DNA from: Pectinatus cerevisiiphilus
GTDB lineage: Bacteria; Bacillota; Negativicutes; Selenomonadales; Selenomonadaceae
Direction: 5' to 3'
Length of the DNA stretch: 64,000 nucleotides
NCBI RefSeq assembly: GCF_004341685.1
Contig: NZ_SMAA01000012.1
Coordinates: 1-64,000, forward strand
The notes under the pieces were generated by a model. The model made no database searches. It was not told the DNA's origin and saw nothing but the letters and a program-made list of their open reading frames with translations. The first letter of the stretch is position 1, and each line of letters opens with the position of its first letter. Position numbers and translations under genes: made by a program. Of this stretch, positions 1 to 64,000 are shown one piece after another.

Positions 1-205
1 ATTTTTTCGAGTTTTTCGACCTGCTCTGAAAACTCTAAAGGAATTATCTCATGTTTAGGGTATATTTTACAGCCACTGTTTTATTTTGCGCTTACAATTA
101 AAAAACATCATGAAGGACTCTTGCCATATATATTACTTCTAGTTATTATGATAATATATGTTAAATTTTTAGTATAAAGATATTTGGCGAGGGACGAGGA
201 ATTCC
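1..205. other. Left edge, region upstream of ktrA
   Basis: No gene is supported here. On the minus strand, bases 1 to about 80 can be read without a stop and give a protein-like string (reading YPKHEIIPLEF), but no ATG, GTG or TTG in that frame follows the upstream stop. On the plus strand a short open frame ends in TAG near base 57. Either could be the edge of a neighbouring gene outside the window. The ribosome-binding site of ktrA (GGACGAGGA) lies at about 191-199. Confidence 0.3.
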
Positions 206-874
206 ATGAAAGTGAAAAAAAGTGGCAAACAATTTGCAGTGATTGGTTTAGGGCGTTTTGGTTCCAGTATGGCCGTATCACTTTACAAGATGGGCTATGA
301 TGTGCTTGCTATTGATAATGATTTAAAAAAAGTGCAGGATTTTAGTAATGATTTTACACATGTAGTACAAGCCAATTCTACAGATGAAAATGCATTGCGT
401 GAACTTGGTATTTTGAATTTTGATGTTGTGATAGTAGCAATAGGTGAAGATATTGAGTCTAATATAATGACCACATTGCAGCTAAAAGAGATAGGTGTTA
501 AATATATCGTAGCAATGGCTAGGACTCCGCTGCAAATGAAAGTTTTGGAGAAAATAGGTGCAGATCGAGTGGTGGCGCCTGAACATGATATGGCACAGCG
601 CGTTGCTTATAATCTGGTGTCTACCAATGTGATGGATTATATAGAGTTGTCGGATGAATTCAGTATAGCAGAAACAACGCTGCCAAAAGCTTTTATTGGT
701 AAAACTTTGATTGAGGCAAATTTGCGTGCCAAATACAATATAAATGTCGTAGCAATAAAACGTGGCCGCCATTTGATTGTTTCACCAATGCCATCAGAAA
801 AATTTCACGAAAATGATGTAATTGTTGTCGTCGGTGACAACAATGGGATTAATGGTTTGGAAAGCCTAGAATAA
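206..874 (+). CDS. ktrA: KtrA/TrkA-type K+ channel regulatory subunit
   Basis: Cytoplasmic gating subunit of a Ktr potassium uptake system; it forms a ring under the membrane subunit and binds nucleotide. The N-terminal RCK (TrkA-N) Rossmann domain begins at about residue 9 with the dinucleotide motif GLGRFGSSMA and an acidic residue at the end of strand 2 (AIDND). A TrkA-C domain follows from about residue 140. The length, 222 aa, is normal for KtrA. The ATG follows a GAGGA ribosome-binding site. The partner ktrB lies immediately downstream but on the opposite strand, so the two cannot be co-transcribed, unlike the usual ktrAB operon. The family call is firm; the K+ role is inferred from family and neighbour. 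Confidence 0.93.
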   Translation: MKVKKSGKQFAVIGLGRFGSSMAVSLYKMGYDVLAIDNDLKKVQDFSNDFTHVVQANSTDENALRELGILNFDVVIVAIGEDIESNIMTTLQLKEIGVKYIVAMARTPLQMKVLEKIGADRVVAPEHDMAQRVAYNLVSTNVMDYIELSDEFSIAETTLPKAFIGKTLIEANLRAKYNINVVAIKRGRHLIVSPMPSEKFHENDVIVVVGDNNGINGLESLE

Positions 875-877
875 ATA

Positions 878-914
878 AAAGCTGCGCAACATTATACGAA
901 TGCTGTGCAGCTTT
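878..914. terminator. Bidirectional terminator between ktrA and ktrB
   Basis: An imperfect stem runs from AAAGCTGCGCAACAT to ATGCTGTGCAGCTTT with a 7-base loop. It is flanked by A-rich sequence on the left and T-rich sequence on the right, so it can act for both convergent genes. Confidence 0.7.
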
Positions 915-922
915 GTCATTTA

Positions 923-2281
923 TTAACCAATACTTACTTTTTCTGAAGGGCGGCGCACATAATTTTTCTTATGGTTTAATGCTAACGATAAAGTAAATGT
1001 GGCGATGCCAACACGACCTATGATCATTATGATAATCAGTACAAGCTTACTGCTATCCGAAAGCAAAGGTGTTATTCCGGTAGTAAGTCCAGCAGTAGCA
1101 AAAGCGGATACGACTTCAAACAAGGTTTGGATAAAAGTAAAGTTTTCAGTGATAAAGAGATACATTGTGGCACTGACTATAAATGAAGATGATATAAAGA
1201 ACAAAGCCAATGCTTTCATAACTGTATCTGTTTCCAGCCGCCGGCCGAAAAGGACAACATCATCTTTCCCATTAATGATATGCAGAACAGAAGAAAATAT
1301 GACTGCAAATGTCGTAGTTTTTATTCCTCCGGCAGTAGAGCCAGGTGAGCCACCTATAAACATGAGGATCATTATGAGGAAAAGTGCCGCATTGCCGAGG
1401 TCAGCCGTATCCACAAGAGCAAATCCGGAAGTGCGTGAAACCACTGAAAGATAAAACGAGGCCAGATATTTATTGGTCAGTGACATGTTGCCTAGTGTGG
1501 CGGTGTTATTATATTCAAGTAAAAACATGCTAATTGCGCCAACAATTAAAAGGATAGCCGTTGTAAAGAGGACGACTTTGGTATTTAGTGAAAAACGAAA
1601 TTTTCTTTTATAAAGAAAGCGTTCTTTTAATTCTTCTATTGTCCCAAAGCCAATACCGCCTATGACGGCAAGGATAGATAAAGTCATACAAACAGAAGGC
1701 ATTGTGATGTAGGCAGCGATGCCTTCCCCGCCTATTATGTCAAAGCCGGCATTACAGAAGGCCGATACAGCATGCCAATAGCCCATATAAATTCCTTTTA
1801 TGCCAAAATCCTGATAAAAACGTATCGCCAGAATAGAACCACCTATAAATTCAATAATGAAAGTTTCAATGACGATGCTTATGAACAATCTCACAACACC
1901 GGCAAAGCTCAACAGATTTAAAGATTCTTGCATCAAAATTCTGCTTTTTAAACGTATTTGCCGACCGGCTATAACGGTTATTATTATAGTTATGGTCATG
2001 ACGCCTAAACCGCCTATTTGAATTAGGAGAATAATAATCATCTGACCAAAATATGAGAAATACCGGCTTGTATCAACCACGGTAAGCCCATTTACGCATA
2101 CAGCGGAAGCTGCAGTAAATAAAGCATTAGTGAAAGAAAGACTTTCTCCAGAACGCGAGGACAAAGGAAGCATTAAAAGCAATGCCCCTAAAAAAGTGAC
2201 TAAAATAAAACTCAAAACTAATGTTTGGTAAGGAGTCAATAAACGTCTTTTTTGCAATCGGCTTATTAATATATTTGTCAT
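923..2281 (-). CDS. ktrB: KtrB/TrkH-family K+ transporter membrane subunit
   Basis: Membrane pore of the Ktr/Trk K+ uptake system, 452 aa, close to the usual KtrB length. It is strongly hydrophobic and contains the four pore-loop repeats expected of the SKT superfamily, each centred on a glycine: CVNGLT (about residue 65), CNAGFD (about 175), RTSGFAL (about 285) and ATAGLTTG (about 395). The N-terminal stretch rich in Arg and Lys before the first helix is typical. The ATG has a GGGGG ribosome-binding site. It lies 17 bases downstream of the AEC carrier gene on the same strand, so the two are probably co-transcribed, while ktrA faces it from the other side. Confidence 0.92.
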   Translation of the reverse strand: MTNILISRLQKRRLLTPYQTLVLSFILVTFLGALLLMLPLSSRSGESLSFTNALFTAASAVCVNGLTVVDTSRYFSYFGQMIIILLIQIGGLGVMTITIIITVIAGRQIRLKSRILMQESLNLLSFAGVVRLFISIVIETFIIEFIGGSILAIRFYQDFGIKGIYMGYWHAVSAFCNAGFDIIGGEGIAAYITMPSVCMTLSILAVIGGIGFGTIEELKERFLYKRKFRFSLNTKVVLFTTAILLIVGAISMFLLEYNNTATLGNMSLTNKYLASFYLSVVSRTSGFALVDTADLGNAALFLIMILMFIGGSPGSTAGGIKTTTFAVIFSSVLHIINGKDDVVLFGRRLETDTVMKALALFFISSSFIVSATMYLFITENFTFIQTLFEVVSAFATAGLTTGITPLLSDSSKLVLIIIMIIGRVGIATFTLSLALNHKKNYVRRPSEKVSIG

Positions 2282-2298
2282 GATACCCCCAAAGCCTA

Positions 2299-3249
2299 TT
2301 AATATATGAACAAATAAAAAATAGGAAAAACAATAATAAAAAATACGGCTGTAGTAATCATAAATATTGCCGTAGACATATTGGTGTTCAGCTTATAAAG
2401 TTGACTTATGGCAATCGAATTTATGGCGGCTGGGGCAGCCCCGATTAAGGTCATCGTATTAATAATCATTTTATTATCGGTGAACAAGGAAAAAGCAAAA
2501 TAGACCAATAAAGGAAGGATTACGAATTTTATTGGCAGCATCATAAGTGCTTCCCGTAAATAAATTTTTAATGTAGAAAATTTTATAAGGAAACCGATAG
2601 GAAGCATCCCTATCCAGGCACCAATATGAACTAATGAATCAAAGACGGGCGGGAAAAGTGCAGGGCGTGGAACATGGTACAATGACAGGAAAAATCCTAT
2701 GAGCACACCAACCAGTGCCAGTTGATTCCAGCTTATAAGAATATCACGCCATTGCGGGCTAAAATGTATATCAGCCGAACGTGCCCTAGAGAGTTGTTGA
2801 TAATAGCCTGCCATTGGAATGCAGACTAAAAGGGTAAATACATTTTGGAAAATGGCGACTGCTTGTATATAAGCAAACCCCATTTCTCCATACAACACAA
2901 AACCGCACAAACCCACAAGTGTACCAATATTCGAAAGGTATCCAGTAAGTAGAAAAGCGCCTACGGCTCGGGGATTTTTAAGATGTTTGCCGAGTGGGTA
3001 GGAAAGAAGGCCCGGTATTAGGCATACAACGATGCCATAGATGGGAATGATTATAAAATCAGCACTGATCTCCATGAGCCAAAAACTTCCCATAGCCAAT
3101 ATGGTGGCAATACCTCTGATATTTATTTTAAGGAGTAAATTGCATGTTTCAATACTCATCCATTTACGCTTATGCAAAAAATAACCAACTATAAGCGGGA
3201 GAATAAGGTCGACAAAAATATAAATTATACGAATATTTGACTGCTCCAT
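2299..3249 (-). CDS. AEC-family (auxin efflux carrier-like) transporter
   Basis: A 316-aa integral membrane protein with about ten hydrophobic segments. The order of helices and the glycine-rich break near residues 105-125 (GTLVGLCGF) match the AEC/malate-permease family, which moves organic acids or other anions. The C-terminal part (IGAAPAAINSIAISQLYKLN) is characteristic of the family. The ATG at 3249 has an AAGGAT ribosome-binding site. It probably heads a two-gene unit with ktrB. The substrate cannot be read from the sequence; malate, other carboxylates or amino acids are all possible. Confidence 0.82.
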   Translation of the reverse strand: MEQSNIRIIYIFVDLILPLIVGYFLHKRKWMSIETCNLLLKINIRGIATILAMGSFWLMEISADFIIIPIYGIVVCLIPGLLSYPLGKHLKNPRAVGAFLLTGYLSNIGTLVGLCGFVLYGEMGFAYIQAVAIFQNVFTLLVCIPMAGYYQQLSRARSADIHFSPQWRDILISWNQLALVGVLIGFFLSLYHVPRPALFPPVFDSLVHIGAWIGMLPIGFLIKFSTLKIYLREALMMLPIKFVILPLLVYFAFSLFTDNKMIINTMTLIGAAPAAINSIAISQLYKLNTNMSTAIFMITTAVFFIIVFPIFYLFIY

Positions 3250-3537
3250 CGAAAGATCCTTCCAAAAAAATTTATTAATATAATATCATGATAATGGATA
3301 TGCTTATATTGTCAATGTTTATTTTCATTTTAGCAGATAATAACAGCGTTACTTGTAAACGTTCTATATATCTGCGATAATATATTTTAAATAGTACTTT
3401 TTCCTGTACATATTTTATTAAAGCAGGATGCTTCTCTTTTTTTATGACCGTTTCGCAACGCGAAAACCAAATGGATTAAATGATATATTCAGGAAGGCTA
3501 GTATAATAATAAAAGTGATTATATTGGAGCGCAGCTT

Positions 3538-6258
3538 ATGAAACGTATTGATCGTATTTATGCGTATATGAAACAAGTCTATGAAACAGGGGCATTGCAT
3601 GAAAGAGGTCTGACAGCTGAGCAGATTGCCCAAAAACTGGACATTTTACGCAGTAATGTAAGCCGTGAATTGAACGAACTTTACAGGCAAAAGAAGATAG
3701 AAAAAGCCAACGGCCGTCCTGTCCGTTATTTTTATAGTGATGGCAAGATAAAGAACATAAAAAGACATATCGAAACTAAAAAGGTAAATGAACATAGTAG
3801 TGCTTTTAGCAAATTCGTGGGCGTAAGCCTTAAAGCACAAATAGATCAAGCAAAAGCGGCCATAATTTATCCACCAAATGGATTGCATACACTTATCTTG
3901 GGACAGACAGGTGTGGGTAAAACGTTATTTGCCCATATGATGTTTGAATATGGACGCGAAATAGGCCATTTCAAACAAAATACTCCTTTTATAACATTTA
4001 ATTGCGCGGATTATTACAATAACCCACAGCTTTTAATATCGCATATTTTCGGCCATGCTAAGGGAGCTTTTACCGGAGCTGATACTAGTGCTATTGGGTT
4101 GATAGAATCGGCTGATGAAGGTGTGCTTTTTCTTGATGAAGTACATCGCCTGCCGCCTGAAGGCCAGGAAATGATTTTTTATTTTATGGACACTGGTACT
4201 TTTAACAGGTTGGGGGAAACAAAGCGTGAACGGAAAGCGCGTGTGCTGATAATCTGTGCGACAACGGAAGATCCAGATTCTGTCCTGACCAAGACATTTA
4301 AAAGGCGTATTCCTAATATTATTGAAATACCACCATTATCAGAGCGACCTGTTGAAGAAAAACTAGAGATCACAAAACTGTTATTTTTGAGAGAATCACG
4401 TTGTATAAAAAGACCAATAAAGGTGAGCGGAGATGCAATAAAAGCGTTGATTGGGAGCATTGGACCCGGAAATGTTGGTCAGCTTGAATCGAATGTACGC
4501 CTTTTATGTGCCCAGGGTTTACTCAATATAAAAAATCGTAAATATATAGATATAGATTATCATATACTCCCTTCCCGAATAAAATCAGGTATATTGGCTA
4601 TGAGTACCAAAAGGCAGGATATGGCTGCTATTTCAGCAACTATAGGCAATGAATTTTACGTAACACCAGACAGCAAAGGTAAACTGCCAAAGGAAGTCGA
4701 AGGTGAAAAATTTAACCTTTACCAAATGGTAGAAAATAAAGTAAAAATTTTAAAGGGCGAAGGAATTGCTGATGATGTAGTACAGCAGGTAATGATTGCT
4801 GACGTAAACGCTTATTTAAAAAACTTTTATTTAAAACAAAAACAAAATGTGACTTTATCGGTACATGACCGTCTTTTAAAAATAATTGATGCAGATATGG
4901 TTGATTTTACACAACAGGTGGCTGATCTCGTCGCCGAAAAAATTAATCTGATATCAAAGGAACGCTTTTTATATGCTTTTGGTTTACATTTGAGTTCATT
5001 ATTTGCGCGAATTAAGGAAAAAAAGCAATTTCGCAATTCACTGTCAGGAATGGTTAATACTTCTACACTGGAATTTGAACTGGCACAGGAAATTAAGGCA
5101 TTAATCGAAAGCCATTATAATATAGAGATTGCCAATTCAGAAATGGAATATTTTGCGATGCTGCTTCAATCTTTAAAACAAGAGGATATAACGGATAAAA
5201 TTGTTATTGCGGTAGCAATGCATGGTAACTATACTGCCAGTTCGGTCTGTGATGTTGCCCGTAAGCTGTTCAGTGCGACAAAAGTACAGTTAATTCCTTT
5301 TGATATGCCGCTCGAATGCAAGCCAAACGAAATGCTTGAGCGGATCGTAGAAAGATTGCGGCATATTAATTGCAGCCAAGGCGTTTTGCTGATGGCGGAT
5401 ATGGGTTCGCTATGTAACTTTGGTCCACTTATACAGGAAAAGCTCAATATCTCCATTTTGACTATAAATATGGTTACTACACCGCTGGTGCTTGAAGCCA
5501 TGCGAAAGGTAGATATGGCAGGGGTTACTTTGCAAGCAGTGTATGATTCCTTGAAATCTTTTGGCGGCTATGATGACAGCACTATTTTATCTAGTAAAGA
5601 AAAGAAAGATATAATTATCACAATTTGCAGTTCTGGTGAAGGTACCGCAGAAAAATTAAAACAGATGATCTGGGATATTTTGCTCAACGCAGGAATTATG
5701 CATATTAAAATCATACCGATAAGTATATATGATATGAAAGAAAACATAAAAAAGCTGTCAGAAAAATATAATATATTAGCGTCGGTGGGGATTATGGATC
5801 CACAAATAGATGCTCCGTTTATTCCTTTGGAAACAATATTGAGCGGTAAGGACAGTGCCTTATTATGTCTTTTGCCCGGTATGGCACATACTGCGCCGCA
5901 GCGTATAGAGGACAGTAATATAGTCCTTCGCCATTTATGTGCGGATGCGCTTAAAGAAATCCTTTTATATTTAAATCCTGATAAAGTAATAAACTTGTTG
6001 ATAGAATTTGTGGAAAAATTGGAGAAAATTTTTGGTACAAAGTTTTCCAATGCACAAAAACTGAAAATAGTAGTCCATACTGGCTGTGCTTTGGAACGCC
6101 AGATAACTCACAATAGCATCAAATATAACAAGGCATTGGCAGGAGAAATCGAACCACTTAAATTGGATAAGGTAAAACGTACTGCATCTGTATTTGAGAG
6201 AATTTTGCAAATTACCCTTGATGAAGATGAATTGTCCTATATAGTGGCCATGATATGA
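3538..6258 (+). CDS. LevR-type sigma-54 activator with PTS regulatory domains
   Basis: Enhancer-binding protein that activates a sigma-54 promoter under control of PTS phosphorylation. Domains in order: an N-terminal winged-helix DNA-binding region (1-66); a AAA+ domain (about 85-345) with Walker A GQTGVGKT at 122-129, the sigma-54 contact loop GAFTGA at 176-181 and Walker B LFLDE near 197-201; a first PRD with His484; an EIIA-Man-like domain with His562 (AMHGNYTASS); an EIIB-Gat-like domain with Cys698 (CSSGEGTA); and a second PRD with His847. All phosphorylatable residues expected for the LevR/ManR family are present. Length is 906 aa. The start follows TTGGAG. The mannose-family PTS operon directly downstream, with its -24/-12 promoter, is the obvious target. 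Confidence 0.93.
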   Translation: MKRIDRIYAYMKQVYETGALHERGLTAEQIAQKLDILRSNVSRELNELYRQKKIEKANGRPVRYFYSDGKIKNIKRHIETKKVNEHSSAFSKFVGVSLKAQIDQAKAAIIYPPNGLHTLILGQTGVGKTLFAHMMFEYGREIGHFKQNTPFITFNCADYYNNPQLLISHIFGHAKGAFTGADTSAIGLIESADEGVLFLDEVHRLPPEGQEMIFYFMDTGTFNRLGETKRERKARVLIICATTEDPDSVLTKTFKRRIPNIIEIPPLSERPVEEKLEITKLLFLRESRCIKRPIKVSGDAIKALIGSIGPGNVGQLESNVRLLCAQGLLNIKNRKYIDIDYHILPSRIKSGILAMSTKRQDMAAISATIGNEFYVTPDSKGKLPKEVEGEKFNLYQMVENKVKILKGEGIADDVVQQVMIADVNAYLKNFYLKQKQNVTLSVHDRLLKIIDADMVDFTQQVADLVAEKINLISKERFLYAFGLHLSSLFARIKEKKQFRNSLSGMVNTSTLEFELAQEIKALIESHYNIEIANSEMEYFAMLLQSLKQEDITDKIVIAVAMHGNYTASSVCDVARKLFSATKVQLIPFDMPLECKPNEMLERIVERLRHINCSQGVLLMADMGSLCNFGPLIQEKLNISILTINMVTTPLVLEAMRKVDMAGVTLQAVYDSLKSFGGYDDSTILSSKEKKDIIITICSSGEGTAEKLKQMIWDILLNAGIMHIKIIPISIYDMKENIKKLSEKYNILASVGIMDPQIDAPFIPLETILSGKDSALLCLLPGMAHTAPQRIEDSNIVLRHLCADALKEILLYLNPDKVINLLIEFVEKLEKIFGTKFSNAQKLKIVVHTGCALERQITHNSIKYNKALAGEIEPLKLDKVKRTASVFERILQITLDEDELSYIVAMI

Positions 6259-6350
6259 ATAAGATTTTCGATGTGAATCTTTATAAATGATATAAAGATT
6301 TTTGGTTCACCGATATTTTTATAAATTAAATTTTTTTGAGATAATTATAG

Positions 6351-6478
6351 TGTGTCAAAAAAGCATCGCAATGTGTCAAACATTGTGATGCTTTTTTATA
6401 ACTGTGTCATTTGTGACTGTGTCAAAAATTAAATAAGTTTCTATAAAGTCTGATAATACGCTCTTTTTAAGTGACACA
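6351..6478 (+). promoter_or_regulatory. Cluster of TGTGTCA boxes, candidate enhancer (UAS)
   Basis: The 7-mer TGTGTCA occurs four times directly (6351-6357, 6372-6378, 6403-6409, 6418-6424) and once inverted as TGACACA (6472-6478). All copies lie within 135 bases upstream of the sigma-54 promoter at 6485. That is the position expected for binding sites of the enhancer-binding protein encoded just before. Binding is inferred, not shown. Confidence 0.6.
6356..6398 (+). terminator. Terminator after the LevR-type gene
   Basis: A 13-bp stem, AAGCATCGCAATG with CATTGTGATGCTT (one G-T pair), has a 7-base loop and is followed by a T-run. The loop side contains one of the TGTGTCA boxes described next, so the element may serve both as terminator and as part of the enhancer. 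Confidence 0.75.
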
Positions 6479-6484
6479 CAATAT

Positions 6485-6499
6485 TGGCATGATTCTTGC
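6485..6499 (+). promoter_or_regulatory. Sigma-54 (-24/-12) promoter of the PTS operon
   Basis: The sequence TGGCATGATTCTTGC matches the consensus TGGCAC-N5-TTGC. The GG (6486-6487) and GC (6498-6499) doublets have the required spacing of 12 bases. It lies 40 bases before the EIIA start and directly after the gene for a sigma-54 activator. Confidence 0.88.
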
Positions 6500-6538
6500 G
6501 TATGTATTTAAGTATAGAGGTAAAGGAGGTTGAGGGAT

Positions 6539-6982
6539 ATGCTCGGTATTATTGTTGGAACTCATGGTCATTTAGCGGAAGAACTGGTAAAGACATGCGC
6601 AATGATTTGCGGACAGCCAGATAAATTAAGGACTGTTACCTTAATTCCGGGAGAAGGTCCTGACGATTTAAATATAAAATATGAACAGGCCATAAAAGAA
6701 CTTGGCATAGAAAATGGAATTATAATATTAAACGATTTATTCGGCGGAAGTCCTTATAACGCTGCCTGCCGAATTGCTGCTGCCGATGAACGCTGCGGTG
6801 TGGTAACGGGGGTCAACCTGCCAATGCTGATTGAAGTCATAAATTATCGTTTGGCTGCCAGCAGCGAAGCACCTATAACTGCTGTTTTAGCAAAAGCAAA
6901 GGAAGCTGCCAGCACAGGAATAAAAGAGTTTCACAAAAGCATGGTAAGTATAGAGACTGATGATGAAGGAGACGATTTATAA
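6539..6982 (+). CDS. PTS mannose-family EIIA component
   Basis: Cytoplasmic phosphocarrier that takes phosphate from HPr and hands it to EIIB. It begins MLGIIVGTHGHLAEEL, with the phosphorylated His at residue 9, as in the EIIA-Man family. Length 147 aa. The open frame extends upstream to a TTG at 6530, but that codon overlaps the ribosome-binding site AAAGGAGGT, which sits at the right distance from the ATG at 6539; the ATG is therefore chosen. The C-terminus is acidic (ETDDEGDDL). The stop overlaps the EIIB start as TAATG, so the two are translationally coupled. Sugar specificity (mannose, fructose, sorbose, glucosamine or other) is not evident. Confidence 0.93.
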   Translation: MLGIIVGTHGHLAEELVKTCAMICGQPDKLRTVTLIPGEGPDDLNIKYEQAIKELGIENGIIILNDLFGGSPYNAACRIAAADERCGVVTGVNLPMLIEVINYRLAASSEAPITAVLAKAKEAASTGIKEFHKSMVSIETDDEGDDL

Positions 6983-7461
6983 TGAAAATTGTATTAGCAC
7001 GTATTGATGATAGACTCATACATGGCCAAGTGGCTACTGTATGGGCGAAGGTAACTAAATGTGAAAGAATAATTGTTTGTGATGATGAAGTAGCCGCAGA
7101 CAATATCAGGGCAACACTTTTAAAACAGGTTGCGCCTCCCGGTATAAAGTCCAGTGTTGTAAATGTCGATAAAGCCATTCGTGTCTATAATAATCCCAAA
7201 TATAAAGACGATAAGTGCCTATTGCTGTTTACCAATCCGACAAGTGTTTTGCGTATGGTTGAAGCGGGCGTAGACATAAAAAGTGTCAATATAGGCGGCA
7301 TGAGTTTCAAAGAAGGCAAACGTCAAGTCAGCGGTGCTATATCAGTCGATGCAAAAGATGAAGAATCGTTTAAAAAGCTGCATGAAAAAGGTATAGAACT
7401 AGAATGTAGGAAAGTCGATACAGATAAGAAAGTTGATATAATGGAACTTTTGAAAAAATAA
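6982..7461 (+). CDS. PTS mannose-family EIIB component
   Basis: Cytoplasmic EIIB of the mannose/fructose/sorbose family, 159 aa. It accepts phosphate from EIIA and phosphorylates the incoming sugar. The family motif RIDDRLIHGQV places the active-site His at residue 14. Here EIIA and EIIB are separate proteins rather than fused as in ManX. The start ATG overlaps the EIIA stop by one base. A 97-base gap containing a hairpin separates it from EIIC. Confidence 0.93.
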   Translation: MKIVLARIDDRLIHGQVATVWAKVTKCERIIVCDDEVAADNIRATLLKQVAPPGIKSSVVNVDKAIRVYNNPKYKDDKCLLLFTNPTSVLRMVEAGVDIKSVNIGGMSFKEGKRQVSGAISVDAKDEESFKKLHEKGIELECRKVDTDKKVDIMELLKK

Positions 7462-7488
7462 TTTTATGAATGGACTCAGGTAATCTAA

Positions 7489-7517
7489 ATTTCAACTGAA
7501 TAGTTTTCAGTTGAAAT
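7489..7517 (+). other. Intercistronic hairpin between EIIB and EIIC genes
   Basis: A perfect 12-bp stem, ATTTCAACTGAA with TTCAGTTGAAAT, has a 5-base loop. No T-run follows, so it is unlikely to be a terminator. It could set mRNA stability or the ratio of soluble (A, B) to membrane (C, D) subunits. The 21 bases from 7512 also recur in the ruvA terminator (41559-41579). Confidence 0.55.
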
Positions 7518-7558
7518 AAGAACTTTATTTATAAATTAATAATTAGGAGGTATTCATA

Positions 7559-8374
7559 ATGGAAATCAATGGTGCTCAACTTATTGCAATTTTTATTGTT
7601 TCTGCTGTAGCAGGAATGGGGAGCGTACTGGATGAATTTCAAACTCACAGGCCATTAATTGCTTGTACACTCATTGGGTTTATTTTAGGAGATATAACTA
7701 CTGGGATCATTATCGGTGGTACATTGGAAATGATCGCCCTTGGTTGGATGAACATCGGTGCGGCAATGGCACCAGATGCAGCCTTGGCTTCAGTTATTTC
7801 AACAATTTTAGTTATTGCAGGACATCAAAGCATCGGTGCCGGTATTGCCATAGCAATGCCGCTGGCAGCCGCAGGGCAGGTGCTGACTATCTTATGCCGT
7901 ACAATAACAGTTTTCTTTCAGCATAAAGCCGATGGTTTTGCTGAAAAAGGCAGTCTGCGCGGTATAGACATATGCCATCTTAGCGCACTGGCACTTCAGG
8001 CATTGCGTGTAGCTATTCCTTCTATACTCGTTGCAATGTATATAGGTACAGGTGCAGTACAATCTATGCTCGATGCTATTCCTCCCGTCATCACAGGCGG
8101 CTTGCAGGTAGCTGGTGGATTCATAGTAGTTGTTGGTTACGCTATGGTAATCAACATGATGCAGGCAGGCTATCTGATGCCGTTCTTCTTCCTCGGCTTT
8201 GTCATTGCAGGTTTCACACAGTTTAACCTTGTTGCTTTTGGCGTTATCGGTTTGGTTCTGGCTATAGTGTATATTCAGCTTAACCCTAAATATAATAAAC
8301 CGGCAGTCGCGGCGGCAGCTCCTGCATCTAATGGCGGCCAAGACGATGATCTTGATGATGATTTAGATGATTGA
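7559..8374 (+). CDS. PTS mannose-family EIIC membrane component
   Basis: Membrane permease subunit of the mannose-family PTS, 271 aa. Several hydrophobic segments and the family stretch GMGSVLDEFQTHRPLIACT are present near the N-terminus, followed by the glycine-rich region GGTLEMIALGWMNIGAA. It works as a complex with EIID. The start ATG follows TTAGGAGG. The last 27 residues form an Ala/Pro linker and a very acidic tail (QDDDLDDDLDD), which is unusual for the family. The EIID ribosome-binding site overlaps its stop codon. Confidence 0.92.
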   Translation: MEINGAQLIAIFIVSAVAGMGSVLDEFQTHRPLIACTLIGFILGDITTGIIIGGTLEMIALGWMNIGAAMAPDAALASVISTILVIAGHQSIGAGIAIAMPLAAAGQVLTILCRTITVFFQHKADGFAEKGSLRGIDICHLSALALQALRVAIPSILVAMYIGTGAVQSMLDAIPPVITGGLQVAGGFIVVVGYAMVINMMQAGYLMPFFFLGFVIAGFTQFNLVAFGVIGLVLAIVYIQLNPKYNKPAVAAAAPASNGGQDDDLDDDLDD

Positions 8375-8390
8375 AAAGGAGGAAAATACA

Positions 8391-9209
8391 ATGAAAAAAT
8401 TAACTAAAAGCGACTTTTTCTGGACGTTTGTCCGTTCAAACTTACTACAGGGCTCCTGGAATATGGAACGTATGCAGGCCTTAGGATTTTGCTTTGGGAT
8501 GATTCCTATCATCAAAAGATTATACAAAGGTGATGAACGCAAACAAGCCTTAAAAAGACATCTTGAATTTTATAATACACATCCTTTTGTAACGGCACCA
8601 ATCATTGGTGTAGTTACAGCATTAGAAGAACAAAAAGCAAATGGTAAAGACATCCAGGACGGTGTTATAAACGGCCTTAAAGTTGGGATGATGGGACCTT
8701 TGGCTGGTGTCGGTGATCCTATATTCTGGGGAACGGTACGTCCTATAACAGCTTCATTAGGTGCTTCTTTCGCATTAGGCGGAAGCTTATTCGGCCCTAT
8801 ATTGTTCTTTGTCTTATTTAACTTGATTCGTCTTCTCGTGCGTTGGTATGGTATCAAATATGGTTATGAAAAAGGTACTGATGTCATTGCTGATGTTGCT
8901 GGCAATGCCCTGCAAAAAATTACTGAAGGTGCATCAATTTTAGGACTTTTTGTTATGGGTGCATTAGTTAATAAGTGGACTTCGGTACATGTCCCTATTG
9001 TTATTTCTACTATCCAAAAACAGGATGGTACTGTGGCTGTGACAACAGTGCAAACCATTTTGGATCAGTTGATGCCAGGGCTCATACCGCTTCTTTTGAC
9101 CTTCCTGTGCATTAAGCTCATGAAGAATAAAGTCAACCCGATATGGATTATTTTCGGTTTGTTTGCCGTTGGTATCCTCGGTTATTGGACTGGTATCCTA
9201 GGCATGTAA
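8391..9209 (+). CDS. PTS mannose-family EIID membrane component
   Basis: Second membrane subunit of the PTS permease, 272 aa. It starts MKKLTKSDFFWTFVRSNLL and contains the family signatures QGSWNMERMQALGF and GVGDPIFWGT, with hydrophobic segments in the C-terminal half. The frame is open from 8367, but the ATG at 8391 follows AAAGGAGG at the correct distance, and the upstream codons overlap the EIIC end. This is the last gene of the PTS operon; a strong terminator follows. Confidence 0.93.
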   Translation: MKKLTKSDFFWTFVRSNLLQGSWNMERMQALGFCFGMIPIIKRLYKGDERKQALKRHLEFYNTHPFVTAPIIGVVTALEEQKANGKDIQDGVINGLKVGMMGPLAGVGDPIFWGTVRPITASLGASFALGGSLFGPILFFVLFNLIRLLVRWYGIKYGYEKGTDVIADVAGNALQKITEGASILGLFVMGALVNKWTSVHVPIVISTIQKQDGTVAVTTVQTILDQLMPGLIPLLLTFLCIKLMKNKVNPIWIIFGLFAVGILGYWTGILGM

Positions 9210-9285
9210 TTTGTCGTTAACCCTAAACACTATACCTATAGTGTTATATTAAAATAATATTGCAAAGCATAATCCCTGCTTAACA

Positions 9286-9336
9286 AAAATGGTTTTGTTG
9301 AAATGATCTTAAAAATTCAGCAAAACCATTTTTTAT
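9286..9336. terminator. Bidirectional terminator between the PTS and TonB operons
   Basis: Stem AAAATGGTTTTG with CAAAACCATTTT, extended by five more pairs inside, and T-runs on both strands. It serves the EIID gene on the plus strand and tonB on the minus strand. Confidence 0.82.
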
Positions 9337-9355
9337 TTGACATACTGTATCGCCA

Positions 9356-10144
9356 TTAGCCGTTCATCTTAAAATAAAAAGTTTGGCTTATACGACAGCT
9401 GACAGGCTGTCCTTTTTCATTTTGGGCAGGGGAAAAAGTCCATTGACGGGCGGCAGACAAGGCTGCTTCATCGAAAGCTTCGCCACCAGAAGAAGAAACA
9501 ACCGATACTGTTTCGACTTGTCCCGAGCCATCTACGAGAAAGCTTATCGTTACTATTCCTTCAACACCGGAAGAACGCATGGTATACGGATAAGAAGGTT
9601 TAGGAGCATTCAGCGGAACAGGCAGGACCACCGCTTGGCGTGCGGTGGCATCATCTGTTTCAGCGGAATCACCTTCACCGGCTTTGCCATCATTTCCTTG
9701 ACCATTTCCCGCTCCGTGACTTTTACCATCGTTAGTGCCGGAGCCACTGCTGGCAGATGCTCTTTTTCCAGCACTGCTTTCTCCATTAGATATTTTAGCA
9801 GCAGTACTTTTATTTTTCCCTGAGAAACTGTTCTCATCAACAATTTTATGTTTATTGTCAGTCATTTTGGTAGCAGTTTGGTCATTGTTATTTTCTGTAT
9901 CGGTTGAATCGTTTTCATCCTGGCTGAATAAAATATCATCTGATGCATTATTTAAAGATCCTGTGTCGCCCGATTCACCGCCACTTGCTGTACTAATATT
10001 GGCTACATAGATTTCGGTATTAGGTTCTTGCACATTTTTACTTATATTAGAAAAAATACCATTATACGCTATTATAAGGAAAAAAATGATATGGATTCCT
10101 AGAGAGACCAGCCATCCTGTCCGATAATAATTAAAGTTTTCCAT
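9356..10144 (-). CDS. tonB: TonB-family energy-transducing protein
   Basis: Inner-membrane anchored protein that transmits proton-motive energy to outer-membrane receptors. One hydrophobic segment lies near residues 12-30. A long linker rich in Gly, Ser, Asp and Asn spans the periplasm (about 50-175). The C-terminal TonB domain (about 180-262) shows YPYTMRSSGVEGIVTISFLV and ends FYFKMNG. The linker lacks the usual Pro-Glu/Pro-Lys repeats. The ATG at 10144 is chosen because GGGAG precedes it; the longer frame from 10213 runs into the upstream gene. It is the last gene of the receptor/ABC operon. No exbB or exbD is in the window. Confidence 0.88.
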   Translation of the reverse strand: MENFNYYRTGWLVSLGIHIIFFLIIAYNGIFSNISKNVQEPNTEIYVANISTASGGESGDTGSLNNASDDILFSQDENDSTDTENNNDQTATKMTDNKHKIVDENSFSGKNKSTAAKISNGESSAGKRASASSGSGTNDGKSHGAGNGQGNDGKAGEGDSAETDDATARQAVVLPVPLNAPKPSYPYTMRSSGVEGIVTISFLVDGSGQVETVSVVSSSGGEAFDEAALSAARQWTFSPAQNEKGQPVSCRISQTFYFKMNG

Positions 10145-10199
10145 AATAATACTCCCGCTGGAAATACCGTATATTGATTTTAATGAATATGGCAGAAGA

Positions 10200-11264
10200 T
10201 TAAGGGTGTTCACCGTGTAAAATTTTTATTACATCTTCATTTGTGAGGTCTGTCCAAAGAAATTGCTTATAAAAATTTTTAACTTCATGCGGTAAATCAA
10301 GATCTTTGTATAGATCAGGATGGAATAATTGGGCTGCCCACTGAATCTGCAAAGCTTCTTCAATGCCATAGCGATCCCAGGCGAAACCACCACGTGGATT
10401 GATGTATACTTTGCCATTTTTTACAGCGGTTACATTTGCTAGCGGTGTGCTTTGTAATATATCATCCGGGTTGCAGGCAGCGTCAAGGATAATTATATCC
10501 GGATTCCATTTTATTATCTGTTCATTTGATATAGGCTGCATATTACCTTTTATTTCTGAAGCTGCATTTATACCACCGGCTGTAGTTATCCAAGTATCAA
10601 TGATCGTCTGTCTGCCATCTGCTTTTAATGGATCTATCGATTGCAAATGCAATACCTTTGGTTTATCATTTTCTGCAATTTGTGCGGTGATATCTTTTAT
10701 CCAATTCAATTTTTCGTTGAGATAAGAATTATAGGCAGCAGCGCGGTTAATGGCATCACCGCCCATTATATCCGCAGTCAGGGTTATAGCCTTTTCCATA
10801 TCGTCATAGTTATCGAAATAACAATTTACGAGGGGAATATGTACAGAGGCTAATTTATTCCTGTTTTTATCAGTGGAATCGAAGACTACATCGGGTTTAC
10901 GTGCCAGCAAGGCTTCTAAATTAAAATCATCCCCAAACGTAGATAGTGCATTATTCATTTTCGGGGCGATTTTATAAAGCCATGGGAAGTCTTTTTGCTG
11001 CATATGCGTAGCAACCATCCCATCTGCATGGTCAAGCATCACCAAAACTTCATTATGCGCATACCAGCCAACTGCATATTTTTTTATATTAGTCGGTATT
11101 TGCACCTGCTGTCCTGTCATATCTGTAATGGTACGCATAGTTTCTGGTGTGCTATCCGTTGCAGAGCTGTTATTAAGAATACTTTTGCAGCCAATAATAC
11201 TTATTGCCAGACCTATGGCAATGAGTATTATAATTATTTTTCTTATAAATTTTATATTACGCAT
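10200..11264 (-). CDS. FecB/BtuF-type ABC substrate-binding lipoprotein
   Basis: Periplasmic binding protein for a metal-chelate or cofactor importer, 354 aa. The N-terminus is a lipoprotein signal: basic start, hydrophobic run, then IIGC with Cys26 as lipidation site. The mature part begins with the class III pattern (ITDMTGQQVQIP, then KYAVGW) and contains LEALLARKPDVVF and WNPDIIILD, both typical of the FecB/BtuF fold. A region reading AWDRYGIEEALQIQWAAQLF near residue 310 resembles metal/siderophore-type members. It follows the ATPase gene by 3 bases. The ligand is not readable; ferric siderophore, haem, nickel or a corrinoid are all possible. Confidence 0.85.
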   Translation of the reverse strand: MRNIKFIRKIIIILIAIGLAISIIGCKSILNNSSATDSTPETMRTITDMTGQQVQIPTNIKKYAVGWYAHNEVLVMLDHADGMVATHMQQKDFPWLYKIAPKMNNALSTFGDDFNLEALLARKPDVVFDSTDKNRNKLASVHIPLVNCYFDNYDDMEKAITLTADIMGGDAINRAAAYNSYLNEKLNWIKDITAQIAENDKPKVLHLQSIDPLKADGRQTIIDTWITTAGGINAASEIKGNMQPISNEQIIKWNPDIIILDAACNPDDILQSTPLANVTAVKNGKVYINPRGGFAWDRYGIEEALQIQWAAQLFHPDLYKDLDLPHEVKNFYKQFLWTDLTNEDVIKILHGEHP

Positions 11265-11267
11265 AAT

Positions 11268-12053
11268 TTATTCTCCCATCATCGGGACACATGTTTTTAG
11301 GATACTTCCATCATCATTCTTTTGGGTAATAACTTTAATAGCGGCACCGTATGCTCTTTGTAAGTTATGTTCTGTCAATACATCTGCTGCTTTGCCAATC
11401 TCCGGTTCTGCATTCTTATAAAAAAGTATTACCTTAACTTCACATAAAAATGCCTGGTCGGGAAGATGCGTGGTAAATAGTACACTGATGCCGCATTTCG
11501 CCAAATGCTTTATTATCTTTAATATGCGTATTTGATTGCCAAAGTCCAAGTTTGAAGTTGGTTCATCCATAATTAAAAACATCGGTTTTTGTACTAATGC
11601 TCGGGCAATCATGACGATCTGCTGTTCACCACCGCTTAAATTATTAAAGATTTTATGTCGTAAAGATTCTATGTTTAATACTTTGAGTGTTTCTTCGGCA
11701 ATCTGCATATCTTTGTAACCAGGATGGGCAAAGATACCTAAATGGGAAAGACGACCTAAGATAATGACATCTTCCACAGACAAGGAAAATGAATGCTGGT
11801 TTATCTGCGGCACATAACCTATACGGCTGGCAATGTATTTTCGCGGCAGGGATAAAATGTTTCTATCATCTAGGGAAACTATACCGTTCAGCGGTTTTAA
11901 AAAGCCCATAATCGTTCTTAATAAAGTCGTTTTCCCTACTCCGTTTGGACCGAGTAGGGAAATTACTTCTCCTGATGTGACTGTGAAATTCATATTTTTT
12001 ACTACGCTGTTATGGGCATAGCCGCAGGAAAGATTCTTTATAGTGAGTTCTAT
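11268..12053 (-). CDS. FecE/BtuD-type ABC ATPase with a non-standard start
   Basis: ATP-binding subunit of the metal-chelate importer. Walker A is GPNGVGKTT, the signature is LSGGEQQ, Walker B is FLIMDEPTS, and the switch His lies in FTTHLPDQ. The first ATG (11993) would remove the first beta strand and the A-loop Tyr. The frame stays open upstream and encodes ELTIKNLSCGYAHNSVVKN, a normal N-terminus for this family, but no ATG, GTG or TTG occurs there before a stop. The most likely start is ATA (12053-12051), overlapping the permease TAG just as ATG overlaps TGA in coupled genes; ATC (12056) or ATT (12059) are alternatives. Family call firm, start uncertain. Confidence 0.85.
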   Translation of the reverse strand: MELTIKNLSCGYAHNSVVKNMNFTVTSGEVISLLGPNGVGKTTLLRTIMGFLKPLNGIVSLDDRNILSLPRKYIASRIGYVPQINQHSFSLSVEDVIILGRLSHLGIFAHPGYKDMQIAEETLKVLNIESLRHKIFNNLSGGEQQIVMIARALVQKPMFLIMDEPTSNLDFGNQIRILKIIKHLAKCGISVLFTTHLPDQAFLCEVKVILFYKNAEPEIGKAADVLTEHNLQRAYGAAIKVITQKNDDGSILKTCVPMMGE

Positions 12054-13081
12054 GATAATCGCCCCCGAAAACTATATAACATCAAAATGAAAAATGGAGC
12101 CCCTATTATTGAAGTTATAATACTTATGGGAATTTCTGAAGCAACAATGGAACGAGCCGCATCATCGGCTAAAAGTAAAAAAGCTGCACCTAGAATACAA
12201 GAATTAATGAGTACGATCCGGTTATCCGCACCGCTTAGCAGGCGTGCCAGATGGGGAATAACCAGACCAACCCAGCCAATTATTCCTGCTATAGCCACCG
12301 AGCTTGCTGTTAAAATGGTTGCACAGATAATGGTGATTAGCTGTAACATAGTTGCGTTTACACCTAGAGCCAAAGCTTCTTCAGAGCCAAACATCAATGC
12401 ATTTAAACGCCAGCGCAATAAAAATAAAGGTATCGCCCCGATACAAAACATAATAAAGAAAAAATCCAAATCACTGTAAGTGATATTATTCAACCCGCCC
12501 ATAAGCCAAAAAACAATGTCAGGCAATTTGCCATCAGGATCGGCCGTGTATTTAATTATGGAAATAAAAGCCTGGAATAATGTAGAAACAACAATACCCG
12601 TCAAAATAAGGGCTATGGTAGAGCTGCCACTGTTAATAAAATTGCCTATTAGATAGGTGATGAGCACGGCAGCCATTCCGGCTATAAAGGCCATAAGCTG
12701 TATTTCCATCATATTGAAATTGAATAATAAGCCTAAGGCAGCACCAAAGCCAGCACCTGCCGACGCACCTAAAAGATCCGGTGAAGCCATTGGGTTGCGA
12801 AATATGCTTTGGTAGGAGGTACCGGCTATTGATAGGGCGGCGCCTATGCCCATTGCTGCTAGGATGCGTGGCATACGAACTTCGAAAATAATGGTTGCTG
12901 CTGAGCTGCTTTCGCCTGAATATGAGCCGCTTGTTCCTTCCCATAATAAATGCAGCAGATTATTCAATGACAAATCATAACTGCCAACTAAAAAAGATAA
13001 TAAAAAAGAACCGAGCAGGATGCTGCCGAATATTAAATAGATGATTTTATTATTATGATGCTTTGTATTTTGCATTCTCAT
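12050..13081 (-). CDS. FecCD-family ABC transporter permease
   Basis: Inner-membrane permease of the metal-chelate importer, 343 aa with about ten hydrophobic segments. Family motifs are visible: RMPRILAAMGIGAALSIAG near residue 70, NPMASPDLLGASAGAGFG near 95, and GIIGWVGLVIPHLARLLSG near 260, the last being the loop that contacts the ATPase. The frame is open to 13153, but the ATG at 13081 follows AGGAG at a normal distance. It lies 71 bases after the receptor gene and overlaps the ATPase start. Confidence 0.92.
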   Translation of the reverse strand: MRMQNTKHHNNKIIYLIFGSILLGSFLLSFLVGSYDLSLNNLLHLLWEGTSGSYSGESSSAATIIFEVRMPRILAAMGIGAALSIAGTSYQSIFRNPMASPDLLGASAGAGFGAALGLLFNFNMMEIQLMAFIAGMAAVLITYLIGNFINSGSSTIALILTGIVVSTLFQAFISIIKYTADPDGKLPDIVFWLMGGLNNITYSDLDFFFIMFCIGAIPLFLLRWRLNALMFGSEEALALGVNATMLQLITIICATILTASSVAIAGIIGWVGLVIPHLARLLSGADNRIVLINSCILGAAFLLLADDAARSIVASEIPISIITSIIGAPFFILMLYSFRGRLS

Positions 13082-13152
13082 ATAATAACTACTCCTGAAA
13101 ATTATGCTGCATATATTGGGGCAATATGTGCGGTTTATATAAAATAAGTCCA

Positions 13153-15282
13153 TTAAAAATTATAATCAAACTGGATACCGTATACAGCGCCTTCATTATA
13201 CCAATATCCTTTTACAGCTCCTGTAAAATCCGGTCTGTCAACATCACGGTGGTTGGTAGCATAATGCTGGTTCGTTATATTATCGCCAAATATAGAAACG
13301 GTAAGATTATCATTGATCTTTTTACTTAGACTGGCATTCAGCGTAGTGAAATCACCTACATTTGTGGTATCCGTAAGCGCGTTTTTAAAATTGCCGACAT
13401 GCAGTAAAGATAAAGACCCTGAATAATCACCTTTATCATACATAAGGGAAGCCGTGTACTGGGAATGGGGCACAAGTGCCGAGCTGGGATTATTACCGGC
13501 AGTAAAATAGGTATAGCCTGTATTGTAACTGAGATATTTATTTATCATACCGTGTAGTGATAACTCCAAGCCTTTGCGTTTTACATCGCTTTGGGCATAT
13601 GTAGTATATGAATCTATAGCAGATTTTGCTGCATTGCCATTGACATCAATACCTTGTTGGACGGCACTTTTGTCATTTTTAATATCATAATAAAAACCTG
13701 TGAGGGAGGCATTGAAAGCAGGGGTATAATGCGCTGTAACGCCAATTTCGTATTTAAGACGTTTATCGTCAGCAAACTTTGCATTGAGATCGGGGACATG
13801 TTTTCCGTTAACTAGCCGGTCACCTACGATATAACTGTTGGGCGGTGTTTCTGTGTAAGAAGTACGTGCAAATAATTCGTATGTGTCATTGGCCTGATAG
13901 GCAGCGCCTAGGGCAATGCTTTTTGCCGAACCCAGCCATTCATCGTGGATACGTTTTGGATTGCTTCCGGCACCGCTGTATTTTTGTGCGCTGTCGGTTA
14001 CGTGATGGCGGTCTATACGCATGGCTCCATCCCAGGTTAATTTTTTACCAACTTTTTGTTGATATGATGCATAAGCACTATATATTTGTTCATCAAATGG
14101 GCCAAAGCCATAAAAATAAATTGCGCCTTCTGGTGATTTCCATTTCAATGCTTGCAGGCCTATTTTTGTGACAGAATTTTTAGTCTGCCAGGCTTGCCAC
14201 AAATTTCCTTCGTATACACTTTCGTCTTCTTGGTTATATTCATCCGTAAAAACCTTTCCGGTGGTATTATTCATGATGCCATTATGTTTTGCTACGAAAA
14301 GGCCATTTAATTTATTGTAATTTAAGGAAAGTCCGGTAGTAGAACCGTTAGACCAGTGTTTATAAAATGTATATCCTAAGATAGCAGCTTTTACTGGATC
14401 ATATTTAGCTACATAATCAGGATCGGCGATTACACTTGTACTGCCACGGACAAATCCCATTTGTGATCCGGACATGCCGTCATTATAATAAAAAGAAAGT
14501 TCATTATCGGTAGTTTTAGATTCTTTACCTATTTTAAATAAGGCAGCATTGTAAGCATAATCATTATTCCAACCGCTTTTACCGGCAGAGCTTTTATGTG
14601 CGTAGGCAAAATCATAAGAAAGTCCATTAGCATCTTTATCACCAATATGTATGCTTTGTCCGTTAGTCGAAAAATTACCTGTAGAAATAGAAAGATTTCT
14701 CGTTTGCTTGGTAGATTTCAGGGTTTTAATGACTACAAAACCTTGGTTCGGTGCGCCGGTAGGACTCTTAAAGGCTTCTATCGGTCCCATTGTAAGAATA
14801 GTCGAATCTCGCACAATCGCTATTGAATCGATCATTGATACAGGCAGGTTACTGAGCATTCCCCTTGCCTGCTGTGAATAGACGATATAGGAACCATCTA
14901 TAATGAGGCCTAGATTGTCACCGCCTCTGTCCTGCAACGTTTCCCGCACCTTTACTCCTTGATACGTATAACTTATGCCCATGGCTCTTTGCAGGATATC
15001 TAGGACTGAGTGGGGATGCATCCTTTCTATTTGCTCATGTGTTATTACCTCTGTACCAGCTTTGGAGCTTTCGGGTATAGATAACCTACTGTAGGCAGGT
15101 TCTTTGTAGTCACTTCCGTCGTGGTATGCTGCGTTGTCCTTGTTTTCTTTTTCGCCGACGATTGTCTGCGCAGGCAGTTCTACCTGCGTAACAGACTCTG
15201 GACTATCCGCATAAACAGTACCGCCTATTGATAATGATATTCCCAGCATTAATGGCAACAGCTTGCGATTTACATCCTTCAC
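13153..15282 (-). CDS. TonB-dependent outer-membrane receptor
   Basis: Outer-membrane gated porin that imports a scarce ligand using TonB energy, 709 aa. A signal peptide of about 26 residues ends VYA. A plug domain follows (about 60-180) with EVITHEQIERMHPHSVLDIL and the YVGVKVR-like segment TYQGVKVRETLQDRGG. The rest is a beta-barrel with alternating aromatic strands, ending in an aromatic C-terminus (GIQFDYNF), as required for BAM insertion. The GTG at 15282 follows GGGGGAG; the longer frame from a TTG at 15297 overlaps that site. It is the first gene of the receptor/permease/ATPase/lipoprotein/TonB unit. Its presence shows the cell has an outer membrane. The ligand is unknown. Confidence 0.92.
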   Translation of the reverse strand: MKDVNRKLLPLMLGISLSIGGTVYADSPESVTQVELPAQTIVGEKENKDNAAYHDGSDYKEPAYSRLSIPESSKAGTEVITHEQIERMHPHSVLDILQRAMGISYTYQGVKVRETLQDRGGDNLGLIIDGSYIVYSQQARGMLSNLPVSMIDSIAIVRDSTILTMGPIEAFKSPTGAPNQGFVVIKTLKSTKQTRNLSISTGNFSTNGQSIHIGDKDANGLSYDFAYAHKSSAGKSGWNNDYAYNAALFKIGKESKTTDNELSFYYNDGMSGSQMGFVRGSTSVIADPDYVAKYDPVKAAILGYTFYKHWSNGSTTGLSLNYNKLNGLFVAKHNGIMNNTTGKVFTDEYNQEDESVYEGNLWQAWQTKNSVTKIGLQALKWKSPEGAIYFYGFGPFDEQIYSAYASYQQKVGKKLTWDGAMRIDRHHVTDSAQKYSGAGSNPKRIHDEWLGSAKSIALGAAYQANDTYELFARTSYTETPPNSYIVGDRLVNGKHVPDLNAKFADDKRLKYEIGVTAHYTPAFNASLTGFYYDIKNDKSAVQQGIDVNGNAAKSAIDSYTTYAQSDVKRKGLELSLHGMINKYLSYNTGYTYFTAGNNPSSALVPHSQYTASLMYDKGDYSGSLSLLHVGNFKNALTDTTNVGDFTTLNASLSKKINDNLTVSIFGDNITNQHYATNHRDVDRPDFTGAVKGYWYNEGAVYGIQFDYNF

Positions 15283-15300
15283 TCTAATCTCCCCCAATGT

Positions 15301-15342
15301 AAATAATAAAAAAGAAGCCTATTATTGTTGATAGGCTTCTTT
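15301..15342 (-). terminator. Terminator-like hairpin in the receptor mRNA leader
   Basis: A perfect 12-bp stem, AAAGAAGCCTAT with ATAGGCTTCTTT, has an 8-base loop and is followed on the minus strand by a T-run. It lies between the promoter (15354-15382) and the ribosome-binding site of the receptor gene, so it may attenuate transcription of the operon. Confidence 0.7.
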
Positions 15343-15353
15343 GCTTGTTTTTT

Positions 15354-15382
15354 ATAATAGAATTTTACTTAATTTATGTCAA
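15354..15382 (-). promoter_or_regulatory. Sigma-A promoter of the TonB-receptor operon
   Basis: On the minus strand TTGACA (15377-15382) and TATTAT (15354-15359) are separated by exactly 17 bases. The predicted start of transcription near 15347 is only a few bases before the hairpin at 15311-15342. No clear Fur box was recognised. Confidence 0.75.
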
Positions 15383-15695
15383 TTTATACAAATTAAATAA
15401 ATCCTTATAAATTACTAGTAAAAAATACTTTTTAGAGAGAAAAAAATGTTTTTTATATATAAATAGACTAAATATAAACCAATAGGTAAAAATTTGTTAA
15501 TTGTATAACTAATTTATATAATTGACTAAAAATTTTAATATCATTAAAATAATTAACAGTAATTGTTTTCTTTACGTATTTTCTAATTTTATAAATAAAT
15601 ATCTTATTTTCCTTATTTTTAAGTGATAAAAGATATATAATTGATTATACACTAATTTGTAGATGTTAATATGTTAATTTTAAGGAGGCTTTTTT
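15383..15695. other. AT-rich divergent intergenic region
   Basis: Very AT-rich with many stops in all frames. It must hold the promoter of the flavoprotein gene at 15696, but no near-consensus pair stands out. No cobalamin riboswitch core (B12 box) is seen. The last bases hold the AAGGAGG site of the next gene. Confidence 0.5.
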
Positions 15696-16244
15696 GTGTT
15701 AGTAGAAGAAAACCCGTTTCAGGGAAAGCATATCATTTTTGGCATAAGCGGTGGTAATGCTGTTTGGCAAAGTGTAGAAACAGTTACACAGCTGACTAAA
15801 CTTGGTGCTGATGTGCATGTAGTAATGACAGAAAATGCCATGAAATTTGTTTCACCTATAAGCTTTCAGCGAGCTTCAGGCAATAAAGTGGAAACGGATA
15901 TGTGGGAAAAGTTGACAGATATGAGTTCAACGCATGTACCTTTATCTAAATTGGCAGATTTTGCTATAATAGCACCGGCAACAGCCAATATTATCAGTAA
16001 GATAGCCGGTGCTATTGCTGATGATACCTTGACGACCATGTTGCTGGCATGCAGTGTCCCTATCTTTATAGCACCATGCATGAATCCTGTCATGTATAAA
16101 AATCCTATTATGCAGGAAAATATTACCCGCTTAAAGAAATATGCAGACCATTATAAATTTATAGAACCAGATAATGGCAAGCCATGTGGTAAAATACTTG
16201 CACCACAGGAAATAATAGAGGCTGTTAAAATGGAAATAAAATAA
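15696..16244 (+). CDS. CoaC-like flavoprotein (PPC decarboxylase family)
   Basis: A 182-aa FMN-binding protein of the HFCD family, which includes phosphopantothenoylcysteine decarboxylase (CoaC, the N-half of Dfp), EpiD and UbiX-like enzymes. The phosphate-binding start (FGISGGNAVW), the segment IIAPATANIISKIAGAIADD and the substrate-clamp motif, here APCMNPVMYKNP in place of PAMN..MY, are all seen. The usual CoaB synthetase half is missing, so it is a stand-alone domain. The GTG follows AAGGAGG. It stands alone between two divergent or convergent minus-strand units, which gives no hint of its substrate. It may be CoaC or a decarboxylase for another cysteine-containing compound. Confidence 0.8.
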   Translation: MLVEENPFQGKHIIFGISGGNAVWQSVETVTQLTKLGADVHVVMTENAMKFVSPISFQRASGNKVETDMWEKLTDMSSTHVPLSKLADFAIIAPATANIISKIAGAIADDTLTTMLLACSVPIFIAPCMNPVMYKNPIMQENITRLKKYADHYKFIEPDNGKPCGKILAPQEIIEAVKMEIK

Positions 16245-16277
16245 TGCCCTCCAATATATTTTTGATATTGCAGGGCA
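16245..16277. terminator. Hairpin between convergent genes
   Basis: TGCCCT-C-CAATAT pairs with ATATTG-C-AGGGCA around a 7-base loop, directly after the flavoprotein stop. The T-tract is weak on both strands, so termination is probable rather than certain. Confidence 0.5.
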
Positions 16278-16301
16278 CTAAAATAAAAAAGCTAATGACT
16301 T

Positions 16302-17030
16302 TTATTTATTCGCCGGGAATAATAAATCCTTATCAGCAAAGCGGACTGCCGCTTCTGCTAAAACAGCTGTCGCATCGATCGCGGGGCGGTCTATATTGAA
16401 CATTGTAAAGGCAACTGGTAATTCTGTGCAGCCTAAAATTAACTTTTCTGCTCCATTTGCTGCCAGTTCATCCATTGCTGCGTAAAAACCGGTTGTATCT
16501 ATATCCTTGCGCCCAGCTTTGACACCTTTATAAATAATGTCCATAACACTTTTCTGGTGTACGGGGGAGGGGGTAACCACTTTTATTCCTAATTTTTCTA
16601 ACATATTGTGGTAGACTCTGGATTTTATGGTACCGTCTGTAGCCAAGAGCCCAGCTGTTTTAACATTTTGCTGTTTAAGGCGATGGGCAGTTTCTTCCGG
16701 CATATTTAAAAGAGGAACATGCAAAAAGGGAACAATTTTATTGTAAAAATAGTGTGCTGTGTTGCAGGGCATAATCAATACATCAGCGCCCATACCTTCC
16801 AACAGGACACCGCTTCTGACAATCTCAGGAACAGGATCTGCACCGCCGTGCAGGATGGCTGCCGTCCTATCGGGAATGTTTGTATTATTGTCTATGCAAA
16901 CACGTATATATTCTTGGTCATTGGCAGCATTTGTTTTTTCAATAATTTTCTTAAATAAGTCACATGTGGCTAAAGGTCCCATGCCACCTATTATGCCAAT
17001 GGTTTTTCTTGCTTTTTTTTCATTAGACAT
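16302..17030 (-). CDS. Aspartate/glutamate racemase-family protein
   Basis: A 242-aa cofactor-independent amino-acid racemase of the Asp/Glu/hydantoin racemase family. It starts with IGIIGGMGPLATCDLF. The two catalytic cysteines lie in MPCNTAHYFY (about residue 88) and LGCTELP (about 200), the pattern of aspartate racemases. It probably makes D-aspartate or another D-amino acid for the cell wall or for turnover. The ATG has AGGTG upstream. It is a single transcription unit next to the amino-acid ABC importer, though not in its operon. Confidence 0.87.
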   Translation of the reverse strand: MSNEKKARKTIGIIGGMGPLATCDLFKKIIEKTNAANDQEYIRVCIDNNTNIPDRTAAILHGGADPVPEIVRSGVLLEGMGADVLIMPCNTAHYFYNKIVPFLHVPLLNMPEETAHRLKQQNVKTAGLLATDGTIKSRVYHNMLEKLGIKVVTPSPVHQKSVMDIIYKGVKAGRKDIDTTGFYAAMDELAANGAEKLILGCTELPVAFTMFNIDRPAIDATAVLAEAAVRFADKDLLFPANK

Positions 17031-17166
17031 TTTATTTCACACCTTTGTTGAATTTACTGCTTATCTTTATTATAAAAGAGCGTTATGATAAAATCAAATG
17101 CATATATATGTGCTTTTTAGTGAGTGATCTATAAAGTACAGGATATATCCGTAAATATGGGACAGC

Positions 17167-17207
17167 AAAAAGCACTTCCGCTTACAAAATAAACGAAAGT
17201 GCTTTTT
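17167..17207 (-). terminator. Terminator of the amino-acid ABC operon
   Basis: Stem AAAAAGCACTT with AAGTGCTTTTT plus a short inner helix, and T-runs on both strands. It lies just after the last permease gene. Confidence 0.8.
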
Positions 17208-17249
17208 ACTGTGAAACATTTTTTTATATTGTTATACTGTATATTATTT

Positions 17250-17897
17250 TTAATAACTTTTAGCGGTCAACCGTCTATGTTCCCATCTGGCAACTAGGGA
17301 CAAACTGTAATTTACGATAAAATAAATCAGCGCCACACAGCCCATGATGATAAATAAATGGCTAGTATCGCTATAACGACCTATCAAAATTGTTCCCCGA
17401 CCGGTAAGTTCTTCTGTACCAACTGCCCATACGAAGGAAGAATCCTTGATGACAGTAGTAAACTGGGAAACCATAGGTGGGATAATGTTGCGATATGCCT
17501 GCGGTAAAATGATATGGTATACTATCTGCCATCTGCTGAGACCTTGTGAAAGAGCTGCTTCAAACTGGCCCTTTGCCACAGAATTTATACCGCCACGAAC
17601 AATTTCAGCCATGATTGCTCCCGTAAATACTGACATAGCCAGTATGCCGGACATGGTCGGTGGCAGCGGTGTCATAAAGCGCGCTATCAAGACACATAAA
17701 AGACAGGGAATGTTACGTACTATATCTACATAAAGACTGCCAATATGTCCTAATACAGGTATTCGTAAATACCTGGCTATGCCGACAAGCGTACCTATCA
17801 GAACGCTGAATATTATGGAGAAAAAGCCAATCTCCAACGTTACTTTAAAACCGCCCATCAGAAATAAAAAATTATTTAGCCCAAATAAGTCTGCCAT
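17250..17897 (-). CDS. Polar amino-acid ABC transporter permease (second)
   Basis: Inner-membrane permease of the HisMQ/GltJK type, 215 aa, about five hydrophobic segments. The EAA loop that docks on the ATPase reads EAALSQGLSRWQIVYHIILP, and the segment AEIVRGGINSVAKGQ before it is diagnostic of the family. It starts 3 bases after the stop of the first permease and ends the operon. The pair of permeases implies a heterodimeric channel for glutamate, glutamine, aspartate or a similar amino acid. Confidence 0.9.
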   Translation of the reverse strand: MADLFGLNNFLFLMGGFKVTLEIGFFSIIFSVLIGTLVGIARYLRIPVLGHIGSLYVDIVRNIPCLLCVLIARFMTPLPPTMSGILAMSVFTGAIMAEIVRGGINSVAKGQFEAALSQGLSRWQIVYHIILPQAYRNIIPPMVSQFTTVIKDSSFVWAVGTEELTGRGTILIGRYSDTSHLFIIMGCVALIYFIVNYSLSLVARWEHRRLTAKSY

Positions 17898-17900
17898 TCA

Positions 17901-18572
17901 TCACACCTCAGCTTTCTTTTCCAGCTTGTTGATGTATTTGCTCAGCAGAAAACATATTATCCAGTATGATACGCCTGCTGTTAAATATGCCGGACCATAA
18001 TACATATTACTCCCAGACCATGAATCTGCCTGATACATCAAATCGCCACCAGCTATCATAGCCAGCACAGAGGTGTTTTTGACAAGATTAATAGCTTGGT
18101 TTGCCATTGAAGGAAGCATCACCCGTTTTGCCTGGGGTAATATTATATACCACATTGCCTGCCAATAATTAAATCCTTGCGACATAGCTGCTTCAAGCTG
18201 TCCCTTGGAAACCGACAAAATACCGCCGCGCACAGCCTCTGCCATATAAGCACCGGTGTAAAGGCCTACGCCGATAATACCAATAAGCAGCACTGGCATA
18301 ACAATATGAATTTGCGGTAAGGCGTTATAAATAAAAACCACTTGTACAACTAATGGCGTATTTTGGAAAAATTCCACATACACACGATTTAATACACGTA
18401 TAAATTTATTTGGAAATACACCGGCGATACCAAAAATTATTCCCAATAAAACCGATAAGATCAGTGCCCCTATCGCCACTTCTAAAGTTGTGGTTAGGCC
18501 GTCAATGAAAATATCGCGTGCATCAAATAATGCCTGCCACTTATAAAGCGCAAAAGGATTATTGACACCCAT
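17901..18572 (-). CDS. Polar amino-acid ABC transporter permease (first)
   Basis: HisMQ-type permease, 223 aa. It shows FFQNTPLVVQVVF, AEAVRGGILSVSKGQ and the EAA loop EAAMSQGFNYWQAMWYIILP. The ATG overlaps the stop of the binding-protein gene (TAATG), indicating translational coupling. It forms a heterodimer with the next gene's product. Confidence 0.9.
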   Translation of the reverse strand: MGVNNPFALYKWQALFDARDIFIDGLTTTLEVAIGALILSVLLGIIFGIAGVFPNKFIRVLNRVYVEFFQNTPLVVQVVFIYNALPQIHIVMPVLLIGIIGVGLYTGAYMAEAVRGGILSVSKGQLEAAMSQGFNYWQAMWYIILPQAKRVMLPSMANQAINLVKNTSVLAMIAGGDLMYQADSWSGSNMYYGPAYLTAGVSYWIICFLLSKYINKLEKKAEV

Positions 18573-19411
18573 TATTTATTAAGCTTCCATTTCGTGAGAA
18601 GTTGATCTAATTCGCCGGAATCTTTCATTTCTTGAATAGTATCTTCGATAAGTTTAGCTAAAGCATCGTTGCCTTTTTTGGTAGCGGCACCATATTCTTG
18701 CGGAGCAAATTTATCAGGAAGTATTTTAGTTTCAGAATCTACATAACCAGACAAATTAGAAGTATCCATTGCATAAGCTGCAGCGCGGCCAGACATCAAA
18801 GCTGCTTTACATTCAGGATATGTTGGGAATTCTGCAAATTTAACTTCTATACCAGCAGCCTTTGCTGCGTCTTCAACAGCTTTTCTTGTTGTTGCGCCCT
18901 GAGGAACTGCAATTGTTTTGCCGCTAAGGTCTTTAAGTGAATTGATATTGTCTGCTGTTTTTACTAACAAGCCTACAGGATCTGTATAATATGGAGTACT
19001 GAAATCATATTGCTTTTTGCGTTCGTCATTGATTGTATATGTAGCAATAACTGTATCTAATTCGCCACTGTCAAGCAACGGTCCGCGTGTTTTTGCCACA
19101 ACAGGTGTAAATTCAACCTTTGAAGGATCGCCAAATATCTTTTTAGCTATTGCATGTGATAAATCAATTTCAAAACCTTCTAGTTCGCCTGTATCTGGAT
19201 TTTTATAGCCAAATAAAGGAACATCTACTTTACAGCCAACCTTAAGATAACCACGGTCTTTAATTGTTTGTATGATATCATTAGATGCTGATGAGGATGA
19301 AGAAGACGATGAGGAGGAAGTATTTTCACTGCCGCAGCCTGCCGCTAGTAAAGATAATCCCGTAAGTGCAGTCAAAGCCAAAACCATTAATTTCTTTTTT
19401 GCAAAAAACAT
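18572..19411 (-). CDS. Amino-acid ABC substrate-binding lipoprotein
   Basis: Periplasmic binding protein of SBP family 3, 279 aa. A lipoprotein signal ends LLAAGC. It is followed by a run of about ten serines, a flexible tether to the membrane, and then the bilobed domain: VGCKVDVPLFGYKNPDTGEL, EGFEIDLSHAIAKKIFG and LDTVIATYTINDERKKQYDF, the last being the typical ligand-contact region of Glu/Gln/Asp binders. Of two nearby ATGs, the second (19411) is better spaced from the AGGGGG site. A GC-rich hairpin lies between this gene and the ATPase gene before it, which may raise its expression relative to the ATPase. Confidence 0.9.
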   Translation of the reverse strand: MFFAKKKLMVLALTALTGLSLLAAGCGSENTSSSSSSSSSSASNDIIQTIKDRGYLKVGCKVDVPLFGYKNPDTGELEGFEIDLSHAIAKKIFGDPSKVEFTPVVAKTRGPLLDSGELDTVIATYTINDERKKQYDFSTPYYTDPVGLLVKTADNINSLKDLSGKTIAVPQGATTRKAVEDAAKAAGIEVKFAEFPTYPECKAALMSGRAAAYAMDTSNLSGYVDSETKILPDKFAPQEYGAATKKGNDALAKLIEDTIQEMKDSGELDQLLTKWKLNK

Positions 19412-19465
19412 AATCATTAACCCCCTAAATTTAAAAGTATTAGCATTTATTCAATATATTTTTAC

Positions 19466-19485
19466 CCGGCCGGCATGTTGGCCGG
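19466..19485 (-). other. GC-rich hairpin between ATPase and binding-protein genes
   Basis: CCGGCC and GGCCGG surround an 8-base loop in otherwise AT-rich DNA. There is no T-run after it on the minus strand. It is placed where differential stability of the binding-protein mRNA is common in ABC operons. Confidence 0.45.
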
Positions 19486-19510
19486 AACATATAAAACCGC
19501 AATAATAGCA

Positions 19511-20233
19511 TTACAAAATCTTGCTGAGAAATTGTTTAGCCCTTTCGTTTTGCGGATTGTCAAAGAAAGCAGCGGGTGTTCCTGTTTCCAATATCTGCCC
19601 ATCAGCCATAAAGATAACATGGTCAGCCACTTCGCGGGCAAAACCCATTTCATGCGTGACACAAACCATAGTAATACCGCTGTGTGCAAGATCGACCATA
19701 ACATCAAGTACTTCCTTTATCATTTCAGGATCTAAAGCTGAGGTCGGTTCATCGAACAACATTATTTTGGGATGCATGTTCAGTGCCCGGGCGATGGCAA
19801 CACGCTGTTGCTGGCCACCGGAAAGTTGTGATGGATAAGCACCAGCTTTGTCTTTTAAACCGACTCTGGCGAGAAATTCCAATCCAGTTTGTTCTGCCTC
19901 ATCTCTATTTTTCCCTTGGACAAGGATAGGTGCTATAGTTAAATTTTCCAATACTGTTTTATGAGGATATAAATTAAACTGCTGAAAAACCATAGCTGCT
20001 TCTTGGCGTATTTTTTTTAGTTGTGCTTTTGATTTTATCAAATTAATACCGTCAACAATAACGTCGCCGCTGTCTGGTTTTTCCAGCTGATTGATACATC
20101 TTATCATCGTACTTTTACCAGAGCCGCTCGGCCCGATGACAACTACTTTTTCTCCTGGTTTTACATGTAAATTTATATCTTTTAGAACATGATTATTGCC
20201 AAAATATTTATTAACACCAATTAAATGTATCAT
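19511..20233 (-). CDS. Polar amino-acid ABC transporter ATPase (GlnQ-like)
   Basis: ATPase of the amino-acid importer, 240 aa. Walker A is GPSGSGKST, the Q-loop lies in [10 protein letters not shown], the signature is [15 protein letters not shown], Walker B is [14 protein letters not shown] and the switch His is in [15 protein letters not shown]. These match the GlnQ/HisP group. The frame is open to 20293, but the ATG at 20233 follows GGGGGAGG. It is the first gene of the operon, preceded by a strong promoter and a terminator-like leader hairpin. Confidence 0.92.
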
Positions 20234-20268
20234 TGTCCTCCCCCTTTTCTCTAAAAGTATAAAAATAT

Positions 20269-20305
20269 AAAAAAAAGCGCCGCGACCCATCACAGGTCAT
20301 AGCGC
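20269..20305 (-). terminator. Terminator-like leader hairpin before the amino-acid ABC operon
   Basis: On the minus strand GCGCTATGACC pairs with GGTCGCGGCGC (11 bp, one A-C mismatch, two G-U) around a 7-base loop and is followed by eight Ts. It begins about 14 bases after the predicted transcription start and ends 36 bases before the first gene. It may act as an attenuator or release a tiny RNA of about 50 bases. Confidence 0.7.
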
Positions 20306-20325
20306 CATCGCTTAAGTATGAAATA

Positions 20326-20354
20326 AGTATAAATCATCGAATATATTTTGTCAA
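20326..20354 (-). promoter_or_regulatory. Sigma-A promoter of the amino-acid ABC operon
   Basis: TTGACA (20349-20354) and TATACT (20326-20331) on the minus strand are 17 bases apart, close to the consensus. The predicted start of transcription is near 20319. Confidence 0.82.
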
Positions 20355-20439
20355 TACATTCATATAAGCTAAATATATTAATTTTTTAGCTTTATTATAT
20401 ATAAAAAAGCATATTAATGAGACTAATAGCTTATATCTT

Positions 20440-20481
20440 AAATATCGCATTACTGCCGTTTAAGGTAGTAATGCGATATTT
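20440..20481. repeat. Long inverted repeat of unknown role
   Basis: An 18-bp stem with a single G-T pair (AAATATCGCATTACT in the left arm) and a 6-base loop. It has no proper T-run on either strand. It stands between the ABC promoter and the tRNA-Cys terminator. It may be a weak terminator or a relic of a small repeat element; no second copy was noticed in the window. Confidence 0.5.
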
Positions 20482-20498
20482 GTCTCGTGTAAATATAC

Positions 20499-20522
20499 AA
20501 AAAGAGAAGACTACGCTTCTCT
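20499..20522 (-). terminator. Terminator of tRNA-Cys
   Basis: AGAGAAG with CTTCTCT around a 6-base loop, followed on the minus strand by a T-run. It lies 14 bases after the tRNA 3' end. Confidence 0.78.
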
Positions 20523-20535
20523 CTAATTAACTATA

Positions 20536-20610
<75 letters not shown>

Positions 20611-20625
20611 GCTAGAACGTGTATC

Positions 20626-20654
20626 ATTATATATAATTTTTCTGCCTTTGTCAA
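20626..20654 (-). promoter_or_regulatory. Promoter of tRNA-Cys
   Basis: TTGACA (20649-20654) and TATAAT (20626-20631) on the minus strand, both perfect, with 17-base spacing, placed directly upstream of the tRNA. Confidence 0.88.
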
Positions 20655-20818
20655 CATGTTTTTTATTTTCTACTTAAAAGCAGGTTGAAATTAAATATAT
20701 ATAAATCATTCTTAATTAACTTATATTAAATACTATTGACATTATACTACTATAAAATCAATTCAACTATATTTTTATGCAAAATTTTCCTAAATGATTT
20801 ATATACGTTTATAATTAA

Positions 20819-20854
20819 TTGACGGCATATAGTTTAATAGTTATACTTAACTAT
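20819..20854 (+). promoter_or_regulatory. Promoter with an overlapping dyad before the secreted protein
   Basis: TTGACG (20819-20824) and TATACT (20842-20847) are 17 bases apart. The dyad ATAGTT-N6-AACTAT (20837-20854) spans the -10 box and could be an operator. Confidence 0.65.
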
Positions 20855-20894
20855 GTAATTAAACTTAGTAAAGACAAACCTAGGGGGTATTTTT

Positions 20895-21482
20895 TTGAAG
20901 TATGCAATAAGAATATCAAGCTTGGCAGTTTTGACTCTTTTCTTTTCGTTAGCTACAGTATTTGCGGCACCGATAACAAAGGCAACTGTTATGGATGATT
21001 CTTTTGATTTGGCATCGATCCATACCATTGCCGTTGCCGCACCTAATTATGTCCAGACAGGCAACGGGCCGACCGTAGCTGATTTGACAGCGGCAGTTGC
21101 CCAGTCAGGTTTTGATTCTAAAGATTTACAAAATGTGACCGTGATCCCTTATTCTATTATTGCTTCTAATGTAAAGAAAGAAAACAATGTCGATTTACAG
21201 AGTACAGACAAAAATACCGCGAAGAAACTTTTTAAAGAAAACGCGGCAAAATATGCTGATGCTTATTTAGTAGTAACGGTTGCCAATGACAATCGCGTTG
21301 TTGTCTTTTACGACCTTTATTCAGCAAAAAATGATGCTTATCTCTATTCTTATGAAGTAATCGGTGGCGGCCAAAGTGATAACAATATTAAATCCTATAC
21401 GTCTTTTAATAAACTTTTTTACAAAGGTCTCAGTGATTCCATAAAGGGACAGCACAGCGAAAATACTGACAAGAAAAAGTAA
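20895..21482 (+). CDS. Secreted protein of unknown function
   Basis: A 195-aa protein not recognised by family. It has a clear signal peptide (basic start, hydrophobic core, probable cleavage after VFA near residue 24), so it is exported to the periplasm. The mature part begins with SFDLASIHTIAVAAPNYV, resembling small periplasmic or lipoprotein-like domains that start with an 'I..IAV..P' strand. A central helix rich in Lys and Asn (about 100-125) precedes a strand-rich half (YLVVTVANDNRVVVFYDLY). The tail is charged. The TTG start is set by GGGGG at 20883-20887. It is monocistronic with its own promoter and terminator. Confidence 0.75.
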   Translation: MKYAIRISSLAVLTLFFSLATVFAAPITKATVMDDSFDLASIHTIAVAAPNYVQTGNGPTVADLTAAVAQSGFDSKDLQNVTVIPYSIIASNVKKENNVDLQSTDKNTAKKLFKENAAKYADAYLVVTVANDNRVVVFYDLYSAKNDAYLYSYEVIGGGQSDNNIKSYTSFNKLFYKGLSDSIKGQHSENTDKKK

Positions 21483-21510
21483 TATAAAAAATTATAGACC
21501 CCGTTTGGAG

Positions 21511-21555
21511 AAAAGGTCGTTGTATAGATGATAATTTATGCAACGGCCTTTTTAT
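21511..21555 (+). terminator. Terminator after the secreted protein gene
   Basis: AAAAGGTCGTTG pairs with CAACGGCCTTTT (one G-T) around an 18-base loop and is followed by Ts. Confidence 0.75.
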
Positions 21556-21587
21556 AGAAGTTTTTAAAAGTTTTATCGAGAAGATTG

Positions 21588-21617
21588 TTGCAATTTTTTG
21601 CATAAAAGTTGTATAAT
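21588..21617 (+). promoter_or_regulatory. Probable promoter of the arg operon
   Basis: TTGCAA (21588-21593) and TATAAT (21612-21617) with 18-base spacing, 35 bases before argC. No convincing ArgR box was identified near it. Confidence 0.6.
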
Positions 21618-21651
21618 TATAAGTAAATTAAAAAAGGAGCTGGTTTATTGT

Positions 21652-22686
21652 ATGCAGGTTAGTATACTGGGTGCTACCGGTTATGCAGGAGTTGAGCTGT
21701 TGCGCATACTTCATAATCATCCTGAAGTTGACATTGCATATCTTACCTCAGAGGGCAGTACTGGCAAAAAAATATCGGATATATATGGTCATTTGCGTGG
21801 CATCTATGACCAAGTGCTAATAAGTATTGATAACATTGAAAAAATTGCGGCTGCAAGTGATTTTATCTTTATCTGTCTGCCGCATGGACATGCTATGCAG
21901 GTCGGTAAAGCACTTGAAAATACAAAAACACGGATTATTGACCTTGGTGCTGATTACCGTTTCGCAGACACTGCTACTTATGAAGAATGGTATAAAGTAA
22001 AACATATTCATAAAAATACTGCCCGTGTTTATGGGCTTGCTGAGCTGCATAGACAGGAAATAAAGACAGCTAAAATTATCGGCAATGCCGGTTGTTATCC
22101 AACTGCTAGTATTTTAGCGCTTGCCCCGCTTGTAAAACAGCATTTAATAGATCCGTCAACAATAATCATTGATGCTAAGTCAGGTGCTTCCGGTGCAGGT
22201 CGGTCAGCTGTAGTGGCCAATCAGTTACCGGAACTATATGATAACTTTAAGGCATATGGCGTAGCTTCACATAGACATACACCGGAAATCGAACAGGAAC
22301 TTTCTTCTTTAGTCGGTAAAAATGTAATTCTCAATTTCACACCCCATTTGCTACCAATGGCACGCGGTATTTTAAGTACATGCTATGCTAAGCTGTTACC
22401 TGGTGTGACTGCTGAAAAAGTTGATGACGCTTTCAATCAATTATATGCGTCAGAATTTTTTATTCGCCTGCTAGGACGTGGTGCATATCCGACAACAAAG
22501 AATGTACGCGGTTCTAATTATTGTGATATAGGCTGGCAGGTAGATAAGCGAACCGGCCGTGTGATTGTTTTATCGGCAATAGATAATTTGGTTAAAGGTG
22601 CTGCAGGACAGGCAGTCCAAAATTTCAACATTGCCTGTGGTTTCGATGAAAAAACAGGGTTGTCAATGACGCCGATGTATCCATAA
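21652..22686 (+). CDS. argC: N-acetyl-gamma-glutamyl-phosphate reductase
   Basis: Third step of arginine synthesis: reduces N-acetylglutamyl phosphate to the semialdehyde with NADPH. 344 aa. The Rossmann start is SILGATGYAGVELLRIL, and the catalytic Cys148 lies in GNAGCYPTA. The conserved SGASGAGR follows, as does HRHTPEIEQEL. The frame is open to 21598, but the protein family begins at the ATG at 21652, which has AAGGAG 12 bases upstream. It is the first gene of argCJBDFGH. Confidence 0.96.
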   Translation: MQVSILGATGYAGVELLRILHNHPEVDIAYLTSEGSTGKKISDIYGHLRGIYDQVLISIDNIEKIAAASDFIFICLPHGHAMQVGKALENTKTRIIDLGADYRFADTATYEEWYKVKHIHKNTARVYGLAELHRQEIKTAKIIGNAGCYPTASILALAPLVKQHLIDPSTIIIDAKSGASGAGRSAVVANQLPELYDNFKAYGVASHRHTPEIEQELSSLVGKNVILNFTPHLLPMARGILSTCYAKLLPGVTAEKVDDAFNQLYASEFFIRLLGRGAYPTTKNVRGSNYCDIGWQVDKRTGRVIVLSAIDNLVKGAAGQAVQNFNIACGFDEKTGLSMTPMYP

Positions 22687-22724
22687 TAGACATTAAGTAA
22701 CATAAATATACTGGAGGTTTTTAA

Positions 22725-23930
22725 ATGGTTAAAGAAGATAAAGCCGGGGTAACATACGCAAAAGGATTTAAAGCAGCAGGCGTAAAGGCAGGTATAAAAA
22801 AAAGTGGCAATCCTGACTTTGCCCTTATCGTAAGTGATACCGATGCAGCTGTAGCAGGTACATTTACCCAAAATAAAGTTGCGGCAGCTCCCGTTTATGT
22901 TTCCAAGAAAGTAGTAAAATCCGGCAGTGCAAAAGCAATAGTTGCCAATTCCGGCTGCGCTAACGCATGTACTGGCCAACAGGGAATGGACGATGCAGAA
23001 AAGACAGCAGCTTTGGCGGCGGCACAGCTCGGTATAACCGCTGATGACGTTATCGTCGCTTCTACTGGTGTGATAGGTGTTACACTGCCAATGGATAAGA
23101 TTGCAACTGGTATAAAAACTGCGGCAGCTGCACTCGACGAAAACGGTAGTAAAGATGCTGCTAATGCTATCATTACTACTGATACTTATATAAAGTCATT
23201 AACTACTGATATTATTATAGATGGTAAAGAAGTACACATTGGTGCAATCGCAAAAGGCGCTGGTATGATTCAGCCCAACATGGCAACAATGCTTTGCTTT
23301 ATTACAACTGATGCCAATATAGACCAAGTTCGGTTGCAGCTGGCCTTGTCGGCGATAATTGAAAAATCATTTAACATGATTTCTGTAGATGGCGACATGA
23401 GCACAAATGACATGGTCGTAGTCTTAGCTAACGGGCAAGCAGGCAACCGTAAGATCGTTAAGGATGATGAAGACTTTAAAATCTTTTATAATGCTTTAGC
23501 GGAACTTTGCTGCAAGATGGCGCAAAAAGTAGCTGCTGATGGTGAAGGCGCTACTAAGTTCTTGACAATTAATATCCATAATGCCAAAAATTTTGCTGAT
23601 GCCAAAAAGGTTGGCATGTCCATAGCCAACTCCCCATTGGTAAAAACAGCATTTTTCGGCCAGGATCCTAACTGGGGACGTGTTCTCTGTGCCGCAGGCT
23701 ATTCTGGAGCGGACATGGTTCCTGAAAAAACCGTGGTTAAATTCGGCAATATAACAGTTTATGCCGATGGTACAGGAGCCGCCTTTGATAAAAAAGCCTT
23801 ACAAAAAGTGATGGCGGAACATGATATTGTAATTGATATTGATCTTAATATAGGCTCAACTGATGCCACTGTATGGTCTTGTGACCTTTCTTATGAATAC
23901 GTGAAAATAAATGGTGAATACCATACCTGA
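22725..23930 (+). CDS. argJ: Bifunctional ornithine acetyltransferase / N-acetylglutamate synthase
   Basis: Transfers acetyl from N-acetylornithine to glutamate, which recycles the acetyl group; many members also use acetyl-CoA. 401 aa. The proenzyme cuts itself before the nucleophile Thr188 in NMATML, which is intact. The oxyanion residues lie in STGVIG (about 113-118). The start ATG follows TGGAGG. It sits between argC and argB. Having argJ means the cyclic pathway is used, consistent with the absence of argE. Confidence 0.96.
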   Translation: MVKEDKAGVTYAKGFKAAGVKAGIKKSGNPDFALIVSDTDAAVAGTFTQNKVAAAPVYVSKKVVKSGSAKAIVANSGCANACTGQQGMDDAEKTAALAAAQLGITADDVIVASTGVIGVTLPMDKIATGIKTAAAALDENGSKDAANAIITTDTYIKSLTTDIIIDGKEVHIGAIAKGAGMIQPNMATMLCFITTDANIDQVRLQLALSAIIEKSFNMISVDGDMSTNDMVVVLANGQAGNRKIVKDDEDFKIFYNALAELCCKMAQKVAADGEGATKFLTINIHNAKNFADAKKVGMSIANSPLVKTAFFGQDPNWGRVLCAAGYSGADMVPEKTVVKFGNITVYADGTGAAFDKKALQKVMAEHDIVIDIDLNIGSTDATVWSCDLSYEYVKINGEYHT

Positions 23931-23943
23931 GGAGTTGGCGACT

Positions 23944-24834
23944 ATGGAATTTTCTGCCGAAGTGAAAGCCTCCATCTTAGTTGATGCGTTACCGTATATC
24001 CAAAAATTTTATGGGAAGACTATTGTCATCAAATACGGTGGCAACGCCATGATCAATGATGATTTAAAAAATAAGGTAATGCATGATATTGTCTTGATGA
24101 AATATGTAGGTATCCGCCCTATAATAGTGCACGGCGGCGGTCCTGACATAACGGGTTTTCTGCAAAAGTTCGGCAAAACATCTCGTTTTGTCAGTGGCCT
24201 GCGTGTAACAGATAAGGAAACAGTCCAGATCGCGGAAATGGTACTAGTAGGCAAAATCAATTCGGAAATTGTCAGCAGGTTAAACCATCTTCATGTCAAT
24301 GCTGTTGGCCTCAGTGGTAAAGACGCTGACCTGATCTTAGCAAAGAAGAAAAAAGCTGTCATACATAATGAAAATGGCAGCACCGGAGAAGTTGATATTG
24401 GTTTTGTCGGTCAAATAGAAAAAATAAATAGTGGATTGTTAAATGATCTTCTTGATAAAAATTATGTGCCTGTAATAGCGCCGATAGGTACTGGAGAAGA
24501 TGGCGCCAGCTATAATATAAATGCTGACTATGTCGCAGCGGAAATCGCGGGTGCCATGCAGGCGGAAAAGCTGTTGCTTTTGACGGATGTTGAGGGTATT
24601 TATCGCGATTATAATGATAAGAGTACCTTCCTTTCCACTTTGACGCAAAAACAGGTGCAGGACATGATCAATAAGCGAGAAATAAATGGTGGTATGATCC
24701 CTAAAGTGGAGGCATGCCTATGTTCATTAGCTAAAGGTACCGGTAAGGCAAGCATTATTGATGGGCGGCAGGCACATTCCTTAATCTTGGAACTGTTTAC
24801 CTCGCAGGGTATTGGCACACAAGTGATACGTTAA
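23944..24834 (+). CDS. argB: Acetylglutamate kinase
   Basis: Phosphorylates N-acetylglutamate, the usual point of arginine feedback. 296 aa. Amino-acid kinase motifs are present: IVIKYGGNAM at about residue 20, VHGGGPDI at about 62, and DYVAAEIAGAMQAEKLLLLTD near 200. An N-terminal helix (residues 1-18) ahead of the kinase core suggests the arginine-sensitive hexameric type. The ATG at 23944 follows GAGGAG located across the argJ stop; the longer frame overlaps argJ. Confidence 0.96.
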   Translation: MEFSAEVKASILVDALPYIQKFYGKTIVIKYGGNAMINDDLKNKVMHDIVLMKYVGIRPIIVHGGGPDITGFLQKFGKTSRFVSGLRVTDKETVQIAEMVLVGKINSEIVSRLNHLHVNAVGLSGKDADLILAKKKKAVIHNENGSTGEVDIGFVGQIEKINSGLLNDLLDKNYVPVIAPIGTGEDGASYNINADYVAAEIAGAMQAEKLLLLTDVEGIYRDYNDKSTFLSTLTQKQVQDMINKREINGGMIPKVEACLCSLAKGTGKASIIDGRQAHSLILELFTSQGIGTQVIR

Positions 24835-24866
24835 AAAAGATCTTATTCCTTTAGGAGGTTTTTAAA

Positions 24867-26060
24867 ATGAATGATGAAGAAATATACAGTGAAGACGCGG
24901 CACATTATCTTCCTGTTTTTACCCGTTATAAAATAATTCTTGACCATGGTGAAGGCCCATATGTATATGATACACAGGGTAAAAAATATCTTGATTATTT
25001 GGGCGGTATTGCCGTAAATGTGTTGGGACATAATCATCCGGCACTCGTCCAGGCGATAAGCACACAGGCAGCAAAAATGATCCATTGTTCCAACCTTTAT
25101 TATACGGAAGCACAAGCTAAGGCCGCTTGCCAATTAAGCAAAGTAAGCGGTATGGACAGAGTGTTTTTTGGTAATTCTGGAGCAGAAGCCAATGAAGGCG
25201 CAATAAAACTTGCGAGAAAATACGCGCATATGTCTGACCCGGATAAATCGCTTATAATAGCTGCCAATAACAGTTTTCATGGACGTACTATTGCTACCCT
25301 TACAGCTACAGGCCAGCCTAAATACCATGAAGGTTTTGGCCCTTTGCCAGATGGTTTTACCCATGTTGACTTCAATAATATAAAACAACTTGAAGAAAAA
25401 ATGGACGATAAAACATGTGCGGTTATGCTTGAAGCAATCCAAGGAGAAGGCGGCGTGCATGTTCCCGATGCAGACTATCTGCAAAAAGTACGTGCTCTCT
25501 GTGACAAATATAATGCCTTGCTTATTTTTGACGAAATACAGTGTGGGATGGGACGTACCGGTACCTTTTTTGCTTATGAACAATTTGGCGTAAAAGCTGA
25601 CATCGTTACATTGGCCAAAGGCTTAGCCGGCGGTGTTCCCATAGGGGCTTTTATGACGAGCAATAAGATCGCAGCAGCTTTTCATCCTGGTGACCATGGT
25701 ACTACATTTGGCGGCAACCCGCTCGCTTGCGCAGCTGCGAATGTGGTGCTTAATGCTATACAACATAACGGACTTATGGAAAATGCAAAGGCAGTTGGGG
25801 CGTATTTAACCGAGCAACTCAAAGGCTTGCAGCGTAAATATCCGGCACTTATCAAAGAAGTGCGTGGGCGCGGTCTGATGATCGGCATGGAAATCACCCA
25901 ACCGGGAAGAGCTATAGTCGATGAATGCCTTAAGGAAGGTATGATAATAAACTGCACAGCGGGTAATGTGCTGCGTTTCGTGCCGCCGTTGATCATAACT
26001 AAGCAGCATGTTGATGAATTGATACCGGTCCTTGATAAAGTTTTAGCTAAACACAACTAA
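24867..26060 (+). CDS. argD: Acetylornithine aminotransferase
   Basis: PLP-dependent class III transaminase that makes N-acetylornithine from the semialdehyde and glutamate. 397 aa. The PLP lysine is Lys251 in TLAKGLAGG; the cofactor-binding Asp lies in IFDEIQCGMGR; FFGNSGAEANEGAIKLARK is typical. Start ATG with TAGGAGG. A 121-base gap with short inverted repeats separates it from argF. Confidence 0.95.
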   Translation: MNDEEIYSEDAAHYLPVFTRYKIILDHGEGPYVYDTQGKKYLDYLGGIAVNVLGHNHPALVQAISTQAAKMIHCSNLYYTEAQAKAACQLSKVSGMDRVFFGNSGAEANEGAIKLARKYAHMSDPDKSLIIAANNSFHGRTIATLTATGQPKYHEGFGPLPDGFTHVDFNNIKQLEEKMDDKTCAVMLEAIQGEGGVHVPDADYLQKVRALCDKYNALLIFDEIQCGMGRTGTFFAYEQFGVKADIVTLAKGLAGGVPIGAFMTSNKIAAAFHPGDHGTTFGGNPLACAAANVVLNAIQHNGLMENAKAVGAYLTEQLKGLQRKYPALIKEVRGRGLMIGMEITQPGRAIVDECLKEGMIINCTAGNVLRFVPPLIITKQHVDELIPVLDKVLAKHN

Positions 26061-26181
26061 AAAAATTTATGCACACAAAGATAAATTTTTATGGATACAG
26101 CAAAAAAAATTGTAATATACATTTTACAAAATGAATATTTTTAATTAAAATATAACCATACGTTATCAAGGAGGTTTTTAT

Positions 26182-27123
26182 ATGCTTTCATGTAAAGATT
26201 TATTATCGATACATGATTTGACAGTTGAAGAAGTAGAAGAAATACTAACACTTGCCCAGGAATTAAAAGCGATGCAAAAAGCCGGTATTGAACATCATTT
26301 ACTGGAGGGAAAAACGCTGGGCATGATTTTTGAAAAATCGTCTACACGTACGCGGGTTTCTTTCGAAACTGGTATGTATCAGCTTGGTGGACAGGCACTT
26401 TTCCTTTCCAATCGTGATCTGCAGATTGGCCGCGGAGAACCGATAAAAGATACCGCAAGAGTCCTTTCCCGTTATCTCGACGGCATTATGATCCGCACTT
26501 TTGCACACGAAAAGGTAGAAGAATTTGCCCGTTATGCTGACATTCCAGTCATAAATGCATTGACTGACCTGCTCCATCCATGTCAGGCACTGACTGATCT
26601 GTTGACTATCCGTGAACATAAAGGTAAAAATTTAAAGGGATTGAAGATGGCTTATATTGGCGATGGTAACAATATGGCTCATTCCCTAATGTTTGCCTGT
26701 GCGAAAACAGGTATAAATTTTGTCGCGGCTACACCAAAAGGCTATGAACCAAATGCTGAAATATTGGTAAATGCTAAAGCGGACGCAGCAGAAACCGGAG
26801 CAACAGTGACAGTTACGAATGATGCAGCAGCGGCAGCGAAGGATGCTGATGTTTTATACACCGATGTATGGGCGAGCATGGGACAAGAAGCTGAACATGA
26901 TGCAAGAGTAAAAATTTTCCAAGGTTACCAAATAAATACTGATCTTCTAAAACATGCTGACAAACGGGCAATGGTGCTTCATTGTCTACCAGCTCACCGC
27001 GGTGAAGAAATAACTGATGAAGTTTTAGAAGCACATGCTGATGAAATTTTTGATGAGGCCGAAAATCGTCTTCATACACAAAAAGCTATTATGGCTCTTT
27101 TAATGGGCGACCATCATCATTAA
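26182..27123 (+). CDS. argF: Ornithine carbamoyltransferase
   Basis: Makes citrulline from ornithine and carbamoyl phosphate. 313 aa. The carbamoyl-phosphate site STRTR is at residues 54-58, HPCQALTD near 132, and the ornithine-site HCLPAHRGEE near 270. The ATG follows AAGGAGG. The C-terminus ends in three His residues. The anabolic role follows from its place between argD and argG; no arcA or arcC is seen. Confidence 0.95.
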   Translation: MLSCKDLLSIHDLTVEEVEEILTLAQELKAMQKAGIEHHLLEGKTLGMIFEKSSTRTRVSFETGMYQLGGQALFLSNRDLQIGRGEPIKDTARVLSRYLDGIMIRTFAHEKVEEFARYADIPVINALTDLLHPCQALTDLLTIREHKGKNLKGLKMAYIGDGNNMAHSLMFACAKTGINFVAATPKGYEPNAEILVNAKADAAETGATVTVTNDAAAAAKDADVLYTDVWASMGQEAEHDARVKIFQGYQINTDLLKHADKRAMVLHCLPAHRGEEITDEVLEAHADEIFDEAENRLHTQKAIMALLMGDHHH

Positions 27124-27149
27124 TAATAAAAATTTAAGGAGTGTTCATT

Positions 27150-28361
27150 ATGGAACAAGTAAAAAAAGTTGTACTCGCTTATTCAGGCGGTCTTGATACA
27201 TCTGTTATTATTCCTTGGCTTAAAGAAAATTATGGCGGTTGCGAAGTTATCGCTGTATGTGCTGACATTGGCCAGGGTGATGAACTGAATGTAGTCCATG
27301 ACAAGGCATTGAAATCAGGCGCTTCTAAAGTTTATATAGAACATCTTACTCAGGATTTTCTTGAAAATTATGTATGGTCGACATTAAAGGCCGGTGCTGT
27401 ATATGAAGGCAAATATCTGCTCGGCACATCATTTGCCCGTCCTTTGATAGCTAAACGCCTTGTCGAAATAGCTAAAGAAGAAAATGCTGATGCAATTGCC
27501 CATGGTGCCACAGGAAAAGGTAATGACCAGGTTCGTTTTGAATTAACGGTTAAAGCATTAGCACCGAATATAAAAATAATCGCTCCGTGGCGTGAATGGA
27601 CATTGAGATCACGTGAAGACGAAATAGTCTATGCCAATAAACATGATATTCCTGTTGCCACAGAAAATAAAACCTACAGCATGGATAGAAATATTTGGCA
27701 TTTGAGCCATGAAGGTTCTGATCTTGAAGATCCTTGGAATGCACCTAAAAACAGTATGTTCCTCATTTCCAAAGCACCGGAAGACGCTCCTGACAAACCA
27801 GAATATATATCTATTGATTTTAAAAAGGGTATTCCTGTCGCAGTGAACGGTGAAACGCTTGATGCAGTTGCATTGCTCAATAAATTAAATAAAATTGGTG
27901 CTAAAAACGGTATTGGCATTACAGATATTGTTGAAAACCGTCTTGTAGGTATGAAGTCCCGTGGCGTTTATGAAAATCCAGGCGGAGCACTCTTATATTA
28001 TGCACATAGAGAACTTGAATATCTGTGCTTAGACCGTCAAACTTTCCACTATAAGGAAACAGTTGCCATTCGTTATGGCGAACTCGTTTATGATGGAATG
28101 TGGTTTAGCCAGCTCCGTGAAGCTTTGGCTGCTTTTGTCGACAGCACACAGGAAACTGTTACCGGCACCGTACAGCTGAAACTGTATAAAGGAAATATTA
28201 TATCTGCTGGTGCAAAATCACCGTATTCCTTGTACAGCCATGATTTTGTTACATTTGAAGCTGATGATGTATATGATCAGGCAGATGCTACCGGATTCAT
28301 TAATCTTTTTGGCCTACCGCTTAAGGTTCGCGCTATGATGCAGGAAAAAACAGGTAAATAA
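27150..28361 (+). CDS. argG: Argininosuccinate synthase
   Basis: ATP-dependent ligation of citrulline and aspartate. 403 aa. The N-type ATP pyrophosphatase P-loop AYSGGLDTS lies at residues 10-18; the citrulline/ATP region [12 protein letters not shown] is near residue 117. The ATG at 27150 follows AAGGAG at proper spacing; the GTG at 27141 overlaps that site. It is 26 bases after argF and 5 bases before argH. Confidence 0.96.
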
Positions 28362-28366
28362 ATAGT

Positions 28367-29791
28367 ATGAGTGAACAATTATGGGGTGGCAGGTTCTCTA
28401 AATCCACCGATGAAATGATAAATGAATTCCAGGCTTCCATTCAGTTTGACAAACGGATGTACCATGAAGATATTGCCGGAAGCATAGCGCATGCCCGTAT
28501 GCTGGCAAAATGCGGTATAATTTCAAATGATGACTGCCAAAAAATAACAGATGGCCTAAAAGCAATATTGGCTGATATAGAAGCTGGAAACTTTGATTTT
28601 TCCATTGATTTGGAAGATATTCATATGAATATCGAAAAGAGACTTACCGATAGGATCGGGGAAGCAGGCGGCAGGCTACATACAGCAAGAAGCCGCAATG
28701 ACCAGGTAGCACTTGATACACACATGTATGTACGTAAGGAAACAGCCGATGTTTCAAAGCTCATTTTAGATTTGCAAAAGGCTTTTGTAGAAACAGCACG
28801 TAAATACGATGACGTTATTATGCCTGGCTACACTCATCTGCAAAGGGCACAGCCCATTTTATTCTCACACCATATGCTCGCTTATTTTTCCATGTTGTGC
28901 CGCGATTTTTCACGCTTCAAGGGCGTGTATGAACGCTGCGATATAATGCCGCTCGGTGCCGGGGCACTTGCTGGAACGACATTTCCAATAGACAGGCAAA
29001 TGGTTGCTAAGCAGCTTAACTTTTCAGCAGTTTATCCAAACAGCCTTGATGCTGTAAGTGACAGGGATTATATCATGGAATTTCTTGCGGCGGCTTCGAT
29101 TCTCATGGTTCATCTAAGCCGTTTGAGTGAAGAAATTGTTTTATGGTGTTCTCGTGAATTTTCTTTTGTGGAATTGGACGATGCACATTGTACCGGGTCG
29201 AGCATGATGCCACAAAAAAAGAATCCTGATGTATCAGAACTTGTCCGTGGTAAAGCAGGACGGACAATCGGGCATTTGATGGCTATGCTGACCACTGTAA
29301 AAGGATTGCCGCTGGCATACAACAAAGACCTGCAAGAAGATAAAGAAGGCCTTTTTGATACTATCGACACAGTAAAGTTCAGTCTGGCAGTTTATGCGCA
29401 GCTTATTCGCGGTATGAAAGTGAAGAAAGAAACAATGCTCAAGGCTGTTCAGGAAGATTTTTCTAATGCTACTGATCTTGCTGATTATCTTGTAAAAAAA
29501 GGTATGCCTTTTAGACAGGCACATTCTGTTTCAGGCAAGGCAGTGCATTATTGTATTGAACAGCACAAATGGCTTGAAGATATGACGATGGAAGAGTTTA
29601 AAAAACTCTCCGCATTGTTTGAACCAGATGTAAAAGAAGCAATCAGGCCGGAAACATGCGTAAAGAACCGTAACTCTTATGGCGGGACATCGTATGCACA
29701 GACACAAATGCAGCTCACCGCTGCAGACCAGATCCTTAAAGAACAGCAGGATCAACTTGATTTTTATAGTTCCAGAAAAATAAAGATTTGA
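28367..29791 (+). CDS. argH: Argininosuccinate lyase
   Basis: Splits argininosuccinate into arginine and fumarate. 474 aa, of the fumarase/aspartase superfamily. It begins [12 protein letters not shown]; the superfamily signature [12 protein letters not shown], whose Ser is the catalytic base, is near residue 275. [10 protein letters not shown] near 108 is also conserved. It is the last gene of the arg operon, closed by a terminator. The fumarate it releases could feed anaerobic fumarate reduction. Confidence 0.96.
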
Positions 29792-29808
29792 TTTGTATTT
29801 TGATAAAG

Positions 29809-29842
29809 AAAATGCACGCTGTTCAATGAAGCGTGCATTTTT
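29809..29842 (+). terminator. Terminator of the arg operon
   Basis: AAAATGCACGCT with AGCGTGCATTTT around a 9-base loop, then Ts. Confidence 0.85.
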
Positions 29843-29866
29843 AATTCAGTAAAGGATTATTATTTT

Positions 29867-31711
29867 ATGAATTCTATATTATTTATTGCACCCCATCAAA
29901 AAATAGCCGATAATGCACAGAATATACTGGAGTATATGGGGATATCCATTCCTGTTATTACCGCTTCCAACCAAGAAGCCGTACGAATTGCTGCTACTGC
30001 CTACAGAAATGCGTCGATAATTATAAGCCGTGGCGGCACAGCCCGTGATCTCAAGCAAAGCACTGATAAAATAATTGTTGATATCCATACTTCTTTTATA
30101 GATATAAGTATAGCTGTTCAAAAATTAATTACGCAGGGCAGTAAAAATATTGCGATCGTATCAGCGAATAATATAATAGAGAATGCCAATATCAAGTTTG
30201 ATTTTGGTGGGATTTCTGTCAGATTATGCCCATGTATCGATGATAGTGACATAATTAAAAAGGTAAAAGAACTTTATAAGACAGGTATTGATGGTATTGC
30301 TGGTGATATAAAGGCCATCTTGACCGCCGCTTCATTAAATATACAAAACCGCGCCTATATCACATCAGGTGATATTTCTATCAGTAAAGCGATAGAAGAA
30401 GCCCTTGCTCTTGCTAATTATGAACAAGGAAAGCATCTGCGCTTAAAAACAATGCAATCTATCATTGATAATATTGATGAAGGGATAATTGTTTACGACC
30501 AAAACCAGCATATTATTTTCTCTAATAAAGAAGGACAGTCCATAATAAAAAACAGCCCTTTGTTTTCTTCATCAGACCGGCAAAGAAAATTCCCTACATT
30601 GCTGGATGAATACAAAGGGAAAATATTGGAAATAAATGCCGAAAAAGTTTTACTGGACATTATAAAGTTAAATATAACTAAAGAATACCAAAATGATATA
30701 TTAATTTTTCAGAAAGTCAGTAATATTGAAAATTCAGCTAGGAAAATACGTTCTGCACTTCATCAAAAAGGACTTTATGCAAAAAAGAATTTCGCTGATA
30801 TTAAATATTCTTCTACAAAAATGGAAAATATCTTATCGACAGCGCGCCAATTTGCAGAATCAAAATCTACCGTGCTCATTTATGGTGAAACAGGAACAGG
30901 CAAAGAAGGACTGGCACAGAGTATACACAATGCCAGCCCACGCCGTGATAAACCATTTGTATCAATAAATTGCGCTTCATTACCACCTACGCTGATTGAA
31001 TCGGAACTATTTGGCTATGTTGATGGCGCCTTTACAGGTGCACGCCGTTCTGGTAAAAAAGGCTTATTTGAAATGGCCCATACAGGAACAATATTTCTTG
31101 ATGAAATAGGTGATCTGCCGTTAGATATGCAAAGCCGCCTTTTACGTGTTTTACAGGAACGGGAAATCATGCGTATTGGTGACGATAAAATATTACCTAT
31201 TGATATACGGCTTATCTGTGCTACCAATAAAAATTTGAAACAGCTCATAAAGGATGGCCTTTTTCGGCAAGACTTGTACTATCGTATAAATGTCCTGCGG
31301 CTTACATTGCCACCTCTTCGTGAACGCAAGGAAGATATAATGCCCCTGCTGTATTTTTATTTAAACCGTTATCTGCCTGTACAGCATAAAACTCCTGTCA
31401 CTTTACCGCCTAAAATAACTGCTTATCTGCAAAATTATCCATGGTATGGAAATGTACGTGAACTCAAAAATACGGCAGAAGTAATAGCGTTCAACTATAA
31501 TAAGAATATTTCGCTTCAGCAGGTAAAAGACATTTTAGACGATGATGTTGAAAGTATTGATGCTGATTGCACACTCAGTATTAATGCAAGCGGTGATTTA
31601 AAAACCATGGAAAAAGACATAATCCATCAATTATTAAAGAAATATTCTGCCGAAGAAGTATGCCATCTGCTCAATATAAGCAGAGTGACTTTATGGCGAA
31701 AATGCAAATAA
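29867..31711 (+). CDS. PrpR-type sigma-54-dependent activator
   Basis: Enhancer-binding protein of 614 aa. The N-terminal sensor (1-185) is of the PrpR_N type, with the signature IIISRGGTARDL near 50-62. A PAS-like region follows (about 192-290: IIDNIDEGIIVYDQNQHIIF). The AAA+ domain (about 312-545) has Walker A GETGTGKE at 340-347 and GAFTGA at 387-392, so it can engage sigma-54. A Fis-type helix-turn-helix lies at the C-terminus (EEVCHLLNISRVTLWRK). The start ATG follows AAAGGA. It converges on the uxa genes, whose promoter is of the -24/-12 type, so it probably controls them. Its effector is unknown; a hexuronate-derived acid is plausible. Confidence 0.9.
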   Translation: MNSILFIAPHQKIADNAQNILEYMGISIPVITASNQEAVRIAATAYRNASIIISRGGTARDLKQSTDKIIVDIHTSFIDISIAVQKLITQGSKNIAIVSANNIIENANIKFDFGGISVRLCPCIDDSDIIKKVKELYKTGIDGIAGDIKAILTAASLNIQNRAYITSGDISISKAIEEALALANYEQGKHLRLKTMQSIIDNIDEGIIVYDQNQHIIFSNKEGQSIIKNSPLFSSSDRQRKFPTLLDEYKGKILEINAEKVLLDIIKLNITKEYQNDILIFQKVSNIENSARKIRSALHQKGLYAKKNFADIKYSSTKMENILSTARQFAESKSTVLIYGETGTGKEGLAQSIHNASPRRDKPFVSINCASLPPTLIESELFGYVDGAFTGARRSGKKGLFEMAHTGTIFLDEIGDLPLDMQSRLLRVLQEREIMRIGDDKILPIDIRLICATNKNLKQLIKDGLFRQDLYYRINVLRLTLPPLRERKEDIMPLLYFYLNRYLPVQHKTPVTLPPKITAYLQNYPWYGNVRELKNTAEVIAFNYNKNISLQQVKDILDDDVESIDADCTLSINASGDLKTMEKDIIHQLLKKYSAEEVCHLLNISRVTLWRKCK

Positions 31712-31746
31712 AATGCCGCATAAAATTTATTTGCCTAGTTTTACCT

Positions 31747-33231
31747 TTATTCAGTAACGCCATCCTTCATTATGGCGATTTCGTGAAAATCCATTTTTTC
31801 TGATTTCGTTAGTTCACCGGAGGCGGTTTGCAATATTTGCGTGAAAAGTTTATCACGTAGTTCAGTTAATGATAAGCCTTGTAGAAGTTTGCCTGCATTA
31901 AAATCTATCCAATTGGCTTTATATTCTGCCAAAGTTGGATTCGTCGCTATTTTTAAAACAGGTACAATCGTGCCCCAAGGGGTGCCGCGTCCTGTCGAAA
32001 ATAGTATTAATTGGCAGCCAGCCGCAGCAAGGGCAGTGGTCGAAACTGAATCGTTGCCGGGGGCATTGAGAAGCTGCAAGCCTGATCCTTTGATAGTATC
32101 AGCATAATCAAGTACATTAGTAATGGCGGCAGTTCCGCCTTTTTGGACGCAGCCGAGGGATTTGTCTTCAAGGGTGGTTATCCCCCCTTTTTTATTTCCG
32201 GGGGATGGATTGTCAGAAATAACCTGCCCATATCGTTTGAAGTATTTTTTAAAATTATTTATTAAATCGACAATGTTATTAAATACGTTTTTATCAACCG
32301 CACGATTCATTAAAAGTGTTTCTGCGCCAAACATTTCTGGCACCTCTGTCAAAATAGTGGTGGCACCACTGCCGACCATAAGATCGGACAAAGCGCCAAT
32401 GAGCGGATTGGCAGTAATGCCTGAAAGTCCATCAGACCCGCCACATTTCAAACCAATGCGCAATGCAGTCAACGGACATTCTGTCCTTTCATAACCATTG
32501 GCAAATTCAGCTAATTCTTTCAGCAGTTTCTCACCTGCGGCATTTTCATCAGGTACTTCCTGGGTGATAAGAAATTTTACGCGTCTTTCATCAAATTCAC
32601 CAAGTACTTTTTTAAATTCATCTACATTATTATTTTCACAACCCAAGCCTACGACGAGCACTGCTCCCGCGTTGGGATGCTTTACTATGTCTGCCAGGAT
32701 ACGCTGTGTCATACGGTAATCGTCCCCTATTTGGGAACAGCCATAAGGATGGCTTACAGCGATGCAGTCATCGACATTCGCATAGTTTTGGCATAATTCC
32801 CGGCCTTTTTTTTCTAAAAACCTGATTGTACTGGTAACACAGTTGACGGTTGGAACGATAAATATATGGTTGCGGATACCGACTGTACCATCACCACGCT
32901 TATAACCCTTAAAACTCCCCTGCTTTTTGGGCAGTGTAGCTTGTTTCACCGGTGTGTATTTATAGGTAAGCAGCTCGCCCAGATTCGTCTTTACATTATG
33001 CGTGTGTATGTGTGCACCGGCAGGTATGTCACTACTGGCATGACCTATGGGAAAACCATATTTGATAATATTTTCCCCTTTTATTATATTTCGCAGGGCA
33101 AATTTATGGCCAAAATGAATATCATCACGCAATATGATTTTTTGGCCATTTATTTCTATACAGTCTCCCTCAAGAAGATTTTCCAAAGCTACAGCAGCAT
33201 TATCTGCTTTATTTATTTGTAATGCCCGCAT
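31747..33231 (-). CDS. uxaA: Altronate dehydratase
   Basis: Dehydrates D-altronate to 2-keto-3-deoxygluconate in the galacturonate branch. 494 aa. An N-terminal SAF domain (about 1-85) precedes the long UxaA catalytic domain with GYKRGDGTVGIRNHI, CKNVD-like VAVSHPYGCSQIGDD, LKCGGSDGLSGITANP and the C-terminal FSTGRGTPWG. These match UxaA/GarD-type enzymes that use iron. The ATG is followed by ALQINKADNAAV. It is the last gene of a three-gene minus-strand operon. D-galactarate and related dehydratases are relatives, but the uxaB neighbour favours altronate. Confidence 0.92.
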   Translation of the reverse strand: MRALQINKADNAAVALENLLEGDCIEINGQKIILRDDIHFGHKFALRNIIKGENIIKYGFPIGHASSDIPAGAHIHTHNVKTNLGELLTYKYTPVKQATLPKKQGSFKGYKRGDGTVGIRNHIFIVPTVNCVTSTIRFLEKKGRELCQNYANVDDCIAVSHPYGCSQIGDDYRMTQRILADIVKHPNAGAVLVVGLGCENNNVDEFKKVLGEFDERRVKFLITQEVPDENAAGEKLLKELAEFANGYERTECPLTALRIGLKCGGSDGLSGITANPLIGALSDLMVGSGATTILTEVPEMFGAETLLMNRAVDKNVFNNIVDLINNFKKYFKRYGQVISDNPSPGNKKGGITTLEDKSLGCVQKGGTAAITNVLDYADTIKGSGLQLLNAPGNDSVSTTALAAAGCQLILFSTGRGTPWGTIVPVLKIATNPTLAEYKANWIDFNAGKLLQGLSLTELRDKLFTQILQTASGELTKSEKMDFHEIAIMKDGVTE

Positions 33232-33247
33232 AACAATAATCTACTCC

Positions 33248-34735
33248 TTACAGCAGTGAGTCCATCACGGCTTTACTGCCTTCCGTATCAAGACGATACA
33301 GATATTTACCCACAGCCTGTGTTATATTTTCTAAAAATGCAGTGTCTATATTCCAAAGGTCAGTATCACCCACAATTGCCTTGGCTGTTGCTACTGCTCC
33401 TTTTTGTGTACCGTCATACAATTTCCATGCGGCAACGAATTTTTTTATGTTGTTTTCATCATCGGTGAGCTCATATTCTTTGCCGTCACGCTGCCCATAC
33501 AGATGATTTTCTGCTGTACGGACGGGTTTATAGACATAGATAAAAGCTGCAAAGGCAAACAATAGCTCTTCAGGGAATTTACCGTATTTTTTATGGTAAT
33601 CAAGTAAGGAAGGTAGTACTCTGACCTTGAATTTAGAAGTGGAATTGAGCAAAATACTCAGTAAATAATGTTTTATAAATGGATTTTGGAAACGTTCAAT
33701 GACAGCTTCCGCGAAATCACTGAGCATGTTTTTATCCATATCTACTGAAGGAAGAATAATATCTCGTATAGTATGGCATGTAAAGCTGCCTGTTGTCGTA
33801 TTCTCCATCATTTCCGCTACCGTATTCATTCCGGCTAGAAAAGCTGCTGGTACATTGGCCGTATGGCCACCATTTAAAAGACGGACTTTCCGCTGTCTGT
33901 ATTTTGTTATATCTTTTTCGACAACAACATTCAGGTCAACTTGTTGCAAGGGCAGTCTTTCCTGTAAGCGGGCATCACCTTCAATAGCAAAAAAATGGAA
34001 CGGTTCACCACATACAAGTAAAGCATCATCGTATTTGAGTTCTTTGGCGAATTGTTCTGCTTCATCCTTAGGATAACCGCTTACAACACGGTCAACTAAT
34101 GTATTATAAAAAGTGTTGTATTTGTTAAGCCAGGTCTTAAAGCCTTCCGGCAGTTTCCATTGGGCACAGTACTTTAGAATAATGCTTTTTAGAAGTTCAC
34201 CGTTTGCTTCCAATAATTCACATGGGATAATATCCATGCCTTTATCAGCAGCCCCGGCAAAATGTTCATACCGGTGATAAAGGTAAAGTGTCAGTTTAGC
34301 AGGAAACGACAATGGCGGTGTCATTTCTGCCGTATCGTCACCATTATATGCCAAGCCTGCTTCCGTAGTGTTGGAAAAGACATATTCTATAGCAGGGTTT
34401 TCCGCGCATTTAAGGACTTCCTGCCAATCTGTATAAGGATTGATACCACGGCTTACAGAAGTAATGATTTCCTTTACATTAACCGTTTTACCATTTTGTA
34501 CGCCTCGTAAGATTGTTGTATAAAGACCATCCTGGGCATTTAACTTACCAACCACGCGGCCATGGGGAGTGGGCTGTACTGCTACTACCCGACCGTTGAA
34601 GATGTTTTTCTTGTTCATTTGCTGGATCATCCAATCAATAAAGCAGCGTAGAAAATTGCCTTCACCAAATTGAATTATCTTTTCGGGTAAATCATTTTTT
34701 AATTCGGGATGTGATGTAAAATTTAATTTCTGCAT
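33248..34735 (-). CDS. uxaB: Tagaturonate reductase (altronate oxidoreductase)
   Basis: NADH-dependent reduction of D-tagaturonate to D-altronate, the substrate of the next enzyme. 495 aa, mannitol-dehydrogenase superfamily. Near the N-terminus IIQFGEGNFLRCFIDWMI is typical of UxaB, and KVRLLNGGHTANVPAAFLAG near residue 280 carries the catalytic Lys/His region of the family. The ATG at 34735 follows AGGAG; the GTG three codons upstream is poorly placed. It starts 11 bases after the dehydrogenase gene. Confidence 0.92.
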   Translation of the reverse strand: MQKLNFTSHPELKNDLPEKIIQFGEGNFLRCFIDWMIQQMNKKNIFNGRVVAVQPTPHGRVVGKLNAQDGLYTTILRGVQNGKTVNVKEIITSVSRGINPYTDWQEVLKCAENPAIEYVFSNTTEAGLAYNGDDTAEMTPPLSFPAKLTLYLYHRYEHFAGAADKGMDIIPCELLEANGELLKSIILKYCAQWKLPEGFKTWLNKYNTFYNTLVDRVVSGYPKDEAEQFAKELKYDDALLVCGEPFHFFAIEGDARLQERLPLQQVDLNVVVEKDITKYRQRKVRLLNGGHTANVPAAFLAGMNTVAEMMENTTTGSFTCHTIRDIILPSVDMDKNMLSDFAEAVIERFQNPFIKHYLLSILLNSTSKFKVRVLPSLLDYHKKYGKFPEELLFAFAAFIYVYKPVRTAENHLYGQRDGKEYELTDDENNIKKFVAAWKLYDGTQKGAVATAKAIVGDTDLWNIDTAFLENITQAVGKYLYRLDTEGSKAVMDSLL

Positions 34736-34746
34736 ATAAAACACTC

Positions 34747-35766
34747 CTAAAATTTTATTACTACCTTTAGCATAGATGCTGCATTTTTGCTGAAATCAGC
34801 AAAAGCCTTATCAGCTTCAGCTAAAGCATAAGTATTAGTAACTATTTTTTGCAGATCTACGCTGCCCCCTTTGACTAAATCAATTAAAGCCAGGAAGTCT
34901 TTTTTTAGAGCATTACGTGAACCGAAGACATTGAGTTCTTTCTTTTGTAATAAAGTGAAATCAAAATCCTGTTTGCGTTTGCCTACACCTATCTGTACCA
35001 TGCGTCCACCAAAAGTAGCGGCATCAATACAGTTTTGGAAAGTAGAGGGCAAGCCGACTGCTTCAATGGTGACATCAAAAAGCTTGTTGTCTGTTATTTC
35101 CTTTACTTTGTTCATAAAGTTTTCTGGGTCGTTATTTAAGATACCGCCGTCAAGATGAAATGTTTTTATGGCATAATCCATTTTTTGTTGGGAAATATCG
35201 GCAATATAGACATTGGCACCAGCCGCTTTGGCGGCTATCGAAGCGAGTGCGCCTATAGTTCCTGCCCCGATGATAAGCACATTATCGCCCGGTTTGATAT
35301 GTGCGCGGCTTACCCCATGGTAGCTTATGCAAAACGGTTCAATCAAAGCCAGTGTTTTGGCTGGTAATCCTTTACCATCATATATGCGTTCAACAGGCAT
35401 GGTTATATATTCGGAAAAGGCACCGTCCCGTTGTGCACCCAAAGTTTCGTTACTGATGCAGCAGTTAACAAGACCGCGTTGGCAGGAATAACATTTTCCG
35501 CAGTTAAAATAAGGATTGCAGGTTACTATCATACCTGTTGATAAATTATATTCATTATCGTCGATTTCAATTATTTCAGCAGAGAACTCATGACCAGGTA
35601 TACGCGGATAGGAAGCATAAGCAAATGTGCCACGATACGTCCCTAAATCGCTGCCGCAGATACCGCCGTATAATATCTTTAGTAAAGCTTCTCCTTTTTT
35701 ACGTACAGGATTGGGAGTATCAATGATTTTTACTTGTCCCGGTTCTGGAATAATTACTGTTTTCAT
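34747..35766 (-). CDS. Zinc-type alcohol/polyol dehydrogenase
   Basis: Medium-chain, zinc- and NAD(P)-dependent dehydrogenase, 339 aa. The catalytic zinc ligands are suggested by GGICGSDLG and PGHEFSAEI; the structural zinc Cys cluster is CNPYFNCGKCYSCQRG; the Rossmann motif is IGAGTIGALAS. The ATG at 35766 follows GAGGTG; the longer frame lies in the promoter region. As the first gene of the operon with uxaB and uxaA it probably feeds tagaturonate or a related keto acid into the path. L-galactonate 5-dehydrogenase activity is one possibility, since that reaction gives tagaturonate, but the sequence alone does not prove it. Confidence 0.85.
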   Translation of the reverse strand: MKTVIIPEPGQVKIIDTPNPVRKKGEALLKILYGGICGSDLGTYRGTFAYASYPRIPGHEFSAEIIEIDDNEYNLSTGMIVTCNPYFNCGKCYSCQRGLVNCCISNETLGAQRDGAFSEYITMPVERIYDGKGLPAKTLALIEPFCISYHGVSRAHIKPGDNVLIIGAGTIGALASIAAKAAGANVYIADISQQKMDYAIKTFHLDGGILNNDPENFMNKVKEITDNKLFDVTIEAVGLPSTFQNCIDAATFGGRMVQIGVGKRKQDFDFTLLQKKELNVFGSRNALKKDFLALIDLVKGGSVDLQKIVTNTYALAEADKAFADFSKNAASMLKVVIKF

Positions 35767-35816
35767 AAAAAATGCACCTCTATATTTTATATGTATTGCT
35801 CTTATTTTATAATAGA

Positions 35817-35831
35817 GCAAATACCATGCCA
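35817..35831 (-). promoter_or_regulatory. Sigma-54 (-24/-12) promoter of the uxa operon
   Basis: On the minus strand TGGCATGGTATTTGC fits TGGCACG-N4-TTGC with 12-base spacing between GG and GC. It lies 51 bases before the first gene. The sigma-54 activator at 29867-31711 is the natural partner. Confidence 0.85.
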
Positions 35832-35887
35832 AATATTTTAAATTTCCAGCATAATATCTTTATACATAAAAAAATAGGATGAGACTA

Positions 35888-36075
35888 TTTCATAATATTG
35901 CAAAAAAACGTCTGCATATCCTTATTTTACAATACTTCTGAGATACATCTAAAAAAACAATTTAATCTGATTATTTCAACAAATTTTATTTTAAAGCCTT
36001 CAAAAAATAAAATAATTATTAAAAACCAGCGAACTGTTTCATATTTGCATTAAATAAATTTCACATTTGTAATAT
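35888..36075 (-). promoter_or_regulatory. Possible enhancer region upstream of the uxa promoter
   Basis: AT-rich DNA between the uxa promoter and the cheV terminator. Two similar elements, TTTCATATTTGCA (36037) and TTTCACATTTGTA (36059), are 22 bases apart, about two helical turns; a third looser copy, TTTCATAATATTGCA, starts at 35888. These may be activator sites. No gene is seen in this 326-base gap. Confidence 0.4.
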
Positions 36076-36122
36076 AAATATGCTACAGAATCAGTTGCAA
36101 TTATTCAGTAAAAGAAACAAAT

Positions 36123-36152
36123 AAAACCGCAGCATTTTGTAACTGCGGTTTT
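36123..36152 (-). terminator. Terminator of cheV
   Basis: Perfect 10-bp stem AAAACCGCAG with CTGCGGTTTT and a 10-base loop, followed on the minus strand by a T-rich stretch, 7 bases after the cheV stop. Confidence 0.85.
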
Positions 36153-36158
36153 ACCAGT

Positions 36159-37112
36159 TTATTTTTGGTTTTTTGCTTTAAAGATAATATCATCCATCAA
36201 ATCAATAAGCTGGCCTATTTCCGGTTTGGAAATCTGGGCAGTTGCGCCAAGCCGTTCACCTTTTAAACGCATTTCTTCATTTATTAATGATGAAAAGAGG
36301 ATAACAGGCACTTTACCTAATGTTTTATCTTCCCGAACAAGTTTCAGTAAGCGATGACCATCCATCTGCGGCATTTCAATGTCTGAAATCACCATGTTTA
36401 CATTGTCTGTGATGGGACCGTTTGCATCTTTTAATGTTTGCAGATATTCGTATGCAGATTTACCGTTGTTAAAGTCACGTACAAATTCATAACCGGACTT
36501 ATGAAGCGTATCGACCAGCAGGTCGCGAAGCATTCTGGAATCTTCCGCAATGACGATATGTTTATTGCGGCGGTCAGCCTCAACTGAATTGCTTACTTTG
36601 TCTACAGTTGATAATTTATGGTTTATTTCTGTATTAATTTCAGCTATTATACTTTCAAAATCCAGCAGTAAAACAATTTTATCGGTCATTTTTATAACGC
36701 CGACGATCATCGTTTCATTGCCGACTTCTGGAGAAGGTTCCATATTTTTCCAAGAAATACGATGGATACGCGAAACACTGTCTACCAAAAAGCCAATATT
36801 GTAATTGTTTATTTCGGTGACAATGATATTCTTAGGATCTTCGGATTCCTTGACCTTTATGGCACGCGCTAAATTTACAAGCGGAATAGCTCTGCCGCGC
36901 AATGTAAAAAGTCCATCGATAAAGGGATGCGCTGAAGGCATCGCCGTCACTGGCACTCTGGTTATAACTTCGCGAACTTTAGCTACATTGATGCCATAGT
37001 ACACATCACCTATATTAAATTCAACTATTTCAAATTCGTTTGTACCGCTTTCCAGAAGAATCCCTTTTTTATTTTCGCTGCTGTCCAATACTTCCGCTTC
37101 CAATTTCTGCAT
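36159..37112 (-). CDS. cheV: CheV chemotaxis coupling protein
   Basis: Fusion of a CheW-like coupling domain (about 25-165) with a receiver domain (about 184-310), 317 aa. CheW features include FNIGDVYYGINVAKVREVI and LRGRAIPLVNLA. The receiver has the acidic pair (IAEDSR), the phosphorylated Asp244 in SDIEMPQMDG and a conserved Lys late in the domain. It couples receptors to CheA and takes part in adaptation. It is alone: no other chemotaxis or flagellar gene is in the window. The cell is probably motile, with the rest of the system elsewhere. Confidence 0.92.
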   Translation of the reverse strand: MQKLEAEVLDSSENKKGILLESGTNEFEIVEFNIGDVYYGINVAKVREVITRVPVTAMPSAHPFIDGLFTLRGRAIPLVNLARAIKVKESEDPKNIIVTEINNYNIGFLVDSVSRIHRISWKNMEPSPEVGNETMIVGVIKMTDKIVLLLDFESIIAEINTEINHKLSTVDKVSNSVEADRRNKHIVIAEDSRMLRDLLVDTLHKSGYEFVRDFNNGKSAYEYLQTLKDANGPITDNVNMVISDIEMPQMDGHRLLKLVREDKTLGKVPVILFSSLINEEMRLKGERLGATAQISKPEIGQLIDLMDDIIFKAKNQK

Positions 37113-37261
37113 GCTTATACCTCCGCTGTTTAGTCATACAATTTACTATCCGATGATACGTATGTTAATCCATTTCATACTGGCATCGAATAAAAAAGCC
37201 TCTACCTGATAATTCGGTAACTTCAAAGCAAATCCTTCTAATTTATCTAAGATAATTATTA

Positions 37262-38164
37262 TTAATCTTTTTTGTCATCAACCAAAATAAGCCAGCCGTC
37301 TTTTTCCATGACAATGCCATTTTTTAATAAATGGCCGACAGCCCTTTTAAAAGCGGCTTTACTGATATGAAATCGGTTTTTTATTATCTCGGGTGGTGTT
37401 TTGTCATCATACGGGATTTTGCCGTCATGCGCAGCGATTGCTTTGAGCAGCATTGCGGCATCAATGTCGATCGCCTTTTCCTTAATGGGACGTAAGGAAG
37501 CATTAAGGCGTCCGTCCTCACGTATATAAGTCACTCTGGCAGTTACTTCAGCACCTACATGGGGATGTTCAGCCATTTCTTTTTCCGGAATAAAAGCGAT
37601 ATATCTTTCGGTAGTGAAGACAAATGCTCCCTTATCCGTAAGATTATAAACGGAGCCATCTATTTTATCACCAACATGCGCTGCACCAATAGCAGATTTT
37701 GAGGCACGGCGGATTTCATCTTCCACCTTCATGGTGACAGCCAGACGACCTGATTTATCTGTGTATAATTTAGCCCAAACATAATCCCCTAATTTAAGTG
37801 CACCGCGTGTTCCGGCAAAAGGAAGGAATATGCCTCTTTCTGCACCAGCGTCCAAAAAAGCACCATCTTCTGAAAGATTTATTACTTTCAGCCGGGCAAT
37901 CTGTCCTTCTTTCATACGCGGAACCCGCATACTGGCTGTAAGACGACCTTTAGGATCTTTGTACAAAAAGACTTTGACCATATCCCCAATTTCTACAGGG
38001 GCTGTCTGCTGGGTTTTATGCAGCAGGATATCGTTTGAGGTATTGCCCGTCTGGGCATCAAGAAAAGCACCCATTTCATTTTTCCGGGCTACTTTTAAGG
38101 TAGCAACCGTGCTCGGTTTGAACATATTAACAGTAGTTACGGCATCATTGTCTCTATTGTTCAT
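37262..38164 (-). CDS. CvfB-type S1-domain RNA-binding protein
   Basis: A 300-aa protein with repeated S1 domains and a C-terminal winged helix, as in CvfB/YitL. The repeats show LKVARKNEMGAFLDA, LKVINLSEDGAFLDAG and GSVYNLTDKGAFVF. The C-terminal part (ISKAAFKRAVGHLLKNG) is the winged helix. In related Firmicutes CvfB affects virulence gene mRNA. The ATG at 38164 overlaps the end of rsfS by 11 bases and is preceded by AGGGA; the frame is open further up, inside rsfS. Confidence 0.87.
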   Translation of the reverse strand: MNNRDNDAVTTVNMFKPSTVATLKVARKNEMGAFLDAQTGNTSNDILLHKTQQTAPVEIGDMVKVFLYKDPKGRLTASMRVPRMKEGQIARLKVINLSEDGAFLDAGAERGIFLPFAGTRGALKLGDYVWAKLYTDKSGRLAVTMKVEDEIRRASKSAIGAAHVGDKIDGSVYNLTDKGAFVFTTERYIAFIPEKEMAEHPHVGAEVTARVTYIREDGRLNASLRPIKEKAIDIDAAMLLKAIAAHDGKIPYDDKTPPEIIKNRFHISKAAFKRAVGHLLKNGIVMEKDGWLILVDDKKD

Positions 38165-38534
38165 ATTCTGTGATCCCTGCGTCCCCCCAGAGGTTTTCCA
38201 ATCCATAAAATTCTCGGCTTTCCTCAGTGAAAATGTGCGCTACACAATCACCGAAATCCAATAAAATCCATTCACCTGATTTATATCCTTCACGATGCAG
38301 CAGGTGTTCGCCGGCTAAACCAAGCTGTTCTTCAATATTATCGGCTATTGCCTTTGCCTGAATGCTGGAACCGCCGTTACACACAATAAAATAATCCGTA
38401 GATGTTGTTAATTCCCGCATATCCATTATCAGGATACGAGAAGCTTTTTTGTCATCAGCCGCTTTGGCAATCAATTTGCTTTTGGCAAGCGGTGTTATTA
38501 TATCTTTGTTTTTTAAGTTAATTATAAAAATCAT
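38154..38534 (-). CDS. rsfS: Ribosomal silencing factor RsfS
   Basis: A 126-aa RsfS/Iojap protein that binds ribosomal protein uL14 and blocks subunit joining when nutrients are low. Family features: ILIMDMRELTTSTDYFIVCNG, ADNIEEQL, and the C-terminal WILLDFGDCVAHIFTEESREFYGLENLWGD. The start has only a short ribosome-binding site (AAAGG). The gene lies between the LCP gene and cvfB, matching the common yqeK-rsfS neighbourhood. Confidence 0.93.
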   Translation of the reverse strand: MIFIINLKNKDIITPLAKSKLIAKAADDKKASRILIMDMRELTTSTDYFIVCNGGSSIQAKAIADNIEEQLGLAGEHLLHREGYKSGEWILLDFGDCVAHIFTEESREFYGLENLWGDAGITEYEQ

Positions 38535-38553
38535 ACCTTTCTATTGTAAATTA

Positions 38554-39564
38554 TCAGGGTGAAGACGCACCCATTTCATTGACTATATCATTTATAAGCG
38601 CAGCATCGGGCTGCCACAATGAACCGTCAGGTGAAAGTTTGCCGGGTAGTGTCTTTACCGTAAAGGAATTATTCCAAGCAATTTTAAAATAGTTTCTAAA
38701 ATTTGCCAGGGTGAAAAAATCTATATTAGTATATAATGAGTTATCCATTATATTTATAATAGCGGGAGCTGCCAACAGGGAGTTTACAGTAAATTTTTCG
38801 GCATAAAATGACTTTATAAAAAGTTCCTGCCTTTTAGCTCTGCCTAAATCTCCCATATCATCACCGCGATACATTAAATACTGCATGGTAGTATCGCCAT
38901 TAAGTCGTTGATAACCCTTATTTAAATGAATTGAAACACCGCTTTGGGGGTCATCGTAATTCATATCATCGCCTACGTATAAGTCTATGCCATCAAGCGT
39001 ATTTACCAATGATTTTAACGTATTTTCATCTACAATAATGTATTTATCTACTCTTAAGGAAAGTAAACTTGAAACAGCTGTCAGAGTCCTTGCTGTTCCG
39101 CTTTGCTGAAATGAACTTATAGGCACACTATCGTTTTTATCTATTGGTATTGCGGTACTCCTGGGTATAAGCAGCACTGTCATAGCGCCAGTCTGCTGAT
39201 TAATATTAAGTAATATCAATGTATCTGCATTGGCATTAGCGGTTTTGTAGTTTGATTTATCTACACCGATTAACAAAACGGTATCTATTTTATTAAATTT
39301 AGCGGGTGTACTTGCTTTTGTTTCTTCTACGGGTGCATTAGCTTTCTTTTCTTTATTTTCCTTGTGCTCACGATAAGCAGTATAAAGATGCGTATAAGCG
39401 TTTTCAGCCCCGTTATAGGAAAACTGAAGGGCACGGAAAATTCCTACACACACAGCCAGAAAAATTGCTAAAAATATAACTATCCGCCAAAGTTTTGGCT
39501 GACGTCTTCTGCGTACTAATCTTCTCCGCCGCCTAGGGGCAGGTGGTTTTCGATTATTTTTCAT
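38554..39564 (-). CDS. LytR-CpsA-Psr (LCP) family protein
   Basis: Membrane-anchored phosphotransferase family that attaches glycopolymers to peptidoglycan or other acceptors. 336 aa. A very basic N-terminal stretch (RRRRRLVRRRR) precedes one membrane helix (about 40-60). The LCP domain begins near residue 105 with DTVLLIGVDKSN and includes LLIPRSTAI and GDTTMQYLMYRGDDMGDLGRAKRQ, the region of conserved Arg and Asp residues that bind the pyrophosphate. The ATG at 39564 overlaps the yqeK end by 11 bases. In a Gram-negative-type envelope its acceptor is not obvious. Confidence 0.88.
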   Translation of the reverse strand: MKNNRKPPAPRRRRRLVRRRRQPKLWRIVIFLAIFLAVCVGIFRALQFSYNGAENAYTHLYTAYREHKENKEKKANAPVEETKASTPAKFNKIDTVLLIGVDKSNYKTANANADTLILLNINQQTGAMTVLLIPRSTAIPIDKNDSVPISSFQQSGTARTLTAVSSLLSLRVDKYIIVDENTLKSLVNTLDGIDLYVGDDMNYDDPQSGVSIHLNKGYQRLNGDTTMQYLMYRGDDMGDLGRAKRQELFIKSFYAEKFTVNSLLAAPAIINIMDNSLYTNIDFFTLANFRNYFKIAWNNSFTVKTLPGKLSPDGSLWQPDAALINDIVNEMGASSP

Positions 39565-40138
39565 GGTCGATGCGCTGCGCGAGCAGATAATTGCGTGCAA
39601 GGATAGTTTGCGGATGGATCATCTGTCCTTTTTTTATGACAAAAGACAAAGATCTGTCAAACGCTGCAATCATTACACTGTCGATATCTGCGGACTCTGC
39701 AAATTTACGAAACTCATCAATACCATCATATTGGCGATGGGGTTCAATCATATCGGCCAAATAGATTATTTTATCGAGAAGGGTCATATTTTCTTTGCCG
39801 GTAGTATGCAGCCTTATAGCATCAAGAATCTCCGGATCATCAATACTGTATTTTTCCTTGGCAAGTGCGGCACCTAAAGCTGCATGCAGCAGAATAGGTT
39901 GATAATTATCTATGAAATCAATGGGTATATTCCGTTTCCGGGCTTCATCAAGCAAGGCGGAAACAGGAAATTCGCGTGCACAGTCATGCAATAAACCTGC
40001 GATCTTTGCTTTTGGCAATGACGCGCCAAGCCTTTTTGCCAGCTGCACAGCTGTTTCACTTACACCAAGCGAATGTATATAGCGGTGTTCATTGTCAAGA
40101 CTGTGTCGCAATTTCTCTTGCATATCAATACAATTCAA
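39554..40138 (-). CDS. yqeK: YqeK-type HD-domain Ap4A hydrolase
   Basis: A 194-aa HD-domain phosphohydrolase. Family members split diadenosine tetraphosphate symmetrically. Metal ligands are suggested by HSLGVSETA (His), LLHDCARE (His-Asp), and the later His in LHAALGAALA and LHTTGK. The TTG at 40138 follows AAGGAG with 9-base spacing. It begins the yqeK-LCP-rsfS-cvfB operon, directly downstream of rnpB on the same strand. Confidence 0.9.
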   Translation of the reverse strand: MNCIDMQEKLRHSLDNEHRYIHSLGVSETAVQLAKRLGASLPKAKIAGLLHDCAREFPVSALLDEARKRNIPIDFIDNYQPILLHAALGAALAKEKYSIDDPEILDAIRLHTTGKENMTLLDKIIYLADMIEPHRQYDGIDEFRKFAESADIDSVMIAAFDRSLSFVIKKGQMIHPQTILARNYLLAQRIDHEK

Positions 40139-40263
40139 CGTCAGAGTCTCCTTTTTAGATAAAAATCTGTTTTTAATAAATATTGCTTATAATCAAAGCA
40201 TTATTACGTCCATGTCCAACCATATTTAATACAGCTACAGCAAGTCAAATGGATAAACGTTAC

Positions 40264-40294
40264 AGATAAAAAACAAACTGCCTGAAGGCAGTTT
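40264..40294 (-). terminator. Terminator of rnpB
   Basis: AAACTGCC with GGCAGTTT around a TGAA loop (plus strand), followed on the minus strand by a T-rich run. Confidence 0.85.
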
Positions 40295-40300
40295 ATTTCA

Positions 40301-40656
40301 GCTACGAGTAATCATTAAGCCGAGTTCTGTTCCGCCTAAGCGGTGATAATCATTTATCTAGACCGGCAGTTGCCTGCCGGTTCAAGCGACACAACCCGGA
40401 AGGTTCAGCGGGCCGCTTCATCCCTTCCCTATTCGGTCTTGCTCCATATGGGGTTTACCAAAGCCGCATGGTCACCCATACGCTGGTACGCTCTTACCGT
40501 ACCTTTCCATCCTTACCTGCAAGCAGGCGGTTTAAATTTCTATAGCACTCTCCCTGAGGTCACCCTCGCCGGACGTTATCCGGCATATCTGCCCTGCGGA
40601 GCCCGGACTTTCCTCAGATGTCAAAGACACCCGCGATCATCTTTCATACTCATAGC
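40301..40656 (-). ncRNA. rnpB: RNase P RNA (class A)
   Basis: Catalytic RNA that matures tRNA 5' ends. On the minus strand the conserved core GAGGAAAGTCCGGGCTCC lies near the 5' end and ACAGAACTCGGCTTA near the 3' end. The outer helix P1 forms between CTATGAGTA and TACTCGTAG, which sets the ends. About 356 bases. It has its own promoter and terminator. Open frames on the opposite strand here are not genes. Confidence 0.95.
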
Positions 40657-40669
40657 ATTGTATGGTTGA

Positions 40670-40698
40670 ATTATAGCATTGATTAAAATAACTGTCAA
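40670..40698 (-). promoter_or_regulatory. Promoter of rnpB
   Basis: TTGACA (40693-40698) and TATAAT (40670-40675), both perfect on the minus strand and 17 bases apart, immediately upstream of rnpB. Confidence 0.9.
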
Positions 40699-41501
40699 TT
40701 AAAGTGTCGCTGCCGCATTATCTCATACATTACCATCGCTGCTGCGCTAGAGGCATTTAAGGATTCACTTTTCCCATACATGGGAATATAGATGCATGTA
40801 TCGGCAAGCTCCTGCGTTTCAGCAGAAATACCTTTTCCTTCGTTGCCCAAGATCACGGCAGACGGTTGTTTATAATTTACGGCAAAACAAGGTGTTGCCG
40901 TAGAAGACAGGACGGTAGCAAATACGTTTATATTGTTTTCCGTAATGAAATTGTGCAATTCAACCGATGTGACCTTATCAACTATTGGTAGAAAAAACAC
41001 AGCCCCCATAGTCGCCCGTATTACTTTGGGAGAATATATATCGACCGTTCCACGCATGGCAATGATACCGTCTACTCCCGAAGCTTCAGCTGTCCTTATG
41101 ATCGTTCCTACATTGCCGGGATCTTGGAGCTGGTCGAGAATAACGTAAACGGGAGGATGGTCGTTCTTAGGAAAATCAGCTAACGAGAAATGTTTTTTGT
41201 CTACGACGGCAATAATTCCCTGTGGTGAATCAGTATCTGCTAATTTAGCAAAAAGCTTATTGCTTACTTCATACATGCGGCAACCTTTATCTTGCAATGT
41301 ATTTATTAATACTGCACACCTTTCATTGGTAAGGGCTTCGGCAGTATAAAAACATTCCTTGATTTCAGCGGCTGAACTGGCTGTTTCTATTAAACGTATT
41401 CCCTCAATTAAAAACAGTTGCTTTTGGTCGCGAAATTTTTTTTGTTTTAGGGAAACGGCTTGTTTTAGCTGTATATTATCAGGACTGGTAATGATCGGCA
41501 T
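40695..41501 (-). CDS. TrmH/SpoU-family RNA 2'-O-methyltransferase
   Basis: SPOUT-class methyltransferase, 268 aa, with an N-terminal substrate-binding domain (1-100). The SpoU domain has motif 1 VILDQLQDPGNVGTIIRTAEA, motif 2 VILGNEGKGIS and motif 3 IPMYGKSESLNASSAAAMVMY, together forming the knotted SAM site. It probably methylates a ribose in 23S rRNA; the exact target is not certain. The ATG follows AAGGAG. Its end overlaps the rnpB promoter region. Confidence 0.9.
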   Translation of the reverse strand: MPIITSPDNIQLKQAVSLKQKKFRDQKQLFLIEGIRLIETASSAAEIKECFYTAEALTNERCAVLINTLQDKGCRMYEVSNKLFAKLADTDSPQGIIAVVDKKHFSLADFPKNDHPPVYVILDQLQDPGNVGTIIRTAEASGVDGIIAMRGTVDIYSPKVIRATMGAVFFLPIVDKVTSVELHNFITENNINVFATVLSSTATPCFAVNYKQPSAVILGNEGKGISAETQELADTCIYIPMYGKSESLNASSAAAMVMYEIMRQRHFN

Positions 41502-41524
41502 TAATTGACTCCTTTGTATAACTG

Positions 41525-41576
41525 AATAAAGTTCTTATTTCAGAAAATTCTTCTTATCTGAAATAAGAACTTTATT
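41525..41576 (-). terminator. Terminator after ruvA
   Basis: A perfect 19-bp stem, AATAAAGTTCTTATTTCAG with its complement, has a 14-base loop, directly after the ruvA stop. Its right arm plus three bases (41559-41579) is identical to 21 bases upstream of the PTS EIIC gene (7512-7532). Confidence 0.75.
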
Positions 41577-42175
41577 TATTTACTTAAATCTTTTAAAGCA
41601 AATTTTATGATTTCTTCTACTGAATTAAAACGACCCGCTTTTTTTAGAGTACTAAAAATTTCCTGCGGTGTATAACCAAAGGATGCCAAAGCCTGTTTGG
41701 CATCCGCCCAAATATCCGGTTGCGAAGAATTTTCTTCAGGCACAGCCTCTTCAAAGGCCGCTTCATCTGTTACTGCGTCGCCGAGTTTATCCTTTAATTC
41801 TAAGATAATACGCTCTGCTGTTTTTTTACCTATTCCTGGGGCTGTTGTCAGCAACGAAATTTGTTTATTTTGTACGGCCCATACTATTTTATCGGCAGAC
41901 AATACCGATAAAATGCTGAGTGCAGCTTTTGGCCCTATTCCCGAAACAGATATCAAATGCAGAAAAATATCGTGTTCTGTTTGTGAAGAAAAACCATAAA
42001 GCTGCAAGGCGTCTTCGCGTACGTTAAGATAGGTGTAAAGCGTAGTTTCCTGCCCTTTCTTAAGCCGGGAACGCGTAGGCGATGATATGAGTGTATGGTA
42101 ACCGACACCCTTCACATCAATAAAACAAGAATCGGTAAAAAGCTCTGTTATTATCCCATGTAAGTAACCTATCAT
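41576..42175 (-). CDS. ruvA: Holliday junction protein RuvA
   Basis: Tetrameric junction-binding protein, 199 aa. It has the N-terminal OB fold (MIGYLHGIITEL), helix-hairpin-helix motifs (SVSGIGPKAALSIL and TAPGIGKKTAERIILELKDK) and a C-terminal domain III (QALASFGYTPQEI) that would contact RuvB. It lies 14 bases after ruvC. ruvB, often next in the operon, does not follow; a terminator does. Confidence 0.95.
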   Translation of the reverse strand: MIGYLHGIITELFTDSCFIDVKGVGYHTLISSPTRSRLKKGQETTLYTYLNVREDALQLYGFSSQTEHDIFLHLISVSGIGPKAALSILSVLSADKIVWAVQNKQISLLTTAPGIGKKTAERIILELKDKLGDAVTDEAAFEEAVPEENSSQPDIWADAKQALASFGYTPQEIFSTLKKAGRFNSVEEIIKFALKDLSK

Positions 42176-42189
42176 ATTTTCTCCTGCAA

Positions 42190-42681
42190 TCAGCGATTAC
42201 GCCAAAGTATATTATTTATACAATGTGTAGTGCAGATAGCTATAGCTAAAGCATCGGCAACATCATCGGGATGCGGGGCAGTGGGCAGGTTTAATATTTT
42301 TTTGACCATATATATTACCTGCTCTTTGGTGGCTTTGCCATAACCAACTACAGATTGTTTGATCTGCAACGGTGTACGTTCAACAAGTTCGGTATTACTC
42401 TGTGCTGCTGTTAAAAGAATTACACCGCGCGCCTGACCAACAGGGATAGCAGTTGTCACGTTGCGGTTAAAAAACAACTGCTCTACACCCATAACATCCG
42501 GTTTATATTTTTCCAGCAATGCAGTAAGTTCAGTGTGGATTTTGAGAAGACGATCCTGAGGCCTGGCTTTTGAACTGGTCGTTATGGCACCATATTCCAA
42601 GGCCTTTAGGCGGCTTCCCGTAAGTTCGACAAATCCATAACCGCAGATGGCAGTGCCGGGATCTATTCCTAATGCAAGCAT
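42190..42681 (-). CDS. ruvC: Holliday junction endonuclease RuvC
   Basis: Resolvase that cuts junctions held by RuvA, 163 aa. The catalytic acids appear in GIDPGTA (Asp7), VEQLFF (Glu) and PHPDDVADALAIA (Asp pair). Start 6 bases after yebC. Confidence 0.95.
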   Translation of the reverse strand: MLALGIDPGTAICGYGFVELTGSRLKALEYGAITTSSKARPQDRLLKIHTELTALLEKYKPDVMGVEQLFFNRNVTTAIPVGQARGVILLTAAQSNTELVERTPLQIKQSVVGYGKATKEQVIYMVKKILNLPTAPHPDDVADALAIAICTTHCINNILWRNR

Positions 42682-42687
42682 TAGCAG

Positions 42688-43419
42688 TTACTCTTCTTCA
42701 ATTTCATAATTAGCATACACATTTTGCACATCATCATGTTCTTCGAGGGCATCGACAAGTGCAAGCATTTTTTCTGCGTCTTTTCCGCTAAGCACTACGG
42801 TAGTATCCGGTACCATCGTAATTTCTGCTTGGACGGTATCTATTTTATTATCTTCAAGAGCTTTTGTAACAGCATCAAACTCCTTAGGGTCGGCTGTTAT
42901 TTCAAAAGAATCATCTTCTGCCTGAAAATCATCAGCACCGGCATCAAGAGCAATCATCATTAAAGTTTCTTCATCATCATATGTTTCCCGGTCGACGATA
43001 AATACTGCTTTTTTCTTAAACATCCAGCCTACGCAGCCTGTTTCACCGAGGTTGCCGCCGTATTTGGAAAACAAATGACGGATATCAGCTGCTGTCCGAT
43101 TACGGTTGTCTGTCATTATATCGAGCATTACAGCACTGCCGCCTGGACCGTATCCTTCATAAACAAATTCTTCATAATTACTGCCATCAGCTGCGCCCAG
43201 TCCCTTTTGGATAGCACGCTGGATGTTTTCCTTGGGGATATTATTTGCTTTAGCTTTAGAGAGTGCCAATTTTAAACGCATGTTACCCGTCGGGTCACTA
43301 CCGCCCATACGGACAGCTACCGTAATTTCACGGCCTATTTTAGTAGTAACTTTTCCGCGGATTGCATCGTTTGCTCCCTTTTTTCTTTTAATATTTGCCC
43401 ATTTTGAATGTCCTGACAT
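42688..43419 (-). CDS. yebC: YebC/PmpR-family regulatory or translation factor
   Basis: A 243-aa YebC-family protein starting MSGHSKWANIKRKKGAND. The stretch GPGGSAVMLDIMTDNRNRT near residue 90 is the family hallmark. Described members act as transcription regulators or relieve ribosome stalling. It lies upstream of ruvC, as in many bacteria. Confidence 0.95.
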   Translation of the reverse strand: MSGHSKWANIKRKKGANDAIRGKVTTKIGREITVAVRMGGSDPTGNMRLKLALSKAKANNIPKENIQRAIQKGLGAADGSNYEEFVYEGYGPGGSAVMLDIMTDNRNRTAADIRHLFSKYGGNLGETGCVGWMFKKKAVFIVDRETYDDEETLMMIALDAGADDFQAEDDSFEITADPKEFDAVTKALEDNKIDTVQAEITMVPDTTVVLSGKDAEKMLALVDALEEHDDVQNVYANYEIEEE

Positions 43420-43459
43420 TTATTACACCTCATCTAATCATTAATTTACTATATATCGT

Positions 43460-44683
43460 TTACTCATCAAGCAGTATAATACGATAATACTTTTTTTTGC
43501 CTTTCTTCAACATACAAAAGCCATCAGCAAAATCAGACTCGTTTAAAATTCTGTCAATGTCACTGACTTTTTCGTTATTCAGAGATAACCCATTCTGTTG
43601 AATGAGGCGTTTTCCCTCACCTTTTGAAGCAAAGATTTTTTTCTGCACCAAGATGTCAAGCAGTCTGCCGCCCAATGCCTTTTTAGAAACTTCGAGAGAA
43701 GGAACATTATCTAGGATGCCCTGTCCGCCGAATACAGCTTCAGCCGCTTCCTGTGCTTTTTTGGCCTCTTGTTCGCCATGCACCATTTTAGTAACTTCAT
43801 ATGCTAAAACTCTTTTAGCTTCATTTATTTTTTGGCCTTCGAAACTGCCCAAACGATTTACTTCGTCCATTGGCAGAAACGTCAGCAGTGATAAGCATTT
43901 TTTTACATCGGTATCGCCTACATTGCGCCAGTATTGATAAAATTCATACGGAGAAGTCTTGTCCGGGTCAAGCCATAATGCGCCCTTTGCTGTTTTCCCC
44001 ATTTTTTTACCTTCACTTGTAGTCAACAAGGTAAAAGTTAATCCATATGCTGGTCTTTCGTATTTGCGGCGCAGCAACTCTACACCGGCAATGATATTGG
44101 ACCACTGATCGTCCCCGCCCATTTCCATCTTGCAATTGTAACGGCGGTTTAGTTCCATAAAATCATAGGCCTGCATTACCATATAATTAAACTCTAGAAA
44201 AGTTAATCCTTTTTCCATACGCTGCTTATAACATTCTGCTGCCAGCATTCGGTTTACTGAGAAATAAGGGCCGACATCCCGCAGTAAATCTATATAATTA
44301 AGCTTGCGCAACCATTCACCGTTGTTCACTATAAGGGCTTTGCCATCAGAAAAATCTATGAAATGCTGCATTTGTTTTTTGAAACAATTACAATTATGTT
44401 CAATAATTTCATCTGTAAGCATTTGACGCATGTCAGTTCTCCCCGAAGGATCACCAACAGTTCCGGTTCCACCGCCAATAAGGCAAATAGGACGGTGGCC
44501 GGCACGCTGCATATGTGCCATTACCATCATTCCTAAAAAATGTCCTACGTGCAGACTGTCTGCCGTCGGATCAAAACCGACATAAAAAGTTACGTTTTCT
44601 TTCGCTAAAAGTGCCCTTATTTCTTCTTCATGAGTGGCCTGCGCAATATAGCCGCGTTCCTTTAATACGTCATATACGTTCAA
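43460..44683 (-). CDS. tyrS: Tyrosyl-tRNA synthetase
   Basis: Class I synthetase, 407 aa. The HIGH motif is HVGH (residues 45-48) and the KMSKS loop reads KMGKT, a normal TyrRS variant. A C-terminal S4 RNA-binding domain spans about 340-400. No T-box leader is present: the class A PBP gene ends only 16 bases upstream, so tyrS is read from that operon. Confidence 0.95.
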
Positions 44684-44699
44684 TCAAAATCCTCCCCAA

Positions 44700-46826
44700 T
44701 TAATTTTGTCCTTTTCCGCTCTGTTCTCCAGGTTCAGGTTGGAGCGCAGGGGTTTCCTGCGGCATGGCTGGAACCTGTTTGTTGTCGGTAGCAGCTTTTT
44801 GGTTGTTGTCTACGGCTTTAGGATTTTTATTGGCAGTGTCGCTATTTTTATCAGCGGCCGTTTTGGTGCTGTCTTTAGCGTCATCTTTTCCCTTCGCGGC
44901 CTTTTCTTTACTCTTGTCACTGCTTATTTGTTTAGTAGCACCAGCGGGAGCAGCATCTTGGGAAAATTCGGCTGGCTTAATTCCCGATAGAGCTTTGGTC
45001 ATAAAGGTTTTCCATATTAAAGCCGGTGTAGTCCCACCATACATACCGGGCATTTTGGTATTATCATCATTGCCTATCCATACTGCTGTAACCAGTTCTG
45101 GAGTATAACCGATAAACCACGCATCTTGTGAGTTATCCGTAGTTCCTGTTTTCCCAGCTGCAGGGCGCCCTATATCGGCTCCTCTACCGGTACCATTGGT
45201 GATAACATCCTTTAGTACGCTTGTCAAAAGCTCAGCACTGTGTTCACTTATTGCCTTATGCTCTTCTGGATGGTTTTGTTCTATGATTTTACCGCTGCGG
45301 TCCATTATTTTAACGATAGCCGTAGGTTTTACATACACACCCTTGTTATCAAAGGCTCCATATGCAGCCACCATTTCAAGTGGGGTAACACCTTTGGTTA
45401 ATCCACCGAGGACAGTGGCGAGGTTTCTGTCATTTTTGCCGCCGTCGAGTACAAGGGTAGATATGCCGAGCTGCTTAGCTGTTGCCAATACATTGTCAAT
45501 GCCCAGCGAATCAGCAAGCTTGACAGTAGGTACATTTATGGACTCTGTGGCAATTTGCCTTATATTCACTATACCGCGGAACCTACGGTCATCATTCTGC
45601 GGTTCCCATGTACCAATTTTTATAGGACTGTCATTGACCTGTGTATTTGGTGTCATATTATTTTCAAAAGCTGTTGCAAAAACAAATGGTTTAAAAGATG
45701 ACCCTGGCTGTCTTACGGCCATTGTGGCCCTATTGAATTTATCCGTGCCACGTCCACCAACCATGGCTTTGATGTAGCCGGTATGCGGGTCAATGGAAAC
45801 AAGCGCGCCCTGCGGCTGTTCCAGACCATTTTGGTCTTTGCGCAAGTTTGGCAGGTTCTTCATGGCTGCTTCAGCAGCACGTTGTGTTTCCATATCAATA
45901 GTTGTATATATTTGCAGACCTTCTTTATAAACCTTGTCTGCACCATATTTGTCTATCAATAATTGCGTTACGTAGTCAACAAAATAAGAAGCTGTATTGT
46001 CATCTTCCTGCTGCTGTTGGCCTGAGCTTAGTTTTAGCTCTTCCTTATCAGCTTGGGAGAGCTGTCCCGCTGTAATATAGTTATATTTTTCCATCTGTTG
46101 CAGCACGACTGTTTTACGTGCTTTGGCAGCCGCCAGATTATTTAAAGGTGAGTAATAATTAGGGCTGCGCGGAATGCCGGCAAGCATGGCACATTCCGAT
46201 AGATCAAGATCGGATACGTTTTTGCCAAAATACGTCTGGGCTGCAGCCTGGACACCATAAGCGCCCTGCCCAAAATAGATTTGGTTTAGATACATCTCCA
46301 ATATTTCTTTTTTGGTGTATTTTTGTTCAAGCTGTAATGCCAAAAATACTTCCTGGATTTTTCTGGTCCATGTGCGGTCTTGAGTCAAATAGGCATTCTT
46401 GGCTAACTGCTGTGTTATCGTACTGCCGCCTTCTGCTATCTCATGGTTGGTCAGATTAGCCCATATAGCACGCAGTATCCCGCGGGGGTCTACCCCTAAA
46501 TGGTCATAAAAACGAGCATCTTCATTTGCAATAAAAGCATTTTGCAAATCAGGCGGGATCTTTGAAATAGGAACGGGAACACGATTTTCTACAGCATGTA
46601 CATTCCTTATCAAATTACCATGAATATCATAAATCTGCGATGAAGCCGGTGGTTCAATGTTATGTAACATATCTGGCTTTGTATTTATTGTAGCAGTCAG
46701 AAAACCGCAGCCGACACCAATAACCATAACGACCAAGACTATGATGACGACAGATGATGTTTTCTGCCAGCTGCTGCCACCTGGACGATGGTGGCGGGGA
46801 GCTGGCATTTGTGTACGGTTGCTCAT
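44700..46826 (-). CDS. Class A penicillin-binding protein (PBP1A-type)
   Basis: Bifunctional peptidoglycan polymerase and cross-linker, 708 aa. A cytoplasmic basic stretch and one membrane helix (about 25-47) come first. The GT51 domain follows, with the catalytic Glu in NEDARFYDHLGVDPRG and GGSTITQQLAKNAYL. The transpeptidase has SSFKPF (SxxK), and KTGTTDNSQDAWF (KTG). The last 90 or so residues are a low-complexity tail of Lys, Asp, Ala, Asn and Gln. The ATG at 46826 follows AGGAGG. It is likely the first gene of the unit that runs into tyrS, yebC, ruvC and ruvA. Confidence 0.93.
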   Translation of the reverse strand: MSNRTQMPAPRHHRPGGSSWQKTSSVVIIVLVVMVIGVGCGFLTATINTKPDMLHNIEPPASSQIYDIHGNLIRNVHAVENRVPVPISKIPPDLQNAFIANEDARFYDHLGVDPRGILRAIWANLTNHEIAEGGSTITQQLAKNAYLTQDRTWTRKIQEVFLALQLEQKYTKKEILEMYLNQIYFGQGAYGVQAAAQTYFGKNVSDLDLSECAMLAGIPRSPNYYSPLNNLAAAKARKTVVLQQMEKYNYITAGQLSQADKEELKLSSGQQQQEDDNTASYFVDYVTQLLIDKYGADKVYKEGLQIYTTIDMETQRAAEAAMKNLPNLRKDQNGLEQPQGALVSIDPHTGYIKAMVGGRGTDKFNRATMAVRQPGSSFKPFVFATAFENNMTPNTQVNDSPIKIGTWEPQNDDRRFRGIVNIRQIATESINVPTVKLADSLGIDNVLATAKQLGISTLVLDGGKNDRNLATVLGGLTKGVTPLEMVAAYGAFDNKGVYVKPTAIVKIMDRSGKIIEQNHPEEHKAISEHSAELLTSVLKDVITNGTGRGADIGRPAAGKTGTTDNSQDAWFIGYTPELVTAVWIGNDDNTKMPGMYGGTTPALIWKTFMTKALSGIKPAEFSQDAAPAGATKQISSDKSKEKAAKGKDDAKDSTKTAADKNSDTANKNPKAVDNNQKAATDNKQVPAMPQETPALQPEPGEQSGKGQN

Positions 46827-47010
46827 GCATATCCTCCTAAGTGCAAGATTGAACAATATAGGACAATTTTAATTATCAAATGCTATAATACCATAAAATT
46901 TAAAATGTTACCACTTGCAAACTCAAACCTGTCCCTAGTAAATAGCTGCAATCAAATTAAAAAAAACTAATGAAAATCCCTAAGGTTATACTTAATAATC
47001 CTTGAGATAT

Positions 47011-49383
47011 TTATTGCAGTTGGACGACAGTAGCACCGCTGCCACCTTCGTTAATATCGGCGAGTGAATAAGAAAAAACATTGCGGTGTTTTTTCAGATA
47101 CTCGTGGATGCCTTTGCGCAAAGCACCTGTCCCTTTGCCATGGATAATGATTACTTCCTTCAGTCCGGCCATGACGGCGTCATCAATATATCTGTCCAAT
47201 ACTGTTTCTGCTTCTGACACCATCATGCCGCGTATGTCAATCTGATGGCTTATTTGTGCTGTCTTATCTACCTGTGAAAATGATTTATGCTCTACTGAAC
47301 GAGTGGACTTGGGTAAAACTTTTTTGCCGGAAGCGAGAAAAAGGCATTTAGCGGCCTTTACTGTAGTTTTTAAGCCTCCCAGTAAGACAACAAGTTCATT
47401 CCCCTTGACTTCGCTGACAGTTCCTTGCTGCTGAATATTTTTTAAAAATACTATATCTCCTGCTTTTATTGTCTTCGGATCGACAGAAACTCCTTCGGCA
47501 GGCATATTTTCTGTCACTGTATTAAAGCGCCCCATGCTGGTCTGTAATTTTTCGCGGGCAGATTGTATTGTTTTCTGCCGTTTTTTTATACCAGCATCGT
47601 TGAATTGGGCTTTTAATTCTTTAATGATGCTTTCAGCCTGTCGGCGGGTATCCCGCAGTACAGCGGCACATTCTTTTTGTGTCTTTTTCACTGCCTGCGT
47701 TTTTTTACGGGAGAGTTCCTGTTTTTGTTCTATTAATTTTTTTTCTAAATTAAATATATGTCTTTCTTTTTCGAGAATATCTGCATTCTTTTGTTCATAG
47801 ATGAGTTTTTCTGACTCAAGCCTGTTCAATACATTTTCAAAATTGGCATGGTCAGCTCTGATGAGCTGTTTGGCGCGGAGAATTATTGATTCAGCAAGTC
47901 CCAGCCTGCCGCTTATGGCAAAAGCATTGCTGGCTCCAGGAACACCGATTAACAGCCTGTATGTCGGCCGTAATGTTTTGATGTCAAATTCAACGCTGGC
48001 GTTTTCTATGTTTTCGTGACTGTAGGCGAATGTTTTCAATTCATTATAATGTGTTGTGGCAACGACGGAAACATTCATGTCCATAAGCTTTTCCAATATG
48101 GCCATTGCCAATGACGCACCTTCTTCTGGATCAGTGCCCGAACCCAATTCATCGAGCAACACCAAATCATCGTTTGCCGCATTTTCCAGAATTTTTATAA
48201 TGTGTGTCATATGCGCTGAAAAAGTACTTAAACTTTGTTCGATGCTTTGTTCATCACCTATATCGGCAAATACCTGCGAATAAAAGGCGAGCTGGGAATC
48301 CTCTTTGACCGGTATAAAAAGCCCTGCCTGCGCCATTGCCACAAGCAAGCCAAATGTCTTTAAGCTGACGGTTTTCCCACCTGTATTTGGTCCGGTAATC
48401 AATAAAGCTTTATAGGTTATGCCAATCTTTATATCAATAGGAACAATATTTTCTTGTTTGAGAAGTGGATGACGTGCACCAAGCAGGTTTGTATGTCCAT
48501 CTTCATTTAAAATTGGCAATGACGCATCCATAGCTTTCGCCAGTTTTGCTTTAGCAAAAGTAAAGTCTAACCTAGCGATAAGATCACAATTTTGGTTGAG
48601 AATATCAGCATTTTTAGCAATTTTGGCGGAAATATTTTTCAAAATACGTTCTATTTCTTTTCTTTCCTTCAACTTATATTGCTTTATATCGTTATTGAGC
48701 GCAGCAATAGACATCGGTTCGATAAAAAGAGTCGAACCGCTGGCCGATTGATCATGAATTATCCCGGGAAAAGCTTGCCTATATTCTTGCTTGACAGGAA
48801 TAACGTAGCGTTCATCACGCATAGTCACAATATTTTCTTGAAAAAATTTCTGCATACCAGTATTTCTCAAGATATTGTCCAATGTTGATTTCACTCTGTT
48901 TTGTGTGGTACGGATACCCTGCCGAATACGGTAAAGTTCATTGCTAGCAGTATCGCGCATAGAGCCGTGCTCATCTACAATGGTATTTATATCATGTTCA
49001 AGCTGGCCGAGTATTTCGATTAAAACTGCCCAGCCTTTGAGGTTGCTGCATTCGCCTGCATATTCTTTAAAAAATTTCTTAATGCCGCGCATACCGTACA
49101 TGGTACTGCTGATATTTACCAGTGCTTCCGTTTCGAGCACAACGCCCATGGAAGCTTTTTTTAAGGCTGTCCTTATATCAAAGATGCCGCCGAAGGGCGG
49201 TTCATTTTCATGCAGCACCGCAACAGCTTCTTTAGTATATTCTAGATTGCTACAGGCATCCTCGAAGTTATCGGCAGGAAGAAGACTGGCTATTAATTCC
49301 TTGCCTTGGGTAGTATGGGCTTTTAGTTTAAGCCTGTCGATAACTTTGCTGTATTGAAGTGTTTTTAATGTTGCTTGTTCCAT
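47011..49383 (-). CDS. mutS2: MutS2 (ribosome-collision / recombination factor)
   Basis: A 790-aa MutS2 ATPase. It has the clamp/core helices (about 1-300), the ATPase with Walker A TGPNTGGKT near 332-340 and Walker B LVLLDELGSGTDP, a coiled coil (about 510-610) and a C-terminal Smr nuclease domain with IDIRGMMVSEAE and IIHGKGTGALRKGIHEYL. The mismatch-recognition domain of MutS is absent. Related proteins rescue collided ribosomes or limit recombination. The ATG at 49383 follows GGAG. It lies 10 bases after the U32 gene. Confidence 0.94.
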   Translation of the reverse strand: MEQATLKTLQYSKVIDRLKLKAHTTQGKELIASLLPADNFEDACSNLEYTKEAVAVLHENEPPFGGIFDIRTALKKASMGVVLETEALVNISSTMYGMRGIKKFFKEYAGECSNLKGWAVLIEILGQLEHDINTIVDEHGSMRDTASNELYRIRQGIRTTQNRVKSTLDNILRNTGMQKFFQENIVTMRDERYVIPVKQEYRQAFPGIIHDQSASGSTLFIEPMSIAALNNDIKQYKLKERKEIERILKNISAKIAKNADILNQNCDLIARLDFTFAKAKLAKAMDASLPILNEDGHTNLLGARHPLLKQENIVPIDIKIGITYKALLITGPNTGGKTVSLKTFGLLVAMAQAGLFIPVKEDSQLAFYSQVFADIGDEQSIEQSLSTFSAHMTHIIKILENAANDDLVLLDELGSGTDPEEGASLAMAILEKLMDMNVSVVATTHYNELKTFAYSHENIENASVEFDIKTLRPTYRLLIGVPGASNAFAISGRLGLAESIILRAKQLIRADHANFENVLNRLESEKLIYEQKNADILEKERHIFNLEKKLIEQKQELSRKKTQAVKKTQKECAAVLRDTRRQAESIIKELKAQFNDAGIKKRQKTIQSAREKLQTSMGRFNTVTENMPAEGVSVDPKTIKAGDIVFLKNIQQQGTVSEVKGNELVVLLGGLKTTVKAAKCLFLASGKKVLPKSTRSVEHKSFSQVDKTAQISHQIDIRGMMVSEAETVLDRYIDDAVMAGLKEVIIIHGKGTGALRKGIHEYLKKHRNVFSYSLADINEGGSGATVVQLQ

Positions 49384-49393
49384 ATGTTCTCCA

Positions 49394-51907
49394 TTAATCA
49401 TTGCTCAAAATACCGCGGAAAAAGTGGCCGCGTGTAAAATTATTGCCCTCTATTTTTTCAATGAGATTATTTTGAAAGATTTTATGATATTTTCCTTTAT
49501 GCATAACTTCTTTATAAAGCTTTACTGTTTCTGTCAGTTTGCTGCTACTCATATACCTGCCATCTATACGCAGACGGTTTAAGCCAAGCTCAATGAGATC
49601 GGGCACGTGTGCCAGCATTACAAGTTCCCTGCCGTTTAATATATGCATATGGCAAAATTGGTCCGTTACAATAGGAAAATGCTCATCTTTTCGGTCTCTT
49701 AGATAAAGTTTTTGCTTAGTGCACGGTGCAGTGCAGCTGCCTGTATGCAGCCCACCTAAAAAACTGCCCGCTATACAATATTCGGAAACCATCAGTTCAA
49801 TATTGCCTTGCACGAGGACTTCTAACGGCACAGGTGAAATATTGGTAATAACCTTCAGCTGCTGCATATTCAATTCAGGGGATAGTACACAGCCGGATAC
49901 ATCCTGTTCCTTTAATGTTTCAATAGTTGCGTTATTAAATACGTTCATTGAATAATCAACCCAGATAGGCAGATTTTTATTATATTGGTCACATAAATCT
50001 TTAATTTCTTTTAGCTGGCCGACACTATGCACATAAACGCCGGCAAAACTGTCAATAGGGAGTTTTGGGAAAAGGGCTGCCGTTAGGTCGGTTTCTGACT
50101 GCCGTAAGATACGCGGCATAGCAAGAAAAATTGCCGCTCCGGTATCTTGGCAGAGTTTGGCTGCTTGGGTATATTGCGCAGCAGTAATGTTTTGGTGGTG
50201 ATAGGAATCTCCACCAAATAATATGTCATCACAGCCTCCTTTTAAGGCTGCGGAAAGTTTTTGGATATTATCGACGGCTACCATTAATTGCGCGGTTTGT
50301 TTTTTGTGCTGCTGATGCGGCAATAACAACTCTTCCCATTTAGTATTACGCTTTGGTTTCTGACGGGTAAAATGTTGTAGACGCTTTTTGTAAAGAATGT
50401 CTACAGCCTGGCGGCGGATATCATTTAACACACTCATTGGTACCATTACAGAATCGGCAATATTACACTCTAATTTTCGCAAATAATAAATAGTACTGCC
50501 CAAACGGTCCATTTGTTTTGCTGTTGTTTCGTAAGTAAGCGGTCGTTTTAAAGCTTTTTCAGCTATAAAATCAGCAGTGAAGCTGCAATGTATCTGGTCA
50601 CCGTCTACCATATCTATTTTTACCGGTTCACCAATGCTGGCAGTGAGGGTAATATCAAGCGGTATTCGCCGCACTGGGTCACTGCTGTTGAAAAAAGTTT
50701 TGGCTTTTTCATTGAGCTTGGCGTCAAGTATTTTGAAAATACGGTCATGTTCTTGGACATGTCCTGGTAATTTGATACTGGCAACGTCACCGCTGTGCGC
50801 GGATTCTACTTTTTTGCCATCAATTTTTAGCTCGGTCACATTTGTGTTTACACGTCCGCCAACCTTTACCCAAAAGTCAACTTTATCGCCTATATTTAGA
50901 TCACCGCTGAGCTTGATATCCGCTACAAATGTTTTTTTATTGTATTTTTGGACGCGTCCTATAAGCAATCCGCGGTTGTTGGGCTTTCGGTCACTGATCA
51001 TTGTTCTGCCCGGTCGATCCAGTAAGTATGCCGTTGTAAAATCACGATTGAATATTTGGCTTAACTCTTTCTTTACTTCTTTTTCGGGGAAAGCTGTTTT
51101 GTTATAATAAGTATCTATTTTTTTGCGGTAGGCGTTCACCACGACAGCAACATATTCCGGTTTTTTCATGCGCCCTTCTATTTTAAAAGAAGACACGCCG
51201 GCTTCGATAAGCTCCGGTACCAAATCCAATGTATTCATATCACGCGGACTTAATAAATACTGTCCTGCGTCAGCATTTTGCAAAAGATCATTTTCCTTTT
51301 CATCCATAAGTGTGTAGGGCAGCCTGCACGGCTGGGCGCAGCGTCCTCTGTTACCGCTTCTGCCGCCAATCATGCTGCTCATGAGGCATTGGCCGGAATA
51401 GCATACACAGATGGCACCATGAATAAAAGTTTCTATTTCAATTTTAGCATTTTTGCATATGTATTTTATGTCGTTAAGACTGACTTCCCTGGCCAAGACA
51501 ACCCTGCTGAAGTGCAATTTTTCCAGCATTTTGACGCTGTCGAGATTATTTATGCTCATCTGCGTACTAGCATGCAGCGGTAAGTCAGGAACTATTTCAT
51601 GGGCAATTTTGGCTACACCAAGATCCTGTACGATAATAGCGTCGACACCTATCGTGTATAGGAAAATAAGATAGTTAGCCAACGCTGGTAATTCACTGTT
51701 ATCCACCAGTGTGTTTACTGTTACATGAATGGACACGTTACGCATATGTGCAAATGTGACAGCTTTTTTGAGACTTTCTTCATCAAAATTATCAGCAAAA
51801 GCACGTGCACCAAAACTTTTACCTGACAGATAAACGGCATTAGCACCGCTTTCCACAGCCGCCTTTAAAGCTTCCCAAGTTCCGGCTGGAGCGAGTAATT
51901 CTACCAA
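49394..51907 (-). CDS. Peptidase U32-family protein with two U32 halves (RlhA/TrhP-like)
   Basis: An 837-aa member of the U32 family, whose studied members hydroxylate RNA (RlhA on 23S rRNA, TrhP on tRNA) rather than cut proteins. It starts MVELLAPAGTWEALKAAVE. An iron-sulfur-type Cys set lies at residues 167, 169, 174, 190 and 194 (CVCYSGQC, GRCAQPC). A second set occurs near the C-terminus at 711, 725, 729 and 752 (GSCTAPC). The protein therefore seems to carry two U32 modules plus a middle domain. The TTG at 51907 follows GGAGG; the frame upstream of it is only hydrophobic read-through. Confidence 0.87.
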   Translation of the reverse strand: MVELLAPAGTWEALKAAVESGANAVYLSGKSFGARAFADNFDEESLKKAVTFAHMRNVSIHVTVNTLVDNSELPALANYLIFLYTIGVDAIIVQDLGVAKIAHEIVPDLPLHASTQMSINNLDSVKMLEKLHFSRVVLAREVSLNDIKYICKNAKIEIETFIHGAICVCYSGQCLMSSMIGGRSGNRGRCAQPCRLPYTLMDEKENDLLQNADAGQYLLSPRDMNTLDLVPELIEAGVSSFKIEGRMKKPEYVAVVVNAYRKKIDTYYNKTAFPEKEVKKELSQIFNRDFTTAYLLDRPGRTMISDRKPNNRGLLIGRVQKYNKKTFVADIKLSGDLNIGDKVDFWVKVGGRVNTNVTELKIDGKKVESAHSGDVASIKLPGHVQEHDRIFKILDAKLNEKAKTFFNSSDPVRRIPLDITLTASIGEPVKIDMVDGDQIHCSFTADFIAEKALKRPLTYETTAKQMDRLGSTIYYLRKLECNIADSVMVPMSVLNDIRRQAVDILYKKRLQHFTRQKPKRNTKWEELLLPHQQHKKQTAQLMVAVDNIQKLSAALKGGCDDILFGGDSYHHQNITAAQYTQAAKLCQDTGAAIFLAMPRILRQSETDLTAALFPKLPIDSFAGVYVHSVGQLKEIKDLCDQYNKNLPIWVDYSMNVFNNATIETLKEQDVSGCVLSPELNMQQLKVITNISPVPLEVLVQGNIELMVSEYCIAGSFLGGLHTGSCTAPCTKQKLYLRDRKDEHFPIVTDQFCHMHILNGRELVMLAHVPDLIELGLNRLRIDGRYMSSSKLTETVKLYKEVMHKGKYHKIFQNNLIEKIEGNNFTRGHFFRGILSND

Positions 51908-51970
51908 AAATATACCTCCAAAAATAATAACAATTAAATAATACAGCACCACTGTGCAAACAAAAATAAA

Positions 51971-51990
51971 CGGCATGGAAAACCATACCG
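51971..51990 (-). terminator. Terminator of zapA
   Basis: CGGCATGG with CCATACCG around a 4-base loop, extended by A/T pairs, with a T-rich tail on the minus strand. Confidence 0.7.
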
Positions 51991-52008
51991 CTTTTATGCT
52001 TCCAGATT

Positions 52009-52248
52009 TTATTTATCAAGCAGTTTAATCAGATCATCATAATCTTTTTTTAAACGAAAATAATCGTCAGCCAAGTGCAGTGCCGTAAGCACGCCTATGC
52101 GCTGGATTGGCAGGTATTGGTTCTTCTTCACCAATTCTCGCATTTTAGTATCAACTACATCAGCTAATTCTTTCATATATTCAATGTCAACGTCACCTTT
52201 TATAGGATATTGTTCTCCGTAAATATCTATTGTCAACTTGTTTTCCAT
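52009..52248 (-). CDS. zapA: Cell-division protein ZapA
   Basis: A 79-aa protein that cross-links FtsZ filaments. It has the N-terminal strand LTIDIYGEQYPIKG, then a long helix with YMKELADVVDTKMRELV and TALHLADDYFRLKKDYDDL. The ATG at 52248 follows AGGTG; three extra codons upstream are possible. Single gene with its own terminator. Confidence 0.9.
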   Translation of the reverse strand: MENKLTIDIYGEQYPIKGDVDIEYMKELADVVDTKMRELVKKNQYLPIQRIGVLTALHLADDYFRLKKDYDDLIKLLDK

Positions 52249-52257
52249 ACATATCAC

Positions 52258-52643
52258 CTGTTATATATAGGGTTTTCCCTTATTGATTTTATCAAAAGAT
52301 AGTTAAATATGCAAGGATACAGGGAAAATCACCCATTATTTTCTCTTTGTTATGCTATTGTCAGCAATTTCAATTTTCATAGTATTGTATAATTTGATTA
52401 AATCTTTATTACGTTAATATTACTATTTATGTTTTAGCACATTTTTTACCAAATGTACATCTTCTCATATGTTATTTTATTAATTCGTAAATTTTTTTAT
52501 TACAGGTTAAATATTACAAACATATTTGACATTTTAAGTAATTTTATATAATAATAGGAAATCAGAATGATTACCCTGTATCAACAGACATATTAATTTG
52601 TAAATCTTGATCGATATAAAATATACAAAAAGGATGTATAATT
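52258..52643. other. AT-rich divergent region with a promoter for the DUF4127 gene
   Basis: No gene is seen. On the plus strand TTGACA (52526-52531) is followed by TATAAT (52547-52552, 15-base spacing) or TAATAA (52549-52554, 17-base spacing), about 90 bases before the next gene. AAAAGGATG at 52627-52635 is its ribosome-binding site. The zapA promoter must also lie here but is not obvious. Confidence 0.5.
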
Positions 52644-54323
52644 TTGTACAAACGAAGTGTTTTTTTTATTTCAATAACAATAATTATTGCTATTTTTGTC
52701 CAGCAATTTTACTTGGTCCAACCGCTTGGCAAAAAAGTTACTATAACACCAAAATACACAAAGCATATTCTACTCATACCCTTAGACAGTCGTCCTCCCT
52801 GCGCTAAATTTGTAGTTGATGCCGGCAAAATGGCTGATATCGAAGTGATAACACCACCACCGGATATCATGGACTATTATACCGAACCGGGAAACACGAA
52901 AAAATTACAGGCATGGCTGCAAATGAATGCGCCTTCAGCGGACGGCATCATTATTTCTGTCGACCAACTTTTATATGGAGGCTTATTGGCATCGCGCCAG
53001 TCATTTGGGAAAGATACTGAGGAAAATTCACTATGGCAGACATTGGTAGATATACGCAGCCAAAATCCCCAGCTACCAATCTATGCTTTTAATATATTGC
53101 CACGTATAACACCACCATCAAATATTGATTCGGTAAAAGATATAAAAAACCTTATGCAGTATTCAAGGTTGACAGATAGATTCAGTCGGTTTTATGAAGA
53201 AAAGGATCTGTTGAAAATTGAAAAGCTGCGTGCTAAAATCCCCGAGGAACATCTGGAACAATATATAGATTTATATAACAGAAATCTGGAGCTGAATAAA
53301 AAACTGATTAATCTAGCTGCAGACAAAGTTTTAACGAAATTAGTAATTGGCCAGGATGATGGCGAAAAATACGGTATTCCCAATATGGAACGCAGAAATT
53401 TGCAGCGTTATACGGCGGCAAAGCAGCTTGATGCTAATACCGTCACTATAACACATGGTGCAGATGAGGTCGGTATGTCGCTCTTATTCAATATGGCACA
53501 GCTTTTCAAGCAACAAAATTATGCGCCGAAAGTATTTGTGGCATATAATGAAACTGCCTCTGCACAGGCCATCTTGCCGTATATGGCTGCTCCTGTTGGG
53601 CAGATTGTCAGCGAGAAGATAGCGATGACAGGCGGGCAGATTGTCCAATCACCTGAAGCAGCAGATTTTATTTTATACGTACATATCGGCAACAGTAAAA
53701 ATTTGTCTACACGCCTTTTAGGTGCAAAAAGAGTAAATAATTGGCTTGCAGCTGGAAAAAAAGTTGCCATAGTTGATCTGAGTAAGCATTTTTCGGCGGA
53801 GGAAACATTACTTCCGGTACTGCTGCAAAATGATGTGCCGGTCAATCAGTTGACGGCTTATTCAGGTTGGAATACTGCCAGTAATTCCATTGGTACAGCT
53901 GTCTCCCAAGCGTCGATATACTGTCAGGCTGCTGAGGATAGTTATAGCACTGATGCTGTATTACGCTTGACGTATAATAATCTAACTATTCTTTATGACC
54001 ACTTTGTTGAAGATTATTTTTACTTAAAGGGGACAGTAGATGCAGTCAATACAGCTTTACGCAAAGCGGGAATAGACAATGTGAGCGATTTGAATATGGA
54101 CAATAATTATCTTTGGGCAAATCGGATGCTGGCTGATTCACTGCAAAGGCAGCTTGCTAAATTTACGCACAGTAAGGCTTCACGCAGCCCAATTACGTTA
54201 CAGACTCCTGATGGACTCCAAAGAATTTATTTACAGGATATAAATGTAAATGCGTTTTTCCCGTGGCCGAGAACTTTTGAAATATATACTGATGTAAATT
54301 TCAGCATGAACATTATGAAATGA
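52644..54323 (+). CDS. DUF4127-family protein, exported or membrane-anchored
   Basis: A 559-aa protein of the DUF4127 family, of unknown function. The N-terminus has one hydrophobic segment (residues 5-27) without a clear cleavage site, so it is probably anchored and faces the periplasm. Near residue 48 comes the family hallmark IPLDSRPPC, and near 105 SVDQLLYGGLLASRQS. Later YGIPNMERRNLQRY and THGADEVGMSLL suggest a hydrolase-like site with conserved Asp, Glu and His, but no reaction is known. The TTG is set by AAAAGGATG. It forms a single-gene unit before korDABC. Confidence 0.8.
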   Translation: MYKRSVFFISITIIIAIFVQQFYLVQPLGKKVTITPKYTKHILLIPLDSRPPCAKFVVDAGKMADIEVITPPPDIMDYYTEPGNTKKLQAWLQMNAPSADGIIISVDQLLYGGLLASRQSFGKDTEENSLWQTLVDIRSQNPQLPIYAFNILPRITPPSNIDSVKDIKNLMQYSRLTDRFSRFYEEKDLLKIEKLRAKIPEEHLEQYIDLYNRNLELNKKLINLAADKVLTKLVIGQDDGEKYGIPNMERRNLQRYTAAKQLDANTVTITHGADEVGMSLLFNMAQLFKQQNYAPKVFVAYNETASAQAILPYMAAPVGQIVSEKIAMTGGQIVQSPEAADFILYVHIGNSKNLSTRLLGAKRVNNWLAAGKKVAIVDLSKHFSAEETLLPVLLQNDVPVNQLTAYSGWNTASNSIGTAVSQASIYCQAAEDSYSTDAVLRLTYNNLTILYDHFVEDYFYLKGTVDAVNTALRKAGIDNVSDLNMDNNYLWANRMLADSLQRQLAKFTHSKASRSPITLQTPDGLQRIYLQDINVNAFFPWPRTFEIYTDVNFSMNIMK

Positions 54324-54355
54324 TGTATGACAAGATAATATAACTTCTATTTATT

Positions 54356-54389
54356 GAGTGTTGTCAAAAAGAACAATACTCTCTATAAT
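54356..54389 (+). promoter_or_regulatory. Promoter with an overlapping dyad before korDABC
   Basis: TTGTCA (54361-54366) and TATAAT (54384-54389) are 17 bases apart. The dyad GAGTGTTGT-N8-ACAATACTC (54356-54381) covers the -35 box and most of the spacer and could be an operator. It could alternatively be a weak terminator of the DUF4127 gene, but no T-run follows. Confidence 0.65.
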
Positions 54390-54512
54390 ATAGTTTATGA
54401 CTTATTGATTGGGTTCTTGATCTCATCCGGATGATTTCATTTTCAATGCCGCAAAATATTTTATAAATTGGCTTTTCCGGATAAAACGCTGGTGAGTTAG
54501 GGAGGAAGCTCT

Positions 54513-54713
54513 ATGAGTACAGAAATATTATTAAAGTCTGAACGTTGCAAAGGATGTGGCATTTGTGTATCTTTTTGCCCTAAAAAGGTACTTGGCTTAG
54601 ATACTTTGGGGCACTGTAGTGTCGTTCATGCCGATGCCTGTATCGCTTGTGGACAATGTGAGCTGCGTTGTCCCGATTATGCAATTTTTGTGGATAAGAA
54701 GGTGAGCGCATGA
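54513..54713 (+). CDS. korD: 2-oxoacid:ferredoxin oxidoreductase, ferredoxin subunit
   Basis: A 66-aa protein with two [4Fe-4S] motifs, CKGCGICVSFCP and CIACGQCELRCP. It carries electrons from the oxidoreductase core. The ATG follows AGGGAGG; its stop overlaps the next start. Confidence 0.9.
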   Translation: MSTEILLKSERCKGCGICVSFCPKKVLGLDTLGHCSVVHADACIACGQCELRCPDYAIFVDKKVSA

Positions 54714-55858
54714 ACAATATGAAATTAATGCAGGGAAATGAAGCCTGTGCAGCCGGCGCTATCGCAGCCGGTGTAAGATTTTTTGGTGGCTACCCGATAA
54801 CACCTTCCACGGAAATAGCAGAAACAATGGCTAAGGTATTGCCTTCTGTAGATGGTTGTTTTGTGCAAATGGAAGATGAAATAGGTGGTATGGGAGTAGT
54901 GCTGGGAGCTTCCCTTGCTGGTAAAAAAGTTTTAACGGCCACTTCCGGGCCGGGATTTTCTCTCAAACAGGAACTGATCGGTTATGCTGCCTGTGCGGAA
55001 ATACCGGTAGTCATTGTAAATGTCCAAAGAGTAGGCCCTTCTACCGGGCAACCGACTTCACCTGCGCAAGGTGATGTTATGCAGGCTCGCTGGGGGACAC
55101 ACGGTGACCACCCGATGATTGCCCTTTCACCATGGACTGTCAGGGAAACTTTCGATGCTACCGTGATGGCTGTCAATTATGCAGAAAGATTTCGCACACC
55201 TGTAATTTTGCTGATGGATGAAATAGTTGGTCATCTAAGAGAAAACATAGAATTGCCGAAAAGTGACGAGCTTAATATTTATCCGCGCCGCCGGCCTTCT
55301 AAGACACGTGCCCAGGGCTATGAACCATATGCACCTGAAAAAGACCTCGTCCCTAATCCTGCTGATTTTGGCACTGGCTATCATATACATGTTACGGGAC
55401 TTGTCCATGATTATACTGGATTCCCGTCAGGCAGTCCGGCTGTGACGGAAGAATTCATTGATAGGCTGCATAAGAAAATTGCCATTGCCCAAGATGAAAT
55501 AACCCATTATGATGAATTCTTTATGGATGATGCGGAATATGCAGTGCTTTCCTATGGTGGTGTTGCCCGTACTGCTTATGAAGCAGTACGCCAGGCACGG
55601 GAAAAAGGAATTAAAGTCGGGATGATACGCTTGATGACAATCTGGCCATTCGCTGATAAAGTAATCCGCAGAAATGCCGAAAAATTAAAGGGCATTCTGG
55701 TGCCAGAACTTAATTATGGTCAGTTAAAATATGAAGTAGAAAGAGCTGCTGCCGGAAAATGTCCGGTAAAACTGCTCGCTAAGTACAATACAGAAATATT
55801 TACGCCAAGTGAAATATTAAAAGCAATTGAAAATCTTGAAGGGGGCAGAATTTTATGA
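54710..55858 (+). CDS. korA: 2-oxoacid:ferredoxin oxidoreductase alpha subunit
   Basis: 382-aa subunit with the pyrimidine-binding and transketolase C-terminal-like domains. It starts with MQGNEACAAGAIAAGVRFFGGYPITPSTE-type sequence (key residues at 8-35), the hallmark of KorA. TSGPGFSLKQELIGYA and VGPSTGQPTSPAQGD follow. The domain order and lack of a fused gamma part fit 2-oxoglutarate-type enzymes, which make succinyl-CoA or run in reverse. A branched-chain oxoacid enzyme is an alternative. ATGA overlap with korD and korB. Confidence 0.92.
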   Translation: MNNMKLMQGNEACAAGAIAAGVRFFGGYPITPSTEIAETMAKVLPSVDGCFVQMEDEIGGMGVVLGASLAGKKVLTATSGPGFSLKQELIGYAACAEIPVVIVNVQRVGPSTGQPTSPAQGDVMQARWGTHGDHPMIALSPWTVRETFDATVMAVNYAERFRTPVILLMDEIVGHLRENIELPKSDELNIYPRRRPSKTRAQGYEPYAPEKDLVPNPADFGTGYHIHVTGLVHDYTGFPSGSPAVTEEFIDRLHKKIAIAQDEITHYDEFFMDDAEYAVLSYGGVARTAYEAVRQAREKGIKVGMIRLMTIWPFADKVIRRNAEKLKGILVPELNYGQLKYEVERAAAGKCPVKLLAKYNTEIFTPSEILKAIENLEGGRIL

Positions 55859-56679
55859 AAGAACGTACTTATGAAAAATATTTTCGGCAAAATCGCCTGC
55901 CCCATATCTGGTGCCCTGGCTGTGGCAACGGTATAGCAATGAAGGCAATTGTCTTGGCTGTAGAAAAACAAAAACTGCCGCGTGACAAAACTATTATCGT
56001 CTCAGGCATAGGCTGCTCGTCCAGAGCCTCTGGCTATATGGATTTTGATACCCTGCATACCGCGCACGGCCGTGCTATTCCTTTTGCTACAGGTATAAAG
56101 CTCGCTAATCCAGAGTTGAACGTCATTGTCATAACTGGTGATGGAGATTGCACCGCCATAGGCGGCAACCATTTCATCCATGGGGCGCGCCGTAATATAG
56201 ATCTCACCGTGGTATTGTTCAACAATACTATTTACGGCATGACTGGTGGACAGGCTTCACCGATGACACCATTGCATAAAAAGGCAACGACAGCTCCTTA
56301 CGGCAGCGTGGATCGTCCTTTTGATGCCTGTAAATTGGCACAGGCGGCGGGTGCTTCCTATGTTGCACGCAGTACGGCATTCCATGTTCAGCATCTGACC
56401 AGTATGATAGCAGAAGGTATAGCCTGCAAAGGATTTTCCTTTATTGAAGCATTAGTTCAGTGTCCGACTGCCTATGGCCGCAAAAACAAAATGCCAGATC
56501 CATCAGAAATGATGAAATGGATGAGAGATAATGCGGTAATGAAAGCAGCATGGGATAAGCTGCCAGAAGATAAAAGAACGGACAAATTCCCCATAGGTGT
56601 ATTTCATGAACAGCAAACTGTTGAATATACAAAAGCTTATCGTGAAGTTATTGAGCTTGCACAAGGGGGCAGAAAATAA
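55855..56679 (+). CDS. korB: 2-oxoacid:ferredoxin oxidoreductase beta subunit
   Basis: 274-aa TPP-binding subunit. WCPGCGNGIAMKAI is near residue 16, and the TPP motif runs from GDGDCTAIGG to VVLFNN (about 101-125). GMTGGQASPMT follows. Overlaps korA by 4 bases and korC by 1. Confidence 0.93.
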   Translation: MKERTYEKYFRQNRLPHIWCPGCGNGIAMKAIVLAVEKQKLPRDKTIIVSGIGCSSRASGYMDFDTLHTAHGRAIPFATGIKLANPELNVIVITGDGDCTAIGGNHFIHGARRNIDLTVVLFNNTIYGMTGGQASPMTPLHKKATTAPYGSVDRPFDACKLAQAAGASYVARSTAFHVQHLTSMIAEGIACKGFSFIEALVQCPTAYGRKNKMPDPSEMMKWMRDNAVMKAAWDKLPEDKRTDKFPIGVFHEQQTVEYTKAYREVIELAQGGRK

Positions 56680-57200
56680 TGAAACAATTGCGTTTATCCG
56701 GGTCTGGCGGACAAGGCGTTATCACCGCCGCCATTATTTTTGCTGAAGCTGCCATGAGCGAAGGCAGACAAGTAGTCCAATCACAGTCCTATGGACCTGA
56801 AGCACGTGGTGGTGCCTCAAAAGCAGAAGTAATTATTGACGATAAGCCAATATATCATCCGAAAATTATAAAACCGGATATTGTCTTATCTTTAACCCAG
56901 AAGGCTGCCGATAAATATTATAAAGATCTTGATGAAAAAACAGGACTTTTAGTTGTAGACGAAGATCTTGTACCGGATATTCCAGATTTTCCTAATGTGA
57001 TAAAGGTACCGGTCACACGTATTGCTTCCGAACAGGTTGGCAAAATGTTATTTACAAACATCGTAGCATTGGGTGTGTTGGTTAAACTTTCTAAGCTCAT
57101 TTCTTTTGCAAGTGCAGAAGCATCCGTAAAAAAGCGTGTACCACCGCATACAATAGAACAAAATATAAAAGCATTAAAACTAGGTTATGATGCTGTCTGA
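56679..57200 (+). CDS. korC: 2-oxoacid:ferredoxin oxidoreductase gamma subunit
   Basis: 173-aa subunit with the family start RLSGSGGQGVITAAIIFAEA and QSYGPEARGGASKAEVI. It completes the four-subunit KorDABC complex. A long palindrome follows the gene. Confidence 0.92.
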   Translation: MKQLRLSGSGGQGVITAAIIFAEAAMSEGRQVVQSQSYGPEARGGASKAEVIIDDKPIYHPKIIKPDIVLSLTQKAADKYYKDLDEKTGLLVVDEDLVPDIPDFPNVIKVPVTRIASEQVGKMLFTNIVALGVLVKLSKLISFASAEASVKKRVPPHTIEQNIKALKLGYDAV

Positions 57201-57236
57201 ATTATATTTTTATTCGTTTCCATAATATATAGATCA

Positions 57237-57280
57237 CCTAAAGAAGGCACGGGCCAATTTCGGTCCGTGCCTTCTTTAGG
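57237..57280. terminator. Long palindrome after korC
   Basis: A 19-bp stem (left arm 57237-57255, right arm 57262-57280) with one G-T pair and a 6-base loop. No T-run is attached, so it may terminate weakly, protect the mRNA or have another role. Confidence 0.5.
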
Positions 57281-57299
57281 CATAAGAATATGGCGGTAC

Positions 57300-57328
57300 T
57301 TGTTACATCTTTAATTTTTATATATAAT
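57300..57328 (+). promoter_or_regulatory. Promoter of ung
   Basis: TTGTTA (57300-57305) and TATAAT (57323-57328) with 17-base spacing, 36 bases before the ung start. Confidence 0.65.
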
Positions 57329-57364
57329 AATAGTAATTAAAGCTTATTAGGAGTAGCGGTAATT

Positions 57365-58048
57365 ATGCAGATTTTTAAAAATGACTGGAATGAATATCTG
57401 GCAGCTGAACTGAAAGAGGACTATTATTTAAAGCTCAGAGATTTTTTAAAAGAAGAATACAAGACAAAAATTATCTATCCGAGTATGTACGATATTTTCA
57501 ATGCCTTGCATTACACGAGTTATCATGAGTGCAAAGTCGTTATTCTGGGACAGGATCCATACCACGGCCCAGGACAGGCACATGGGCTAAGCTTTTCTGT
57601 AAAACCGGGTGTGAAAGCACCGCCGTCACTTGTAAATATATTCAAGGAATTACAGGAAGACCTCGGTTGTAAAATACCCAATAACGGTTGCTTAAAAACG
57701 TGGGCGGAACAAGGTGTACTGCTTTTAAATACTGTTTTAACCGTCCGTGAACATCAGGCTAATTCACATAAGGGGATCGGTTGGGAAACCTTTACAGACA
57801 AGGTGATTTCTCTTTTAAATGAACGGGAAAAGCCGGTTGCTTTTATCCTTTGGGGTGGCCCTGCGCGGCGTAAAAAAGTAATGATCACAAACCCGCAGCA
57901 TTTTATAGTAGAATCAGCACACCCTAGTCCTTTATCCGCATCCCATGGATTTTTCGGCAGTAGGCCTTTTTCAAAGGTGAATGATTTTCTGCGCAGCACA
58001 GGACAAACACCTATTGACTGGCAAATTCCAGATTTACCTGCTGAATAA
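57365..58048 (+). CDS. ung: Uracil-DNA glycosylase
   Basis: Removes uracil from DNA, 227 aa. The water-activating loop [16 protein letters not shown] carries Asp64, and the DNA-intercalation loop [13 protein letters not shown] is near residue 188. Family 1 UDG, full length. The ATG follows TAGGAG. Confidence 0.96.
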
Positions 58049-58193
58049 ATTGTTTATGGCGGTGAATTTTGTGAAGAATCCGCATAAATTAGTTAAATCT
58101 AATGTATAATAGGACAAGAATTATTGCTGCAAAACATTTTTCATAGCATAGCCGTTTGGCATTATATATTATAAAAATAAAGGAGAACTTTTT

Positions 58194-58847
58194 TTGCGAT
58201 TACGTAGAAGGCCATGGATAGCGGATGCTATTCTGGAATTTAAAGATTTTGTATTTTTGAAAGATGCATTTGAGCCGGCAACTTTAAAAGGAAAATGGTC
58301 TGAACTGTTTCCAACTAAAGCACCGCTTTATGTCGAGCTGGGTACGGGCAAAGGGCGCTTTATCAATCAGGCGGCCTTGAAACATCCGGAAATTAATTTT
58401 CTCGGAATTGAACTCCAACAGGATATCATTTATTATGCAGCACAAAAGACAGCTGCGGCAAATTTAAAAAATGTCCGTTTTGCTGTTTTTGACATAAATA
58501 GTATAGAAGATTTATTTGCTGCTGGTGAGGTAAAAAGATTTTACATAAATTTCTGTGACCCATGGCCCAAAAAAAGGCATGCCAAGAGGCGGTTGACCCA
58601 TATATCTTTTTTGGAAAAATATCGTAAGCTATTATCTCCAGACGGGGAACTGTTTTTTAAGACAGATAATAGGCCGTTATTTGATTTTTCACTTGAACAG
58701 TTTGCCGAAGCCGGTTGTAAGATAAAAGCGGTTACTTATGATCTTCATGCAGAAGGCTGTCTCCGGGAGGACTTTATGACAGAATATGAAGAGAAATTCA
58801 GTGGATTTGGTGAGAAAATTAATCGTTGCGAGGTCACATTCCCTTGA
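58194..58847 (+). CDS. trmB: tRNA (guanine-N7)-methyltransferase
   Basis: Makes m7G46 in tRNA, 217 aa. SAM motif VELGTGKGRFI near residue 47, FLGIELQQDIIYYA next, and the substrate motif NFCDPWPKKRHAKRR near 122. TFEYE-like end (MTEYEEKF). The TTG at 58194 follows AAGGAG. Its stop overlaps the TTG of the SEDS gene (TTGA). Confidence 0.95.
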   Translation: MRLRRRPWIADAILEFKDFVFLKDAFEPATLKGKWSELFPTKAPLYVELGTGKGRFINQAALKHPEINFLGIELQQDIIYYAAQKTAAANLKNVRFAVFDINSIEDLFAAGEVKRFYINFCDPWPKKRHAKRRLTHISFLEKYRKLLSPDGELFFKTDNRPLFDFSLEQFAEAGCKIKAVTYDLHAEGCLREDFMTEYEEKFSGFGEKINRCEVTFP

Positions 58848-60037
58848 ATATGTCAGCAAAGAAAAAATTTTGGCTTAATGATATGGAAGCCGTCTTCATG
58901 ATTATGCTGGTGCTCATGATAATTGGCACTATAAACGTTTTCAGTGCTAGTTTTATAACAGCGGAAATGAATTTTGACAATCCATATTTCTTCCTTATCA
59001 GGCATTTGATAAGTATTGCAGTAGGTATTGTTGTTTTTTTATGCGCGGTGAATTTTGATTATCACAGGTTGCGTACATTTGTTCCTTTTTTACTGGGCTT
59101 TACGATACTTTCGCTCATATTGGTATTGATCACAGGCGTGAGTGTCAATGGTGCCAAGAGATGGATAGGCCTTGGCTTTATGCAGTATCAGCCATCGGAA
59201 ATTGCAAAAATCGTCTGTATCATTATGACAGCGTCTTTTTTAGGGGCAAAAATTGATAAAAAACGTTCTATTTCGTTGGCAAACAGAACGTTTGGTATGG
59301 CTGTATTTATGGCAGCATTGGTGGAACTTGAACCTGATATGGGGACGGCTGTTCTTATTGGCGGCATACCAGTGCTGCTGCATTTTATAGCAGGTATGAA
59401 AACAAAATGGATAAGCTATGCTGCACTTGGTCTCGCAGCCCTTTTTATTCTCCTTGTCACTTTCCAATCATATCGGCTTGACCGTATAAAAAGCTGGTAT
59501 GATCCTTGGTCGCAAGCACAGGGGTTTGGTTATCAGACTGTGCAATCATTATCGGCTATTGGTTCTGGTGGTTTTTGGGGAATGGGGCTTGGCAAGGGTG
59601 TCAGCAAATATTCTTATTTACCGGAAGCACATACAGATTTTGCTTTTGCAGTTTTCAGTCAGGAAAATGGTTTGCTCGCAGTAATATTTGTCTTTTTCCT
59701 CTATGCTATGTTGGCGATGTACTGTGGAAAAATAGCCAAACATGCCAGTGAGGGTTTCGGTAAAATGTTGGCCTGCGGTATTATGCTGCTCATTGTCGGT
59801 CAGGCAGTGGCTAATTTATATATGGTAATTGGTTTGTTGCCCGTTGTTGGTGTACCTCTTCCTTTTATAAGTTATGGTGGCACATCGCTCATTTTGAATA
59901 TGGCAAGCATTGGTGTTTTAATTAATATTGGCAGATATACCAAGAATTCATCTTCGCAAAAGCAGTTAAATGATACCGTTATAGTAAAGGCGGCTCCTGT
60001 ATTTTCACGACGCAAGCCACTGCATAGATTAAAATGA
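58844..60037 (+). CDS. SEDS-family glycosyltransferase (FtsW/RodA)
   Basis: Integral membrane peptidoglycan polymerase or lipid II handling protein, 397 aa, about ten helices. Conserved parts: NGAKRWIGLGFMQYQPSEIAK (read in two halves at about 95-115), EPDMGTA near 162, the large extracytoplasmic loop with SWYDPWSQAQGFGYQ, and LPFISYGGTS near 348. It could be FtsW (division) or RodA (elongation); sequence alone does not decide, and no ftsZ or mreB neighbours are present. The TTG at 58844 overlaps the trmB stop and follows GAGGT. Confidence 0.9.
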   Translation: MNMSAKKKFWLNDMEAVFMIMLVLMIIGTINVFSASFITAEMNFDNPYFFLIRHLISIAVGIVVFLCAVNFDYHRLRTFVPFLLGFTILSLILVLITGVSVNGAKRWIGLGFMQYQPSEIAKIVCIIMTASFLGAKIDKKRSISLANRTFGMAVFMAALVELEPDMGTAVLIGGIPVLLHFIAGMKTKWISYAALGLAALFILLVTFQSYRLDRIKSWYDPWSQAQGFGYQTVQSLSAIGSGGFWGMGLGKGVSKYSYLPEAHTDFAFAVFSQENGLLAVIFVFFLYAMLAMYCGKIAKHASEGFGKMLACGIMLLIVGQAVANLYMVIGLLPVVGVPLPFISYGGTSLILNMASIGVLINIGRYTKNSSSQKQLNDTVIVKAAPVFSRRKPLHRLK

Positions 60038-60052
60038 ATAAAATTATACTAC

Positions 60053-60086
60053 AAAAAAGAGCAGCGCCGCAGCGCTGCTCTTTTTT
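60053..60086. terminator. Bidirectional terminator between the SEDS gene and mdh
   Basis: A perfect 15-bp stem, AAAAAAGAGCAGCGC with its complement, and a 4-base loop. T-runs occur on both strands. Confidence 0.92.
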
Positions 60087-60098
60087 GGGTAATATATT

Positions 60099-61031
60099 TT
60101 ATTTCAAAGCGTCTTTTAATTTTGCGTTAGTATCTTTAGCGCTGTCTACACTGCTTTGGAACATTGCCTTTTCTTTTGCGTTAAGAGGCAGTTCAAGAAT
60201 CTTTTTAACACCGTTTTTACCGAGAACGACAGGAACACCGGCGCAAACATCTTTTTCACCATATTCACCGTCAAGTAAAGCAATGCAAGATAGAGTTTTT
60301 CCTGTATCTTTAGCTATTGCTTCTGCTATTGTAGCTGCTGTAGTACCAGGAGCATACCATGCAGATGTACCCAGTAACTTAGTAAGTGTACCACCACCAA
60401 CCTGTGTAGCATGTTCGATTTCAGCAAGTTTTTCTGCTGAGAGATATTCAGTTACAGGAACACCTTTGTAGGTAGCTGAACGTGTAAGAGGAACCATCAA
60501 ATCACCATGAGCACCAATAACCATAGCATCAACATCGCCTACTGGACAGCCAATAGCTTTTGCTAAATAGTATTCAAAACGGCTTCCGTCTAAGAGTCCG
60601 CTCATGCCGATTACGCGTTCACGCGGCAGACCGCTGTTTTTCAGTGCAAGATATGTGAGCGTATCTACAGGGTTGGAAATAATAATGAAAATAGCGTTAG
60701 GTGAATGCTTTAAAGCTTCATCCATAACGGATTTCACAATCTTGGAGTTAACACCGATAAGGTCAGTACGACTCATACCAGGTTTACGAGGAATACCAGA
60801 TGTTATTATAACTATGTTAGAGTTTTCAGTTTTGGAATAATCATTAGTGACGCCGACGATTCTTGTATCAATATGCATCATTTTTGCAGTCTGCATCATG
60901 TCCATTGCTTTACCTTCAGCAACGCCTTCTTTGATGTCAAGTAATACAACTTCATCAGCAAAGTTTTTTAAAGCCAATACGTTAGCAGCGGTAGCACCTA
61001 CGTTACCAGCGCCAATAACAGAAATCTTCAT
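60099..61031 (-). CDS. mdh: Malate dehydrogenase
   Basis: NAD-dependent interconversion of malate and oxaloacetate, 310 aa, LDH-like type. The Rossmann start is KISVIGAGNVGATAANVLA. The substrate-specificity loop reads GIPRKPGMSR, whose Arg marks malate rather than lactate. The catalytic His lies in VIGAHGDLMVP. The ATG at 61031 follows AGGAGG; the longer frame is upstream leader. Together with argininosuccinate lyase-derived fumarate and Kor it fits a branched, partly reductive TCA path. Confidence 0.93.
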   Translation of the reverse strand: MKISVIGAGNVGATAANVLALKNFADEVVLLDIKEGVAEGKAMDMMQTAKMMHIDTRIVGVTNDYSKTENSNIVIITSGIPRKPGMSRTDLIGVNSKIVKSVMDEALKHSPNAIFIIISNPVDTLTYLALKNSGLPRERVIGMSGLLDGSRFEYYLAKAIGCPVGDVDAMVIGAHGDLMVPLTRSATYKGVPVTEYLSAEKLAEIEHATQVGGGTLTKLLGTSAWYAPGTTAATIAEAIAKDTGKTLSCIALLDGEYGEKDVCAGVPVVLGKNGVKKILELPLNAKEKAMFQSSVDSAKDTNAKLKDALK

Positions 61032-61242
61032 ATTAAGAGTCCTCCTCAAATTTTGGGATTTAAATTCAGCCTTACTAAAAGTATAATACAATAGTAGTTA
61101 TAAGTAAAGCGCTTTGTTTATTAAACAATAAAAATAACATATAATATATTTATAAAAAATATAAAAAAATTTTATAAATATAAGTCATCTACTTTATCTT
61201 CAAAGATGATTTTATCTATGTACGTAACTTAAATTATACCGT

Positions 61243-61283
61243 AAAAAATAAGACTGCCCCTGATCGCCAGAGACAGTCTTATT
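61243..61283 (-). terminator. Terminator of serA
   Basis: AATAAGACTG with CAGTCTTATT plus an inner helix, and on the minus strand a T-run after the stem. It lies just past the serA stop. Confidence 0.82.
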
Positions 61284-61295
61284 ATGCTGGGAAAC

Positions 61296-62879
61296 TTAAA
61301 TCGTATAGAAATTTACTAATTTGGCATCAAAGATACCATCTATTTTAGAAACTTGGTCGATTATATCCTGTGTAATATCATCATCTATTGTCAATACCAT
61401 TATGCTGGTGCCGGCAATAGATGTTTTACCTACCTGCATACCGGAGATGTTTATGTTGTATTTAGCCAGCAGTGAACCAACCAGACCTATCATGCCGGGG
61501 CGGTTAATATGCGGGCAAATTAAGATTCTGGCATGCGGGTCAACATCTACACGATGCTGATTTATAGCGACGATGCGTCCTTCTGTGCCAAAGAGTGTTC
61601 CTTGGACAGATTGTTCTCCCGTCGGTGTTTTTAAAGTTACGGTTATAAGGTTAGCAAAATTAGCGACATCTTTATTTTTGATTTCCTGTATTTTTATGTT
61701 GCGCTGTTTTGCCATTGAAGGGGCATTTACATAATTGACCGCTGTCTGCAAAATAGGATTGAGCATCCCCTTTATGACAGCTATAGTCATCATTTTCGTG
61801 TCTATGTCGGCAATTTCGCCATTATATTGTACTGTTAAGCTTTGGATAGGGCCGTCCGATAAAGACTGTACTGTGCAGCCCAGTCTTTCTGACAGGGCCA
61901 GGTACGGTCTGATCTTGCCCATCGTTTCAGCGGAAACAGGTGCCATATTAACAGCGGTAGAAACTGGTTCACCTTTCAAGGCAGCAGCTACGCCGTGCGA
62001 AGCATCTATCGCAACACCAATCTGGGCTTCAACGGTTGAAGCACCAAGATGAGGGGTTAAGACGATGTTAGGAGCAGAAGCAAGGGGGTTGTCCGGTGAT
62101 AATGGTTCTGATGTAAATACATCAATCGCTGCCGCAGCAACCTGTCCTGATTTCAAGGCAGCAGCTAAGTCAGCTTCATTGATAATACCACCGCGGGCGC
62201 AATTTACAAGTCTTACACCTTTTTTCATCTGGGCAATATTATCTTTGTTCAACATGTCTTTTGTCTGCGGCGTCAAAGGCATATGCACAGTTATGAAATC
62301 TGCATTTTTTATGACATCGCCCAAAGAACCTGTTTTCACACCTAAGGCTTGTGCCCGGTCTTCGTTCAAATAAGGATCATAAGCGATGATGTTCATATCA
62401 AAAGCCATCGCTCTTTTGGCCACGCCGGAACCTATACGGCCCAAGCCGATAATTCCCAATGTCTTGCCACGCAGTTCAACGCCGACATATTTTTTTCTGT
62501 TCCATTCACCTTTATGCAGTGTTTCGTTGGCAATAGGAATCATACGGCTCATGGAAAGCATCATGGCCATGGTATGTTCAGTAGCTGCAATCGTATTTCC
62601 TTCAGGTGCGTTGAGCACGATAATGCCACGTTCAGTGGCAGCCGTAATATCTATGTTATCGGTACCGACACCTGCGCGGCCGATGACTTTCAGTTTTGCC
62701 GCCTTGCTAATAACTTCTTTTGTTACTTTGGAGGCACTGCGAACAATAATTCCATCAAATTCCGGTATTATCTTTAGTAATTCTTCCGCTGGTAACTTGT
62801 CTTTGACAACTACATCGAAATCGCCTTGCAATATGTCAACTGCTTTTGGCGATACACCGTCAGCAACTAAAACTTTCAT
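61296..62879 (-). CDS. serA: D-3-phosphoglycerate dehydrogenase
   Basis: First step of serine synthesis, 527 aa. The NAD domain has GIIGLGRIGSGVAKRA; catalytic residues lie in NCARGGIINEADL (Arg) and LTPHLGAST (His). Then come the allosteric substrate-binding domain (about 320-445) and a C-terminal ACT domain (about 453-527: ILICPHINRPGMIGLVGSLL), which usually senses serine. The ATG at 62879 begins the conserved KVLVADG; the frame upstream is non-coding leader. Confidence 0.95.
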   Translation of the reverse strand: MKVLVADGVSPKAVDILQGDFDVVVKDKLPAEELLKIIPEFDGIIVRSASKVTKEVISKAAKLKVIGRAGVGTDNIDITAATERGIIVLNAPEGNTIAATEHTMAMMLSMSRMIPIANETLHKGEWNRKKYVGVELRGKTLGIIGLGRIGSGVAKRAMAFDMNIIAYDPYLNEDRAQALGVKTGSLGDVIKNADFITVHMPLTPQTKDMLNKDNIAQMKKGVRLVNCARGGIINEADLAAALKSGQVAAAAIDVFTSEPLSPDNPLASAPNIVLTPHLGASTVEAQIGVAIDASHGVAAALKGEPVSTAVNMAPVSAETMGKIRPYLALSERLGCTVQSLSDGPIQSLTVQYNGEIADIDTKMMTIAVIKGMLNPILQTAVNYVNAPSMAKQRNIKIQEIKNKDVANFANLITVTLKTPTGEQSVQGTLFGTEGRIVAINQHRVDVDPHARILICPHINRPGMIGLVGSLLAKYNINISGMQVGKTSIAGTSIMVLTIDDDITQDIIDQVSKIDGIFDAKLVNFYTI

Positions 62880-62954
62880 TATAATATCCAGTCTCCCTTT
62901 TGTGAAATAAAAATTTACTTTTATATTTATATGTAAATAAGTATACACTTAAGT

Positions 62955-62984
62955 ATTTTAGTTTATCAATATTATATGCGTCAA
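62955..62984 (-). promoter_or_regulatory. Probable promoter of serA
   Basis: TTGACG (62979-62984) and TAAAAT (62955-62960) on the minus strand with 18-base spacing, about 75 bases before serA. Confidence 0.5.
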
Positions 62985-63099
62985 GTAAAAATTTTACTTA
63001 TATGTCGAATATGAAAAGATTTTTGTTTAAAATATATTTTGTTTACAGTAAATTAGACAGTAAAAAACACAAGTATGAACGCTATTGTTTATCCGTGCG

Positions 63100-63241
63100 C
63101 TATTATAAGTTATGCTATAATAGATTTTAAATTTATGTTATAAAATTATCTTATTATGCCTTATTATGCATAAAATTTAACAGGAAAATTTTTTTTGCCT
63201 ATTATTTGCCTATTATAAGACACAAATATCTGCTATAATAA
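63100..63241 (+). promoter_or_regulatory. Repeat-rich control region upstream of the TolC-family gene
   Basis: Part of a 422-base divergent gap with no gene. It holds a perfect dyad CTATTATA-N8-TATAATAG (63100-63123), a related dyad with longer spacing (63210-63240), a tandem CTTATTATGC pair (63150-63169) and a tandem TTTGCCTATTA pair (63194-63215). A TATAAT at 63234-63239 is the likely -10 box and lies within the second dyad. These look like regulator sites. Confidence 0.5.
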
Positions 63242-63301
63242 TTCGCGATATTTGATGAAAATAAGATAAAAGATTTAATCTCATATCAGAGAAGGAGCAT
63301 T

Positions 63302-64000
63302 ATGAATAGAAAAGTAAAGAAAAGTATTTCAGCTTTAACATTTACGTTGCTATTTTTTCAGGAGACAATTGGTTTTTGTGCCAGTCTTTCTGTGAACGAT
63401 GCCATAGCGATGGCATTGCAAAATAACCTGGATATAAAAATAGCTTCCACAAAAGAAAATCAAGCTGAAGCAAATCTTGCGGCAACTAAAGCCCAATCAG
63501 GCGTGACTGTCTCTCTTGGCAGCAGTTCTTCTATATCTGATGGAATATCTGATGGTGTAGATCGTGATTTTGAACGTAGCAACAGTACCAGTATATCTGC
63601 AAGCTATCCCTTGTACACTGCAGGAAAGAACAAATTAAATACTAATATAAAAGAACAAGCACTAGAACAGAGTAAACTTAATACACAGCGGACTGCTGAA
63701 AACATAACTTACAATACAGTAAAAACATATTATGATATTTTGGAAGATCAGAAAAATATCGATGTTGATCAGGAATCCGTGGATAATTATGATAAACATT
63801 TACAGAACGTCCAACAGTTGTATTCAGCCGGAAGTGTAGCAAAATCTGATTTGCTGCGTTCAGAAGTTGCTTTGGCAGATGCCAAGCAGTCTTTGATTAG
63901 CGCACAAAATACGCTGGTTATAGACCAATTAAATTTGAAAAATATTCTTAAGATGGATAAAAATGAACCTCTTTATCTGACAGACGATTTTAGATATATT
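63302..64000 (+). CDS. TolC-family outer-membrane efflux protein (partial)
   Basis: N-terminal 233 residues of an outer-membrane factor; the gene runs off the window. A signal peptide of about 27 residues (cleavage near FCAS) is followed by LSVNDAIAMALQNNLDIKIA, the typical first helix of TolC proteins. SYPLYTAGKNKLN and long alpha-helical stretches (TAENITYNTVKTYYDILE, QLYSAGSVAKSDLLRSEVALADAK) follow. The ATG has AAGGAG. It forms a trans-envelope channel for drug or protein export with an ABC or RND pump not seen here. Confidence 0.88.
   Translation, partial: MNRKVKKSISALTFTLLFFQETIGFCASLSVNDAIAMALQNNLDIKIASTKENQAEANLAATKAQSGVTVSLGSSSSISDGISDGVDRDFERSNSTSISASYPLYTAGKNKLNTNIKEQALEQSKLNTQRTAENITYNTVKTYYDILEDQKNIDVDQESVDNYDKHLQNVQQLYSAGSVAKSDLLRSEVALADAKQSLISAQNTLVIDQLNLKNILKMDKNEPLYLTDDFRYI

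Follow-up and report, generated by a model that had tools for sequence, protein, structure and literature searches.

Sigma-54 activators of the PRD type control sugar uptake in many Firmicutes, and the mannose PTS is a bacteriocin receptor in lactic acid bacteria and Listeria. LevR of Bacillus subtilis, like the activator described below, is a PRD-containing sigma-54 activator with a mannose-family PTS as its target, and its domains follow the order wHTH–AAA+–PRD–EIIA–EIIB–PRD. The UAS of the lev operon is reported to lie at about −125, and it is established that LevR activity is set by PTS phosphorylation of the PRD/EII domains (PMC10864463). ManR of Listeria and MptR of Enterococcus share the domain family and the type of target operon with our activator. 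MptR and RpoN are both required for mannose-PTS expression and growth on mannose, and the UAS of the sister activator LpoR has been described as 'as-yet-unidentified' (PMC8262876). CelR of Clostridium acetobutylicum and Bacillus thuringiensis is a PRD-type activator with three UAS, but it serves a different PTS family. At the CelR promoter, mutation of two of the three UAS lowers activity and mutation of all three leaves nearly none, the sites having been predicted from the motif of Nie et al. 2016 (PMC10864463). UAS motifs of Clostridium PRD-type activators were published in 2016 by comparative genomics for the CelR, LevR, AtlR and GfrR groups, as cited in PMC6615313.

The window, a stretch of 64,000 nucleotides from Pectinatus cerevisiiphilus, contains a protein and a promoter of these known kinds, together with an array of short repeats between them:

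3538–6258, + strand: PRD-type (LevR/ManR-like) sigma-54 activator of 906 residues, with an N-terminal wHTH, an AAA+ domain with GAFTGA, a PRD, an EIIA-man-like domain and a second PRD match
3649–3687, + strand: codons of the predicted recognition helix, residues 38–50 in the AF2 model (S39, 3652–3654; R43, 3664–3666)
6351–6357, + strand: direct box 1, TGTGTCA, at −160 to −154 from the predicted start
6357–6397, + strand: intrinsic terminator of the activator gene, with an 18-bp stem and the 5-nt loop GTCAA (−24 kcal/mol, z −7.4)
6372–6378, + strand: direct box 2, TGTGTCA, at −139 to −133, 21 bp from box 1
6403–6409, + strand: direct box 3, TGTGTCA, at −108 to −102, 31 bp from box 2
6418–6424, + strand: direct box 4, TGTGTCA, at −93 to −87, 15 bp from box 3 and out of helical phase with it
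6472–6478, − strand: promoter-proximal inverted box, TGTGTCA, at −39 to −33, 5 bp from TTGGCA
6484–6500, + strand: −24/−12 sigma-54 promoter TTGGCATGATTCTTGCG, matching TTGGCAYN5TTGCW save for the last base
6539–6982, + strand: mannose-family PTS EIIA, TIGR00824 above cut-off, with its ATG at 6539 and AAAGGAGG at 6522–6529
6982–7461, + strand: PTS EIIB, TIGR00854 above cut-off
7559–8374, + strand: PTS EIIC, TIGR00822 above cut-off
8391–9209, + strand: PTS EIID, TIGR00828 above cut-off

The four-gene mannose-family PTS operon (6539–9209) thus adjoins the activator gene, and the −24/−12 promoter ahead of it, which an earlier note on this DNA had called probable, is a good sigma-54 element. We counted from the −12 C at 6499 to predict a start at 6511. 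A generic −24/−12 scan with two mismatches allowed was uninformative (34 matches against 40 expected). An equivalent −24/−12 element lies between the activator and PTS genes in most orthologous loci, and a sigma-54 gene was found in the genome. A second, weak match to the sigma-54 DNA-binding domain (G000:C4:151772-151963; E 2e-7, with stops) adjoins an activator gene and is possibly a gene remnant.

The activator contains the Pfam Sigma54_activat domain (PF00158, 1.1e-39), in which GAFTGA is present in the translation, followed C-terminally by PRD (PF00874) in two stretches and EIIA-man (PF03610, 5e-10) at residues 557–667. Pfam returned no match to an EIIB-gat-like domain at 0.001; an EIIB-like ITICSSGEGTAEKL stretch and the candidate phosphorylatable His/Cys residues were read by eye only, and a PRD-like VVHTGCALER was read from the translation in the C-terminal part. 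The protein scores below the curated cut-off of DagR (NCBIfam NF047795; 458 bits against 1400). Its closest relative is the activator of P. haikarae, at 87% identity, and a ManR-like relative in Pediococcus is 39% identical over the full length. The solved structures that matched this type of activator cover only the AAA+ and EIIA parts. In the AF2 model the N-terminal wHTH is formed by helices 3–17, 27–34 and 38–50 and a wing, with a pLDDT of about 95 in helix 38–50; the nearest solved folds found by Foldseek are the Z-alpha and MarR winged helices, which match weakly (E 2e-3 to 2e-2).

The coordinates and shuffle statistics bear out the original reading of four direct copies and one inverted copy of TGTGTCA upstream of the promoter. 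When the 226-bp intergenic sequence was shuffled 5000 times with its dinucleotides preserved, no shuffle had as many as three copies of TGTGTCA, and 5 had five copies of some non-trivial 7-mer. Fivefold repetition of a 7-mer within 226 bp occurs nowhere else in the window, and only 4 copies of TGTGTCA lie outside the array in its 64 kb. In pattern searches of the whole 2.63-Mb genome, direct TGTGTCA pairs 8–38 bp apart were confined to the array (3 matches). Set against the LevR system, with its UAS at about −125, the window has several short direct boxes in the range −90 to −160 and a fixed inverted box at the −24 element.

Related genomes had been proposed as the place to look for such clusters. 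The exact TGTGTCA is lacking at many orthologous loci, and a search by exact counts suggested no conservation because most relatives carry TGTATCA instead. We aligned 79 orthologous promoters by their −24 elements, together with the two Pectinatus promoters that are unlinked to an activator gene, and found that the array is conserved at orthologous mannose-family PTS promoters, mostly as TGTATCA. It is common to Selenomonadaceae, Clostridium, Bacillus and Paenibacillus, with direct boxes at about −90 to −200 and one inverted box about 4 bp upstream of the −24 element. The form (A)GTGTATCA(A) prevails in most genera (Selenomonas, Mitsuokella, Clostridium, Bacillus, Paenibacillus and Propionispora), and TGTGTCA is the form of Pectinatus and one Clostridium clade. 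With a matrix derived from the proximal boxes, the 15.4 kb of upstream sequence gave 147 direct and 34 inverted sites scoring at least 9, compared with 8.8 and 4.7 in shuffles.

Two Pectinatus species show how closely the boxes follow the promoter. No PTS genes adjoin the activator gene of P. haikarae or that of P. frisingensis, and a search for a proximal box with a promoter gave a single match in each, 360 kb from the activator gene in P. haikarae (L122, G002:C1:8925) and on a contig other than the activator's in P. frisingensis (L121, G003:C29). Both matches lie in arrays of four boxes ahead of the orthologous PTS operon. A rearrangement has split regulator from target in these species, and the boxes, being kept at operons distant from the activator gene, travel with the promoter.

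The inverted copy had been counted as a fifth, equivalent enhancer box. The alignment contradicts this: it is a separate, nearly invariant element at a fixed distance from −24, recognisable in 80 of the 81 loci (L071 lacks one). Its best match is offset by −13 from TTGGCA in 68 loci and by −12 to −15 in all 81. Such a constant distance, and a place just where the polymerase has its upstream edge (−39 to −33), would also suit an extension of the −24 element that sigma-54 polymerase reads and the activator does not; the base at the centre of the box, considered below, speaks to this.

The direct boxes are placed with regard to the DNA helix. Gaps between neighbouring direct boxes are preferentially 10–11, 20–23, 28–32, 41–44 or 52 bp, and for a 10.5-bp period they give a vector strength of 0.67 among activators of less than 90% identity (50 spacings) and of 0.70 when one locus is taken per 70%-identity activator cluster (21 spacings, p about 4e-5). 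At the strictest thinning (less than 60% identity) it is 0.55 for 9 spacings, which is not significant (p 0.07). Relative to the promoter, too, the direct boxes keep helical register (R 0.52, 47 boxes, p about 3e-6, less than 70% identity). In the window itself, the spacings of 21 and 31 bp are in phase, and the 15 bp from box 3 to box 4 break it.

The two forms of the box differ at the centre base, and we found that this base follows the activator. In 76 of 76 scorable loci (63 A-type, 13 G-type) the proximal box has the same centre base as the majority of the distal boxes, which would be explained most simply if a single protein reads every box of a promoter. Activators of the G-type have the helix LRSNVSRELN, with S39 in 13 of 14 and R43 in 14 of 14. 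Those of the A-type have LRNNVSKELN or LRNNVSMELN, with N39 in 67 of 67, accompanied by K, M, A or L43 (mostly K or M) and by R43 in only 3. A ranking of the 906 columns by how well they tell the G-type activators of Clostridium and Selenomonadaceae from the A-type puts 43 first and 39 fifth; columns 668, 797 and 489, with conservative hydrophobic swaps, are about equal to 43 in this respect, and none is in the DNA-binding part. The helices of twelve loci (L153, L154, L155, L156, L158, L159, L160, L164 and L170–L173) were read only after the rule had been set, that of L160 being taken from L031. All 12 orthologues agree with it, L154, L155 and L170/L171 being near-duplicates of other loci. A promoter-like match in a further genome (G462), which no activator gene accompanies, was disregarded. 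Four genomes hold both types, and in each of them every helix adjoins its matching promoter:

G027: L153 of A-type, L015 of G-type
G563: L154 of A-type, L155 of G-type
G037: L156 of A-type, L014 of G-type
G768: L173 of A-type, L096 of G-type

L173 is the sister of the Clostridium G-type clade, and its helix region, LDILRNNVSKELNTLCR, differs from that of L172, LDILRSNVSRELNTLCR, only at positions 39 and 43.

These pairings bear directly on whose sites the boxes are. Were they to belong to some other regulator, a catabolite protein or another repressor or activator, with the sigma-54 activator binding elsewhere, the TTTGTGAC next to box 4, which loosely recalls TGTGA-type sites, would be in keeping with it; yet box type co-varies with the recognition helix of the activator, even within the four genomes that have both versions, and the position and phasing of the array are tied to the sigma-54 promoter, which makes this reading extremely unlikely. 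It is also very improbable that the proximal box is an extension of the −24 element, since its centre base goes with the distal boxes and the activator residues in every scorable locus and sigma-54 would not switch with the paralogue in the two-type genomes. The conserved array and its co-variation with the helix instead argue for an operator belonging to the activator itself, a LevR/ManR-type UAS of variant specificity. Judged from sequence comparison, the TGTGTCA boxes are thus very probably the UAS of the PTS operon at 6539–9209, read by the wHTH of the adjacent activator, in keeping with the enhancer role that the earlier note had assigned to them. Its suggestion of a new recognition motif does not hold as it stands: TGTGTCA is not an isolated motif, being a one-letter variant of the family-wide TGTATCA box, which may already have been described for some group among the 2016 Clostridium motifs. 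Text searches of the literature gave no relevant paper for a TGTGTCA or GTGTATCA box with sigma-54 or PTS, and no description of the proximal inverted element, the phasing or a 39/43 code.

Box type has switched twice among the orthologues and three times when paralogues are included, each time with R43 and a residue other than Asn at 39, in trees built without the HTH. With so few switches, a sign test that takes the tree into account is powerless (p 0.25). Activators with N39 and R43 are mixed: L088, L097 and L102 go with TTGTATCA and L093 with a diverged GTATGCC, so R43 alone does not decide the box type, which suggests intermediate or alternative specificities. Paralogues at 33–35% identity fit partly, L004 (N39 M43) having TGTATTA boxes and L035 (A39 R43) and L163 (D39 R43) TGTGTT boxes. 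Locus L157 (G022:C1:2500300-2505900), near an A39 R43 activator, looks like a promoter duplication: a TGTGTT-type array accompanies each of two sigma-54 promoters that are almost identical and lie about 1.45 kb from each other. The Pediococcus acidilactici relative (L117) has the helix ARSNVSKELN, whose S39 K43, compared with S39 R43 in the window, is a combination seen nowhere else; a PTS promoter was not found within its locus. Distant relatives at 35–38% identity (L132–L147), which were excluded from the 39/43 code, have partly palindromic AATACAC/GTGTATT half-sites with other helices. In five of them (L133–L136 and L141, about 36–38% identical), AATACACATATGTGTATT palindromes lie just 3' of the activator gene and the helices are such as HRANVSSDLN or QRTNASSDLN, so that the GTGTATT half-site stands in another arrangement.

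As to mechanism, dimers or hexamers of the activator would occupy one face of the DNA at the phased direct boxes (about −90 to −160), and the AAA+ ring would reach the sigma-54 polymerase at −24/−12 by looping. The precedent of CelR makes an activating role of several boxes plausible here (PMC10864463). The protein would sense sugar flux, and have its activity set, through phosphorylation of its PRD and EII-like domains by the PTS. Within the G-type box, the guanine is probably read by Arg43, for which Ser39 would leave room. The inverted proximal box would be a contact of the same protein beside the polymerase, either as an anchor of the loop or as a limiting ('governor') site. A negative site of this sort, acting by occlusion once the PTS is saturated or EIIB has phosphorylated the activator, would be well served by the nearest possible place to the polymerase and by a single inverted copy in nearly all promoters, an anatomy that a loop anchor predicts identically; we regard a negative role as possible, if rather doubtful. 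Returning to the loop, we tentatively propose, with slightly less than even confidence, a composite promoter in which phased direct half-sites and an obligatory inverted half-site about 4 bp from −24 are joined by a DNA loop, together with a convergently evolved two-residue code (39/43) that permits duplicated activators to work without cross-talk. What is gained, as far as sequence can tell, is the definition of a half-site and of the way its copies are arranged, an element fixed close to the promoter, and a pair of residues whose exchange is predicted to change specificity. Residues 39 and 43 would allow the cognate promoter to be predicted from the sequence of an activator, and unlinked regulons to be assigned.

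The array also overlaps the terminator of the activator gene. Folding placed box 2 partly in the terminator loop, as had been noticed at the outset: TGT falls within the stem and GTCA within the loop. The T-run of this hairpin pairs with an A-run, which is why the automatic scan missed it. Many terminators in Selenomonadaceae carry two boxes in inverted orientation, ATACAC...GTGTAT, at the base of the stem, and such features, with the hairpin over box 2, could mean that transcription or the hairpin couples expression of the activator to occupancy of the enhancer. Terminators overlap a box in 19 of 31 cases, against 12.9 expected by rotation, and nearly all of these come from one family, the Selenomonadaceae, and may therefore represent a single inherited arrangement. 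The overlap is real, but its frequency is only weakly above chance and phylogenetically clustered, which makes it weak evidence for function, and P. haikarae and P. frisingensis keep their arrays apart from the activator gene. A functional coupling is accordingly very improbable.

On the other side of the operon, the minus strand at 9356–15297 encodes a TonB-like protein, a periplasmic binding protein, an ABC transporter and a TonB-dependent receptor. This is an outer-membrane nutrient uptake cluster, as expected in a Gram-negative-walled Firmicute.
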